Part shown: positions 1-64,000 of the stretch, in pieces
Layout of the letters: each line of letters begins with the position of its first letter
Position numbering within the stretch: the first letter of the stretch is position 1
Assembly (NCBI RefSeq): GCF_037975245.1
Contig: NC_092575.1
Span: 139,001 to 203,000, forward strand
Length of the DNA stretch: 64,000 nucleotides
From: Apostichopus japonicus
Lineage: Eukaryota > Echinodermata > Holothuroidea > Aspidochirotida > Stichopodidae
Reading direction: 5' to 3'
Made by a program: the position numbers and the translations under genes
Notes under the pieces: model-generated
Seen by the model: the letters and a program-made list of their open reading frames with translations, nothing else
Databases searched by the model: none
Told to the model about the DNA's origin: nothing

Positions 1-1733
1 AGTTGGAATGAAGTGAACAATTGATTTTTATTCATGTGAGTGATAAATAGCCGCACCCCCCCCCCCCAAGAAAATAATATTAAGCGCGCTAGAAAAAGCA
101 CTGTATTTTTGGGTAATTCACTATGTCGTCGAATATAATTTGTTGAAAAAAAAGTGTTCCCCTTTGTTACATTAACATAGCCTTTGTAATTAGTAGTTTA
201 TGTAGCCTAGCAAACAGATAACTTGTACCCAGTTGCTTACTCGCTTAACCAGAGTGATTAATAAGTTTGTGAAGTGAGGGCCAGTGGTACAAATGTACCG
301 AAAAAAAGTTCGGAACAAAAGTGCAGTCGCGAAAGATAGGGTGTCTGACTGACACTGACCGTATCGTTGACGAGTAGTGCGGGGGGTTGGGGGGTTGGGG
401 TGGGGGGGTTGGGGGTACAAGGCAGCAGTCGGAATTTTCTGGCTCCAAAACCCATCCAGTTGGAATTTCAGCCACTACACCCCCCCCCCCCTACCAATCA
501 TCAGGCCTTAGCTACGTCCCTGGTCATATGGCATGTACAAAACGCATTATTCTCTCAGCAATGAACATACCCCGGAATGCATGTTTTTGTGAATTAGTTC
601 CATAATGTTGATATAGTCTATACATTTATAACTAAATACAGTTACTTTCAATTATTACTCCTGTAAAACTGCAAAAAGAAAAGAAAAACTGTTGTGTGTG
701 ACACATCACAAAACAGAGAATTTCGTGAGAAAGACCTATAAATGCAAGTTCCATTATAATGCCCGTCGATTTTAATGGTTAAGGATTATGTGGAGTAAAC
801 TGACTTGATATAGTATGTATCGTAAAGCTTACATCGTGTATTTTACAGCGTAACATTTGGCTTAAATTTGTACAGCAACTGGGGGGTTACGGTTTTGTTT
901 ATTTGATTCATGTAGATCAATGTTATACAAGAATCTTGGTTGCTGCTTTGCAGCAAACTTTACTTTGTGCACATTGATACGTACGGTAACCAGGAACCTT
1001 ATTTAGCCTACATCCATCTTGGAGAGGTTGGGAAGGGACAGGTTAGAAACTGAAAATGTGTTGATTCTAATACTATTATATTAAAATATTAAAAATTAAA
1101 AAATTATATTAAAAGTATTCTCGTTTTACAAATACAAAGTGTTAGATGTTAGTAATGAATAAGGATACCTGACAACACAATATTTTATACAAAGTTTACC
1201 AATATGCCACCAGGAAATTACCTGGCAAAATGTGTAGTACGATAATAACGCATTTTACCTGTCATTGCACACACAGGACTGTATGCCTTGTATTAACCGG
1301 TCAATTCATTCATTGATTAGAACCTGGACCAAATTGGCCACTGGCGAACATAGCCAATATGCCTAAATATTAAGAGATGCACACAATATATACTGTTTGT
1401 GAAAATAACAATAGTCAGAAACAATTTAGAGGCATCCTGACCAATTAAGTTGACGGGTGTCATATATATGTTCGAAATGATAACACAAGACACCTGTTAT
1501 CAGTTAAGTTACCAAGGAAGTTGGATTTCCCCCAATCATGCTCGCCCCCCCTGCCTCCCAAGTCGACTGTGGTAAACAAAGTGACACAGTACCTCCCTTA
1601 TTTCCTAAATTCCCAGGTCTGGTAACATTGGGCTAACAAAATGCAACAATACATTCCCAATGAAATTGAATTCCTCTCCGGAATGTCTTTCTGTTTCAAA
1701 GTTAAAATAGCTACCATGGAACTGTCTGAAATC
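1..1733. other. Gene-free flank with G/C homopolymer runs
   Basis: No convincing exon is seen. Short open frames at 190-605 come from G-rich (380-415) and C-rich (480-491) tracts. The sequence at about 513-531 (CTTAGCTACGTCCCTG) resembles the right end of the hAT element at 14831-15603, so 367-531 may be a decayed copy, but no matching left end or target duplication is visible. The remainder is AT-rich and unremarkable. Confidence 0.5.
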
Positions 1734-1741
1734 ACTGCAGC

Positions 1742-2074
1742 CAGGGAGTAGGAGCCGGGGGACTTGGGGCACGTGCCCCCCTTCCCATTTTTTCCACAAT
1801 AGCAAATGTGCCCTACTGGCAAATAAAATGTGCCCCTTTGATGAAGAACTGTCTTTTGGATATCTTAAGCCTTTGTTAATTTTAATATTTTATTTTAATT
1901 ATTCACTTGCACCACAATAGTATTGATAGCATACTAACACATATATATTTAAGTGATATGACCGGTGTGTATCGGTTTATAGCATAACGAGTGGTGGTTG
2001 TGGAATTAGAAAGTGCACCTCTGATGCTGTGCGCCCCCCCCCCCCCACACTTTTTGGAAGCTTTCTACCCCCTG
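1742..2074. mobile_element. Non-autonomous hAT-type element (MITE), 333 bp
   Basis: The element begins CAGGGAGTAGGAGCC and ends CTTTCTACCCCCTG, so its ends are imperfect inverted repeats (CAGGG[A/G]GTAG). It is flanked by an exact 8-bp direct repeat, ACTGCAGC, at 1734-1741 and 2075-2082. Eight-bp target duplications with CAGGG termini are the hallmark of hAT transposons. There is no coding capacity. G/C runs lie just inside each end. Confidence 0.78.
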
Positions 2075-2082
2075 ACTGCAGC

Positions 2083-4079
2083 TAATTCCGGGCTTGGAAT
2101 ACCATCCACAGAACAACACCAGGGCTTTGAAGTAATTCCATAGAAATTGAATTTGTCTCTCGAATGTATATTTGTGTTTTCAACTCACTACGAGAGGATA
2201 ATGAATATCTGAAAAACGCTTCAGCTTCCGGAGATTTCGCCTCAGGACTCCCACTAGGGCTTGGAGATATTGTCCATGTATTATATATATAGTGTTATTC
2301 CTCTTTCATATAATTGTGCGCCGCAACATCGCTACGAAGGCGAAAAGAACTAACAGTGCTGCGGCATCATCTGGGGCCCTGTACTTCGGTCTGTACACAG
2401 GTGTAATTATGAAGCAGGTTACCGCTATAGTATTTTCTTACGAAACGGTGTTCAGCTCGTTACTGCATCCGGTCGCAAAGAGCAAAGTCGTTCTTGAAAT
2501 AAATTAACATTCCTGTTTAAATGGTGAATGTATTTCATACATAATTAAAACTTTTCATAAATTAAAATTTGGTTCAACGACGAAGCGTAGGTGGAGTGGG
2601 GGTTCCCTTGCCTCCTACATAAGCCCGTGATGTGCATTTTGTATGTGTGCTATATTGCACTTCCAAAATGTCTTACCCTTCCGAGTCCCCAAAAACACAT
2701 GTCTCACCCCCCCCCCCCCCCAAGCACTCACACATTTGGAAACTGTGTGGTGCCATCACTGTTTGAGGTGTAGAAAATTGCAAGGAGTTGCTTAAAATTG
2801 AATTAAAACATGTATAATGCAGATGAAGAGGTTGCAGACTATACAAGTGAGCCGAATTGGTCTGATATTGATTGAACGTAAGTTTCCACTTCGTCATGTA
2901 ACACCCCGGGTGCCATGTCAGTCTACAAGGTACGGTATTGAATTTGTTTTCACCCAAAGTATGCGCTGATATCAAATTTATCACTTTTACGTACACCACG
3001 TCTGTTACTTATAAGTGAATTCAGTTAATCTCAAAGTTGCCAAAGATCGCGTTATCATACCAGCTGCACGGGGAGCCATCGTCTCTGTACCAACAACTTC
3101 CCGCTACCAATGATCATATGATCATATGACATTTGGTATAGATCTTACTGTGAAATGCCGTCAGTGCGGTTCAAATGGTAAACGTTTACTCATAAATATT
3201 TTAGTTCTTTACAGAAATCTTTGAATTCACTGTGCCACATATGATGTTATGATAGAGAAAGTTGTCGAATTAATCCACCGACTTGTTTGGCGTTTGCAGG
3301 TTTGAACAGGAATATGATGCGACGTATTTCAATATTCCGTCCGGCCGGCATGTCATGGACACCAACATGATCTGAGTAATTACATAATAATCCAGCCTTG
3401 GTCCCAATCAATATATTACTGTGCGCCCCTATATGATTAGATCATTATTAGCTGGCGATGTTGATGAAAAGGCAAAGATCGTGAAATCCATTGCGGCTAA
3501 CATACTTCAACCCAGTCACATGCATGGGTTTAATGAAAGAACTGGATATAACCATAACCATAACCATGGGTTTAATGAAAGAACTGGATATAACCATAAA
3601 TGATGAACTATATGTATATCTTTCTAACCGAAACTATTGAGGGCCAAACAAATCATAGTGTCTAAGGGTGTATAGGAGCCCAAATTGATTTGGGATGGGG
3701 AGGGGGAGGCCTGTAACGATTTGTTCGAAAAAGTTTACCAATGGTAGGGCATTTTGGTGAGATCCCCTCACCGTTGAGAATTTATTACCAAATTAAGGGT
3801 ATACTTACATATATAATAATGTTACGATTGGAAGTAAATTTTCATCCAATAATTGTCACTTTGTAGGTTAGTCTACCAATATATTTCTGTATAATATTGT
3901 CAACAGTTTGGGTCGAAAATTAGGTCCATACGCCCATGCCACCCTCTGCGCGCACCACTGTCACGTATACACGTCACGTATTTGATAATAATGTAAATGA
4001 TTGTATAGCCTATACCGTTAAATTAATCAACCTTGCACATTTATTGGAGCTCGTTCCGTTCGATGTAATGCCCCACGAG
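2083..4079. other. Gene-free stretch
   Basis: No gene recognised. It contains a C-run at 2707-2721 and two adjacent ~36-bp direct copies at about 3525-3600 (CATGGGTTTAATGAAAGAAC...). Short open frames here have no recognisable domain. Confidence 0.4.
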
Positions 4080-4490
4080 CATAGGCGTAGGAGGCGGGGG
4101 GGGGGGGGCTGGGGGCTGCAAATTGTTTTGTGAAAATTCGGGCAATATGCTGAGAATTTTTCGGGCACCTACTGAAAGAAGAAAAATTTGCAGTGTATTT
4201 TTCATTTTTTGGGTGAAAATTCGGGCAATATGCTGAGACATTTTCGGGCACCAACTGATAGAAGGATAATTTGCAATGTGTTTTTCAATGGTTAATGGAT
4301 ATTATTATTATATTATTATTGATATTATTGTAACGACTTCCCCAATAGGATATAGGTATATGATGGACTGCTGGTTTAAGCCTATTGCCTGAATTTACAC
4401 GCGGAAGAATCTCGTTGGGGAGCTGTAGTCCCCCTTGCAAGCCCCCCCCCCACCTGCCCCCTGCAACCCTTGCCGCCTCCTACGCCTATG
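4080..4490. mobile_element. Foldback/MITE-like element with 18-bp perfect terminal inverted repeats
   Basis: The left end reads CATAGGCGTAGGAGGCGG and the right end (4473-4490) is its exact reverse complement. G- and C-runs lie inside the ends. The interior has two ~86-bp imperfect copies of a unit starting GTGAAAATTCGGGCAATATG (4131 and 4212). No matching target-site duplication is seen at either flank, so the superfamily is uncertain; the CA...TG ends with a CGTAG motif resemble the hAT-type elements elsewhere in the window. Confidence 0.6.
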
Positions 4491-5309
4491 ATAATGTCAT
4501 TCTTGAGGTTCTGTATCGTAGAAGTTGCAAGAAACGATATGGCTATAGCCAGTTTTGTTCTTTCACTAAGCAAACAAGTCGAAGTGAGCTGTGGGGTTTA
4601 CCGCGTACACAATAAGACAAATTGAAGCCTATTCAAGTTAGTGTAAACTACAAACAATATTTTCCAGTGTATTGAGGTTTGCAGTTGGTTACGCATGACA
4701 GAACTATTTGAAGTAGATTTCAGTCTAGAGCAGAGCTTTCGTGTCTGTATCACAGGTGTCGTTACAGTGAATTTCCAGTAAGTAAAGTTACACGTACAGT
4801 ACAGGCAAGTCCTTATTGGCATATTTGTTTTTTTAGCACTAGGGACATTTTGGTACGTTCACGATTAAAGACTTATCGCAGAGCTTGAACAGTAAGGGGA
4901 CAAAGTGATACTTGTTACATACGGGAACCATTCCTGGTAAGTTGTACTTTGCTTCTATGTGTAATGTGCCCGGCCGGGTGTGCTAGGTAGAAACGTATTC
5001 GTAGGCAACTAATGCGTCTTAACACATCATCTGTCAGGGAACAAGTACAGACTGAGACGCTCATAATACCAAACTTGGAAGGGCCCATTTAGGCTACTCA
5101 TGGCTCTATGCTGTCACGGTTTTATTCAGTCTCCAGCTGATCTTGGTAACTATTAAAGTTAGGCGAGTATACAAAAGAGTACAAGGGGTGGTTGTGTTCA
5201 TTTTGTCCGGTTGGGGATATCAATTTCTGAATAAAACAACATCTAAGATGGGTTTTATATATTCAAAACGTAATGAGAAGGAAAATCCAGAACAGTGAAA
5301 AAACTTCCA

Positions 5310-5380
5310 GCCTCCACCTGTATTCGAACCAGGGCCTACCGCTGTATATGCGGACATTATAACCACTAGGCTATGGACGC
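5310..5380 (-). repeat. tRNA-derived SINE head or tRNA pseudogene
   Basis: On the minus strand this 71-nt stretch shows an A-box-like TAGCCTAGTGG, a B-box GGTTCGAATAC, a plausible anticodon stem (CCGC/GCGG) and an acceptor stem pairing at six of seven positions (GCGTCCA with TGGAGGC). The D stem and one T-stem pair are poor and the anticodon loop (ATATACA) is not convincing. The sequence continues into a non-tRNA tail with T-rich motifs to about 5220. This fits a tRNA-derived SINE better than a working tRNA gene. Confidence 0.55.
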
Positions 5381-5477
5381 TGATTGTGTGTCCAGAGGTT
5401 CGAAACCGGTAAGGACTGTCGTAATTCCACTGTAGGCGTTTGTCACCTGTATCAAACAATACTAGTTCTGTTTTGGT

Positions 5478-5631
<154 letters not shown>

Positions 5632-5639
5632 GCGTTTGT

Positions 5640-6235
5640 CGGGAACACGGTTAAAGGGTACAAGGTTCGCATTTGCAGATGTCGCACGTACACACTAGAC
5701 CATTTTGCCGAGAAGTCATACGCCCTTGTCGATTTACAAACGTAATTGTTCGATATCCTGTTAACATGGGCATAAAATGAGTAATTATCAGAATTTTACA
5801 ACTGGCGCCTTTTTTTCTTTTTGCATTGGTTAATTATAATATCAACAGTGGGATAAAGCCGGTGAGCCGCTTTACTGCCGAGTGTGACTTCAGTATTGTG
5901 TGGGTTGAACGTGGTCTTTAAAGTTCACTGAACCATGTAAATAGTTGCCCTATGACGTATTTCGCTGATTTGGCTTATTGCATATCCTGTTGTCACTCAG
6001 TGTGTGGTTCGACAGGCATAGAAACGTGTGGAAAGGAGCAGTTGGGGTGGAGCAGGTAGGTGGTGGTCGATTATATACTCGCATACGGGACAACATTCTT
6101 GGAATTCAACCTACAAGCAATATTTGCATTGTTTCGTGTTTGTCCTTGTTACAATATGCCTATAATATTCAAATAACTCCAACTTTTCACAGGGAGGCGG
6201 GGGGGGGGGGGGTATAGCTCCACCCCAATGAAACT
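5640..6235. other. Gene-free stretch
   Basis: No gene recognised. A G-run at 6199-6212 marks the approximate edge of the LINE remnant that follows. Confidence 0.4.
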
Positions 6236-6239
6236 CTGT

Positions 6240-7810
6240 TTTCATGATGGAAGTATGCGTGGGATCATAGTACGATAACCACGTAAGATACTCCTTGTTT
6301 CTTAGGTTTCCTCTGTTTATAGAAATTATACTTCTCCACTTGAACAGCAAACTTAAATTTATGAAAACGAACGTTTCCTCTATAAATCTACTTTAATGAA
6401 GCCCGATTGGAAAGGACTAATAATGTTTGGAATTACAAGCTTCAGCCTTATCGCTATATATAGCCTTAGCGGTTATTTTATAATCAGTATTTAGCAATGT
6501 AATGGGTCGATAGTAACAACTTACAGTCCTTAACCGGTTTAGGTTTGAGTGTCACCACTCCTCTAGATTGTTCCTTTGAAAAGAGCCTATATTATAACTA
6601 TAATATAGGTCCAATTCACCAATACTTGGCCAAAACTTATACACATTTAGAGATATGCCATCGCTGCCAGGTGCCTTGTCCTTAATAATACAAAGTGACC
6701 CAAGTACAATGCTGCACTCTTCTAAAGACAACCACTCTCCCTCGCAGGTAATGTTAGGGAGTCTCTTAATAAACTCTTCTGGCTTTGAATAATGAGTAGA
6801 GAATGGAAAACAATATATGAATTTCGTCCAAATGTCAACCTGTTTAGATAATGTATTACCATTTTTTTTATCAACCACGTTTAAAAGGGAATTGCTTTCT
6901 ATATTACGTTTTTCTAAGTTTAACAAATACTTCGTATTTTTCTCACCCTCTTCACCCACCTTGTCCTGAATCTTATCATCGTCCCTTATAATCGTAAAAC
7001 GTGAATAGTTCATTTTGGACTTCCCCTAATTGTTTCATTTAACTAGACGCTGCATGCTCAATGGACGAGATCTTTTGATGATGTCGTCTTCGTGTTTGCG
7101 TCGATCTTTAGCTCCGTTTTTTAGCAATTACTTATTAATACTATTCGTTCTTATTTTAAAGTTGAGAAACTCTCATTCAGTTAGAAGACGGAGAATTGAT
7201 GTTGGTGTCGTCATCATAAGGTCTCGGATTAGCCTAGGCTCAATCAGTAAGCCAGTGTCATATTCAATTTCCAGTATCCTAGACCCCTTTTAACTGAGTG
7301 AATTTGGATATACATACATACTTAGGCGTGATCCAACTGTATGCCCGGGCTGAATGTTATATGACTACCGCATGGATAAGTGTTCTAGAAATCAAGAAAA
7401 AGTCCAGTCTACAGTGGATCCCTGGAGTAACATTGGAACTTAGACCATGTATACTTCTTAGTGAAATGGTTTCTATGCCGCCAGACTTCTACTAGATTAT
7501 ACATATTCATTAATGCAAAACACTCATCCTTGGCCGTGACATTTGTTATTTTATCTAGCTCAATATCAAAAACAAAATTGAAGTCTACATCGATAATGAT
7601 ACTATCACACTGAAATGTTTTTACATTTCTAGAAACCTCTTTGAAGAACGAAGTAATATCAAACGAGAGTAAGCTTACAGTCGTGCACAAGGACATCGGC
7701 GATGATGTATCCACCATCGTGATGTACATTATATACCCAGTAATACACACAGCTCCAGCTAAATGGTATAGGCTCTGGCTAATGCTGGCCCTAGAATAAA
7801 ATACACACAT
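6240..7810 (-). pseudogene. LINE retrotransposon remnant (endonuclease plus N-terminal reverse transcriptase), broken
   Basis: Read on the minus strand, 7810-7409 encodes an apurinic-type endonuclease segment (DFNFVFDIELD, then LVEVWRHRN and YTWSK). A frame-broken stretch (about 7400-7220) keeps SPGIQLDH and KRGLGYWKLN, typical of the endonuclease-RT linker. At 7013-6552 the frame reads EGEKNTKYLLNLEKRN and KDKAPGSDGIS, the start of the reverse transcriptase. Further on, in shifted frames, YYRPITLLNTDYKIT and SPFQSGFIKV (about 6520-6380) continue the RT. The order is that of Tx1/L1-like LINEs. Several stops and frameshifts make it inactive. The catalytic YxDD block and 3' end are absent. Two other LINE fragments in the window (38.2-38.9 and 44.9-45.5 kb) are 3' ends, probably of related elements. 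Confidence 0.8.
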
Positions 7811-9744
7811 TATCTATATGTATTACTACAATCCCTCGCATAAGTCCATGGTTAGACCAGGGGTCTCCCTGGTTACATCGTTGTATAGCGCTCTTTAGGG
7901 TGACCACTGCACGAAAGCATGTTTACGACCGTTTTGGGGGATTTTTACCGCAAATTGTCCTGAGGTCAACCCTAATAACCCATTTGCACGTCGTGAAAGG
8001 CGACACCGGGCCGGGAAAGTATTAGCTTGGTATTCTCCAAGCAAGGTTATTACGTGTAAGAGAGTCTTTACTAGTAGTTAGGGAGAGGAATTTTACTACC
8101 TGGTAAATTGTTTTGCGAGATACACGTACAGTACAGTGAACTTCCAGTACCCTCATTACAGATATGACAGAGATCAAATGTATATATCATGCCAGCGTGT
8201 AAATCATTGCATAAACTGAGTTCATTTAAGGTTCATACGTTCTGTAGCAAAGTGAACATGAAGCCATCAGGTTGTGATGTTATAGTTTCTTCTTGAAAAA
8301 ATGTCTTTCTTTAACTCTATCGCTTTTTCCTTGAATTGAATATGGTTTCACTGCAGGGATCTTATAAATTGTGCATTGCCAACGAAACGACATGGTACTT
8401 CAAAATGATGAGGAATATTAAAATATTCAAATTCGGGTAGGTAATTAGTGACTTCATATCTACAGTCAATTAATCAATGTAAAACGCAAAAGTTCAGGTC
8501 GTCAAATTATAAGGTCAAAGGTCAAACTTGGTACGTGTTTGCCAAATTTAAACTTCTACCTTTCCAGCTAACTGCACTAAAAGCTCAGTGAAAATGACAC
8601 CGTTCTATGCAATTTCCATATCAATATTCATTATTTCCATCATTTTTATTGAGTTTTCTGTCAATAAACATTTTGATCCGAATAAAATTTGCCAGATTTA
8701 TTAAAAGAGTCCGTAGATTCTACAAACTTCAATAAAATTTTGCAAGCCCGGCCGAACAGATCATGCGCCAATCAAATTTCTTTGTCTTGTTTACGCCCGT
8801 TAGGCCTGTGTTAGGTTCCTAAGTTCTCTTGAATAGCATCTTTCTGTCGGTCTAACCGATGTAGCTTGCAAAACTTGTGTCATTTCCTTCCATCGCAATG
8901 AATACACAGGTGTTTTCAGACGTTTGCTCCGTGGAATTGGGTCAACAAAGTGGACGGTACGAGTATATATTGGTTACATTTGTGTTACGAACATGCTGAT
9001 ATGGGCGGTCGCAGTGATTTTAGGTAAATAGTTCGCACCATAAGGGCAACAGAAAATTAATTTCTTTATTTCGATTGTGACAGCTTTTCTCCATTTAACC
9101 CACCTGGTCAGAGTGCATTTAGAATAAGAAACATTAAATTGATTTCGGAAGTTTGTTCTCCGAAATCAAACACGTATTGAGACTTTAAGTGAAAACACGT
9201 TTCGCTAAATACTCCATAACCAGGTGGTCGATGGACTTCAAATTTGGTCGGTATGTGCCTGGGCACAGGTGCCTGCGTGACTCAGGACGGCATAGGGTTG
9301 AAGGTCGTGGTTAAATCATTGAAAAACAACCATTTGGACCATTACGCGTACATTGTAACATTATAACGGTATGCCTGTCTTGATTTTCTAAGCTTATGGC
9401 AACAACGGGTCAAACCAAAATTGATTTCGGCCATTTCACGTTTTCCAAAATGACAATATTGCTGAAACCTACTTGGCTCAAACCCAAGTAGGGTACAGTA
9501 TCAGATTCACAGTGCATTAAATAAAGTCAAACGCCAAAGTACACGTGATCAAAAGGGTCAAAGGGCCAAATTGACCAAATTTTGTGAGATGTGGTGTCCC
9601 TCGTTTCTTATGACGTCATATGGTCAGAGGTTAAAGATGAAATATCTAAAAACAGCATTGTGGCCATTAAGTACACACTAGTACAACTATGAAGAAATAG
9701 TCCAAACGTGCGAACCACGGAGGAAATCAGACTACACATGTTTA
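7811..9744. other. Gene-free upstream flank of the first PTB gene
   Basis: No exon recognised. It includes a perfect AGGTCA direct repeat at 8512-8524 and degenerate GGTCAAAGG-type sequences at about 9548-9580, related to the array that follows. Confidence 0.4.
8512..8524 (+). promoter_or_regulatory. AGGTCAAAGGTCA (DR1) motif
   Basis: Two AGGTCA half-sites separated by one A. This is the consensus DR1 site bound by RXR heterodimers, HNF4 and COUP-TF type nuclear receptors. The surrounding bases (TTAATCAATG before, AACTTGG after) resemble the 64-bp unit at 9745-10256, so it is probably a stray, diverged copy. Function is inferred only. Confidence 0.4.
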
Positions 9745-10256
9745 CAGTGCATTAATCAATGCAAAGGATCGTATTCTTGTAGGAGGTCAAAGGTCAAACT
9801 TAGCCAAACAGTGTATTAATCAATACAAAGGATCGTATTCTTGTAGGAGATCAAAGGTCAAACTTAGCCAAACAGTGTATTAATCAATGCAAAGGATCGT
9901 ATTCTTGTAGGAGGTCAAAGGTCAAACTTAGCCAAACAGTGCATTAATCAATGCAAAGGATCGTATTCTTGTAGGAGGTCAAAGGTCAAACTTAGCCAAA
10001 CAGTGCATTAATCAATGCAAAGGATCGTATTCTTGTAGGAGGTCAAAGGTCAAACTTAGCCAAACAGTGTATTAATCAATGCAAAGGATCGTATTCTTGT
10101 AGGAGATCAAAGGTCAAACTTAGCCAAACAGTGTATTAATCAATACAAAGGATCGTATTCTTGTAGGAGATCAAAGGTCAAACTTAGCCAAACAGTGTAT
10201 TAATCAATGCAAAGGATCGTATTCTTGTAGGAGGTCAAAGGTCAAACTTAGCCAAA
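9745..10256 (+). repeat. Eight 64-bp tandem repeats each with a nuclear-receptor DR1-like site
   Basis: Exactly eight units of 64 bp. Each carries an AGGTCA-type direct repeat starting at 9784, 9848, 9912, 9976, 10040, 10104, 10168 and 10232. Five are perfect AGGTCA-A-AGGTCA; three (9848, 10104, 10168) have AGATCA as the first half. Units are nearly identical, so the array is young. The last site ends 231 bp before the start codon of the PTB gene at 10476. If the splice acceptor at 10374 is used the array lies in a 5' intron; otherwise it is in the promoter region. Enhancer activity is an inference. Confidence 0.9.
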
Positions 10257-10373
10257 CGTTTGCACATACCAAGTGACCGAAAATGTGTGGTTAACTTCTT
10301 TCACGTTAAATGTTAGTAAAATTAAGATGACATTTGCTTTATGCATAATTTTTGGTTTTTGCTTTACGTTCTT

Positions 10374-10375
10374 AG
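10374..10375 (+). other. Possible splice acceptor upstream of the first PTB gene
   Basis: A T-rich tract at about 10347-10373 ends in TTCTTAG before GTGACG. It could be the acceptor for a non-coding 5' exon. The second PTB gene has an acceptor in a similar place (24551-24552), which supports a shared structure with a 5' UTR intron. Confidence 0.35.
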
Positions 10376-10475
10376 GTGACGAAGATCGCCCAAACTGTAC
10401 GTTGTAATGAAGCGTGTGATTGGTTGAGGAATTTTAGATCCATCGTAGGTTTGCTGTTCAACTTAGCCATTCAAT

Positions 10476-11635
10476 ATGTCTTTTTTTCGCAAAAAGAAAG
10501 AAGTTGACTTTTTAGAGCAAGAAAAGGCTATTGACAAAGAAATTGCGGTTGAGAGAAATTTAGCGGAGAAAGCAAAGGCCGAAGAAGAGCCTGCTCTTAA
10601 CAAAGGTGAGGTTCGAGTCCGAGAAATCGAAACCCAACCAAAGCATGTCGTCAGTGACGAGACGTCCCGAGAGCGAAATCGACTGAAATACAAAGATACT
10701 ACCGGTTTGGTAACTTCACAAGAAAAGAACAGCTATCCCACATTTAATGTGTTTTACCTTGGACGCATACCAACTAGCGTCGAATATGGTATGGAGGCTG
10801 TAGAAAGCCCTGTTGACCAGCTGTGTCGACTGAGAGACAAACAAAAGCTCCCAAAAGTAGCTGTGACATTTGACACGGAAGGGCTCACCATTAAGGAACT
10901 ATCTTCATCTTTGTTCTCCAAGAATAAAAGTAAAAAAGATGGGATAGATATTTATCTACCGTTGCATCACATTACATACGGTGTTGCCAGTGAAGCCCAC
11001 CCTCTCGTTTTTGCTTGTATTTCTCGTATGGCGGAGGACGATACACCACACGATGACGGCATGCCTGTGTTGATGCTCTACGCTTTCCTTTGTGATAAGG
11101 TCGACACAGCGCAGCAAATTACTTACTGGCAATTACAAGCATACATTGAAGCGTATGAAGAACTCAAGCGCAAGAAGATTTTACGAAATCGGCGAAAGCA
11201 AGCTCTCGGTTCTCGAAAACCTGCAGCGAGTATGGCGCAGCGTAAGGCGGGGAGTGCAGGTTACGATCAACCACTCCCATTGTACGGCAACGAGCCACCA
11301 CCGCCGCTGGAGGAGGAGGAGGAAAACGGTAATGATATTCCTAAGAAGGGGTACAAGGTTAAGAACAAAGGTTACAGCAAGCCAAAATCTGATAATGGAT
11401 ACATACCGGACAGTGACATAAACATGGACAAAGAACAAAAAGCAAGCAGCCCACTTGGACCCTCTTCACCAACCGAAAAGTCACGAAGTGGTTCAATAAC
11501 ATCTGAAGACAGTCAAGGGGGCTCGAGAGATGTAGCATTCGAAAGGAGGATTTCAGAAATGAATGACTTAATGGTAGAGATGGATGCCGAGAAGCTGAAG
11601 AAATTGATGATCTCCAACCATGCGTCTCTTGCAAG
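10476..11635 (+). CDS. PTB/PID-domain protein, FAM43-like, copy 1, exon 1
   Basis: Codes for residues 1-386 and two bases of codon 387 of a predicted 417-residue protein; the rest is at 12905-12998. The N-terminus (1-75) is highly charged and may form a coiled coil. A phosphotyrosine-interaction/PTB fold covers about 86-237: the first strand FNVFYLGRIP, a basic KLPKVAVTF strand, the core LPLHHITYGVASEAHPLVFACISR, then YAFLCDK and a C-terminal helix TYWQLQAYIEAYEELKRKK. The tail is low-complexity, with an acidic EEEEE stretch, Ser-rich segments and a helical FERRISEMNDLM segment. PTB proteins are cytoplasmic adaptors binding NPxY-type peptides or lipids; the partner is unknown. The VAxxxxPxVFA core resembles FAM43 proteins. 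The exon ends at GCAAG|GTAAGA. ATG 10476 is the first codon of the long frame. A paralogue lies at 24592. PTB fold is near certain; FAM43 assignment is moderate. Confidence 0.85.
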
Positions 11636-11649
11636 GTAAGAGAGTTATG

Positions 11650-12520
11650 ACTAAGTAACTAAGTAACACTAAGTAACACGATATCTCAAGGTAAGAATCA
11701 TGTATACTTTTCGTACTTGACATGTATACGCCCCATATCGAGTAGACAAAGCGTATTGTTTTTGGTGGAAGACAGAGGTAATTGAAGTCACCAGAGGTCA
11801 AACGCTGAAAACTTTGTAAACACGATATCTCATGATAGCAAGAATGGAAGTATGAATAATATTTTATACTTGGCATGCGTATGCGTCATATTGAGCAGAA
11901 GACTCCGATTGCGTTTGGTGCGGGTCAAAGATCATCTGATGTCACCAGTGGTCAAATAATCAGTGTAAGCACTTTATCTCAAGATACGTAGGAAGCATGG
12001 ATACCTTTCATACTTACATGTGGATGCGTCATATTGTGAGGAAGAAGCCTGTAGTTGTTCGTGGAGGTCAAAAGTCTTATAAGGTCACTATCTGAGTAAA
12101 AAAAACTGGAAACCTTGTGAACAGGATATCTCCAGATAGGAGGCAAGAATACTTCTCACATTTATCTTGTGGATGTGTTATAATTAGTAAATAACTACGT
12201 TGTTTTTTAGTGGAGGCCAAAGGTCATCTGAGGTCACCAGTGGTCAAATTCTGAATACCCTTTATACATGATATCTCATGGTAGAAGCCACGGATATTTC
12301 TCATACATGGTATATGGATTTGCCCAATAAAAAACACCTGTTGTTGTTGGTGTAGGTCAAAGTTCGCTTGAGGTCACCAGAGGCAAAAACTCTGACAATC
12401 GTTAAACATGATATCTAAAGATAGAAATCATGGATACTTCTCATACTTGGTGTGTGCCTGTGTGGATCCATTGCATTGAGTAAAAGATCCCTATTATTTC
12501 TGGTGAAGGTGTATATTGCC
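11650..12520 (+). repeat. Degenerate ~145-bp tandem repeat rich in AGGTCA half-sites, inside intron 1
   Basis: About five diverged units, recognisable by GAGGTCACCAGAGGTCAAA-like blocks near 11785, 11935, 12083, 12226 and 12369 and by the recurring ACATGATATCTCA motif between them. It is the same family, in opposite orientation, as the array at 52740-54600. It fills most of the intron between the two coding exons of the PTB gene. Confidence 0.75.
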
Positions 12521-12904
12521 ACGTACAGTAGACTGACCTGTGTTTAGCATGCTATAGGGTAATTGTACATCAAAAAAGTGGTTCTGGGAATTTATAATTT
12601 AAAAGCTATTTCTGGCGAACAAGCAAAAGTCTAATGTAATGAAGTCATCGAAACATCAATGCATTTTGCATTCAGGTTGTGTTATAGAACTTTGTTGGCC
12701 TGTAGTATTTGTTATATGAAGTCCCAAAATCCCGGTCTATTACGAGATGTGACGGTCAAACACTGCAGTAAGTTTGTTTCACAATACAGAAAAGGTAAAT
12801 ACAATGCTGGAAATATATAAATGCGATATAAGAGAATTGTACATGCTTTTATCCAGAGATTCTCGTAATAAGGACTTTCTTGCACCTTCTGTTTGATTTC
12901 ACAG

Positions 12905-12998
12905 AGAGATCTACTTCAATAAGAGCAACCCGAGTCGTATTTCAACCGAATCGAACGGGGACGTAGAAGAGGATGAAAAAGACAACAGCAACGTGTAG
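12905..12998 (+). CDS. PTB/PID-domain protein, FAM43-like, copy 1, exon 2 (C-terminus)
   Basis: Joined to 10476-11635. The acceptor is TTTCACAG before AGAGATC; its first base completes codon 387 (Arg). It adds 30 further residues, beginning EIYFNKSNPS and ending acidic (DVEEDEKDNSNV), then TAG. Phase matches the donor exactly. The next AG, two bases on, would give an early stop after a few residues, so I chose the first. The intron is 1,269 bp. Confidence 0.75.
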
Positions 12999-13062
12999 AT
13001 AGGAATGGTTTCGTAGAAGAGGATGAAACAGACGAACCAACGACGTGCAGATAATAATGGTT
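12958..13062 (+). repeat. Tandem duplication of the C-terminal coding end into the 3' UTR
   Basis: The block CGTAGAAGAGGATGAAAAAG at 12961 recurs, with a few changes, at 13012 (CGTAGAAGAGGATGAAACAG), about 51 bp later. The first copy contains the end of the coding sequence and its TAG. In the second copy the equivalent codon is CAG. Confidence 0.7.
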
Positions 13063-13395
13063 CGCGGCAGGATTGCATGTATCTTGTCCACTATCATCTG
13101 TGTTGGAGGATTAGAAGCACAGTAGTTTATATTTAAAATGTACGTTGAATTATCTTTAGTAAACTCACGAGTTTATTTCTTTACAATAATATTTGTTAAT
13201 ATTCTTTGTTACAGTCGCATCTGCAAGTACGGTGTAAGTAATCTAACTTTCAGTGCATATTGGTTAATGGAAGTAACGTACCCTATCAGGTTTGTGCATA
13301 ATGATCTGTTTGTTAACATAACATGAAAGAACTTTGGTATCGGTATCTCTCTGTAAAAGACGAAGTGCCTATGAAAGACAACTATATATACAATC

Positions 13396-13850
13396 TGGAC
13401 ATTAGGTGGAAAATAAGGGATACACCCAAACATTAGGTGACGACCAGGGTGTAAATAAGGGACGCACCGATACATTAGGTGACGAGAAAGAAGGACACCA
13501 AGGTGTAAATAAGGAATACACCCATACATTAGGTGGTGTTAATAAGGGATACACCCATACATTAGGTGGTGTTAATAAGGGATACACCCATACATTAGGT
13601 GACGAGGATGAAAGACACCAGGGGGTAAATAAGGGATACATCCATACATTAGGTGACGAGATAGAAGGACACCAGGATGTAAATAGGGATACACCCATAC
13701 ATTAGGTGACGAGGATGAAGGACACCAAGGTGTAAATAAGGGATATTCCCATACATTAGGTGACGAGAAAGAAGGACACCAGGGTATAAATAAGGGATAT
13801 AGCACTACAATAGGTGACAGAAGAGGCAACCAGTTCAGCCAATAAAGGAT
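13396..13850 (+). repeat. Minisatellite, ~54-bp unit with ~30-bp short forms
   Basis: Repeated units contain AAATAAGGGATACACCCATA, CATTAGGTGACGAG and GAAGGACACCAGGGTG. Two to three units lack the GACGAG...CACCAGG part and are ~30 bp long. Open frames on both strands here are by-products of a period divisible by three. Confidence 0.9.
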
Positions 13851-13869
13851 ACAGTTAAACAAAGGGAAA

Positions 13870-14779
13870 TCAGGTACACCAGGCTATACATGTAGTTTAA
13901 GAGATGTTAAAGAAGGATAACAGTGAATATTCCAGTACTATAGAAATAATAAAGAAGAACTCAAGTGGACAATAAAAGATAAATCATACTCATTGGCATA
14001 CGGTTCTTCATGCAAAAGAAGAATATTAGGGAGACAGTGGGGCGGGGGGAGTGGGTGTCATACCTACGTATCCTGTAGGGTGGTTAAAAAGAGGTACATG
14101 ATATACTAATAGGGCATGATATTTGTAGTATGCACTATCGGTAATGAGAATGTGGATCAGGTAGAAATTTGGGTTAGTGTACTATGTGGGAGATCAAAAA
14201 GCCAAGTAACATTCAGAATCGAATCATCTTATTATGAAATGCTACAAGGTTTGATTATCAATGTGATTCTCGATGGTTAATAATTAATTAAAAAAATAAT
14301 TAATAGCTGGTTAGCGGTACACATGAAGAAACTAACTTATGGAGACAAATGCTACCAAGATGGCATGTATTTGTGTTTGTCTTTATGCGTCTGTGTGCAT
14401 GTAACAGTTATTGCACATTATAAATGGATGTCTGTGACCCCAAGAGACACATAGTATGTTATTTAATAAACATATTGTGCTCTGTCCCAAAAAACACACA
14501 TTTCAATCATCCGTCGAAGTGTCACCCTGCCTAAGTGTCCACTTGAAAGTAAAATGATATGACTTAAGTAGACTCAGCAGATTACACTTTCTACTCAAAC
14601 TATACAGGGGTGGGGGGGGGGGGTGATGCAATGTTTATAAACTTCCAGGTAGCCACTGGGTGTGAACCCTAGCTGCATATAAACTGTGGCAAGGCATGAC
14701 AAAGACGTTTAATTTCTTGTTATATTTTTGATGTGGGGGAAGGGGGGTGTATGGTTGGGAGTGGGGTCGATTTGGATTA

Positions 14780-14785
<6 letters not shown>
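13870..14785. other. Gene-free stretch
   Basis: No gene recognised. It has G-runs at 14040 and 14608 and a short (TA)n run at 14787-14812. Confidence 0.4.
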
Positions 14786-14818
<33 letters not shown>

Positions 14819-14830
14819 TTCTGTCATAGT

Positions 14831-15603
14831 CAGGGGCGTAGCGAGCGGGGGGGTGTGGGGGGGTGTCACACCCCCCCCCCCCAATAATTTGGTCGCTGTC
14901 GGCAAATTTTGGGTCTGTCGGCAAAAGGAGAAAAGGTGAAGAGAGCGGAAGGGGAAGAAAGAAGGAAAGCTGAATAGAGAAAAGGAGAACGGGAGCTTCT
15001 TCCGTGCCAAATTTGACTTAAAATATGCACCAGATTGCATCTAAGGACGTTTCAAAACTAAAAATTTTCCAAAGGGGAGGGGTAACCCCTACCCCTAGAC
15101 CCCTCCCCCATTTCAGTCACCACTTCCAGATCCGTCGGCAAATCAAATTTGACTTAAAATATGAACCAGATTGCATCTAAGGACGTTTCAAAACTAAAAT
15201 TTTCCAAAAGGGTAGGGGACACCCACTCCCCTTAGACCCCTCCCCCATTTCAGTCACCACTTCCAGATCCGTCGGCAAATCAAATTTGACTTAAAATATG
15301 CACCAGATTGCATCTAAGGACGTTTCAAAACTAAAAATTTTCCAAAGGGGAGGGGGACACCCCCTCCCCTTAGACCCCTCCCCCATTTCAGTCACCACTT
15401 CCAATTCCGTCGGCAAATCAAATTTGACTTAAAATGTGCACCAGATTGCATCTAAGGGCGTTTCAAAACTAAAAATTTTCCAAAGGGGAGGGGGACACCC
15501 CCTCCCCTTAAACCCCTCCCCCATTCCAGTCACCACTTCCAGATCCGTCGGCAAATCAAATTCTCCACACCCCCCCAACAAAAACTCCTTCGCTACGCCC
15601 CTG
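14831..15603. mobile_element. Non-autonomous hAT element with internal ~137-bp tandem repeats, 773 bp
   Basis: The ends are inverted repeats: CAGGGGCGTAGCGA at the left and its exact complement at the right (15590-15603), followed inward on both sides by a G-rich/C-rich GGGGGGGTGTGG block. An exact 8-bp direct repeat, GTCATAGT, flanks it (14823-14830 and 15604-15611). This defines an intact hAT-type insertion. The interior is four copies of a ~137-bp unit (anchor CCAGATTGCATCTAAG near 15030, 15166, 15303, 15441) with no transposase, so it must have been moved by an enzyme made elsewhere. Confidence 0.9.
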
Positions 15604-15611
15604 GTCATAGT

Positions 15612-18600
15612 ACGACTTCCTTAACATGAAAAACGAGACTTTAACATGCCATTGAAACTTCTCGACATTTCCATGGTAAGTGCCCAATATTCGGTGAGTG
15701 TTACTCTCCGCAGGTAACACAAATTTCCACTTTCTCAAATAACGAAGAATCAACACTTCAAACCCTTCGTCTATGTTTCGTTATTAAGAAATCATTTCTC
15801 TCGCAAAAAAATGATCAAAGATAACGTGTTTTAAAGAGAAATTCGTACACCACTTATATATTGAATGAATAATCGTTTATATTATGTTTGTATTCATTTA
15901 TTGCAACTTAAGAGTAGTGTTAGTGTGTTACCTAGCATACATCGGTGAATATCATGTTCGTAGTCTATGGCGCTAATGTCATAGCAACGTATCTATATAC
16001 CTATCGATCTGTCAACACCAGTTCAAAGGTCGTTGCTTGTAGACTATTTGCATGGTCCCGACGAACGTTGTCATGGTTATTGTCCATGTGAGGGACTTCA
16101 TAAATCTTTACACAAAAAGTTATGTTAAAGGATGCATGTATGGCGCGCCATCTGTGTCAGATCAAGGGGAATCGACATATATACCAATTTGAATCAGTGT
16201 GGGCCAAATTAAATCGAACTCTGAAAATTAAAAATAATAACAGTGATTTATAACGCGTTCGTATCCAACCAGAAAAGAGCGCTCAAGGCGCAAAAAAACA
16301 AATGAAATCCTTCAAAATTAATGTAAAGTGTCCATGAAAGCTTGTTGCATAGGTAAGCTTTAAGCTTCTTTATAAAGGAGAAGACACTCTTAGCCGACTT
16401 GATTCTAAATGGTAACAGCTTCAAAAACTGTTACGCATGTTAACTCCAACAACAACAAATTGTTGAACTCCATATGTAATATGTGGACCCCCTTACCGAG
16501 TACAAGAAGCTTATGGCATTTCGTGGAGTTTAAAGATAGGTCACTGAATGTGAAAGTCTGAAACCTATTAATATGATGCTTCAACAACAAAGATTGTGTA
16601 ACATGCTAAGCATGTGCATCGAACTTAGTGCAATATATCTGTTGCTCTTACTAAAGGTGAAAAAAGGCCCACAGAGGTCCATAGAAGTCCATGATTGGGA
16701 AACCTATTTAGCAAACATGACAGCCCAAAGCAACATTTTCATGAACTTGATTTACGCGAATCAACCACACTGAGTAGCTTCTACATAAGAAGTCAAAAAA
16801 TTACACTAATGTACCTCGTTATAGACCATATGGACATGTCAACGTTGTATTTCCATTCCACATTTTAATTAGTGAAATTTCCCTTTATATCCCTTTAAGG
16901 CTGATCAATGTAAGTGGTTGGACTATGCTACTTAGGATAATACACATACCTGTAGGCCAGTTTCTCAGATCAATGGCTTTACTAGAGAAAAGGAGCATGG
17001 GGCACGTGCACACCCCCCCCCCCAAAAAAAGAATGTTCTCCCCTCCCTGGTGCCACCCAAAATGACATTTGCCATGTTTAAAAAGTTTGGCAGAAAGATA
17101 CAAACCTTATGATTCTATAATCGTTTGACTATAATTTACTGAATTTTCGTAATATAGAATTAACATTTAGTGTTTTCTGTAATGGTCATGTTTACTACTA
17201 GTTACTGATTTTTTTTATTGCAACTACGGGTCGCTAAATTTCATGTTGTCTAGAGTTTTCTCAAACTATCTAACTGATATCAAGTGAGCCTTTGCAGAGT
17301 TTCAATTTGTGAGTAAGAAAGTCATTAAATGGTTTAACAAAGCTGGAATGACATGGAAAACTATAGAATCAACAACATTCACTCCAAACTTTTGCTAGAA
17401 AAACAACTAAATATGGTAATAGCTCAATCTGTTCTTCTGAACAGAAAGAACACTGTGACATGGGCACTGTGAATGTGTGCATTATTTCATACTCTACTTA
17501 GCCTATATAATGTGTGAATTATTGTCACTGTATGTTATATCCATACTATACGTAATACCATGTCTATGGCCCGCTAACTGAGGCATGTGCGTCACCAGTA
17601 TCATAAATTATAGAAATATGATGACGAGGACGATGATTATGATGATGACGTTTCCCGAGTCCATGATAGGTTCAATGTCCCCAACAAACTTGTGCAACCG
17701 ATATGCGGAGAAAAACCTAACCTTCGAAGTATACGTTAGTCGTGAGATGATGTTTGCTTATTTGCTGTTTAGTTAAGGATCAGCACAGGACTATTTGTTG
17801 TGTTGTTACAGTGCAAGTATCAGAACATGGAAAACTACCTCGGGCAAGACTTACATATGCTATCATTATATGGCGTCATATTATGTCGTCATCGGACTGA
17901 CCTCGTGACACCATACGTCATAATTATGAACATGTCGTTGTCGTAAGTAATCCATGCTTCTCTTGGCTATAGTCAGGCGACATTTTGTACCACCAGGATA
18001 TAATTCAAACCATCATCGGTGAGAACAGATGATTTGCTATTTAGGATTGAAAAAGGTTTTTTTCACCTCGTTTCACACGCAGACATTTTGCATACGTAAC
18101 TTCTCAGTCACCCTCAGTTGGTGAATAGAGCTGGAGTACGAACGAAGAACTGTGAGCTAGCTACGTAGATCGATATCGATGGCTAGTGTAGTGGGAGGCA
18201 GTCAGCTGCAATGAAAGCATGTATGCAGAAATCAGAAATTTATTCTTCCCTCGATCTCTATATATTGGATGAAATGCATGGTAACATTTCCTATTCTTCT
18301 TCATGTGATGCCGACTGGTTACTTTAATAACAAGAGTGTGAAACTATATCAAATCATCAATCCAAAAGTAATTTATGCCAAAGTCAAGTTACGTATGATC
18401 TGTCTATCCAAGAAATCATCTTTTCTGATTTTTTGGAAAGTTATACATTTTCGAGTATCTGCTGTTTCAATTTTGGCTGTTGACTGTTTAAAATGGCACC
18501 ATCATGATGAAGCAACGCCATGCCGATTCAGAAGTTAAACTGTCTCGAGTCTCGGAAGTGGCCCCGATAAATATCTCCTGATCATCACTACAACTTTCGT

Positions 18601-18985
18601 AGGTTTAATTTGATCTGCATCTAACATATAGAATTGGCAAAATCATTCATTACTCTAATTTGACGATATGGAATCCCCTCTTCACTTTTCCCACCCACCC
18701 CCCCCCCCATCCACCCAGAGTGCCCAACGCCCACCCACAGTTGACAACCTATTGTTTGATACTAACTACACACCTCTAAATTGGCTGGATTCACCAGTGA
18801 TGTTGCTCTCCCTCTTTTCTCCCCCTTTCCCGTGTTTTCCTGACTATATGGACTCTAATGGTTAAACGATCGGATGTTTCGCTAATATCAGCGTACGTGT
18901 ATACAGTTTATATATTTAACCGGCAGCGTGGGTCTCTTTTGATTAATCATCGAAAATATACTCAATTAACTGATGAAATTCAATT
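15612..18985. other. Gene-free stretch
   Basis: No gene recognised. A segment at about 16990-17035 (GGGGCACGTGCACACCCCCC) resembles the interior of the hAT element at 1742-2074 and may be a relic of the same family. Short open frames show no domain. Confidence 0.4.
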
Positions 18986-19009
18986 ATGTTCCAAACTCTA
19001 CCCCTCGCA

Positions 19010-20085
19010 GTTCCCACCTCCATTTCTATTGCCTTTGCCCCAACCCTTCGCTCTGACTACCCCCATTACTATTTCACTTGCTTCAAGCTCTCCCACTCCC
19101 CACCACAATTACTATTTCCCTTGCTTCAACCCATCCCCCCCCCCCACCTCCGTTTCTATTTCCCTTGCTATAAACCCTTCAGTCCATCCCCCACATCCGT
19201 GACATCCATTTCTATTTCCCTTGCTTCAACCCCTGCCCTCACCACCTCCATTTTTATTTCCCTTGCTTCAACCCCTCCCTTCCCCACCTCCAGTTTTATT
19301 TCCCTTGCTTCAACACCTCCCCGTCCCCACCTCCATTTCTATTTCCCTTGCTTCAACCCCTCCCCTCCCCACCTCCATTTATGTTTCCCTTGCTTCAACC
19401 ACTCCCTCTTCCCAACTCCATTTCTATTTCCCTTGCTTCAACCCCTCCCTTCCCCACCTCCATTTCTATTTCCCTTGCTTCAAGCCCTCCACTCCCCACC
19501 TCCATTTTTATTTCCCTTGCTTCAACCCCTCTCCGTGCCCACCTCCATTTCTATTTCCCTGGCTTCAACCCCTCCCGTCCCCATCTCCATTTCTATTTCC
19601 CTTGCTTCAACCCCTCCCCTCCCCACCTCCATTTCTATTTCCCTTGCTTCAAACCCTTCCCTCCCCCACATCCATTTCTATTCCCCTCAACCCCTGTCCC
19701 TCCCCACCTTCCGATCTTTTCCCCTTGATTCAACCCATTTCCCACCTCCATTTATATTTACCTTGCTTCAACCCTTCCCCTCCCCGCCTCCAGTTTCATT
19801 TCCCTTGCTTCGACCCCTGCACTCACCACCTCCATTTCTATTTCCCTTGCTTCAACCCCTCCCTTCCCCACCTCCGGTTTTTCCCTTGCTTCCATTCCTC
19901 CCCGTCCCCACCTCCATTTCTATTTCACTTGCTTCAACCCCTCCCCTCCCATCCCCACCTCCATTTATGTTTCCCTTGCTTCAACCACTCCCTCTTCCCA
20001 ACTCCATTTCTATTTCCCTTGCTTCAACCCCTCCCCTCCCCTCCCACCTCCATTTCTATTTCCCTTGCCCCAAGCTATTGGTTCC
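19010..20085 (+). repeat. C/T-rich minisatellite, ~42-bp unit, about 25 copies
   Basis: Variants of TTCCCTTGCTTCAACCCCTC followed by CCCACCTCCATTTCTAT. The strand is strongly asymmetric: almost all purines are on the minus strand. Open frames up to 416 residues arise because 42 is divisible by three and stop codons are rare in the unit; they are not genes. Long polypurine-polypyrimidine tracts can form triplex DNA. Confidence 0.92.
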
Positions 20086-20680
20086 ACCACTGATAACATT
20101 TAAAGAGTGTCACAATGTTCAGTATAGGGCCTCATTATTCGGTTCGATAAATGGAATGACATACGTAGTTCCAATTATTGCGTGTTGTCTGTGTTCATGT
20201 TTAGCCACGGACGGAAGCCGTAAATGTAAAAAATAGTACAATTGAGGAATGCGTTACATCTCAGGCCTGTGCGGCTGCCTCCGACGTTATATATATATAT
20301 ATATATAGCGACAAAACAAAACATTCGATTCGCTGCCATGGAGACGTTGAGGGGTAGGACCCCGGGTCAAAGTTTATCCCCAAAAATGCGATTATTCCCA
20401 GTTGTAAGAGCGTACCAAGCAGACGTTGATGGATTGTACCTCGTGATAAACAATGTATCGCCAAGTTAGTTATTTTTAGATGACTATAACAATTTGTGTA
20501 ACCTTTTCCCGCTTTGTACTTCCAAGTGAATGGAAATACAGAAACTGGCAGAGGCAGGCCTATAGTTGTCCTGTTGTACGGTATGTCCAAAATGGGTCTA
20601 CGTATTCCTTCTCTTTTCTTGACTGTATATATTGTACGGTATCGCCAGATTGGTCCAGGTGTAATACCCTATCCTCCTTT

Positions 20681-21200
20681 AACCCGGTACTTCAGTACAA
20701 GATTGTTTCCATGTACACCTCATCCTCATTAACCCGGTAATACAGTACAAGATTATTACCATGTACACCTCATCCTCTTTAACCCGGTAATACAGTACAA
20801 GATTATTACCATGTACACCTCATCCTCTTTAACCCGGTAATACAGTACAAGATTATTACCATGTACACCTCATCCTCTTTAACCCGGTAATACAGTACAA
20901 GATTATTACCATGTACACCTCATCCTCTTTAACCCGGTAATACAGTACAAGATTATTACCATGTACACCTCATCCTCTTTAACCCGGTAATACAGTACAA
21001 GATTATTACCATGTACACCTCATCCTCATTAACCCGGTAATACAGTACAAGATTATTACCATGTACACCTCATCCTCTTTAACCCGGTAATACAGTACAA
21101 GATTATTACCATGTACACCTCATCCTCTTTAACCCGGTAATACAGTACAAGATTATTACCATGTACACCTCATCCTCTTTAACCCGGTAATACAGTATCT
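20681..21200 (+). repeat. 50-bp minisatellite, ~10 copies
   Basis: Unit contains AACCCGGTAATACAGTACAA, GATTATTACC and ATGTACACCTCATCCTCTTT, with units starting 20731, 20781 and so on every 50 bp. Copies are almost identical. Confidence 0.95.
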
Positions 21201-21915
21201 CCAGATTCTGTCCATGTATACCTCATCCTTTTTAACCCGGTTATACAGATTGTGTCCAGGTGTACCACATCCTCTTTAACCCGTTAAAACGGTATCTCCA
21301 GATTGTGTCCAGGTATACCTCGTCCTCTATAACCAGGTAATACCGATATCTCCAGATTGTGTCCAGATATACTTAATCCACTTTAACCCGGTATATACCT
21401 CATCCTCTTTAACCCGGTAATACCGATATCTCCAGATTGTGTCCAGGTATACCTCATCCTCTTTAAACCGGTAATACCGATATCTCCAGATTGTGTCCAG
21501 GTATACCTCATCCTCTTTAACCCGGTAATACCGATATCTCCAGATTGTGTCCAGGTATACCTCATCCTCTTTAAACCGGTAATACCGATATCTCCAGATT
21601 GTGTCCAGGTATACCTCATCCTCTTTAAACCGGTAATACCGATATCTCCAGATTGTGTCCAGGTATACCTCATCCTCTTTAAACCGGTAATACCGATATC
21701 TCCAGATTATGTCCAGGTATACCTCGATCCTCTTTAAACCGGTAATACCGATATCTCCAGATTGTGTCCAGGTATACCTCATCCTCTTTAACCAGGTAAT
21801 ACCGATATCTCCAGATTGTGTCCAGATATACCTCATCCACTTTAACCCGGTAATACCGATATCTCCAGATTGTGTCCAGGTATTCCTGATCCTCTTGAAC
21901 CCGGTATATACCTTA
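21200..21915 (+). repeat. 60-bp minisatellite sharing a module with the preceding 50-bp array
   Basis: Unit contains CCGGTAATACCGATATCTCC, AGATTGTGTCCAGGTATACC and TCATCCTCTTT, about 11 copies including irregular ones at 21200-21410. It shares the TCATCCTCTTTAACCCGGTA module with the adjacent 50-bp array. The 200-residue frame on the minus strand is a by-product. Confidence 0.93.
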
Positions 21916-22069
21916 TTCTCCTTTATCATGTTGTATCACTAGGTTATGTCTAGGTATAACTTACCCTTCCTTTAGACCGTGTTGAACTGCTAGTAACTTA
22001 CGCTTCATCGTCTAATCCAAAGATGTCTGTGACGAAGTTTGCTGACTGGCTTATTTCTCATATTGCCAT

Positions 22070-22335
22070 ATTGCTCCTCCCTTCCCATCCCCTTCCCCTA
22101 TTCTCAGTGTCTCTTTCCACCTAACCCGATTCACCCACCCTACCCCATCCTCTCCTTCCCCTCCCCCTTTCCCTTCCTCCCCCTTATTCCCCTCCACTTT
22201 TTCTTTCCATTCACCCACCCACCGATCCTCTCCACCATTCCCCACCCTCTCTTCCCCTTCCCCCATTTCCCTCCCCTTTCCAATCCCCTTCCCTACCCTC
22301 AACTTTGCGCCCTCCTCCCCCGATGTAGGCCCTGC
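22070..22335 (+). repeat. Pyrimidine-rich (C/T) tract
   Basis: About 265 bp almost free of G on the plus strand (CCTTCCCCTCCC-type). No clear repeat period. Open frames here are compositional. Confidence 0.8.
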
Positions 22336-22339
22336 CCTT

Positions 22340-24545
22340 TTAACGGATTTATACCACTAAATACAATGGTAGTATGCTACTTCGATATGAAGACTTCCAT
22401 CAAGCTAATCCATTTATCGGTGATCATAATAAAGTTCATTTTTACGTGCTATAAATTGTTACTGGTTAATTCCAGTGTCGGGTACAAAGTCCCCAAATGT
22501 GTGTGCCTGGGTTTGCGTGCATTGTTTTGCGTACTAATGGCTAGTCCTGTAGGTTAACTATACAAGGAATCCGTTGTAACTACGTAACCATATAACTGTG
22601 AGACATCTGATTTCACAACGTTGATAATATTATCTATTGTTCACCTTAGCACGCAATATATTTAACTCGCATATGGCGATGGACTTTTTCATTTTTGATT
22701 CAGGTATTTAATTGCTCTTTTTTACGGTGTGTGCGAACACACTTGAATGAGCTTGTACAATACGAGCTTGGTACCGCTAGCCGTTCCATTACGTCAGTTC
22801 TTTTGTTGAGGTGTTTGCCAGCTATAGGCGTAAGTGATTATATTTGCTCGGAACGTGTGACAGTGATATCGAGACTGATAGTTATATAGTGTAACTACTA
22901 CTAAGATCATACTCCGTGTAAAGCGAGTGTTGTCTTCAGGCAATAGCCATACTGAAGAAAATGACTCGTAGGCCTACGACCGTTGGTGCTTTGTGGTGAT
23001 TTAATTATTCTACTGTAGAAGAGATTGGAAACGATATGGACACGTAGCCAACTATTGACAAGTACAGTTAAGTATCTCCATCACAACTTTGGCAAAAACA
23101 CGTTCAAATGCGTACATGACTTGAGTCAACGAGTGATTAAATCCAGGTAGGTGATTCACTGGTAAGATCCTTATGATGGTTGCTCAACTAAACTACATGT
23201 GTCGTTATTACAGCTCGTTATGACGGAGAAACTCCCTCCCCTACCCACTTCCCTCCCCGCCACCATCGATCGTAAGTTGTGAGTAACCATTCAATTGGGG
23301 GAGTTTGTTACATTCCGTATGGGAAAAATAAGACCCATTCCGTTGGATGTGCATCCCCCCCCCCCCCTTCCACATACACACAATTAAGCCGCAAGCAAAA
23401 TTAAGGAGAATTCAGTAGAACAATCTTGCGTTTTGACCTAACTTGTAGTTTAAATATGCTTCAGAATGCAACAATTAAAGTCTAAATTGTTCTTTGCTCT
23501 GGGCGATGACCCAAGACTCGCTATAGGATTCGGCATCAGCGACCCCGCGCCCACTCCCTACTTTTATATTTCTCTGTCCCGTCCATAAAGACCCCCCCCC
23601 CCCCCACATGCACCTTTGAAATCATATATGCACGTATGCATTACTTTCCAGAAAGCATTACAGCCTACCTCGGGCGTTCAAACTGCAAGCTATTTATGTA
23701 TACGAACTATAACCAGCGTTCGGTTCTATCTTTGAACAATATCTTCCATTATAAGTCAGAGCATGGAGGTAAAAACATCTGTTTTTACCTCCATGGTCAG
23801 AGTGATTTCAATCTATGATAATAAAACATTAATTAAGTTAATAACGATATTTGGCTATCAGATACGTGCTATAAATAACTAATATTTTCATTAAACATTA
23901 TTTAATATTCAAAGAATCTGTTTGATGGAAATATTTTTATTGTTTGTAATACGTGCCACGATAAACACTTTAAGGCTAGTCCACTATCGTGGTATTCTAA
24001 CAAGAATATGCAATGTACGCAGATAATAATACCTCTGAATCTATGTCACTGATAAAGTTAGTTACCTACACATTCTTGGGCGTCACGTTCAGCAAATTCA
24101 ACGGAAACTACAGCTTCAGTGCTTCTTTTTGTACTTCAAACCATCGTCGTATTGGTAATATTAATGCTCCGAAATACTCCAGTGATGGTAGAGGATGGGG
24201 CTGGAAGTGTTTAGCAGTATAGCACGTAATTGTTTTCAAAATACAGCTTCAAAATTCAAATGTTACATGACGTACCTTCCAGAGTAATGGCAGAGATTTG
24301 CAGGGGCTATATATGTAAGGAGAGGGACATCTCACCTTTAATTATCTAAATAACTTTCTGTCAATTTATTAGCGATCATATCTGTAAACTGAAGTATCTG
24401 TCAATAAACAAATTCAAATACGTTCGACTATTCATAGTTTATCACAATGCGTTTCAGACCGGGCACTACGCTTAGATAACAACCACGCCGCTACGATCCT
24501 AATATTAGTAATACGGTAGCAAATAAATATAATTCCTTTTTTCCT
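22340..24545. other. Gene-free flank of the second PTB gene
   Basis: No gene recognised. It contains C-runs at 23347 and 23591 and a perfect 16-bp inverted repeat at 23762-23795. The frame at 24013-24222 has a short LGVTFSKFNGN segment faintly like LINE RT, too weak to call. Confidence 0.4.
23762..23795. repeat. Perfect 16-bp inverted repeat with 2-nt loop
   Basis: CATGGAGGTAAAAACA at 23762-23777, TC, then the exact reverse complement at 23780-23795. It can form a cruciform or hairpin. No transposon or terminator context was recognised. Confidence 0.85.
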
Positions 24546-24550
24546 TTTAC

Positions 24551-24552
24551 AG
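24551..24552 (+). other. Splice acceptor upstream of the second PTB gene
   Basis: A strong pyrimidine tract (TTCCTTTTTTCCTTTTACAG) ends here, 39 bp before the start codon. It predicts a non-coding first exon upstream, not located in the sequence. Confidence 0.6.
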
Positions 24553-24562
24553 CTGACAAACC

Positions 24563-24592
24563 ATGCATGTACAAGTTTTCTGTGTGATGTAA
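24563..24592 (+). promoter_or_regulatory. Upstream ORF of 9 codons overlapping the PTB gene start
   Basis: ATG at 24563 opens a frame MHVQVFCVM followed by TAA at 24590-24592. The last A of the TAA is the first A of the main ATG (TAATG overlap). Such an arrangement could limit translation or support reinitiation. Its presence in the mRNA depends on the acceptor at 24551-24552. Confidence 0.5.
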
Positions 24593-26025
24593 TGGCAGCG
24601 CTAAAGATTGGTCGCAGGACACCAAAACAAGAGATGACATCTTCGAAGAGAGACAAAGACCCCATCTCCTCCCGGTCGAAGTGCCCAGTTTTTACCGTTC
24701 AATACCTTGGAAAGTTACCAGCACGAGGCGAGTATGGCCGAGAGTACATATCAGAGCCTGTTGAATGCTTGTTGAAATTAAAAGAGAAGCAACGGTTACC
24801 AAAAACAACTTTAACTGTTTCTGAAAAGGGATTTCATTTTTTGGATCAGAATGGCCCATTTGGAAAAGAGAAGCATGTTTTAATTCCACTCCATAACATT
24901 TGCTATGGCGTTGCCGACGAACAGTCACCGCGTGTGTTTGCTATCATAACCAGGTCAGACAGTAACTCCGCAAGTAGCCTGTTCGAATGTCATGCATTTC
25001 TTTGTGACAAAAGAAAAACATCTAGTGAAATAACTTATTGGCTATTGAGGACATTTTTACAAGTATTTGAAGAACTCCAAAAGAAAAGAAGACTTCGACA
25101 GGATAAGAAGCGACAAGAAAACGGAGGAAATAACGACGGCCGAGTTGCAGAATCTTCCAAGGATGCAAGAGGTTCCAAAGCTAGGTTGTCATTTGGACCC
25201 GAAAAACCATTTGAAACTGGATCTTACTCAGTCATTCTGGAAGGTAGCAAAGGACACGGTGCAGCCGTGGGTTTAACATTGGACAAGTCAAGGTCTCGTA
25301 ATTCCCATGTGACATCACGACAGAAATCCCATGGAAACGAGCAGCAGCGAAGAAATGACGAACGTGACTTAAACGCAAACTTTTACTCGAGATCTCCCCA
25401 AGATCCCTTGATTACCATCAATGCAGATGTCCACCCTCATCCTTCGACAGCTCAGCTAAAGCATAGACTACCTCACCACCAAGTGGTTCCACAAGTCAAG
25501 GGTGGTAGTCGTAGTACTTACATTTATTCAGGTGGTGTTCAGCCTCCTCCACACACGACGAATCATCAAGGTTCGAACCATCATAGACATCAAGTGGTCC
25601 CGAACTACGCCGCGCAACGAGCTCCATCCAGCGTTGGACGGTATACAAGGAACAATCCTCAATCCCAGAATGGATTTGTGGGAAGAGAAGGAAGATCGGT
25701 AGCTCAACCAAGTAGTCACGATGACTCGGATTTTTTATTTATTGAGTTATTGCAGGAAGAATTCACCGACGGTCGCCATCAAGACGGATTCTCAGTGAGA
25801 AGCGGTAGACGAGGAGAAGTAATTGGCCCGCCTAATCAGATGCTCCGTAGCGAGGATATTGAAAGACGAATCCACGAGTGGCTATCTGCAAGAGAAGAGC
25901 CCAGCGAGGATGATATTTCTGTTTTTGCAGAAGATGAAACTGTACATCATCCACCAGAGATATTACGACGTCAGTTCAGTGGAGGAGACACCGTTAGTGT
26001 AGCTTCAAGCGATTCGTATTTTTGA
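24592..26025 (+). CDS. PTB/PID-domain protein, FAM43-like, copy 2
   Basis: A single coding exon for 477 residues. The PTB/PID fold lies at about 32-165: CPVFTVQYLGKLPARGEYG, KQRLPKTTLTV, the core LIPLHNICYGVADEQSPRVFAIITR, then CHAFLCDK and the C-terminal helix EITYWLLRTFLQVFEELQKK. This parallels copy 1 (YLGRIPTSVEYG, LPLHHITYGVASEAHP, YAFLCDK, TYWQLQAYIEAYEEL), showing duplication. The rest is low-complexity: a basic segment after the PTB, a His/Pro/Gln-rich region (about 280-370), then an acidic helical part (DIERRIHEWLSAREEPSEDD) that may correspond to FERRISEMND in copy 1. It is likely a cytoplasmic adaptor; ligand unknown. The start follows a 9-codon upstream frame. Unlike copy 1, there is no intron before the stop. 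FAM43 resemblance is moderate; the PTB call is strong. Confidence 0.85.
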   Translation: MAALKIGRRTPKQEMTSSKRDKDPISSRSKCPVFTVQYLGKLPARGEYGREYISEPVECLLKLKEKQRLPKTTLTVSEKGFHFLDQNGPFGKEKHVLIPLHNICYGVADEQSPRVFAIITRSDSNSASSLFECHAFLCDKRKTSSEITYWLLRTFLQVFEELQKKRRLRQDKKRQENGGNNDGRVAESSKDARGSKARLSFGPEKPFETGSYSVILEGSKGHGAAVGLTLDKSRSRNSHVTSRQKSHGNEQQRRNDERDLNANFYSRSPQDPLITINADVHPHPSTAQLKHRLPHHQVVPQVKGGSRSTYIYSGGVQPPPHTTNHQGSNHHRHQVVPNYAAQRAPSSVGRYTRNNPQSQNGFVGREGRSVAQPSSHDDSDFLFIELLQEEFTDGRHQDGFSVRSGRRGEVIGPPNQMLRSEDIERRIHEWLSAREEPSEDDISVFAEDETVHHPPEILRRQFSGGDTVSVASSDSYF

Positions 26026-26129
26026 GTCTAATGACTTATTTTCTCGGTTCATATAGATCGAATGTTGTGTTAAGGGAATTGAATCCAAGCATGAAAATAT
26101 GTACATTGTTCTTGTTTCATATGGACCTT

Positions 26130-26220
26130 AGTCATTCCTATTATTTGATTTGGCATCACTAAGCATATGGAGCTTAGTCATTCCTATTATTTGATTTGGG
26201 CACCACTAAGTAACACAAGT
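26130..26220 (+). repeat. Two ~46-bp direct repeats in the 3' flank of PTB copy 2
   Basis: CTTAGTCATTCCTATTATTT occurs at 26127 and 26173, followed both times by GATTTGG and CACTAAG. Probably within the 3' UTR. Confidence 0.7.
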
Positions 26221-26410
26221 CATTTTACAGACGAGTGCGATGATTGAATAATAATAATAATACGTTGACTTTGTCAATTCTTTATCTAAGATTGATCCTT
26301 ATCTTTTCTGATCCTTATCGTTTTGTATAATGAATTTCAAAAACTTCTTCAGGTAACCTAAATTTCCATTTTGACAGCGGCCACTTTAATGTTTATTACT
26401 ATGTTTTATG

Positions 26411-26416
26411 AATAAA
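26411..26416 (+). terminator. Candidate poly(A) signal AATAAA for PTB copy 2
   Basis: AATAAA about 390 bp after the stop at 26025. The spacing fits a moderate 3' UTR. Other A/T-rich near-matches exist nearby. Confidence 0.35.
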
Positions 26417-26419
26417 AAC

Positions 26420-27750
26420 AAGGCTTCACGTGACATGTCATATGATTCATGTATCCTTTTATTAAACAGAGAAGTTTATCTCAGCGGGAATTGATGCATT
26501 GTGAAATCCGATACATCGGAGGTATTTCTGTGAAATTCAATACACAAATCATATTTGAGGCCATCTTTTAAAACATTTTTAAGTGTAAACGTGCTTGCAC
26601 TTTTTATTCCTAGCCGTCAAGATGGTGTGTTGCTTGGTTGCTACATTTCTTACTTTATGCGCGAGCCTGTCTTTGTATATGTTTGTTGGTGCGTGCGTGC
26701 GTCATGGGCAAGTATCATAATTGTTTTGATCACACTATAGAGTTTAACCGTCTCATGAGATCAACAGAAGAATTAACGTTTTGTGGATATTCATACTTAC
26801 CCTGCCGATTCCATTTGTGTTTTTGAATCTTAAAGCCTCATAAACACTAAACTATCATTTTTTGCCTTTCTTTGGTTACCATGGTAACAACAGTTAATTG
26901 TAGTTTACTTTAAGTTATTATTATTTTGACCTGTTATGATACACTGGTGTATCATACACAAACACTGCTGAATTATTGTAATCAAATTCCTTCGATTGTT
27001 TTTACGAGTATACGAATTGATGCTAAAAAGAAAACTGAAATTTAAATATCAGATCATATAAAAGGAACGCAAACTAATGTTCACATATAAAATATTTTCA
27101 CTTTACCCTTGCAATATCAATTAATCGGGACGAAATTGTGATACGGAAAATTTCATAAAACTGAATAGTAATCACCTATTATTTCGGGTATCTGTGAATG
27201 GTGTAAAAGTATTACTAATAGTATTATTAATATTTTTTGTAGTTGTATATATTAGAAGCGCCCGTGTTTATAGTAAGGGGAAGAGACCTGTCGTACTGGA
27301 GAGCTTAAGTTTTGTAAATTATATCCAAGTTAGTTTCAATTTGACATCCTCTCGATTAAGTATGCCTTTCCTCGAATTAAACACAGGTTTTTAAGCAGCT
27401 GTACAGTAAAATGGTGTTGTGCGAAATGAACTATAACATTCTACAATCTACATTCTAAATTTATTATAAATTACATAGACGGAGCTTACAGTACCAAGAA
27501 ATCTGAAATGAAAAATGTTCAATAAATGATAAAGGCTTCCAAACAGCAATAAAGGATGAAATATAAGCACTGTCTATTCTATTTATTATTGTGCACATTC
27601 CGTGCACTGAATTAATTTTTCTTGTCACTCTCGTGTTAGTGAATTGTTCCCTGTTGTCGTTGTGTCAAAAATATTGATAACTCGAGACAGAAATCAATCG
27701 TTTCAATCAGAAGTGGCAGATGCGTTAAAAACTACGTGTAACGTATTATT
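26420..27750. other. Gene-free stretch
   Basis: AT-rich with no recognised gene; short open frames have no domain. It ends in a (TA)n tract at 27757-27891. Confidence 0.4.
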
Positions 27751-27754
27751 CACA

Positions 27755-27756
<2 letters not shown>

Positions 27757-27795
<39 letters not shown>

Positions 27796-27798
27796 CAG

Positions 27799-27855
<57 letters not shown>

Positions 27856-27891
27856 GCATATATATGTATGTATATGTATATATGTATATAT
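27757..27891. repeat. (TA)n microsatellite
   Basis: Two TA blocks separated by TTCACAGTATATAC, followed by imperfect TATG/TATA sequence up to the LTR-like element. Confidence 0.9.
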
Positions 27892-28482
27892 TGTTACGTG
27901 ACCGTTCTCAGACTTAATGTGGAGAACAGATCACGTGACATAAAAAGGAGAACACGAGGATGAAAGTAAGTTTAAAGCATTTAATAAGCTATTTACATGG
28001 CAGAACAAAGTATAAATATGAACATAATACATAACTATAGATTCTTAATTCAATTAACGTCTTTCTGGACTTGGAGAACCGGGGGGAGAGTTTCTGCTTA
28101 TTTCTTGAGTTACCTTATAGTGCTAGGCGGATAGTGTCCAGGTTTGCTTTAGCAGTAGTTCGGCTGGATGTAGTTCAGATAGAGCGACGCGAATCCATTA
28201 GAGTGTGTAGGTCGGAGTTCCGACAAAAGTATAGAGTTAAATATATACTGTGTTTAAAATGGGCACAGTAATCAATGCCAAGGAACCATCAGAGGTGTGG
28301 CAACCTCTGAACGGAACGAACGGAGAAAACGGAGAGGGCGCTCAATCGGGCGTCTGTGGCTTTTATCCCCGGAATGTAAAGGAATGTTCCAGTAAGTTAT
28401 GAATATTCATGAAGTCCGCAGAAACACTTTGTTGGCGAGTTCCAGTTATGTAGAATGCGTGAGCGCATCTGGGATCGTAACA
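27892..28482 (-). mobile_element. Probable solo LTR of a retrotransposon
   Basis: This 591-bp block begins TGTTACG and ends CGTAACA, the TG...CA ends with short inverted repeats expected of an LTR. Read on the minus strand it has a TATA-like GGGGATAAAAGCC about 110-125 bp from its 5' end (plus 28360-28370), as in many Ty3/Gypsy-type LTRs. No gag, pol or second LTR is found next to it. No flanking 4-6 bp duplication is clear because the left flank is a (TA)n tract. Confidence 0.55.
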
Positions 28483-28692
28483 ATCGGAAGACTCGGAGAC
28501 TTGAATGGTAACTTATATTACGAAATAGGGTAGATGAATAAGTGGGTTACATAACAATATATTATATTTATATATCTAGAAACTACAAAACAAGTGATTA
28601 ACATCCCAAAGAGAATATCCGGTATACCTATGCCACCTGCCCCGCCCAAAAAGGTTAAACGATTAGCCTGCATCCAGCAATAACAGTGCTTT

Positions 28693-28965
28693 AGTCTATC
28701 TATCTATATATCTATTTGTCTATCTGTCTGTCTGTTTATCTGTCTGTCTGCCTGCATGTCTGCCTGCCGCTCTGCCTGTCTGCCTGCCGCTCTGTCTGTC
28801 TGCCTGCCTGCCTGTCTGCCTGCCTGTCTGTCTGTATGCCTGCCTGCCTACCTGTCTGTCTGCCTGTCTGTCTTTCTGCCTGCCTGTCTGTCTGCCTCTC
28901 TGTCTATCTTTCTGTCTGTCTGTTTGTTTGTCTGTTTGTCTGTTTGTCTATTTTTGCATTAATTT
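28693..28965 (+). repeat. Tetranucleotide repeat, CTGT/CTGC/CTAT type
   Basis: About 270 bp of CTGTCTGC/CTGTCTAT variants. Open frames of C/L/S/V residues here are compositional. Confidence 0.95.
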
Positions 28966-28999
28966 ATCAATATTAAATAATGTAATAAATATTTGATAT

Positions 29000-29750
29000 T
29001 CAGATTATGTTGTCTTTTTCAAGAATACATTCCCTTCCACAATGATCAAAAATCGACCAAAAATTAACTTTCTCACATTTCAATCTCGATGCCATTAATG
29101 GATTCCGAGGGTTCCGAAAGACATATCTCTCCAGTTAAAAGTGAAATTCCACTCGTATTTTTGCATTAATTTATAAATATTTGTCTTTTTCAAGAATATT
29201 GATACGTATTTAGACAGTACTGTTGTCTGAAATAAAAGGCAATTGTCGCCATACATTCTCCGCATCAGTTTGAGAAAAGTTTAAAATATCGAAATTTTGG
29301 TCGAAAATTAAGAAAATCATAAGGCTATAGCCTTCCAAAATGATCAAAAATCGACCAAAAATTAACTTTCTCACATTTCAGTCTCGATGCCTATAATGGA
29401 TTCCGAGGGTTCCGAAAGACATATCTCTCCAGTTAAAAGTGAAATTCCATTCGCATTTTTGCATTAATGTATCAATTTTTATATTTGATATTCAGATTAT
29501 GTTGTCTTTTTCAAGAATATTGATACGTATTTAGACAGTACTGTTGTCTGAAATAAAAGGCAAAATGTCGCCATACATTCTTCGCATCAGTTTGAGAAGA
29601 GTTTAAAATATCAAAATTTTGGTGGAAAATTAAAAAAATCATAAGGCTATAGCCTTCCACAATGATCAAAAATCGACCAAAAATTAACTTTCTCACATTT
29701 CAGTCTCGATCTTGATAATGGATTCCGAGGGTTCCGAAAGACAATTTAGC
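29000..29750 (+). repeat. Three partial copies of a ~305-bp tandem repeat
   Basis: The anchor ATGATCAAAAATCGACCAAA occurs at about 29041, 29340 and 29662, each followed by TTAACTTTCTCACATTTC and GGATTCCGAGGGTTCCGAAA. Between them runs ATTGATACGTATTTAGACAG. The first copy is truncated at its left. Confidence 0.85.
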
Positions 29751-29837
29751 CAAAGGTTGAGTGATCTGATGGCAATTGATTGCACTGAAGTACGAAAATA
29801 GCACAAACATATTTACCAAAGCTTTGGGAAAATCACC

Positions 29838-30790
29838 GCGCGTATGGAAAGCCATTTTAACATTTAATCGGGAATTTTAGATATCTGAAATTGTTTCTTA
29901 TTTCAGATATCTGAAATTGAATTCGAGATATCTTAAATAGATTTCGAGATATCTGAAATTCTAATTCAGATATCTGAAATTGAATTCGAGATATCTGAAA
30001 TTGAATTCGAGATATCTAAAATAGATTTCGAGATATCTGAAATTCTAATTCAGATATCTGAAATTCAATTTGAGATATCTGAAATTGAATTCGAGATATC
30101 CGAAATTGAATTCGAGATATCTGAAATTCTATTTCAGATATCTGAAATTGAATTCAAGATATCTGCAATTCTAATTCGAGATATCTGAAATTGAATTCGA
30201 GATATCTGCAATGGAATTCGAGATATCTGAAATGCATATGCATAAATTTCCGATTAAATGTTAAAATGGCACGTATGGAAAGCCATTTTAACATTTAATC
30301 GGGAAATTTCAGATATCTGTAATTGAATTCGAGATATCTAAAATTCTATTTCAGATATCTGAAATTGAATTCGAGATATCTGAAATTGAATTCGAGATAT
30401 CTGAAATTGAATTCGAGATATCTGAAAATGAATTCGAGATATCCGAAATTTTATTTCAGATATCTGAAATTGAATTCGAGATATCTGAAATTGAATTCGA
30501 GATATCCAAAATTCTATTTCAGATATCTGAAATTGAATTCGAGATATCCGAAATTGAATTCGAGATATCTGAAATTGAATTCGAGATATCTCGAATTCAA
30601 TTTCAGATAGCCTATCTGAAATTCCCTGGTATTTCGAGATATCTGAAATTGATTTTAAGATATCTGCAATTATTTGTAGATATCTTAAATAAATTGGAGA
30701 TATCTGTAATTTAATTTGAGATATCTGAAATTATTTCGAGATATCTGAAATTCCTTATTAAATGTTAAAACGGCTTTCCATACGCGCGAC
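29838..30790. mobile_element. Compound foldback element filled with a GATATC-rich satellite
   Basis: The outer ends are inverted: CGCGCGTATGGAAAGCC...TTTAACATTTAA on the left, TTAAATGTTAAAACGGC...TTTCCATACGCGCG on the right. The middle (about 30242-30305) has the same arms back to back, so two adjacent copies seem to be present. Between the arms is a ~21-bp satellite (GAAATTGAATTCGAGATATC and variants), itself near-palindromic. No protein-coding capacity. Flanking duplication is not clear. Confidence 0.75.
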
Positions 30791-30799
30791 AGGAAGGGA

Positions 30800-33747
30800 G
30801 ATTACTGTTAAATTCGAAAATACCGGGAAATTCATTGTGGATTATTTGGGGGGGGGGGGGCTAGTTGACACCACGGTCTACTATTGTTGTCTCTTCCATA
30901 GTTAGGAGAGCGTGGTCGAATAGTATTATGTAAATATTGCTGAGTGATTACTTTAGCATCATATAATATTCGATTAAACACAGTGACAGATAATGTCAGT
31001 GTGTTTTCTTGTATGGCATTCAGGCTAAATCAAAACTAGGCCATAGTCAGTGACATTAAAAGAAGAGTCCTTGCTGGGGCACATTTTGCAATCGTTGGCA
31101 TGTTGTTATTCAACAATACGCAAACTGGAATAACTTGCCCAATAAATGGTGAACATACGCGTTACCCTGAAGTACAGTGAAGAACAGTATATGAGGACAT
31201 AACAACCTCCCCCCCCCCCCCTACATAAATCAGCGTTTAGGCAGGGTTTTTTCCTCAGAATTTAAAGAATGTTTTTTTGCTACAAGAGGAAACTCTACTC
31301 TACTTAAGAAGTTTTTAAGAACTAACTTGAGTGGGAAAGTGAATATCCAACAACATACAACAGAAGAAAATAGAGTGATATGACGTCATAGTAACTCAAA
31401 GGGCATATGATATTTGTCTGTAGGCGCACCAAGAGGGGTAAAGTTCAAGTGGCAAGTATTCCACCATATATATACCTAGACAGTATGTGATCATAAAGTA
31501 TGGCTTTATGATAGAACGTGCACTCAACACAGAAGAAGAAGCAAGTTTTGTTCTTTACAAACGTGGATCCGGTAAAGTTACTTCCATATCATTTACTTAT
31601 CTTATCATAAATGTGTGTTGTATCCTACTAACAAATCTCAAAAACATGTTGATACATTGACGTGATATTGATGGAGACCCGCAGATTAACAGGGAAAAAA
31701 CTAATCAGGAACGATCAGGATCAGGAAGACGAAGACGAACATTTGCCAAAGAGAAACCCAACTCAGTTACAGTGTAACCATATTCTGACCATGAAGTATA
31801 GTATAATTCATAGAGCATTACTAATTACGTGCAGCGTATTTCAAAGTAAGCCTGATAGGGTACTTCGCCAAGACTGCATACTCGTCTATGAATATTCACA
31901 AAGTGTTTGTGACTCTGAGGGACATTTCATAACACTTATGGGAACACCTATGTAAACTAAAGAATGCATTGAATAGAACAGAGGTAAGAAGAACTATGGG
32001 GTTTGGAATCATAGCCCGCATTGACCAAAGTCACAATTGAATTATTCTGGTAAATGCGTTGACCACGTTTAGAGTATGCACAAAATCATATCCCAAATTA
32101 CATGGAGGCGGAAAAGTAAGTAACATATGTTCGATTACATGCCTTAGGGTAACTTTCTTGTTACGTTCTATAGTGTTTTATGCTCACTACAATTCATAGG
32201 ACTCCTTTATACACTCGTGCTCTTATCACAGAAGCCTTAGGCAAGTAGTAAAGAACACTTATATATAAAACAATATATAGGATAGATGTTTTCGTATATA
32301 CAAAATAATATCGACCTGGAAGGCAGTTATTGTACGACGCTAAGCAGTCACTTGTGAATGTGGAAGAAGTCGAATGCTTTATTACTCATACACTTCATAT
32401 ATTATACACGTCGGCAAGCTATCCAAATTACAGTGTTAGCTCATTTTGGACTTTTGGAAGACAAATCTGGTTGAAAAACTGTGGATTTCGTGTAGATCAT
32501 GATTTTAAACCTCACCAAAGTTCTGGTCGGCCATGGCCAGGGTCGAGCACACCACCAGATGACATATTTCAATGCTTCTTAGGCCACCGCTTTATTCTCT
32601 CGACGGACCGTAACAGTGTTATAAATTCATTATGTAGTTTTATCACTAACCATAAAGAAATATATATAAGCCCAGGTACGGTGTAATGAAACCCAATAAC
32701 TATCTTAATGCATGTGAACCGTTAGTAAACCATGTACCATGTAAACCATACCATGTAAATTAGTGTCATACATAATGTAAGACTCGTTGTAGTACTCAAA
32801 ACTTCTGCATTGATTCATGAAGCGCTATAGTTTTTACCAAAGACGAGAAGACAAAATACTGCAAGAACAACCTTTAAGTGCAGTCCATCTTCCTCCTTGT
32901 CAAGCTGAATACGAACAGATGTTTTGCAGTTGTTCCATTTCCGCTCTGACATACCTTCATTCCAAAGACAATTTATTTACATCTCACTGAGTGGTTAATA
33001 ACGTTGCTCAGGGCTTGCATGGGAGAGTTATACAGAATAAGTAACGAAATTATTAACATTCAATAGCATACGATACTTCGAATAATTTGAAAATTATACT
33101 GTTAAATCGAAAACAAACAATGCCCTTTTTGCATGAACCATATTTGAGCCAATAATTGCGACATTGTAAGCATTTCCATATACATAGTCCACATAAGATC
33201 AACCAAACATTTACACAAGGGATTTGGTTTTCCATATGTCAGGGAGCGATGAAATCTTCCCGTTTCAATATAAAATTATCTGCAATATATGACAAGGACA
33301 AGTGAGTATGATGTTGCCGATATCATATTTATCCATCGCCGTTTATTCAAATATTAAATCCTCTTTCTTAATGAAGTTATTTGATTTGTGGGATTTTACA
33401 ATTATCTTTTGAAGTGTGCAACTTATATTTTAGCTTTAGAATTATGCAAGCATCCTAAAACAGTGTTTGATCACGGAAGTTCAAAGTCTGATCTTACAGT
33501 TCGATTTTATGTTTTCTCATTTCATTTTTCGATTAAATTAGCTCTCAGTCAAAATGAGCTGAATTGTCATCTTCTCGTGGCAAACCATGGTGACACAGAG
33601 CGCATGCGTAGAAACACGACAACTCGCAACTGCTTCTTATGAGAACTGTGAGAGTGAACAACTCACAGGAGAGGAAGGACATCGTAGAAGCATCATCAGT
33701 ACGCTTGCCTCCAAATAGAAGAATAGATAAGACTGGGAGTAGATACA
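30800..33747. other. Gene-free flank upstream of the SLC45 gene
   Basis: No gene recognised. Two frames, 31662-31955 and 32330-32686 on the plus strand, start and stop normally but show no known domain, signal or splice context; I do not call them genes. Up to about 33747 the sequence may include the promoter and 5' UTR of the transporter. Confidence 0.35.
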
Positions 33748-35293
33748 ATGGCGTTTATAAGAGGAGCTTTGTCAAGAGCGCGAGAAGTATTTGGGAAATC
33801 TGAGGATCGTACTCCATTTGTGAAGTCAGATGAACTAGAGTCTGATGAACTGAGCAGAAATAGTGAAGTTAACCAACAAGAATCCAACCGACAGCCTAAG
33901 CCGTGGCTCCAACTAGCTCGATTAAGTGGAACTGTTTGTGGCATCGAATTCTGTTATGCTGCCGAAACGGCTTTTGTCAGTCCTATACTTTTGAGGATCG
34001 GGATTCCGCAACGATTTATGACAATGGTATGGTGTCTGAGTCCTTTGATGGGATTTCTATGGATGCCGATTTTAGGATCTGCAAGTGATAGATGTGGTTC
34101 TCGTCTAGGAAGACGTCGACCTTTCATCATCCTTCTCTCAGTGGGAATCATAATTGGTTTGATATTAGTGCCAAACGGCTATCGTCTAGGGGGTGCCACG
34201 TGTGGACTGGAAGTAGTGAATTCAACCAACAGTACATCTTGCATAGAGAATATAACTCCGGAACCACTTGACGTGTTGTACGGCTTCTCGGGATTCGAGT
34301 CTGGTATGGAATCGTTATATGACAACGAAACTACCACCATTTTACCCATACAGACAAGTGAGATGCCGCTGCCGGCATGCCGATTGATACCCACTGTTGC
34401 TGGACATACTTGTGGTATTATCTTTACCGTTATTGGCATCATGCTTCTTGATTTTAACTGTGATGCTTGTCAATCTCCAGCCCGGGCATATTTAATTGAC
34501 GTTACACAACCAGAAGATCATGTCAGGGGGTTGTCCATGTTCAGTTTTATGGCCGGTCTTGGTGGGTCATTGGGCTATATGATCGGAGGCATTCCATGGC
34601 ATGAGTCAACCGGAAGTGACATAGTAGGAGCACAAATTCGATTTGTATTTGGCTTAGTTTTGATCATCTTTGTAATTGCCCTAGTTTTAACTGTTACGGC
34701 CGAAAAAGAAAAAACCCTTCAAGAGATCTTCCCAGAGGAGAGGAAGAAAAAGAAAAAAAATGTTGAAAATGATGAGGAAATGGAACTGGGTATTTTGCAG
34801 CCAAAAAAAAGTTACGGAACTGGAGAAGAAAAGATTAAAGATAAGCAAGATATTGAAGAGGCAAGTGTGGTCAACATAAGTGAAAACGAAACTCCACAAG
34901 AGATACGCGAGAATGGCTTTGGTGAAGAGAAGATGTTGGTTGAAGGCACCATGGGTAATGAGATGACGGACACTGATCGGAGAGAAGAATCAACTGATGC
35001 CGAGAATGTTAGTATGACGACATACCTGCTGTCAATCATTCGAATGCCATGGTCCGTTAGAATTCTTTGTTGTACACATCTCCTCGGCTGGATGTCCCTT
35101 TTGTGTTACTCCCTGTATTTCACCGACTTCGTTGGTCAAGCTGTGTACGGAGGGGATCCTTATGCAGAACCTGGGACTCCTGAGAGATATGCATACGCCA
35201 AAGGAGTACGCATGGGATCTTACGCAATGGGTCTCTACTCCTTCACATGTGCTGTTTGTTCATTTACTTTAGAACGGATGATGGCAAAAGTTG
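33748..35293 (+). CDS. SLC45-family sugar/proton transporter, exon 1
   Basis: First and largest exon of a predicted 664-residue membrane protein (exons 33748-35293, 39649-39824, 40212-40484). SLC45 proteins are major-facilitator carriers, related to plant sucrose transporters, that move sugars with protons across plasma or organelle membranes. Evidence: after a charged N-terminus the first helices read WLQLARLSGTVCGIEFCYAA and FMTMVWCLSPLMGFLWMP; the family's SDRCGSRLGRRRPF signature lies at about 112-125; NCDACQSPARAYLIDV is in TM5 (about 241); a glycine-rich GLGGSLGYMIGG follows. A long loop between TM3 and TM4 has several N-glycosylation sequons (NST, NIT, NET). A very charged loop at about 325-425 separates the two halves. 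The start has a good context (ACAATGG). The exon ends GTTG|GTAAGT, phase 1. The substrate is not predictable. Intron 1 is about 4.4 kb and full of repeats. Confidence 0.92.
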
Positions 35294-35344
35294 GTAAGTC
35301 GAATAATGTCTTGTTTCCTTTACTTGCCAATATCCCATCTTAAA

Positions 35345-36700
35345 ATGCTAAGCTGTGGATAAAAGTAACCTAGGTAACGAAACATCACAAATTCACACAT
35401 GTTCCTAAGCATTCCCTCAACAAAGTTAACTTCTTGAACTGTTTGATAGTATGCCCATAATTTACTTTCATGATTTCTGTTTGGAATTATCTGCGTTAAC
35501 TATGATTGTCCCCGAAAACATTCCAATGAGAGTCAGTTTTCCCCGTGAACTGAATTTGTTTAGAGTAACTATTACTGCAGATGGAATACTTAAGCATCAA
35601 AGAGATATGCAGGGGTTCTTTATAACGTAGAGTTACTATAACAATAAACTCATATTTAATTATCAGAACTCGCTAGTCTTGTCAGTACCCCTCACCCCCC
35701 CCCCTCCACCCCTCGCACCCTCCTATGAAAATCAAGCCACGTGATTGCTTTGCATTGTTCGTTGAGACTGAGTTGATCGATACATTATCTATTTATTTGT
35801 GTATCAGTTTTAAGGATATTATTATAGATCGCAAATTAATTCCCGTAGTTTGCTAAGAATTCTTCTTTCTTTAGAATTGCTGGATCGCCACACGCCTTAC
35901 ATTTCGAAACAAGCGTTATGTAGGTTTTGTCAAGCAATTGAAGGATGGCAAATTTCGATTTTTACAGAGCAATGACGCAAGCTTGAATTATTTTCACCTG
36001 CTCTTTACCGACTTCACTGGTTGCAGTCATACCACTTCAGGCTACTGGCGACAATTACAATTTTAAAGTGACTGCGTGGATTGCAAGTCGAAATCATTGC
36101 AAGTGTATAGCTAGTAGTTTCACAGCTAAACCAAAGACCGATAATAAGCAGTCTATACATTTAGGCTAAACCATTAAAATATGCAATATTAATACGTTAA
36201 ACAGGTCTTGAATTTAAAGGCTTTAAAACAGCGAACAAGTTCAAACCTCCGAAAGAAAGTATTAAAGATTCGTTATGAAGTTATATTTAACTCTGTTTTA
36301 AAGGAACTTTAATGTTGTCGTTTCAAGCTTAGTAAAGAGCTTTTTATGTGACCGTTAAAGAACTGATGTTTTATCCTGATATCAGTAGGTGTATCAAGGT
36401 TACCAGTGATTCGCTCACGGCCAATGCAACTCAAGTAGTTGTAAATAAGAACCTAATTTCGATTAATCTCGACGATTCTCTTGAACGTATGTCGCAAGAA
36501 AATCCAATCAGATACGAGGGAGAATGCACAAATGAATCGCAGCGCACATATTTGATAAACGTGGTTAGCCAAGGCCGTTTTAGGGTAGCTTGAGATTTTC
36601 TCTTCGCTGAAGGATATAAAGCCTATATTTTTAGTTTTTGTATAATGATCCATGCTTCATACATTCTAGCAATATGCAATATACTCGTTCAGACAAGGTG
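35345..36700. other. Intron 1 of the SLC45 gene, unique part
   Basis: AT-rich intronic sequence with no recognised exon. A C-run lies at 35696-35706. The frame at 36348-36593 has no known domain. Confidence 0.5.
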
Positions 36701-36714
36701 AATGAAACGCGCGT

Positions 36715-37750
36715 ACTACATATAATACTGCATGCTGTAATATGCTTAATATACTGCATACAATACTGCATGCTATAATACATATATTGCATGTAATACT
36801 GCATGCTATAATAGATATACTTCATGTAATACTGCATGCTATAATAGATATACTTCATGTAATACTGCATGCTGTAATATGCTTAATATACTGCATACAA
36901 TACTGCATGCTATAATACATATATTGCATGTAATACTGCATGCTATAATACATATATTGCATGTAATACTGCATGCTATAATAGATATACTGCATATAAT
37001 ACTGCATGCTATAATAGATATACTTCATGTAATACTGCATGCTATAATACATATATTGCATGTAATACTGCATGCTATAATAGATATACTGCATATAATA
37101 TTGTATGCTGTAATGCACGTACTGCGTATAATCTGCATGCTATAATACATATACTGCATGTAATACTGCATGCTATAATACATATATTGCATGTAATACT
37201 GCATGCTATAATAGATATACTGCATATAATACTGCATGCTGTAATATGCTTAATATACTGCATACAATACTGCATGCTATAATACATATATTGCATGTAA
37301 TACTGCATGCTATAATACATATATTGCATGTAATACTGCATGCTATAATACATATATTGCATGTAATACTGCATGCTATAATAGATATATTGCATGTAAT
37401 ACTGCATGCTATAATATATATATATTGCATGTAATACTGCATGCTATAATACATATACTTCATGTAATACTGCATGCTATAATACATATATTTCATGTAA
37501 TACTGCATGCTATAATAGATATACTTCATGTAATACTGCATGCTATAATACATATATTGCATGTAATACTGCATGCTATAATACATATATTGCATGTAAT
37601 ACTGCATGCTATAATAGATATACTGCATATAATATTGTATGCTGTAATGCACGTACTGCGTATAATCTGCATGCTATAATACATATACTGCATGTTATAC
37701 TGTATGCTATTTTGGATATAATGCATATAATATACTGCATGCTATAATGT
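36715..37750. repeat. 33-bp satellite in SLC45 intron 1, ~30 copies
   Basis: Unit approximates TACTGCATGCTATAATACAT followed by ATATTGCATGTAA (33 bp). Variant units recur in order: TTAATATACTGCATACAATA at 36748, 36883 and 37249, and GTAATGCACGTACTGCGTAT at 37111 and 37645, showing larger duplications. The central GCATGC is a palindrome. Open frames on both strands with an 11-residue period (MQYYMQYIYYS) are by-products. Confidence 0.95.
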
Positions 37751-37784
37751 ATTAACATGGTTCGGGTTCTCAGTTGCACATAAT

Positions 37785-37833
37785 TATCATTATCGTTATC
37801 GTTATCATTATCATTGTTATCGTTATCGTTATT

Positions 37834-37886
<53 letters not shown>

Positions 37887-37965
37887 TACCATTATCATTA
37901 TCATCATTATTATCATTATCATCAATATCATTATCATTATCATTATTATTGTTATCGTTATCTTT
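37785..37965. repeat. (ATC/ATT)n trinucleotide and hexanucleotide tract
   Basis: ATCATC runs (37836-37885) flanked by ATTATC/GTTATC variants. Lies in intron 1 of the SLC45 gene. Confidence 0.95.
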
Positions 37966-38149
37966 TTTTTCCTCCGTTTATTCATCGTTTATCATCAATG
38001 CGAACAGAAATTTGCTTAAGATTTGTAACATAACTTCTTCATTTTTTCTTGTAATTATATATATTACATGGAACACCACTTTTCGAGTACATGTGCAAGT
38101 ATATAATTAGCAAAATACTAGGGTAAAGGAAACGGAATCGATATGGCTT

Positions 38150-38860
38150 AATTGAATAAATCATTACATAAGGAAAATGCGTGCCATAACTCCACAAAAG
38201 TAACTTTATGTTTCCTAAAACTGGAAGTTCTTAAATAGTTGAACCTTTCAATACTGATTATGAATTTGAATTTAAAGAAAAACTCATTGATTAATGGATT
38301 TCGTTCATTCCTTTTGCAATCATAAATATAGTATTTCATATGAAGTATCAGCACGTTTTAGGGATGTCCCCTCCCGTTGTTATAACCAAAAAAGATACCC
38401 TGCTTTGAAAAAGGAACTGCTTCTTAAGAAACATATTTTCAACATCTAAAATAAAAGAGGCAGTTATGGGACATTTCCAAAATAAGTGCTCAATATTCTC
38501 AGTTTCAATTTTACAAAAGGTACAAAGATCTGAATCACTTTTACCCATCAATGAAAAAAGCCTATTCGTGGCAACAATTCTATGAATAAATTTGAACTGG
38601 AAAAATTGGATTTTAGCTTCAGAAACAGTGTAATACGGCATATGAAAGAAGCGATGCCAGTCTTTGTAGGTTAAGTTGGTGAAGGTCGCATTCCACTTTT
38701 CAATGGCGGTTTGTTATGTCTGATAGACGACGCAAATGGCGCTTATAAACAAGTTGGGAGACTGATGAGGCTTTTAGAACTTCATTGAATAGAATTATGT
38801 TGTCATTATCAATATTATGTCTAACACAAGCAGCCCCTCTCCAACTTTTAAAACCTATCA
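38150..38860 (-). pseudogene. LINE 3'-end remnant in SLC45 intron 1
   Basis: On the minus strand, about 38860-38640 gives KWNATFTNLTYKDWHRFF; 38641-38348 reads KIQFFQFKFIHRIVATNRLF, then a zinc-binding CTFCKIETENIEHLFWKCP, typical of the C-terminal zf-RVT segment of Tx1/L1-like LINE ORF2. After a stop, 38354-38148 gives LHMKYYIYDCKRNERNP and KFKFIISIERFNYL, the extreme C-terminus of such proteins. Frames are interrupted. The insertion is antisense to the host gene. Confidence 0.75.
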
Positions 38861-38899
38861 ATTAAACCCCAATATAGGGTGAAAAGAAAACGCATAATA

Positions 38900-38925
38900 T
38901 TATCATCATCATCATTATTATCATC

Positions 38926-39011
<86 letters not shown>

Positions 39012-39275
39012 GATCATGATCATGATCATGATCATTATCATTATCAATATCATTACCATTATCATCATCATGATCATTATCATTATTATCATCATCAGCA
39101 TCATCACCATTATCATTATAATCATGATCATCATTATCATCAATATCATTATCATTATCATCATTATCATTTATCATTTATATCATTATCATTTTCATTA
39201 TCGTTATTATTATCATTATTATGATCATTATCATTATAATTATCGTTTTCGTTATTGCTATCGTTATTATTATTG

Positions 39276-39307
<32 letters not shown>

Positions 39308-39372
39308 TTCATTATTATTATTATGATTATTATTATCATTATAATTATTGTATTATTATAATTATTATATGT
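38900..39372. repeat. (ATC)n and (ATT)n microsatellite
   Basis: Long pure ATC run (38936-39010) followed by mixed ATGATC, ATTATC and ATT units. It follows the LINE remnant's 5' side. Open frames of D, I, M or Y runs are artefacts. Confidence 0.95.
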
Positions 39373-39648
39373 TACAGAGGTATTTGGTATACCTACACTA
39401 CTATAACTTGTAAGTATTAGAGTACAAATAAGTATAATTTGAATGGTTATAGTACAATAGTAGGTATACACATCATACTTGTAGCAATGATAGGTATACT
39501 TTCAATGCTTGTTGAACATGGCACATATACTAACAGATAATTGCTAACTTGAGAAGTTCAGACTGAAGATATTACTGAATTTATTCCTAAAATATCTGTC
39601 TACACCTTTCATACCCAAATGTTTAATTATCATCTTTTCTCTTGTTAG

Positions 39649-39824
39649 GAGCCAAGACCATCTACATCTGTAACCATTTGATATATTCCTTTTGTATGGC
39701 CTGTTTGGCGCTCATTAGAACTAAGTGGGCTATCTTCGTATTTTCCGCCAGCGCTGGTATTCAGTACTCAACGTTGTTCACTCTTCCATTCATCTTGCTG
39801 GCTAGATATCACACCACTGACACA
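39649..39824 (+). CDS. SLC45-family transporter, exon 2
   Basis: Acceptor TTTTCTCTTGTTAG, donor ACA|GTAAGA. The first two bases complete a Gly codon with the last G of exon 1, giving GAKTIYICNHLIYSFCMACL and GIQYSTLFTLPFILLARYHTTDT. These are helices of the C-terminal MFS half, ending in the Y-S/T-x-x-x-x-L-P-[FY] motif usual in this family. Ends in phase 0. Confidence 0.9.
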
Positions 39825-40211
39825 GTAAGATATTTCCTATATGACTATAACTATTACTATTCTTTAATTGTGGTAACCTGTTCTATATGTCAACATTCTC
39901 GACCACGACATGACAGTGATGATCAATTCCAACCACATCCGTATAATTCTAGCGAAACAAAAATGTATTAATATGCTGTGTTATAAGGTAAAGTACCAAG
40001 CCAACAATAGATATCCTTATAAAGCAACTATGAATCGACTCACCTACATATCTACCGCTAATTGTAATAATGTACTCGGCGGATCAGTTATGACATTGAG
40101 ACACACGCACAAACAACCTATTGTTATTATTATTCATTCATTCATTTTGATTTACAATAAGTAAAACGATCTAGCGTTATGATGAAAAGTCCTTCTTCTT
40201 TATTCTTTCAG

Positions 40212-40484
40212 TTTGCTAAACCAAAGGAAGGCTACCAAGACTTTACCGAAGGAGAATCATCCACGGAACATAACAGACCAAAACACGGCAACCAGATTAG
40301 GGGTTTAGGTACCGATGTTGCCGTGGTCCAGAGCATGGTTTTTGTCGCCCAATTTCTCTTGTCTTTATGTATGGGATCTATAGTGCAGGCAGTTGGCAGC
40401 ACTGTTGCAGTGGTGGTCTTAGCCTGCATCCTTAGCTTTTTCGGTTCCCTCATGGCCACGCAGGTACTTTATGCTGGTCTTTAA
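40212..40484 (+). CDS. SLC45-family transporter, exon 3 (C-terminus)
   Basis: Acceptor TTTATTCTTTCAG. The frame reads FAKPKEGYQDF, a hydrophilic loop, then RGLGTDVAVVQSMVFVAQFL (a strong family match), and two last helices ending FFGSLMATQVLYAGL and TAA. Phase joins exon 2 exactly. A poly(A) signal follows 13 bp after the stop. A GT at 40464-40465 (CAG|GTACTT) could in principle be a donor, but protein length and the near poly(A) signal favour termination here. Confidence 0.88.
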   Translation, partial: FAKPKEGYQDFTEGESSTEHNRPKHGNQIRGLGTDVAVVQSMVFVAQFLLSLCMGSIVQAVGSTVAVVVLACILSFFGSLMATQVLYAGL

Positions 40485-40496
40485 TGTCAAATTGTC

Positions 40497-40502
40497 AATA
40501 AA
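40497..40502 (+). terminator. Poly(A) signal of the SLC45 gene
   Basis: AATAAA starting 13 bp after the stop codon. This implies a very short 3' UTR. Confidence 0.55.
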
Positions 40503-40964
40503 GAAATTAGTCAAGTAAATGATAAATGTTATTCCCTCATTATAAATTTAACATAGAATTTTTTTTTAGATACCTGGCAGCTCCGTATGTGAAACAACGA
40601 TTGGATATAGTCAACTTGATTGAGACTCTTTCCAGGTTTAATTGGAATTGTATGGAGAGCTATATCTTCTGCATAGTAACATAATTGTTTAGCAATTGGC
40701 AATACTAAATTCGTTAAAGTGACGTAAAAATTACAATCCTGCACTTACTTATATGCAGGCAGAAGTTTTGTTTTTTCAAGATGTTGAACTGCTTACTGAA
40801 TTCTCAGCAAAACTTGTGTTGAAGAACTGTGTCACTTATAAGTTTTCAACACTTTACAAACAAGTGAGGATTTGATTAAGACTGTTAGTCCTTTGCAATG
40901 CAACAATTATATGAAAAATCTACTTGTCTCTTCGCATATTATTGATCTCTTTTACATTTAATCG

Positions 40965-41075
40965 ATTTAGCATTTTTGGCAACATGAAGAAATAGACACA
41001 GAATGAGTAAATATTGTGGCAACATGATGAAATAGACACCGGGTGAGTAAGTACTTGGGCAACATAATGAAATTG
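40965..41075. repeat. Three ~40-bp degenerate repeats
   Basis: GGCAACATGAAGAAATAGAC, GGCAACATGATGAAATAGAC and GGCAACATAATGAAATTGGA, each followed by GAGTAA/GATAAATAA. Confidence 0.7.
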
Positions 41076-41199
41076 GAAAAGGATAAATAAGTTTTTTTAA
41101 CGCATTTTTTGCAACTTGCGGAAATAATGAATTAATAATAATAATAATAATAAACAAAACAAAACAAAGGATAAGCACATTAAATAGAGTTGTACAAAA

Positions 41200-41690
41200 G
41201 TTTGGAGTTGGTTTGGAGTGGTGTGGGCGGAGTGTCAGACCAGGGAACGTGTGGTGATTGGTTTGGAGTGGTGGGGGCGGAGTGTCAGACCAGGGAACGT
41301 GTTTGTTGGTTTGGAATGGTGTGGGCGGAGTGTCAGACGGGGGAACGTGTTTATTGGTTTGGAGTGGTGTGGGCGGAGTGTCAGACCAGGGAACGTGTGG
41401 TGATTGGTTTGGAGTGGTGGGGGTGGAGTGTCAGACCAGGGAACGTGTTTGTTGTTTTGAAATGGTGTAGGCGGAGTGTCAGACGGGGAACGTGTGTTTG
41501 TTGGTTTGGAGTGGTGTGGGCGGAGTGTCAGGCCAAGGAACGTGTGTTCATTGGTTTGGAGTGGTTGGGGTGGAGTTTCAGACCAGGGAATGTGTGTTAA
41601 TTGGTTTGGAGTGGTGGGGGGGGGGGGGGGGGGGTGGCGGAGTGTCAGACCGGGGAACGTGTTAATTGGTTTACATTACTTGGTGTATAT
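41200..41690 (+). repeat. ~50-bp G-rich minisatellite, ~9 copies
   Basis: Unit contains GGTTTGGAGTGGTGTGGGCG, GAGTGTCAGACCAGGGAACG and TGTGGTGATT. A run of 19 G interrupts near 41617. No real gene; the 136-residue frame is a by-product. Confidence 0.93.
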
Positions 41691-41699
41691 TTTGTTGAT

Positions 41700-43312
41700 A
41701 TGCATGTTCTTTAACTAAGCATCTTAAACTCTCATTCATTAGATTACGTTCGAGTTCTTTAACAATGAACAATGAAGGTTTTAATCAGATCATAACTTAA
41801 CATGATTCATAATTGATCTTTTTCTGTTTCCTAATTTCCGAAGAGTTGTTATGGTTTCATTAAGCTTTTGGATTTAGCTCAAGTAGGTAAATGGTGTTCA
41901 CATGCTTTCTTCAAACGTATCTTGTAAATGTAACGTGACAGGGTCTTTCAGTACAGTTTGCGCCTCAGTGTCTCCTTGAATGTAAACTAAAATGTACATA
42001 GACTGACGTTATACCGGCAAATGTTAAGGCTACAAGAATATTCATGACCGTCCCTTCTTACAAATAGGAAACGGTAAATTATTCGATGCACCTCTTACAT
42101 AGTCTCTCAATTTACTGGATACTTTTTTCAGATACTCGGTCACGTGATGGTCCTAGCTTGTTCTGTAAGAACAAAGGTTCTGCGTTACTATAGAGAGTAA
42201 GTTACTGAATAATCTCTCCAAACTGATATCCTTGGCTAATCCAACCTTACACACTATGTTTGTTGTGACCATTGGATCAATCTAAATGTTAGTTAATGTG
42301 TATTGTTGCTGTGCAAGCACCACATATAGTTGATAACAGTGAGTTAATGTCAGTGAGATAATGTCATGTCATCAATAAATGATACAAATCAGCAATAATT
42401 AGACCATGATTGTTCAAAGTAAGTCTTTTTCAATGACTCGAGATTTCAGTTTTAAATGACAAGGTAATGATGTAGTGTTCAAACTATTCCTGTTTGTGAA
42501 AGACAGATGAAGGTGTCCCTGCGTTTCAAGGCTCATGCCTGGTATATTAAGACGCATATCAATTACAGCATTGTGTAAGTTATTAAAAAACCAAACAACT
42601 CGATGATCCCTTCTCAAGCCCAGTTTCCTTACATCGAGATTAATATAACCATATGATCATGACGGGTTTCACGTCGAGTGAGTAGGATATCACGAACCCA
42701 TTGTAAAGGGAATCCATGATCAAGTTCAAGTATGGTGAGCGATCTATTGTGTACTGCTTACACGTTATGTTAATCACGGCCACCGACAATACAAATATTG
42801 TCTCAGTAAGACTATGTTCACACCTCTGGTATAAATATATAGGCATTGGTAACTTAACATCGTAATGGAAAGCAAGAATTGGCGTCCAGTTTGCAAATTT
42901 CGAAAGAGCGCTCTCCTTTAAAGAGATATTCCGGTGACGAAATTATATGGACTTGGTAACCACAAACATGTTAGTAATGTGATCTGTTATAGCGCCGCCA
43001 AAGCACTAATAACATGACTCATCTACAGAATCAATTAATCCTTGACTACAGGTGCTCACAACCATTGGCAAATTATATCTCTTTAGGTATGAGGCATATG
43101 AATTTACCAGATCATTGGGAGCACCTTTTGCCTAGTCTAAAGTTCGGATAGGCTTGTAGCAATCATCTTTAGAAGCAGTCATCTTTAGACGTAAAAATTA
43201 ATGGAGCATATAATTAAAAGCCACAAAGATATAGTTTATCTAAAACAAGACTCACCAGAGTATGTCTACACGTAAACGATTTCATCCTTCCTTTGCTGCA
43301 CGTCTGGGCATA
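41700..43312. other. Gene-free stretch
   Basis: AT-rich, no recognised gene or repeat array. Confidence 0.4.
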
Positions 43313-43320
43313 TCTATGAC

Positions 43321-43768
<448 letters not shown>

Positions 43769-43779
43769 CCTTTGACCTT

Positions 43780-44895
43780 TGACCAACAGCACCAAGGGAG
43801 CTGGGCAATTTTTAGGAGGGGAAGGGGAGGGGGACGCCGAGGAAGTCAGTTGCTTCTTCTATTTTTAAGGTGTTTGGGGGAGATGGCGCAGTTTCCGAAC
43901 GTATTGGTTGTTCGTTTGCGTCTTTTTGTTGATAGCAACTAAAAGCAGACAAGATAAAACAACTAATAACTTTAAAAAAACTAAAATGAAAACATATTTG
44001 AAAATGAAAATGCATTTATTTTTGCCTTCCTGATGCATGAAGGGGCTTGTAAGACTAGGTTTGAATGCAACATGATATACTATCGCATTAATTGTTGTCA
44101 AGTAGAGACACGTGACAGTTATCTCAGAGCATATACGCCTATGACCTCATTAACATAAATGTTTAATTATTTGTGTTTCGTGTTCAATTCGTAGATTGGT
44201 AATCTATATATCTCTACGTCCCGGTATAATCTTCTCTTTATTTGTGTATAAAATGAAGCAAGCTCCTGACATCATATTTTTAAATAGAAGGTACCGCGTA
44301 GTGATTTTGCCGCGTAGGTAAATGATTTATTTATTTACTTATATATGGTTTTAGGCAGTTTTCTCTTTTTTTTGATTACCTACCAAGGTAACGATTGTTC
44401 TTATACAATCATCACTTATGGTCAATATTACAATTTGATCTAAGTGTCCCATCTCGTAAACCACCATTTAAAAGGTCTTCTGCTGCAACGAATTCCATTG
44501 CACATTAGGCAATAAACACAAGACATTATAAAGACCATCATTGGGGCGCAAGTGGCAGAAATAATTGCTTGAATCTTAATAGCGGTAGTTCCGAGCGGTG
44601 GTTAAAAACAAAAACAATAAAGTAGTTCATGCAAAATGCAATGAGACTATGAACTGATAATAAAGCCGAGATGATTCCTATATACATATTCATTTACGGT
44701 AGTCTTATCACTCTACTAGATTAAAGGGGTAGTCGATACGATGTACTGTCATTATTATTTTAAATTATTTCTTCGGAGTGCTGTTTGTTATTTATAAGTA
44801 TATGTATATCTTATGCTTATGTTTGAAATTGTCATAATTTGGAACGCTTTTGTTAATTCTACACTTGGCCCCGTACAAATTGTGAGGCTATATAC
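43780..44895. other. Gene-free stretch
   Basis: No recognised gene. Some AT-rich low-complexity sequence. Confidence 0.4.
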
Positions 44896-44899
44896 CACA

Positions 44900-45505
44900 T
44901 CATTTTGTTCTCATTATCATAACCAAAACATATATGTTCGTACTCGACCGCAACTTTTGAATTAAAATATATATTTTATTCCAAATATCTCCAACTGCGC
45001 TGAAACGCCAGAAAAGGTGGTCTAGGGTTTCACTAAACTCGCCACAAAAAGTGCAATTTGAGTTATTAATAATGTTAATTTACTAAGGAAATTATTTGTA
45101 ACAATGCGATGGATAAACTTGTACTGAAAGTTTCTTAGTTTAGTATCTTTAATCTTGCTAAAAGACACAAAAATCCTACACCAGTTTATAAAGGTGCCTT
45201 TAAAATCATTGTCCCATTTTAAACAACAACGTGGTTGCTCAAAACAACGGCTGTTAAATTGACTATAAGCATGTTGGCAAATCTTAGTAGTACAGTAGGA
45301 GTTGTTATGGAAACTCCATGGTACACCACAATTGCGCTAGCATAACCTGCTGACTAGATTGTTGCCTAGGCAACTGTAATGAACACCTAGATGGTACCCA
45401 TGTACGTGGGATAGAATGTATAATCCCATTCCTTGTAAAAGTAAAGCTTGGACAATTAAATTTAGCAATAAAAGCAATATACGACATAGGCCTGCCATAC
45501 GACAA
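44900..45505 (-). pseudogene. LINE 3'-end remnant
   Basis: On the minus strand, about 45240-44960 reads KWDNDFKGTFINWCRIFVSF, then KLRNFQYKFIHRIVTNNFL, and in a shifted frame NSNCTFCGEFSETLDHLFW: the zinc-binding C-terminal zf-RVT segment of a Tx1/L1-like LINE. It is the same segment as in the remnant at 38150-38860 but clearly diverged. Upstream (45505-45305) is a frame that may be preceding ORF2 sequence (IIHSIPRTWV). Broken by frameshifts. Confidence 0.7.
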
Positions 45506-46609
45506 TAACTGCTACAATTTATATTATAGACAGACAGAGTTGCGGCAATATTTGATGTAAACGGCGCTCGTTACCCACAGTTAGATAAAAGCACTCAATA
45601 AAAGAATCATATGGCAATTGCGAGATTTTAAATATGAAATACTAACGTCATACTAACGCGACCGAAGTAACTAAAAGGACGTTAAAATGCGTTCTGTCTT
45701 TATAAGAACGTTTGGTCAAAATGATAATCTCTCACTGGTGAATATTTGATTATCTCTCACTGGTGAATATTTCTCTTAATCTCTTGGCTTCAGCTGGTGG
45801 GTCGACGTTTCTGGACAACGCTAAGTGACGTCATCAGCATTCTTCTTCAAATATTCCTTAAACAAAAGCAACAAAGTATAAAAAAGGGAAAAATGGTGAA
45901 AGAAGAAACAATTAAAGCCGTTTAATAAGCTATGATAATAATTAATAATAATTATGAACAAGCTTAATGGCAGCGACCATGACCTTCCTTGTTTGAAGTC
46001 ATCCATAGCGGGGACTGGTTCACTGGTTAGTTGGAATGCTATTGTACAGGAACTCCTATTTCATTGCACGCAGGTTACCTTCACGAGTCATAGAAAAACA
46101 CTGAAGCACTTCACCTGGCATGATGCTGGAAACTTTTTGTAGTGTGAAAAAAGCATAACTTCATATAGAAACAAGACGCGTCCTTGAACTAAGTATTTAA
46201 CTTATAGAATTTGAGTAACTTATATAATTGGAGTAACCACGCACGAGCTGTGTCATCTCGACAACCTTGGAACTACAATCACAATTGTAAATGACTGCAC
46301 GACAAGGGGAAACTTCGTGTTCACTAACAAGGATTATACGGTCAGCATACACATATATTAGGTAGTTGGTACCTGTAAGACTAGTGTAATATATTCCCAC
46401 ATCGTCATTGATATCTCAAGAAAGTTCTGTATTTACTAATATCAGAGGATTTTAAGGAGGAAACTCACGTAATATTGTCAGATTCATTTAATTGCCCGGA
46501 TGTAAGCAATGTTCAGCGTCGTTGATATTTAACCACAACGGTAACTATAGACTGATACTATTATGTGAAGTGTCACTAACTTGCTAATCACCAAGTCAAC
46601 ATCCTTAAA

Positions 46610-47719
46610 ATGGAACACCTTCAGGGAATCGCCAACGACACTCTTTACGTACAGTTTGATGTCCCTGTCACGTTGCAAGTTGTCCAATTAATTCTAGGAC
46701 TGGCCATAGTGATTGTGAACGTATTTGTTATGGTTGCCTACGGTCAAGACAGAGACGTACGCAGTGTCCCTGCAAATGTCTTTATTTTACATCTCTCTAT
46801 TTCAGACTTTTTGACAGGTCTTGTCCTCATCGTTCGGTTTGCATGGATCGTTCAGGATCCTCTCGTGTCTATACATATGTCCACACCGTGTCTTGTAATA
46901 GGTGCAGCTCACTTAGCTTCCCTGATAATGTCTGTTTTGTTCGTCATTCTCATCAGCTGGGATCGTTATTTAATGGTTTCAAATCCATTTAAGTATCGCC
47001 AATACACAGTTTCTCGGGCTATGCGTATCGCCATCTGTAGCTGGAGTTTTATGCTACTGTATATACTTTTAATCGTATTTGGGTTTCCAGGCATTCATCA
47101 GCTTATTTTCCACGCTCCTTTGGAGTCAACTTTTTGCATAGAGACTCAAATTCCACGAGAGGCTGTGTTTCTGTCCCTCTGGTTGGATTTTGTAGTACCA
47201 TTTTTCCTTCTCTTGTACTTTAATGGAGGTGTGAATTATAAACTTCGAAAAGCAACTTTAGAGAAATATAAAAAACAAAGACTGGAACTAGATGGTGTTG
47301 ACAACCCAAGTGTGTCTACGAGAGACCAGGACTCCTGCACTGAAGTTGTCGAACAGACCGGATATCCGGAAAACATTCGAGAAACACAAATGTCTGTTAT
47401 TGATAAAGGCAAAATTTCGAACAATTCTAACCAGAATCCACAGGAAGAGAGAATTAAACAGTCAGCTAAAAGAGAACTGAGAAAAGTTTTAAGAACAGCA
47501 GGGATACTTCGTACTTTTATTGCTGTCTTTTGTCTTAATTGGTTACCATTTTATATTGTCTTAATTGTTAATATATCCAAGCCAGTCCCTGCCAACTTAA
47601 TCACCGTTGCTTCCCTCAATGTATCACTCAACTCGTTTGTTAATCCTTTCCTCTATGCTTTCATGAGTAGGAAAATTCGACGACGGCTTCATTTATTAAT
47701 TAAGTGCAGGACAAGATAA
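46610..47719 (+). CDS. Class A (rhodopsin-like) G-protein-coupled receptor, orphan, copy 1
   Basis: Intronless frame of 369 residues with seven membrane segments. Landmarks: TM1 Asn37; LSISD with Asp66 in TM2; Cys94 at the top of TM3 and Cys176 in loop 2 (FCIETQIP) for the disulfide; DRY at 118-120; Trp145 in TM4; Pro197 in TM5; NWLPF (311-313) in TM6; NSFVNPFLYA (NPxxY 345-349) in TM7. The C-tail is very short, with Cys366 as a possible lipidation site. Loop 3 (about 215-290) is charged. An N-glycosylation site NDT is near the N-terminus. The general form is close to amine-type receptors, but position 3.32 is His101 instead of the Asp that binds amines, so the ligand is probably not a classical biogenic amine. 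The start AAAATGG is good and has no upstream hydrophobic extension. A paralogue faces it at 50531-51727. Confidence 0.92.
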   Translation: MEHLQGIANDTLYVQFDVPVTLQVVQLILGLAIVIVNVFVMVAYGQDRDVRSVPANVFILHLSISDFLTGLVLIVRFAWIVQDPLVSIHMSTPCLVIGAAHLASLIMSVLFVILISWDRYLMVSNPFKYRQYTVSRAMRIAICSWSFMLLYILLIVFGFPGIHQLIFHAPLESTFCIETQIPREAVFLSLWLDFVVPFFLLLYFNGGVNYKLRKATLEKYKKQRLELDGVDNPSVSTRDQDSCTEVVEQTGYPENIRETQMSVIDKGKISNNSNQNPQEERIKQSAKRELRKVLRTAGILRTFIAVFCLNWLPFYIVLIVNISKPVPANLITVASLNVSLNSFVNPFLYAFMSRKIRRRLHLLIKCRTR

Positions 47720-47924
47720 AGATGAAGTTGTGGGTGCTAATGATGTGACAGACTTTTGCACCAGCAGAATCAGAAGAACTGTTATTTTATGGGATCCTAT
47801 AGCCTACATTTTTATTCGGATACCATTATATAATATACTGACCTGATATACACATACCTGTTAAGAAAGTTGTAGGTACATTGTTGATGTCAGATTTTCG
47901 TACTGTTTTTCTGTTCTTTTACCT

Positions 47925-48200
47925 GAACAATAATATATAAGACAATAATAGACTTAATATAATAAATGACGATAATATACTTAATGTAATACAATATAAT
48001 AATACATTGAATTTAATACAAGATAATAATATACTTAATACAATAAAATAAAACATTGATTTTAATACAAGGTAATAATATACTTAATGTATTACAAGAT
48101 AATAATATACTTAATATAATACAATATAATAATACATTGAATTTAATACAAGGTAATGATATACTTAATGTAATACAAGGTAATAATATACTTCCAAGTG
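47925..48200 (+). repeat. AT-rich minisatellite downstream of GPCR copy 1
   Basis: Variants of AATAATATACTTAATGTAAT and ACAATATAATAATACATTGA, ATTTAATACAAGG, alternating in blocks. Confidence 0.85.
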
Positions 48201-48204
48201 TTCA

Positions 48205-49825
48205 GAGAAGTGCAAGGCAGGCGTACAATTGTTGCACCCATTCCTGCTCCCAAGATCGCCATTTAACGTCCGTCTCCGACTGACGGGAGTGTACTTCATC
48301 ATCTGACTATTTTCTGAAATACTGAGGAAGGCGAAGGCACCCCATCATTTGCCCCCCCCCCCCCTGGAACCCCATCACTGCAGTGCAGGAATGAAGTCGT
48401 TTCGAAAGCTAATTTTCTAATTCGCAAACCAGGAGTACCAAGTCCAGGAAAGACTCCGCTCAGCAGCACTATTTATGCCACGGGGTTATCTAGCTGCTGG
48501 TATAGATTTGAGCCGGGAACCAAAAGGTTGTTGGCGGAAACTGCACCGCGACTTCACCTCATGGTAGAATTACATAAACCAGTGGGTGGTGTACTAACAT
48601 TACGACACATACAGCTTATGTAAAACTACATATAACTGTGGTCACTATAACGGTTTTATGCAGCAATGCGTGTTACACGCATAGAAGCTACAATGTGTCT
48701 TAGTTCGATTCTTTGGGGGTCACCCCACCCCTTCCCTCCCATACACACTTTTTCGTTTTCAGTTGTTTTCGGAAATAACTAGGAATAGAATTAGGTCCAC
48801 TTGTTTCACTACAAATCTCTCTTTGTTTGGTTTGATATTGAAAACAAATTGCCCTCCCTACAGTTTTAAGGGTAAAAGCTTTAAAGGGTGGATGTTATTG
48901 GTTACTAGATATTGAATCCTTAACACAAACATCACTAGGTGAGATCATCTCCATATAGGTTAAAACATCATATTAATCAGCGAGACCACGATCATATACA
49001 ATCAAATACGACTATTCCTTGAATGTTACTGTCACATGTAACCTTCTTGAGAAAGGTGGTTCCATGTCGAGGGTGGAGGGTGGAGGGTCGAGATCGGACA
49101 GGATCTAGTTTTGCTTAGCAATAAACGTGTATTGGATTCAAAACAGAATGATCTAGAATAACATGATTCTATAAGCTTCATTCTAACATATTAGGTATTG
49201 GACGGATCCAGAAGTTTGGCTCGGTGAAGGTCTTCATATTTTGACGGTCACGATAGACCACACTATTTATTTATTTTTTGCTGGGGGGGGGGGGGAGGGT
49301 GTCCTTTATTCAATATTAATTGAAAAATATTTTAATGGAAAATACATAACTTTAAGATTCATTTCATGCTTTCACGTCTGCATTTTTATTTACAATCCCA
49401 GGAGGTTTGACACCTTCCGATATATTATATAGTTTAAGCTGTATTTTTTTCATAAACGCGCGGCAATGTGTTATTGCCAGGCCTTGTTCGACTGTTACAT
49501 ATATAACATCGTTACATAACAACGTGTATAAGCTCGTGTAGTACAACGTTCTACTCTAATTCACCAGAAACCATTAAATTATATACAAAAAAATCATGAA
49601 TTTGTAATAAACGGTTGCACTCATCTCGTGAGACGCAAACTTTTAACGGTTAATAACCGACTGTAAGTTACATCTGCTTAGTACTCTCACATATGGTAAC
49701 AGAAGACTACATAATTATAGATTACAACAGGATCCTATACGGATGTATATGCCTTCTCTTGACCCAACCTGCCTGTCTCCGTCATCTGCAGGAAGGCTTG
49801 TTCATGGATGGAAAACTAGATGTTA
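48205..49825. other. Gene-free stretch between the two GPCR genes
   Basis: No recognised gene. C-run at 48351-48364 and G-run at 49283-49296. Confidence 0.4.
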
Positions 49826-49829
49826 TAGA

Positions 49830-49905
49830 AAATCATCATCGTCATCGTCATCGTCGTCGTCGTCATCGTCATCGTCACCACCACTACCACCACCACCACC
49901 ACCAG
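49830..49905. repeat. (CAT/CGT)n and (CAC)n trinucleotide tract
   Basis: TCATCGTCATCG, then CGTCGTCGTCATCG, then CACCACCACCACC. It produces poly-His/Arg or poly-Ser open frames. Confidence 0.9.
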
Positions 49906-50019
49906 GTCATGAAGGTCATCAAACATGCTGACAATTTGGAGGTCAGACCTGCCGATTCAAGAAACGACATATCTGTCGTGAGTCGCCCTTGAAGGGACAA
50001 AATCGGCAAAGGGTCATTT

Positions 50020-50155
50020 TTGGTTAATTCTTTAACTATTCCCTACATCGGCCAAAATTGGCCAGTTGTTTAACTATTCCCTACATCGGCCAAAATTGGC
50101 CAATTGTTAAACTGTTTCCTGTATCGGCCAAACTTGGCCAATTGTTTCAGTATTT
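50020..50155. repeat. ~50-bp degenerate repeat with ATCGGCCAAAATTGGCCA
   Basis: Three copies of CCCTACATCGGCCAAAATTG / CCTGTATCGGCCAAACTTGG, each followed by GCCA and TTGTT. The TTGGCCAA core is palindromic. Confidence 0.8.
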
Positions 50156-50530
50156 CATTGTATGACGGTAGTATCGGAAATGTATAAAATGGGTTGAAAT
50201 TCTGCTTAGAAGTTCACTTGTGGTTCGAGGTTCACAGGCTCGGATGGCTATAGAGTCAATCCGATAGGCAGTATTCGCAGGTTAGAATATAGTAAACTGA
50301 AAGTCAACAATTGAGTTGCCGTAGTCTGATCAGGTATTTGCACTGTCACTGACCAGCAGTGTAGGAGGCATTGCTTTTGTAGTAACCAATTTACTGAACA
50401 TTATATTCCTATCTTATCACACATTTTGCTTTCATATAAGATTCATTGAGAAGAAATTAAGTAACACCGCTCGACCACTCTTTCGACATTTTCTTTTCCT
50501 ATCGCCTTCCATGCGAACGCGACAATACAA

Positions 50531-51727
50531 TTACCTTCTTTTACATTTACCCATAAGAACAAATCGGCGTCGGAACTTCCGACTCATATATGCATACAGA
50601 AATGGGTTTACGAAAGAGTTAAAGGACACGTTCAATGAAGCTACAAGTTTCGTCCAGTCCGGTAGGGGATTAAACATATCGATAATGATAATCAAGTACA
50701 AAGGTAGCCAACCTACAACAAACACAGCCACAAACAACCAAAGAAGTCTCGCTGTTCGGCACATTTTTCTGTATTCCTTTTTTGTTGATTGATATATACG
50801 TTCTTGGGAAGGGTTCCCAAATCCCTTCGTCCGATCACTTTGCCTGCTTCGTGGCGCCATTTTATCCAACTGTGATATTCCACCAGAAGACTGGATTTCT
50901 CTGCTTTCATCAATCACATTCGCTGTCTTCAGTTGATCTACTATGGCGCTTGCTAAGCCCGGATCATTTACACTTTTTACATTCTCTGAGAGAGATAAAT
51001 CAGTTTCCCTGGAGGGTTCACTGAGATTCGATTTGGAATATTTTGCGGATTTTTTGGCGGTTAGTTGTCCATGGAACTTTTCCTCTGTTGCCTTGTAAAG
51101 CTTCACTATAACACCTCCATTAAGAAAAAATAAAATGAGGAATGGAATTACGAAGTCGACCCAAACAAATATTAAAAAGAGAGGCCTCGGTAGATGAGTC
51201 TCCAAGCAAAACATTCCTCGATCTGCAACTGGAAACAGGTTCTCATAAAACAAAGGGAAAACAAATATGAGAAAACTGAGATAAACAGCGAGTATTAACC
51301 AAGCCATGACGGATATCAGGACGGCGCGACCGACGGTGTGCTGACGATAAGCAAATGGCTTTGCGACCATTTGCCATCTGTCGTAGCTGATCAGGATAAC
51401 TAACATCACCGACATCACCAAGGTTCCATAGTGAAGTCCTCCAAGGAAAATACAGGCTACACTTTTAGTGACTGGCACTTCAGCACCCATGACGGCCCAG
51501 ACGAATCGGCCAACCAAGTCAAGGCCAGACAGTAGATCCGAAACAGCTAAATTTAAAATGAAGATGTTTGCTGGTACGATTCGAATTGCTCGATCTTGGA
51601 CAAAGGCAACCATAACAATAATGTTAACGAGAATTATCGCCAACCCGATAACCAGATAACTGACTTGTAAGGGAACCGGTACACTAACAAAAAACTCGTT
51701 CGTAAAATTTCCCGATTGGAACTCCAT
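50531..51727 (-). CDS. Class A (rhodopsin-like) G-protein-coupled receptor, orphan, copy 2
   Basis: Intronless; 398 residues from the ATG at 51727, chosen because MEFQSGNFTNEFF aligns with the start of copy 1; the open frame extends 28 codons further to 51811. Landmarks: N-glycosylation site NFT at 7-9; Asn35 in TM1; AVSD (Asp64) in TM2; Cys92 and Cys174 for the disulfide; DRW (116-118) instead of DRY; Pro195 in TM5; WLPLY (340-344) in TM6; NPFLY (374-378) in TM7; short tail MGKCKRR with a conserved Cys. Loop 3 (about 215-320) is longer than in copy 1 and Ser/Lys-rich. TM1-TM2 and TM7 are highly alike between the copies (VPANxFIL, NSFVNPFLYA). Position 3.32 is His99, as in copy 1. The pair is convergent, about 2.8 kb apart, showing an inverted local duplication. 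Ligand and G protein unknown. Confidence 0.92.
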   Translation of the reverse strand: MEFQSGNFTNEFFVSVPVPLQVSYLVIGLAIILVNIIVMVAFVQDRAIRIVPANIFILNLAVSDLLSGLDLVGRFVWAVMGAEVPVTKSVACIFLGGLHYGTLVMSVMLVILISYDRWQMVAKPFAYRQHTVGRAVLISVMAWLILAVYLSFLIFVFPLFYENLFPVADRGMFCLETHLPRPLFLIFVWVDFVIPFLILFFLNGGVIVKLYKATEEKFHGQLTAKKSAKYSKSNLSEPSRETDLSLSENVKSVNDPGLASAIVDQLKTANVIDESREIQSSGGISQLDKMAPRSRQSDRTKGFGNPSQERIYQSTKKEYRKMCRTARLLWLFVAVFVVGWLPLYLIIIIDMFNPLPDWTKLVASLNVSFNSFVNPFLYAYMSRKFRRRFVLMGKCKRR

Positions 51728-51829
51728 TATTTGACGGGTTTGCTTGTTAATTATTTTTATCTTGTCTTTGTGTTGCCCGACAGAAGTAACATATCTCGTT
51801 CTCGAGTACAACGTTGATAACGTACATTA

Positions 51830-52735
51830 TCAGCAATAGCAATCTATATGATGCTCCTTCTGTACAGTTTTAGAAACCTGTTGAGTACCTCTACAGCAAT
51901 TAGTCCGCTTCTAGGCCTAATGGTAGGCTGCTCCGGGCAATTGTGTTAGCTGAATCTTTACTTAGGTCACTAATACCAATTTAATTATGCATTGATAAAC
52001 GGATGACGTCATCGCACGCTAGAATACACACAACGCAGAAATATATTCTGGAAATATTTGTGAACTGTAAATCGGAGTTTGATACATGTTTAAGTTAAAA
52101 ATCGGATGCAAAAGGGAAACAATACATTCCAACTGTTAGGTCAACTAATCTTACTCACAAACAGGTTACTATAGTAAAGACCGATTACTCCATAAACTAT
52201 GTAATATATGTATATAATATAGGTATGCGTCATATTTCCTAGGCGTATCTCAGCAATTGTATTTACACTCGGGTACATTGTGCATTGAAAAGTTACTATT
52301 AGGAATTGATTGTCGGCCATGTTTTCGAATACAAGCCTAGATTTCACAACCACAAAGCCAGAATGCTTTGTGATTCCCGCCATATAATTTGCTCAAAATT
52401 CATCGTAACTAGCTGACTAATGTAGAGCAAGTGAATTTGTTCAAGAGTCAAGTGAGAAGCAGAAACCAGAGGAAAACCCTTCCCAGCAGTTACTCGCAAT
52501 TAAATACATGACATATGCAGGACAAGAGTAGTTTGCATGCTAACCCTGACTGAAGCTCATACTGCAGATGGACAGCAGCATCAATCTAAACAGAGTCAGT
52601 GCTTACATGGTTCGATGACCGGGAATCATGTGACATAATACCACAATGATGAAAGAAAGACCGGGGCGGGTGGGGGGTGGGGGCAATGTTTGTAGTTGGT
52701 TATTTATTTTGCATGCTCACTCTAACAGCAAAGAG
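51830..52735. other. Upstream flank of GPCR copy 2
   Basis: No recognised gene; includes the presumed promoter of GPCR copy 2. G-run at 52664-52682. Confidence 0.4.
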
Positions 52736-53252
52736 CTTCATTTGCATTTGTAATAGTTAACCTTTTGACCTCCACTCAAAATAATGGAGACCTTGTAATC
52801 ATTATAAGAAAGACACATGCCAAATATGAGCTATGTGATGTAACCTATCTTGCGATATCGGGTTTACAAGCTTTGTGTTTATAAGGCTTTACAGAGAGTG
52901 ATTTTGATGACCCACACGACCTTTGACCTCCCCCAAAACAACAAGGTTCTTGTACTCAATATAGGGCAGCCACATATAATATGAGAGCCAATAAAGTCTC
53001 CTATCTGGAGATATTATAATATTTATGATATTTTGTTTAATGACCTCTGACCTACAACAAATTGTGCAAAAGCCTTATACTATAATTTATCCCACTATAC
53101 ATATATGAGCTCCTTTCATGCTCAGGTTCTGGAGATACAGTATTTTTGAGATTATCATATTTTGCCCTCTGCTAACCCAAATGACCTTTGACCTCAACCC
53201 AAACATCATGGTTCTTGTATTCACATATATCTCTTTTTGAAATGTTCTACAC

Positions 53253-53400
53253 CTATTCTACAGAGATTTCCATCATTTCTGCTTTCATTTTGTTCGTATA
53301 ACCTAGACCTACAAGATGGGCTAGTTTGTCTTTCTCAGACATTTTGGCTAGTTCTGAAGCACTAAAGTCTTTGAATTTGTATACATATTTTGACGTCATC
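53253..53400 (-). other. Possible coding exon end, unrecognised
   Basis: On the minus strand the frame KYVYKFKDFSASELAKMSEK, then DKLAHLVGLGYTNKMKAEMM and EISVE-stop, looks like normal protein composition (amphipathic, charged), unlike the adjoining repeat translation. It could be a last exon or fragment of a transposon or host gene. No acceptor was identified with confidence and I do not recognise a domain. Treat as a hint only. Confidence 0.2.
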
Positions 53401-53454
53401 AAAGCGAACAGCGCCGCAAGCATCAAAGGAGACACCAGCATCAAAGGAGACAAC

Positions 53455-53700
53455 AACATAAAAGGACACAACATCATAAGAGACAACAACATGATAACAG
53501 ACAACAACATGATAACAAACAACAACATGATAACAGACAACAACATGATAACAGACAACAACATGATAACAGACAACAACATGATAACAGACAACAACAT
53601 GATAACAGACAACAACATGATAACAGACAACAACATGATAACAGACAACAACATGATAACAGACAACATGATAACAGACAATAACATGATAACAGACAGC
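53455..53700. repeat. 18-bp minisatellite, ~13 copies
   Basis: Unit AACAACATGATAACAGAC (18 bp), nearly perfect except one unit with AAAC and one shortened by 3 bp. It is embedded in the ~145-bp repeat region. Frames on both strands are open with a six-residue period (NNMITD; VCYHVV; LLSVIM). Confidence 0.95.
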
Positions 53701-53754
53701 ATAGAAGTAAACAACATAATACATTGCCCTTTTGGCATTCCATACATTTGAGAC

Positions 53755-53875
53755 CCTTTGAGACAACCTGTTGACCCTTTGAGCCAATTTTGGGACCATT
53801 TGGGGTAACCTGTTTGACCCCTTGAGCCAATTTTGGGACCCTTTGAGATAACCTGTTGACCCCTTGTTCATGCAC
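53755..53875. repeat. ~35-bp repeat, TTTGAGCCAATTTTGGGACC
   Basis: Short run of GACCCTTTGAG / CAACCTGTTGACCCCTTGAG units, 3-4 copies. Confidence 0.7.
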
Positions 53876-54609
53876 CCACAACAAGAGTAACTATTGGAAG
53901 CAGATTGGATGAATGTATGTGTTGTTGTCATAAAACTAAAGTGAACTGAAGGTGACCAAACTATATAACACAAAAAGAAAACTAATAGTATCAGAGAATT
54001 CACCAGATTAATTGTAGATTTAACTTTTGGAGTTATTATGTCAAAGCATTTCAAACTTTGAGAACTGTTGACCTCATGTGACCTTTGACCTCCACCAATT
54101 TAACAGGGTTCTTGTGCACAACAAAGTGGATCTGCATACCTAGTGTGAAGTTCAACAAAGAGTACTTCTTGAGTTATTGTGTTTGCAAGGTTTTCTGGTT
54201 TTGATTTATGTTGACCGTAAATGACCTTTGACCTCCACCAATTTCATTAGGGTTCTTGCACTCACCAAGCTGGATCTACATACCAAGTATGATGTTCAAC
54301 AATACTGTACTTCTTGAGTTAACACATTTACAAATTTTTCAGACTTTGACCTCTGTTGACCTCAAAAACCTTTGACCTTCACAGAAATAATAAGATTCTT
54401 GTACTCACTAAGATGGGCCCAGTGAAGTTAATCCACCATGAACTTTATGATTCACCGTGTTTACAAGAATGTGTAACATACATTTACACACACTACCACC
54501 ACTGCAACAGCAACTTTTTTGGGATTATGCGCTAAAAAAACTAATTATTATTAATATTACTACAGGATTTCAGATTTTGACCTCTGTTGACCTCACAAGG
54601 GCTCAACAT

Positions 54610-55145
54610 CTCAAAACACCAGACATCTTGTACCCATTTGGTGGATCCACACATCAAGAATGAATACAACCATCCTGTATATTAACAAATCAAAGGGTTT
54701 GCATACACACATGCAAGAAATACACACATACAAGAAATTAGCACAAACACCAAGTTTGTGAATGAACACAAGAACAAATGATATGTGTTTTGATGGATAT
54801 GAAATGTGTATTTGTAAATAAGGCATAATCCTAAAAACATGTTATAAGAAAGAATCCCAGTATGATATTAATGCAAGCATTGCATTCATTGAATATGAAA
54901 TTACTTCTCTGATACACACATAACCACTTAGCTAAATTAAGACGGTCTCTGGACATATATAGGTAGATATGAGGACAGAACTAAAACTGCATAAACTGGT
55001 GTCCCCGTAGACTGAATCATTCAGAAAAGATAATATCCTGGAAGGATAAATAAACTAACCAGCAACCTTCACTGAGCATTAACTTAGATCTAAGTATTGA
55101 TTTCAATTCTGCTTTAGTTAGTACACAGGACTAACTGCCACAGTT
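54610..55145. other. Gene-free stretch
   Basis: No recognised gene; short imperfect ACACATACAAGAAA repeats at 54700-54745. Confidence 0.4.
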
Positions 55146-55151
55146 AAAAGA

Positions 55152-55490
55152 ACCTTGCTGCAAATGAATGCCTGTAAATATTACCAACTAACGCTATTCA
55201 TTTCATCTGGCACTATACAATCAATAAGGGTTAACCTTGCTGCAATGAATGCCTGTAAATATTACTAACTAACGCTATTCATTTCATCTGGCACTATACA
55301 ATCAATAAGGGTTAACCTTGCTGCAAATGAATGCCTGTATATATTACCAACTAACGCTATTCATTTCATCTGGCACTATACAATCAATAAGGGTTAACCT
55401 TGCTGCAATGAATGCCTGTAAATATTACTAACTAACGCTATTCATTTCATCTGGCACTATACAATCAATAAGGGTCAACCTTGCAACCTT
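55152..55490 (+). repeat. Four ~81-bp repeats arranged as two dimers
   Basis: Anchor AACCTTGCTGCAA at 55152, 55233, 55314 and 55396. Units 1 and 3 share CAAATGAATG and TATTACCAAC; units 2 and 4 share CAATGAATG and TATTACTAAC. The pattern A-B-A-B shows that a dimer of about 163 bp was duplicated. Confidence 0.9.
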
Positions 55491-55499
55491 TCATTTGAA

Positions 55500-56560
55500 A
55501 TTCCTCTCTGTTAACAGAAACCACTGCTGAAATAAAATATAATCAAACATATTTCATGAACCAAGAGAAATATCAATATACAAATAAGACAATATCTCAT
55601 AAAGCAGAAATAATAAAATAAATTTTGCTTGTATAAAACACCATGAAAATATTATGATGAAATAAACAAAAAATCAAGTGTGCCCTTAATTAAGGAAGAA
55701 TGCATACCTCAATTTCTTTTACAAATCTTTATTTTCACTTGCATGAGTTTTTAGATTAAATAAGAATCTAAAATATTAGCAATAAAAACACCACTGACAA
55801 AGGCACTTGTGGAAATAGGCCACTAATCTTTCCTCTTACTTTAATCTTGCTTATCTAATTCACCTTACACTAATCACTGCTTGCACCATTATTACACACA
55901 GCTGCTCCAAGCACCCACAGTAGAACTTACAGACACTAAACAAGTTACAATTTACCAAGGGCTAACCTTAATCAATAAAGATCTTATTCCCAGTCACTGT
56001 CAGGCAGAATAGTACCAATCTAGATGAGGACTAATTCACACTAGCAATGATGCCAACTGGCCAGTGTACTCAGCAGAAATATGCATCATATGACTGAAAG
56101 TAAATGAAGATATTAAAACAAGAATGCAATCCTCCACAAACATGAACTCTTACAATTTATAACATATAAACATTGTCTTTACAACAACAAAAAACAGAAA
56201 ATTGACATTGGATTAATTTACTCCAGACAGCATAATACCAGCAGAATATCATCAATAAAAGTAACAGAATAATTCTCTAGAATTCTTAAACACAATAAGA
56301 TGAGTTGTTCATGAATTATACCATATCACAAGAACAATTAAATGGTAAGTTAACACAATACTAACATGATTACAGTCCTTCTAGAAGGCACAAACACAGT
56401 GATGTGAACATTATTAAAAACCTACCGTTTATAAATATCAATACACTAAAGAGAGGTATTTACCAGTAATTACACCTAAATGACAGCAAATAACTCTATC
56501 AAGCCAATGTTGTGACTGCATTCCGGACCACATATGTGAGTAGTTTTACATCAGAAGTTT
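55500..56560. other. Gene-free stretch
   Basis: AT-rich, no recognised gene. Confidence 0.4.
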
Positions 56561-56571
56561 AATATCTCAAA

Positions 56572-58017
56572 TAGGGATGCACCGGATCCAAATTTTTGGA
56601 TCCGGCCGGAACCGGATTTTGCCGGATAGTACATGAAATCCGGCCGGATTTTATCCGGCCGGAACCGGATTTTTTCATTACACAAAAGAAAATCATTAAT
56701 AAGAAGTAGAAGTATGAAACAAGGAGCAAATCTTAGGTGAGGTATACGCATATTATAAAGAAGGTGAAATTAAGACCCCATTTATGAGATTAAATATGAC
56801 TTGAAGTGGTGTAATCTACATTCTTTAATAAAATAACTACAATATAATTGTTGACAAGCTTGATACAGTATGTAAATTTGTTTGCTGGAAAAATACTGCA
56901 TACTACCTATGAAGTTTGTTTTAAAACGGGAAGCTACATTTCACAAATCTCATACTTTAAACTGAATAAAAAGATTATTTAATTGTTGTAGTAACACTAC
57001 TATCAGGATTTAAAATTGTCTAGTATTATTCATTATTTGGTAACAAATTTTTACACTGCAATATTATCTGTAAAAAAAAAAGCATTGCATCTTTCCAGAA
57101 GTGGAAGAAAATTCTTATCTATCTTTTATCTATCCTTTAAAATGGAATTAAATGTTCATTAGAACACTTAATGATTTAGGTTTTTCATGAACTTTAAGGA
57201 ACTTTCATGGTGACAAGAGATATATCTTTCTGTGAGAAAATTATATACTGTTTTTTCTGTGACTGGCACCCATTTGGTGGAAACTCTTATAGTCCATTGC
57301 TTCATCTATTTATAAAAGTACCAAGATTACAATTTGCATATTGCCATGATCACACACAATGAGTAACAATTGACAGCTTTCTAGACAGGAAATGGACTGT
57401 AGTGGTCCACAAAAAGATCCATTGTTTTGGCTTCTTAAGGTCCTAATGCACATGTTTGGATTTTGGACATTTCATTTCATGCAAGTGTTTCTCTCTGACC
57501 ATATAAGAGATTGTTTCACACATAAAAATTCAGAGAAAACATGAATGCCAACAATAATGGGAAAGTAAAGATTCAATGGAACAGTATTTTGACTGATAAG
57601 TGGTCTATTTTAACTGCACAATGTTAAACTGATGAAGGCTGCAAACTAATGATTTCACTGCAAACTGTATTTGTTGTATATAGCTTCATATTATTACAGT
57701 AGTTGTATTATTTTGGTTGATCTTTAGAAACAGTGGGTCAGACCATTGAGAAAATTAAATTAAACATGTTAAACCTAATTTTTCCTTACCTGTACTCTGA
57801 ATGTTTTTACTAATTTTTGGAAATAGTTTACATTGATTTAAGTTAATACCAACACCTTTTTAAGGAATAATTCAGGCCAGATTTTGAAAAAGATCCGAGC
57901 AGATTTTGAAAAAGATCCGGCCAGATTTTGAAAAATATCCGGCCGGAACCGGAACCGGATAATTTCTCACTATCCTGCCGGATAGTCCGACCGGACCGGA
58001 TATCTGGTGCATCCCTA
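56572..58017. mobile_element. Non-autonomous hAT element, 1,446 bp
   Basis: The ends are TAGGGATGCACCGGATCC and GGATATCTGGTGCATCCCTA: TAGGGATGCACC inverted repeats known from hAT elements. An exact 8-bp direct repeat ATCTCAAA flanks it (56564-56571 and 58018-58025). Both subterminal zones are packed with CCGGCCGGAACCGGAT motifs (about 56585-56672 and 57890-58005), likely transposase-binding repeats. The 1.2-kb core is AT-rich without a transposase frame, so it depends on an enzyme made elsewhere. Confidence 0.9.
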
Positions 58018-58029
58018 ATCTCAAAAACA

Positions 58030-58450
58030 TAATAACATTTTAGATTTCAAGGTCTGAGGGACCCTCCAAGTCATCAGGTACATGTGTCTACTTACAGAAT
58101 AGAATCATAAGTAGAATATGACTGACCATACAGGTACAACAAAACTGCTAGACTGACTGCATTGAACTGTGTAACCTTAGGATGGTGCAGTAAATTGCTA
58201 TAAATTTTAAAATAATTTTATGGGGAAAGACCCCCCAGAACCCCCCCCCCTTATTGATGGGAGCTTCAATGATCCCATGGCTTTACCCCTCTTATATAAT
58301 ATATTTCATGTGCATCTGGCCCTAACATATACATTCAGGTCACTACCTAACTTAGTCAGGGAATTTTGGGATTTATTATAATTTATAAGCCCAATCTTGC
58401 ATTTATAGAGTTATTTCTATGGACATAAATTATAGTTTAAATATGCATCA
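58030..58450. other. Gene-free stretch downstream of the RhoGAP gene
   Basis: No exon recognised; C-run at 58239-58250. Confidence 0.4.
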
Positions 58451-58465
58451 CAATGCACCATACAT

Positions 58466-58978
58466 GCATACATGTCTCCACATCAGCATAGACAACTACT
58501 ACAGGAAAGCATACATGTCTCCACATCAGCATAGACAACTACTACAGGAAAGCATACATGTCTCCACATCAGCATAGACAACTACTACAGGAAAGCATAC
58601 ATGTCTCCACATCACCATAGACAACTACTACAGGAAAGCATACATATCTCCACATCAGCATAGACAACTACTACAGAAAGCATACATGTCTCCACATCAG
58701 AATAGACAACTACTACAGGAAAGCATACATGTCTCCACATCAGAATAGACAACTACTACAGGAAAGCATCCATGTCTCCACATCAGCATAGACAACTACT
58801 ATAGGAAAGCATACATGTCTCCACATCAGCATAGACAACTACTACAGAAAGCATACATGTCTCCACATCAGAATAGACAACTACTACAGGAAAGCATACA
58901 TGTCTCCACATCAGCATAGACAACTACTACAGAAGGCATACATGTCTCCACATCAGCATAGACAACTACTACAGTGCA
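58466..58978 (+). repeat. 43-bp minisatellite, ~12 copies, in the 3' flank of the RhoGAP gene
   Basis: Unit CATACATGTCTCCACATCAG then CATAGACAACTACTACAGGA, AAG. The array ends about 40 bp from the stop codon and therefore probably lies in the 3' UTR of the minus-strand gene. Confidence 0.95.
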
Positions 58979-59013
58979 TATTGGTTGCAACTTAGAAATA
59001 CAAGAGAGCTATC

Positions 59014-59245
59014 TTAGACAGTAACCCGGTTATCAGAGTCGATTAATTGTAAGGCTTTCTCAGAGAAATGCTCCAAGTAATAGTGAAGTACACCAACTTG
59101 GGCAAGGGCTCCTGCCATGCTATAGAAACCAGACGTATCACTCGGATCTTGATCAGAATAGCCAGCAGGACTCAGTAAGGTTGGGCCAAACACAGTTGAA
59201 ATATTATGAAGGGACATCTTATTCTGTCCTTCATTGCTAGCAATT
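59014..59245 (-). CDS. BCR/ABR-like RhoGAP, last coding exon
   Basis: Minus-strand gene. Acceptor TTTTTGTTGCAG. The exon completes a Lys codon, then reads IASNEGQNKMSLHNISTVFG, PTLLSPAGYSD and a C-terminal ALAQVGVLHYYLEHF, ending SDNRVTV-stop. NKMSLHN[IL]xTVFGPTLL is the signature of the BCR/ABR branch of RhoGAP domains, which switch off Rac/Cdc42-type GTPases. The domain ends a few residues before the stop, as in BCR and ABR. The last residues VTV resemble a class II PDZ ligand, whereas vertebrate BCR/ABR end in a class I type. Three coding exons lie in this window; the rest of the gene, including the catalytic Arg exon, is beyond the right edge or in unrecognised sequence. Confidence 0.88.
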
Positions 59246-59510
59246 CTGCAACAAAAATACAAATATGTCAGTGGTGAATTCACACATAGTTTCACTGGCA
59301 ACCACACATTGGAAATTGCCATTGAATTATACAGCAATATTCCAATTGATAGTAGCATCTGATAAATGGCTCAAACCAGGAGAGCAGTAACTTATGTCTG
59401 AGACTAGGTCTTTATTTCACAATAAAATTCTTAACATTTCATTTTTTCAGGAAAAAAGTTCAGTGTATCATTCTGCTTCAGAAGAAATAATGTAATATGA
59501 AGGAACTTAC

Positions 59511-59616
59511 TTCTTGAGGTGGTTAAAAAGGTAAATGATTGTTGTTCGATTTGGTTCTGGCATCGATTTTAATATAGACATCATGTACTTCCGTTTGCTC
59601 TCAGCCTCGGACAGAG
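59511..59616 (-). CDS. BCR/ABR-like RhoGAP, penultimate exon
   Basis: Minus strand, acceptor ACATCATTCAG, donor AAGAA|GTAAGT. Translation in the joined frame: T-LSEAESKRKYMMSILKSMPE, then PNRTTIIYLFNHLK and K completed by the next exon. This is the middle of the RhoGAP fold (LPxPN...L..L..HLK). Phases fit both neighbours (enters after one base, leaves after two). Confidence 0.87.
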
Positions 59617-59879
59617 CTGAATGATGTCAAACAGAAACAAGCAACAATTACAGTTAGTACTAACCAAATCAAAGACATGCAATATCGTATGTTCATTCAT
59701 ACTTAGTAAAGATTCCTAAATCCTATTGGTCCATTCAGGTCAGCTGACCGTGGTTAATCCTGTGAGTAACGCACGGTAAAATTACGGGGCATCACTTTAA
59801 TAAATCTTGGTTATATGTAACCAAAAATGTTTTGTTTTATGATCTTTCCCCCACACAAATGGTAGTGTATGAATGAACA

Positions 59880-60048
59880 GGGTTAATCAACCGTCTAGCG
59901 TGCGTTACTCACATGATTAATGCACTCCGGGTGTTAATGCTTTCGCTGGATGCACTCGGGCTCCGCTCCGCCCTCATGCATCGCTTGCATTATCCCCCGA
60001 TTGTGCATTAATCCTGTGAGTAACGCACGCTAGACCGTTGATTAACCC
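59880..60048. mobile_element. Palindromic foldback element in a RhoGAP intron
   Basis: Arms of about 47 bp: GGGTTAATCAACCGTCTAGC GTGCGTTACTCA...ATTAATGCAC on the left and the near-exact complement, GTGCATTAATCCTGTGAGTA ACGCACGCTAGACCG...TTAACCC, on the right. A GC-rich spacer of about 75 bp separates them. A single arm-like copy (TTAATCCTGTGAGTAACGCA) lies at about 59755. A MITE-type insertion is likely; the superfamily is not determined. Confidence 0.7.
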
Positions 60049-60119
60049 CTTAATAAGAAAAGGTAGATTTACAAGCCAGTACACTAACAAACTCTCTAAG
60101 CTTTGAAAAAAACTGGTGT

Positions 60120-60675
60120 GATGTGAATATCATGCATTCCAAATTCCTGCATGGTGTGATGTGCATATCAGTGGAACCAAACATATGCAGGCTGCATCCC
60201 TGCATGGTGTGATGTGTAGTGGAACCGAACATATGCAGGTTGCATCCCTGCATGATGTGATGCGAATATTAGTGGAACCCAACATATGCAGGCTACATCC
60301 CTGAATGGTGTAATGTGAATATCAGTGAAACCGAACATATGCAGGCTGCATCCCTGCATGATGTGATGTGTAGTGGAACCAAACATATGCAGGCTACATC
60401 CCTGCATGATGTGATGTGAATATCAGTGAAACCGAACATATGCAGGCTGCATCCCTGCATGATGTGATGTGATGTGAATATCAGTGAAACCAAACATATG
60501 CAGGCTACATTCCTGCATGACATGATGTGAATATCAGTGAAACCAAACATATGCAGGCTACATCCCTCATGATGTGATGTGAATATCAGTGAAACCAAAC
60601 ATATGCAGGCTGCATCCCTGCATGATGTGATGTAAATATCAGTGAAACCGAACATATGCAGGTTGCATCCCCCCA
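60120..60675 (-). repeat. ~50-bp minisatellite, ~11 copies, in a RhoGAP intron
   Basis: Unit contains AACATATGCAGGCTGCATCC, CTGCATGATGTGATGTGAAT and ATCAGTGAAACC. Short variants drop the GAATATCA part. TGCAGGCTGCA gives local dyad symmetry. Confidence 0.93.
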
Positions 60676-60784
60676 TATATAAGAATATCAGTTGTTTATG
60701 TCATAAGTCCAACAGTCAACCCTTCATACCCTGTCATTAAAACATGATTATGTTTACAAATAATTACTGACTTAATCCAATGTT

Positions 60785-61266
60785 CAGCACATTCTATAGA
60801 GCTACTTTTAAAAACAATCTACTTCTTATGTTCACAAATAAAATACTCTAGTCAGCACATTCTATAGAGCTACTTTTAAAAACAATCTACTTCTTATGTT
60901 CACAAATAAAATACTCCAGTCAGCACATGATATAGAGCTACTTTTAAAAACAATCTACTTCTTATGTTCACAAATAAAATACTCTAGTCAGCACATTCTA
61001 TAGAGCTACTTTTCATAACAATCTACTTCTTATGTTCACAAATAAAATACTCTAGTCAGCACATGATATAGAGCTACTTTTAAAAACAATCTACTTCTTA
61101 TGTTCACAAATAAAGTACTACAGTCAGCACATTCTATAGAGCTACTTTTCATAACAATCTACTTCTTATGTTCACAAATAAAATACTCTAGTCAGCACAT
61201 GATATAGAGCTACTTTTAAAAACAATCTACTTCTTATGTTCACAAATAAAATACTACAGTCAGCAC
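60785..61266 (-). repeat. 68-bp minisatellite, 7 copies, alternating variants, next to RhoGAP exon
   Basis: Units start CAGCACAT at 60785, 60853, 60921, 60989, 61057, 61125 and 61193: exactly 68 bp each. Units 3, 5 and 7 have CATGATATAG, the others CATTCTATAG; units 4 and 6 also share TTTTCATAACA. This indicates a 136-bp dimer being amplified. A partial eighth unit ends near 61266, about 55 bp from the exon's donor. Confidence 0.95.
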
Positions 61267-61321
61267 TTACAAGCTAGTTTCAAAATCATGACAATTATAA
61301 TGAGAACTGCTAAATACATAC

Positions 61322-61456
61322 TAAGTCCACTGGTAAGCTTCTCATATAGAGTATGGGTAAACAAAGGCTCTGGAAGTTCCCTCATATACAACTTGAGTAG
61401 GCCAGCAACAGCATGGATGTCAAAATTACCAACCAGTTTGGTAACACTTTTGTGAC
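61322..61456 (-). CDS. BCR/ABR-like RhoGAP, antepenultimate exon in this window
   Basis: Minus strand, acceptor TTTCTCTTTGTAG, donor CTTA|GTATGT. Reads HKSVTKLVGNFDIHAVAGLL then KLYMRELPEPLFTHTLYEKL, TSGL. The AGxLKLYxRELPEPL motif is diagnostic for RhoGAP domains and closest to BCR/ABR. Length 135 bp, phase 1 to phase 1. The exon with the arginine finger (G-[IL]-[FY]-R-x-S-G) should lie upstream on the minus strand; I did not find it between 61457 and 64000, which is almost all satellite. Confidence 0.88.
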
Positions 61457-61574
61457 CTACAAAGAGAAATGATATTATGTAAAACCAAAAACACACTAAA
61501 CAGTATGCATCCTTTAGACCTTTACCAAGTACATTTAAAGCAATAAAGTTCACAAAAGGATCATATGTATTCTG

Positions 61575-62012
61575 CAATACCAAGTACACACACATGACTA
61601 TATATGTGTCTTGCTATACCAAGTACATACAAACGATTATATGTGTCTTGCTATACCAATTACACACAAAGGATTATATGTATTCTGCTATACCAAGTAC
61701 CCACAAAGGATTATATGTATTCTGCTATACCAAGTACACGCAAAGTATTATATGTATTCTGCAATACCAATTACACACAAAGGATCATATGTATTCTGCT
61801 ATACCAAGTACACACACATGACTATATATGTGTCTTGCTATACCAAGTACATACAAACGATTATGTGTCTTGCTATACCAATTACACACAAAGGATTATA
61901 TGTATTCTGCTATACCAAGTACCCACAAAGGATTATATGTATTCTGCTATACCAAGTACACACAAAGTATCATATGTATTCTGCTATACCAAGTACACAC
62001 AAAGTTCATATC
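61575..62012 (+). repeat. ~37-bp minisatellite with ~224-bp higher-order repeat
   Basis: Unit CTATACCAAGTACACACAAA, GGATTATATGTATTCTG. A block beginning CACATGACTATATATGTGTC at 61591 recurs at 61815, followed by the same order of variants. Confidence 0.93.
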
Positions 62013-64000
62013 TACTATGCTATCCCTCACCTGTTTAAAAAGCTTTTCTGAGGTAGTGTATGTCTACATTGGGATCCCTCATCCGGTTTCCCAATTTCAA
62101 ATGCTTTCTAAGGTAGTGTATAACTACTATGCTATCCCTCATCCGGGTTCAAATGCTTTCCTAAGGTAGTATATATATCTACTCTATCCCTCACCTGTTT
62201 CAAATGCTTTCCTAAAGGTAGTATATATCTACTATGCTATCCCTCACCTGTTTCAAATGATTTCCTAAGGTAGTATATATCTACTATGCTATCCCTCACC
62301 TGTTTCAAATGATTTCCTAAGGTAGTATATATCTACTATGCTATCTCTCACCTGTTTCTCATGATTTCCTAAGGTAGTATATATCTACTATGCTATCCCT
62401 CACCTGTTTCACATGATTTCCTAAGGTAGTATATATCTACTATGCTATCCCTCATCCGGTTTCAAATGCTTTCCTAAGGTAGTATATATCTACTATGCTA
62501 TCCCTCATCCGGTTTCAAATGCTTTCCTAAGATAGTATATATCTACTATGCTATCCCTCACCTGTTTCAAATGATTTCCTAAGGTAGTATATATCTACTA
62601 TGCTATCCCTCATCCGGTTTCAAATGCTTTCCTAAGGTAGTATATATCTACTATGCTATCCCTCACCTGTTTCACATGATTTCCTAAGGTAGTATATATC
62701 TACTATGCTATCCCTCACCTGTTTCACATGCTTTCCTAAGGTAGTATATATCTACTATGCTATCCCTCACCTGTTTCTCATGATTTCCTAAGGTAGTATA
62801 TATCTACTATGCTATCCCTCACCTGTTTCACATGATTTCCTAAGGTAGTATATATCTACTATGCTATCCCTCATCCGGTTTCAAATGCTTTCCTAAGGTA
62901 GTATATATCTACTATGCTATCCCTCATCCGGTTTCAAATGCTTTCCTAAGATAGTATATATCTACTATGCTATCCCTCACCTGTTTCAAATGATTTCCTA
63001 AGGTAGTATATATCTACTATGCTATCCCTCATCCGGTTTCAAATGCTTTCCTAAGGTAGTATATATCTACTATGCTATCCCTCACCTGTTTCACATGATT
63101 TCCTAAGGTAGTATATATCTACAATGCTATCCCTCATCCTGTTTCACATGATTTCCTAAGGTAGTATATATCTACTATGCTATCCCTCACCTGTTTCACA
63201 TGATTTCCTAAGGTAGTATATATCTACTATGCTATCCCTCACCTGTTTCACATGATTTCCTAAGGTAGTATATATCTACTATGCTATCCCTCACCTGTTT
63301 CACATGATTTCCTAAGGTAGTATATATCTACTATGCTATCCCTCACCTATTTCACATGATTTCCTAAGGTAGTATATATCTACAATGCTATCCCTCACCT
63401 GTTTCAAATGCTTTCCTAAGGTAGTATATATCTACTATGCTATCCCTCACCTGTTTAAAAAGCTTTTCTGAGGTAGTGTATGTCTACATTGGGATCCCTC
63501 ATCCGGTTTCCCAATTTCAAATGCTTTCTAAGGTAGTGTATAACTACTATGCTATCCCTCATCCGGGTTCAAATGCTTTCCTAAGGTAGTATATATATCT
63601 ACTCTATCCCTCACCTGTTTCAAATGCTTTCCTAAAGGTAGTATATATCTACTATGCTATCCCTCACCTGTTTCAAATGATTTCCTAAGGTAGTATATAT
63701 CTACTATGCTATCCCTCACCTGTTTCAAATGATTTCCTAAGGTAGTATATATCTACTATGCTATCTCTCACCTGTTTCTCATGATTTCCTAAGGTAGTAT
63801 ATATCTACTATGCTATCCCTCACCTGTTTCACATGATTTCCTAAGGTAGTATATATCTACTATGCTATCCCTCATCCGGTTTCAAATGCTTTCCTAAGGT
63901 AGTATATATCTACTATGCTATCCCTCATCCGGTTTCAAATGCTTTCCTAAGATAGTATATATCTACTATGCTATCCCTCACCTGTTTCAAATGATTTCCT
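62013..64000 (+). repeat. 52-bp satellite with a 1,420-bp higher-order duplication, open at right edge
   Basis: About 38 units of GGTAGTATATATCTACTATG, CTATCCCTCACCTGTTTCAA, ATGATTTCCTAA and variants (CATCCGG for CACCTG; GCTTT for GATTT). A distinctive block starting AGCTTTTCTGAGGTAGTGTA at 62041 recurs at 63461. From there to the window end every base I compared matches the copy 1,420 bp earlier. A smaller internal copy is offset by about 419 bp (CATCCGG pairs at 62453 and 62872). The array continues beyond 64000. Confidence 0.95.

What the first reader, a model, noticed from the sequence alone, without database searches (positions are those of the whole stretch)
9745..10256. Eight exact 64-bp repeats, each with an AGGTCA direct repeat, next to a PTB gene
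Five units carry a perfect DR1 (AGGTCA-A-AGGTCA) and three an AGATCA variant, spaced exactly 64 bp, 231 bp from the coding start at the nearest. DR1 is the consensus for RXR, HNF4 and COUP-TF class receptors. A homotypic cluster with fixed spacing could be a strong nuclear-receptor enhancer, or simply a young satellite that happens to contain the motif.
Basis: partly seen in the sequence, partly recalled or inferred. Interest (0 to 1): 0.75.

Follow-up and report, generated by a model that had tools for sequence, protein, structure and literature searches.

The report
Private minisatellite carrying common receptor motif
An eight-copy tandem repeat next to a PTB-domain gene, probably in the sea cucumber Apostichopus japonicus, contains a nuclear-receptor-like DNA word, but that word occurs about 15,000 times in the same genome, mostly beside a further half-site as in an abundant repeat, so the array is most likely an ordinary young minisatellite and not a special enhancer.

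Summary
Positions 9745-10256 are eight head-to-tail 64-bp units, not all identical: four unit types differ at three transition sites. Five units carry AGGTCAAAGGTCA and three AGATCAAAGGTCA. The nearest site lies 231 bp before the ATG of a PTB gene (Pfam PID_2). A unit search found it nowhere else in the 671.6-Mb genome.

The enhancer reading gains no specific support. The exact DR1 word occurs 14,819 times in this genome against 45 for its mirror image; 8,574 of these have a further GGTCA at the spacing of one ~145-bp repeat family, also present in this window. Fixed spacing follows from tandem duplication, and one of three variable sites falls inside the DR1. A candidate splice acceptor at 10374, echoed in a paralogous PTB gene, suggests a 5' intron. 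Against this: exact-DR1 pairs this close are rare (12 genome-wide, 2 here).

Best reading: a young, locus-private minisatellite, one of 21 arrays in this window, that holds a common word. Unexplained: within the 145-bp family the DR1 block is the best-conserved part (88% against 76%).

The parts
9745..10256 (+). Array of eight 64-bp tandem units, four unit types; found only at this locus
   Evidence: only genome match of the whole array and of a single unit
9784..10244 (+). Eight DR1-like sites every 64 bp: exact AGGTCAAAGGTCA at 9784, 9912, 9976, 10040, 10232; AGATCAAAGGTCA at 9848, 10104, 10168
8462..8529 (+). Single diverged possible relative of the unit, with an exact DR1 at 8512-8524 followed by AACTT, as in the unit
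   Evidence: 69% over 67 columns, E 0.011; its upstream part scores p about 0.0013 against random genomic stretches, but among 43 DR1-type sites compared another one (L004) ties with it; suggestive only
10374..10375 (+). Candidate splice acceptor (gctttacgttcttAG), 100 nt before the ATG, which would put the array in a 5' UTR intron
   Evidence: one of 54 of 3,371 AGs of the window that meet a simple pyrimidine-tract rule at its level, the only such one between 9000 and 12000; no RNA data
10476..11639 (+). PTB-domain protein (FAM43-like; that name is recalled), 387 aa, single open frame
   Evidence: Pfam PF14719 PID_2, E 2.9e-11
11713..12510 (+). Six tandem diverged copies of the abundant DR1-DR4-DR4 repeat family ('Y family') just 3' of the PTB gene
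   Evidence: nhmmer hits 11713-11832, 11866-11982, 12009-12133, 12157-12278, 12302-12416, 12442-12510, E 9.4e-25 to 4.6e-8
52762..54662 (-). Seven further Y-family copies, among them those with exact DR1 at 53182, 54079 and 54222
24592..26025 (+). Paralogous PTB gene (477 aa) without a DR1-bearing array, with an acceptor-like site (tttttccttttacAG, by eye at 24551-24552) just before the ATG
   Evidence: 38% identity over 155 aa, E 2e-33; PID_2 E 2.5e-13; sequence read; no DR1 at <=1 mismatch listed between 12226 and 43773

Best explanation
The array is a young, locus-private minisatellite. A 64-bp stretch that already held one AGGTCAAAGGTCA word was duplicated head to tail, by slippage or unequal exchange, up to eight units. 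The DR1 comes along because this word is extremely common in the genome, in large part through a ~145-bp tandem and dispersed repeat family whose unit carries a DR1 followed by two DR4-spaced half-sites. Copies of that family begin 74 bp behind the stop codon of the same gene. The regular 64-bp spacing is a by-product of duplication. The array probably lies in a 5' UTR intron of the PTB gene and most likely has little or no receptor-dependent function. Shown: the anatomy, no second locus for the unit, the genome-wide abundance of the word, its link to the repeat family. Inferred: the duplication mechanism, the source of the DR1, the intronic position, the lack of function.
For: Unit types in the order a b c a a d b c, differing only by transitions at 3 of 64 columns, as recent segmental duplication leaves. 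The unit is found 8 times, all in this array. The window holds 21 arrays with units of 20-200 bp and at least 3 copies, against 23 in 20 random 10-kb stretches, so minisatellites are usual here. Exact DR1: 14,819 against 45 mirror control; AGGTCA-N0-8-AGGTCA: 42,439 against 1,301. 8,574 of the 14,819 exact DR1 have GGTCA at the repeat family's next half-site, control 0. Of the first 30 exact DR1 sites on C1, 12 lie in that family, 7 share flanks with other sampled sequence, 11 have no relative in the ~273 kb compared. One of the three variable columns falls in the 13-bp DR1, as expected without constraint (probability of at least one is 0.50).
Against: Exact-DR1 pairs at 50-80 bp spacing are rare: 12 in the genome, 2 of them in this array, the other 10 at 9 places. 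In the random 200 kb no array carried a DR1 within 2 mismatches. A position near a gene start and five intact consensus sites are what an enhancer would also show. Descent of the unit's DR1 from the 145-bp family is only weakly supported (p 0.02-0.03). In that family the DR1 block is conserved better than its surroundings, so receptor binding may matter for DR1-bearing repeats in general. With three variable columns the test of constraint has little power.
Confidence: 0.8

Rival explanations
1. A homotypic nuclear-receptor enhancer in the 5' intron or promoter of the PTB gene: RXR, HNF4 or COUP-TF class dimers bind the eight DR1 sites and control the gene.
For: Five consensus and three near-consensus DR1 sites, 231 bp from the ATG at the nearest. 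Exact-DR1 pairs of this spacing are rare in the genome. DR elements in human repeats can bind receptors and drive transcription (PMC3252374, abstract and section 13; PMC1785376, abstract and sections 5 and 6).
Against: The word is ~330 times over-represented genome-wide and 58% of exact copies carry the repeat family's next half-site (8,574 of 14,819). The DR1 is not spared from variation within the array. The paralogous PTB gene has no such array. Regular spacing is explained by duplication.
Confidence: 0.12
2. The array is a truncated or rearranged part of the abundant 145-bp DR1-DR4-DR4 repeat family, i.e. a repeat copy and not an independent minisatellite.
For: The 33 bp ending in the unit's DR1 align colinearly with the family model, 11.6 bits.
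Against: Most of that score is the DR1 itself; without it the upstream match is p 0.02-0.03. The reported alignment stops within one base after the DR1. A unit search gave no other copy in the genome.
Confidence: 0.05
3. Assembly artefact: wrong copy number or collapsed or inflated array.
For: Copy number was not checked on reads.
Against: 512 bp is far below HiFi read length (recalled), and the published assembly that this genome resembles used PacBio HiFi reads (PMC10344927, passages). The unit types are mixed, not blockwise copies.
Confidence: 0.03

Closest known systems
Minisatellites (tandem units of roughly 10-100 bp; definition recalled)
   Same: 64-bp unit, 8 copies, 97% matches, no indels, types in scrambled order, in a minisatellite-rich region
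   Different: The unit holds a DR1; length variation between individuals was not tested
Alu-borne DR2 retinoic acid response elements (PMC1785376) and HNF4-alpha sites in Alu (PMC3252374)
   Same: A receptor direct-repeat word multiplied genome-wide by a repeat family; in human 108,582 DR2, 90% in Alu (abstract of PMC1785376)
   Different: There DR2 in a SINE; here DR1 (and DR4) in a ~145-bp tandem and dispersed repeat of a probable sea cucumber. The 64-bp array itself is not dispersed. No binding data here.
Mouse circadian enhancers from transposable elements (PMC8240256, seen in a search listing only)
   Same: Repeats bound by transcription factors and proposed as a source of enhancers (start of its abstract)
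   Different: No functional data here; the paper itself was not opened

Membership tests
Minisatellite | Head-to-tail units of ~10-100 bp with high identity and constant register | tested here: met
   period 64, 8.0 copies, 97% matches, 0% indels; pairwise differences 0-3 of 64
Minisatellite | Array private to a locus, not dispersed | tested here: met
   unit search: 8 matches, all in this array; whole array: 1 match; the tool skips very common words, so distant copies could be missed
Minisatellite | Copy-number variation between individuals | not testable with these tools
   one assembly only
Homotypic nuclear-receptor enhancer | Several consensus receptor sites in a few hundred bp near a gene | tested here: met
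   5 exact and 3 one-mismatch DR1 in 461 bp
Homotypic nuclear-receptor enhancer | Sites constrained relative to surrounding sequence | tested here: inconclusive
   1 of 3 variable columns lies in the 13-bp DR1 and changes a half-site in 3 of 8 units; no sparing seen, but little power with 3 columns
Homotypic nuclear-receptor enhancer | Receptor binding and effect on transcription | not testable with these tools
   no binding, chromatin or RNA data
Repeat-borne DR element (Alu-DR2-like) | Element dispersed in many copies | tested here: not met
   no copy of the 64-bp unit was found elsewhere; the condition is met by the separate 145-bp family

The most novel reading that the evidence does not exclude
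The genome of this animal (probably Apostichopus japonicus) carries a receptor-site-bearing repeat family, DR1 followed by DR4-spaced half-sites, in thousands of copies. Its DR1 block is the best-conserved part of the unit because nuclear-receptor binding drives its amplification or host use. The PTB-gene array would then be one local, denser cluster of the same word acting as a receptor-responsive intronic enhancer.
Probability: 0.08. Interest if true: 0.7.

Novelty: new member of a known kind. Interest (0 to 1): 0.28.

Why it matters
As found, it shows that a striking homotypic motif cluster can look ordinary once the genome's own background for that word is counted: a shuffle-based null in the window would have misled. 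If the conserved DR1 block of the 145-bp family is real and receptor-driven, it would be an echinoderm parallel to the Alu-DR2 story and a testable case of repeats multiplying receptor sites.

Tried and rejected
Rejected: a structured RNA or coding role. There is no Rfam match at gathering score in the whole window, the unit folds no better than shuffles on either strand (z -0.41 and 0.97), and 64 is not a multiple of 3. Rejected: the 64-bp unit as a large dispersed family. ATTAATCAATG followed at 18-46 bases by GGTCAAAGG has 8 matches in the genome: 5 array units, window 8469, and 2 on C2, mirror control 0; the two on C2 were not read. Weak: descent of the unit's DR1 from the 145-bp family (looked promising, one search gave p 0.02-0.03; one search was the same test with an offset error of one base and is superseded). 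Failed: masking the DR1 in the targets to measure its conservation without detection bias broke the alignments, leaving 3-9 letters in most core columns (core 87%, flanks 77%); a simulation was used instead. Uninformative: over-represented 10-mers in the random sample are dominated by other repeats; the PTB protein has no solved-structure relative below E 0.13. Literature: the five word searches that bear on the receptor word or this repeat did not show a description of the repeat or of its DR1 surplus. Limits: one search listed 30 of 45 papers, 15 of 18, 5 of 3,221. Searches were for the assembly, the gene and homotypic clusters. Not obtained: counts of exact-DR1 pairs at 81-111 bp spacing, letters of the other DR1 arrays, RNA-seq, other holothurian genomes.

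Full report
WHAT IS THERE. Positions 9745-10256 hold eight head-to-tail 64-bp units without indels. Three columns vary (6, 17 and 42), all by transitions, giving four unit types in the order a b c a a d b c; any two units differ at 0-3 positions. Five units carry AGGTCAAAGGTCA and three AGATCAAAGGTCA. The last site ends 231 bp before the ATG at 10476. The open frame 10476-11639 (387 aa) matches Pfam PID_2, a PTB/PID domain, at E 2.9e-11. FAM43 is the name I recall for this type of protein; no call gave it.

WHERE IT IS. The window is G000:C15:139001-203000 of a 671,581,487-base, 35-contig genome. The published Apostichopus japonicus assembly is 671.60 Mb, 23 chromosomes, 34 scaffolds (PMC10344927, passages). 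The match in size and count makes this species likely, not proven.

IS THE ARRAY UNIQUE? The whole array and the single unit each find only this locus (1 match; 8 matches, all in the array). A possible diverged relative lies at 8462-8529 (69% over 67 columns). Its part upstream of the DR1 scores p about 0.0013 against random stretches, but another of the 43 DR1-type sites compared, L004, ties with it, so I treat it as suggestive.

IS THE MOTIF SPECIAL? In the genome the exact word occurs 14,819 times against 45 for the mirror-image word, one per 45 kb, ~330-fold over control. With up to 1 mismatch the counts are 35,553 against 1,150, with up to 2, 74,513 against 20,886. AGGTCA direct repeats with spacers 0-8 number 42,439 against 1,301; of the 100 listed, all on C1, 35 have spacer 1, 29 spacer 4 and 15 spacer 5. 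[quoted passage not shown] its table was not seen).

WHERE THE WORD COMES FROM. A profile seeded on the window copy at 54222 finds 70 copies of one repeat family in about 354 kb; 90 kb of that sample was fetched because it holds DR1. Its consensus contains ...GGAGGTCAAAGGTCATTTGAGGTCACCAGAGGTCAAA..., i.e. DR1, then DR4, then DR4, which would account for the two main spacing peaks, though not for spacer 5. Exact DR1 sites in it recur about every 145 bp. Genome-wide, 8,574 of the 14,819 exact DR1 (58%) have GGTCA at the next half-site's spacing, control 0. Of the first 30 exact DR1 sites on C1, 12 lie in this family, 7 share flanks with other sampled sequence (5 of them with each other, 86-96% identical), and 11 have no relative in the ~273 kb compared. 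Some primers in a Holothuria leucospilota transcriptome paper resemble this consensus by eye (PMC7161275, one passage), so the family probably exists in another sea cucumber. In this window there are 14 hits, six of them tandem at 11713-12510, right behind the PTB gene.

DR1 CLUSTERS ELSEWHERE. Pairs of exact DR1 50-80 bp apart: 12, of which 2 are in this array and 10 at 9 other places, mirror control 1. Pairs 20-49 bp apart: 10 at 6 places, control 0. The 81-111 bp class did not complete. The 145-bp family makes larger but less dense clusters: ten DR1-plus-half-site copies are listed at C1:12149376-12152714. A four-copy series of spacer-1 repeats with 86-bp period lies at C1:2593691-2593961 (letters not seen). 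So the array is unusual in its tight spacing and number, but clusters of DR1 are not unique to this locus.

MINISATELLITE BACKGROUND. The window has 21 non-overlapping arrays (units 20-200 bp, at least 3 copies) in 64 kb, this one included; 20 random 10-kb stretches (from C1-C20, which include 3,347 N) have 23 in 200 kb. None of the random arrays carried a DR1 within 2 mismatches; in the window two arrays did, this one and the 144-bp one at 54049.

PROMOTER OR INTRON. An AG at 10374-10375 behind a pyrimidine tract is one of 54 of 3,371 AGs of the window that meet a simple rule at its level, and the only such one between 9000 and 12000. A second PTB gene at 24592-26025 (38% over 155 aa; PID_2 E 2.5e-13) also has an acceptor-like site just before its ATG (by eye). 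Both facts suggest a 5' UTR intron, which would contain the array. No donor or first exon was identified and there is no RNA evidence. No DR1 at up to 1 mismatch is listed between 12226 and 43773, around the second gene.

CONSTRAINT. Within the array one of three variable columns is inside the DR1 and changes a half-site in three of eight units; chance gives at least one with probability 0.50. This neither shows nor excludes function, but shows no sparing of the motif.

AN UNEXPLAINED SIDE RESULT. In the 145-bp family, after removing the 12 copies that were fetched for their exact DR1, 58 of 70 remain and 47 span the block. The DR1 columns agree with consensus at 88.2%, the others at 76.2%; the DR1 window is the most conserved 13-column window; 9 of 47 are exact where 1.7 are expected from flank identity. 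Simulated neutral copies passed through the same search show a mean difference of 0.000-0.015 (largest 0.072), and 0 of 1,000 resamples reach 0.12 in each of three settings. Genome-wide excess counts of 14,774, 19,629 and 19,224 at 0, 1 and 2 mismatches imply about 9-14% divergence in the word if taken as one class, against 24% in the family's flanks. Cautions: the copies are related (several per tandem cluster), the sample is small, the genome-wide counts mix families and ages, and a core shared by several master lineages would look the same. This does not make the 64-bp array functional.

VERDICT. A young private minisatellite holding a word that the genome has in bulk. The enhancer reading stays possible but has no specific support. 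On checking I corrected 'denser' to 'larger but less dense' for the clusters elsewhere and marked the constraint test as inconclusive; neither changes the odds.

Noticed in passing
G000 genome-wide; window 11713-12510, 16471-16582, 52762-54662: An abundant ~145-bp tandem and dispersed repeat family with a DR1-DR4-DR4 block of AGGTCA half-sites; the DR1 block is better conserved than the rest of the unit (88% against 76%) for no established reason.
   Followed up: partly
L002, L018, L022, L028, L030 (centre): A second dispersed family (86-96% identical copies), 5 of the first 30 exact DR1 sites on C1; in 3 of the 5 the DR1 is preceded by a further half-site, AGGTCAAAAGGTCAAAGGTCA.
   Followed up: no
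window 10476-11639 and 24592-26025: Two paralogous PTB (PID_2) genes on the same strand, 13 kb apart, 38% identical over the domain.
   Followed up: partly
window 1-64000: Minisatellite density about three times that of the random sample (21 in 64 kb against 23 in 200 kb); the window starts 139 kb from a contig end, perhaps subtelomeric.
   Followed up: no
window 46610-47719 (+) and 50531-51727 (-): Two rhodopsin-family receptor genes (Pfam 7tm_1, E 1e-32 and 7.2e-36) on opposite strands.
   Followed up: no
window 33748-35343 (+): Open frame of a major-facilitator-type transporter (Pfam MFS_1, E 1.3e-15).
   Followed up: no
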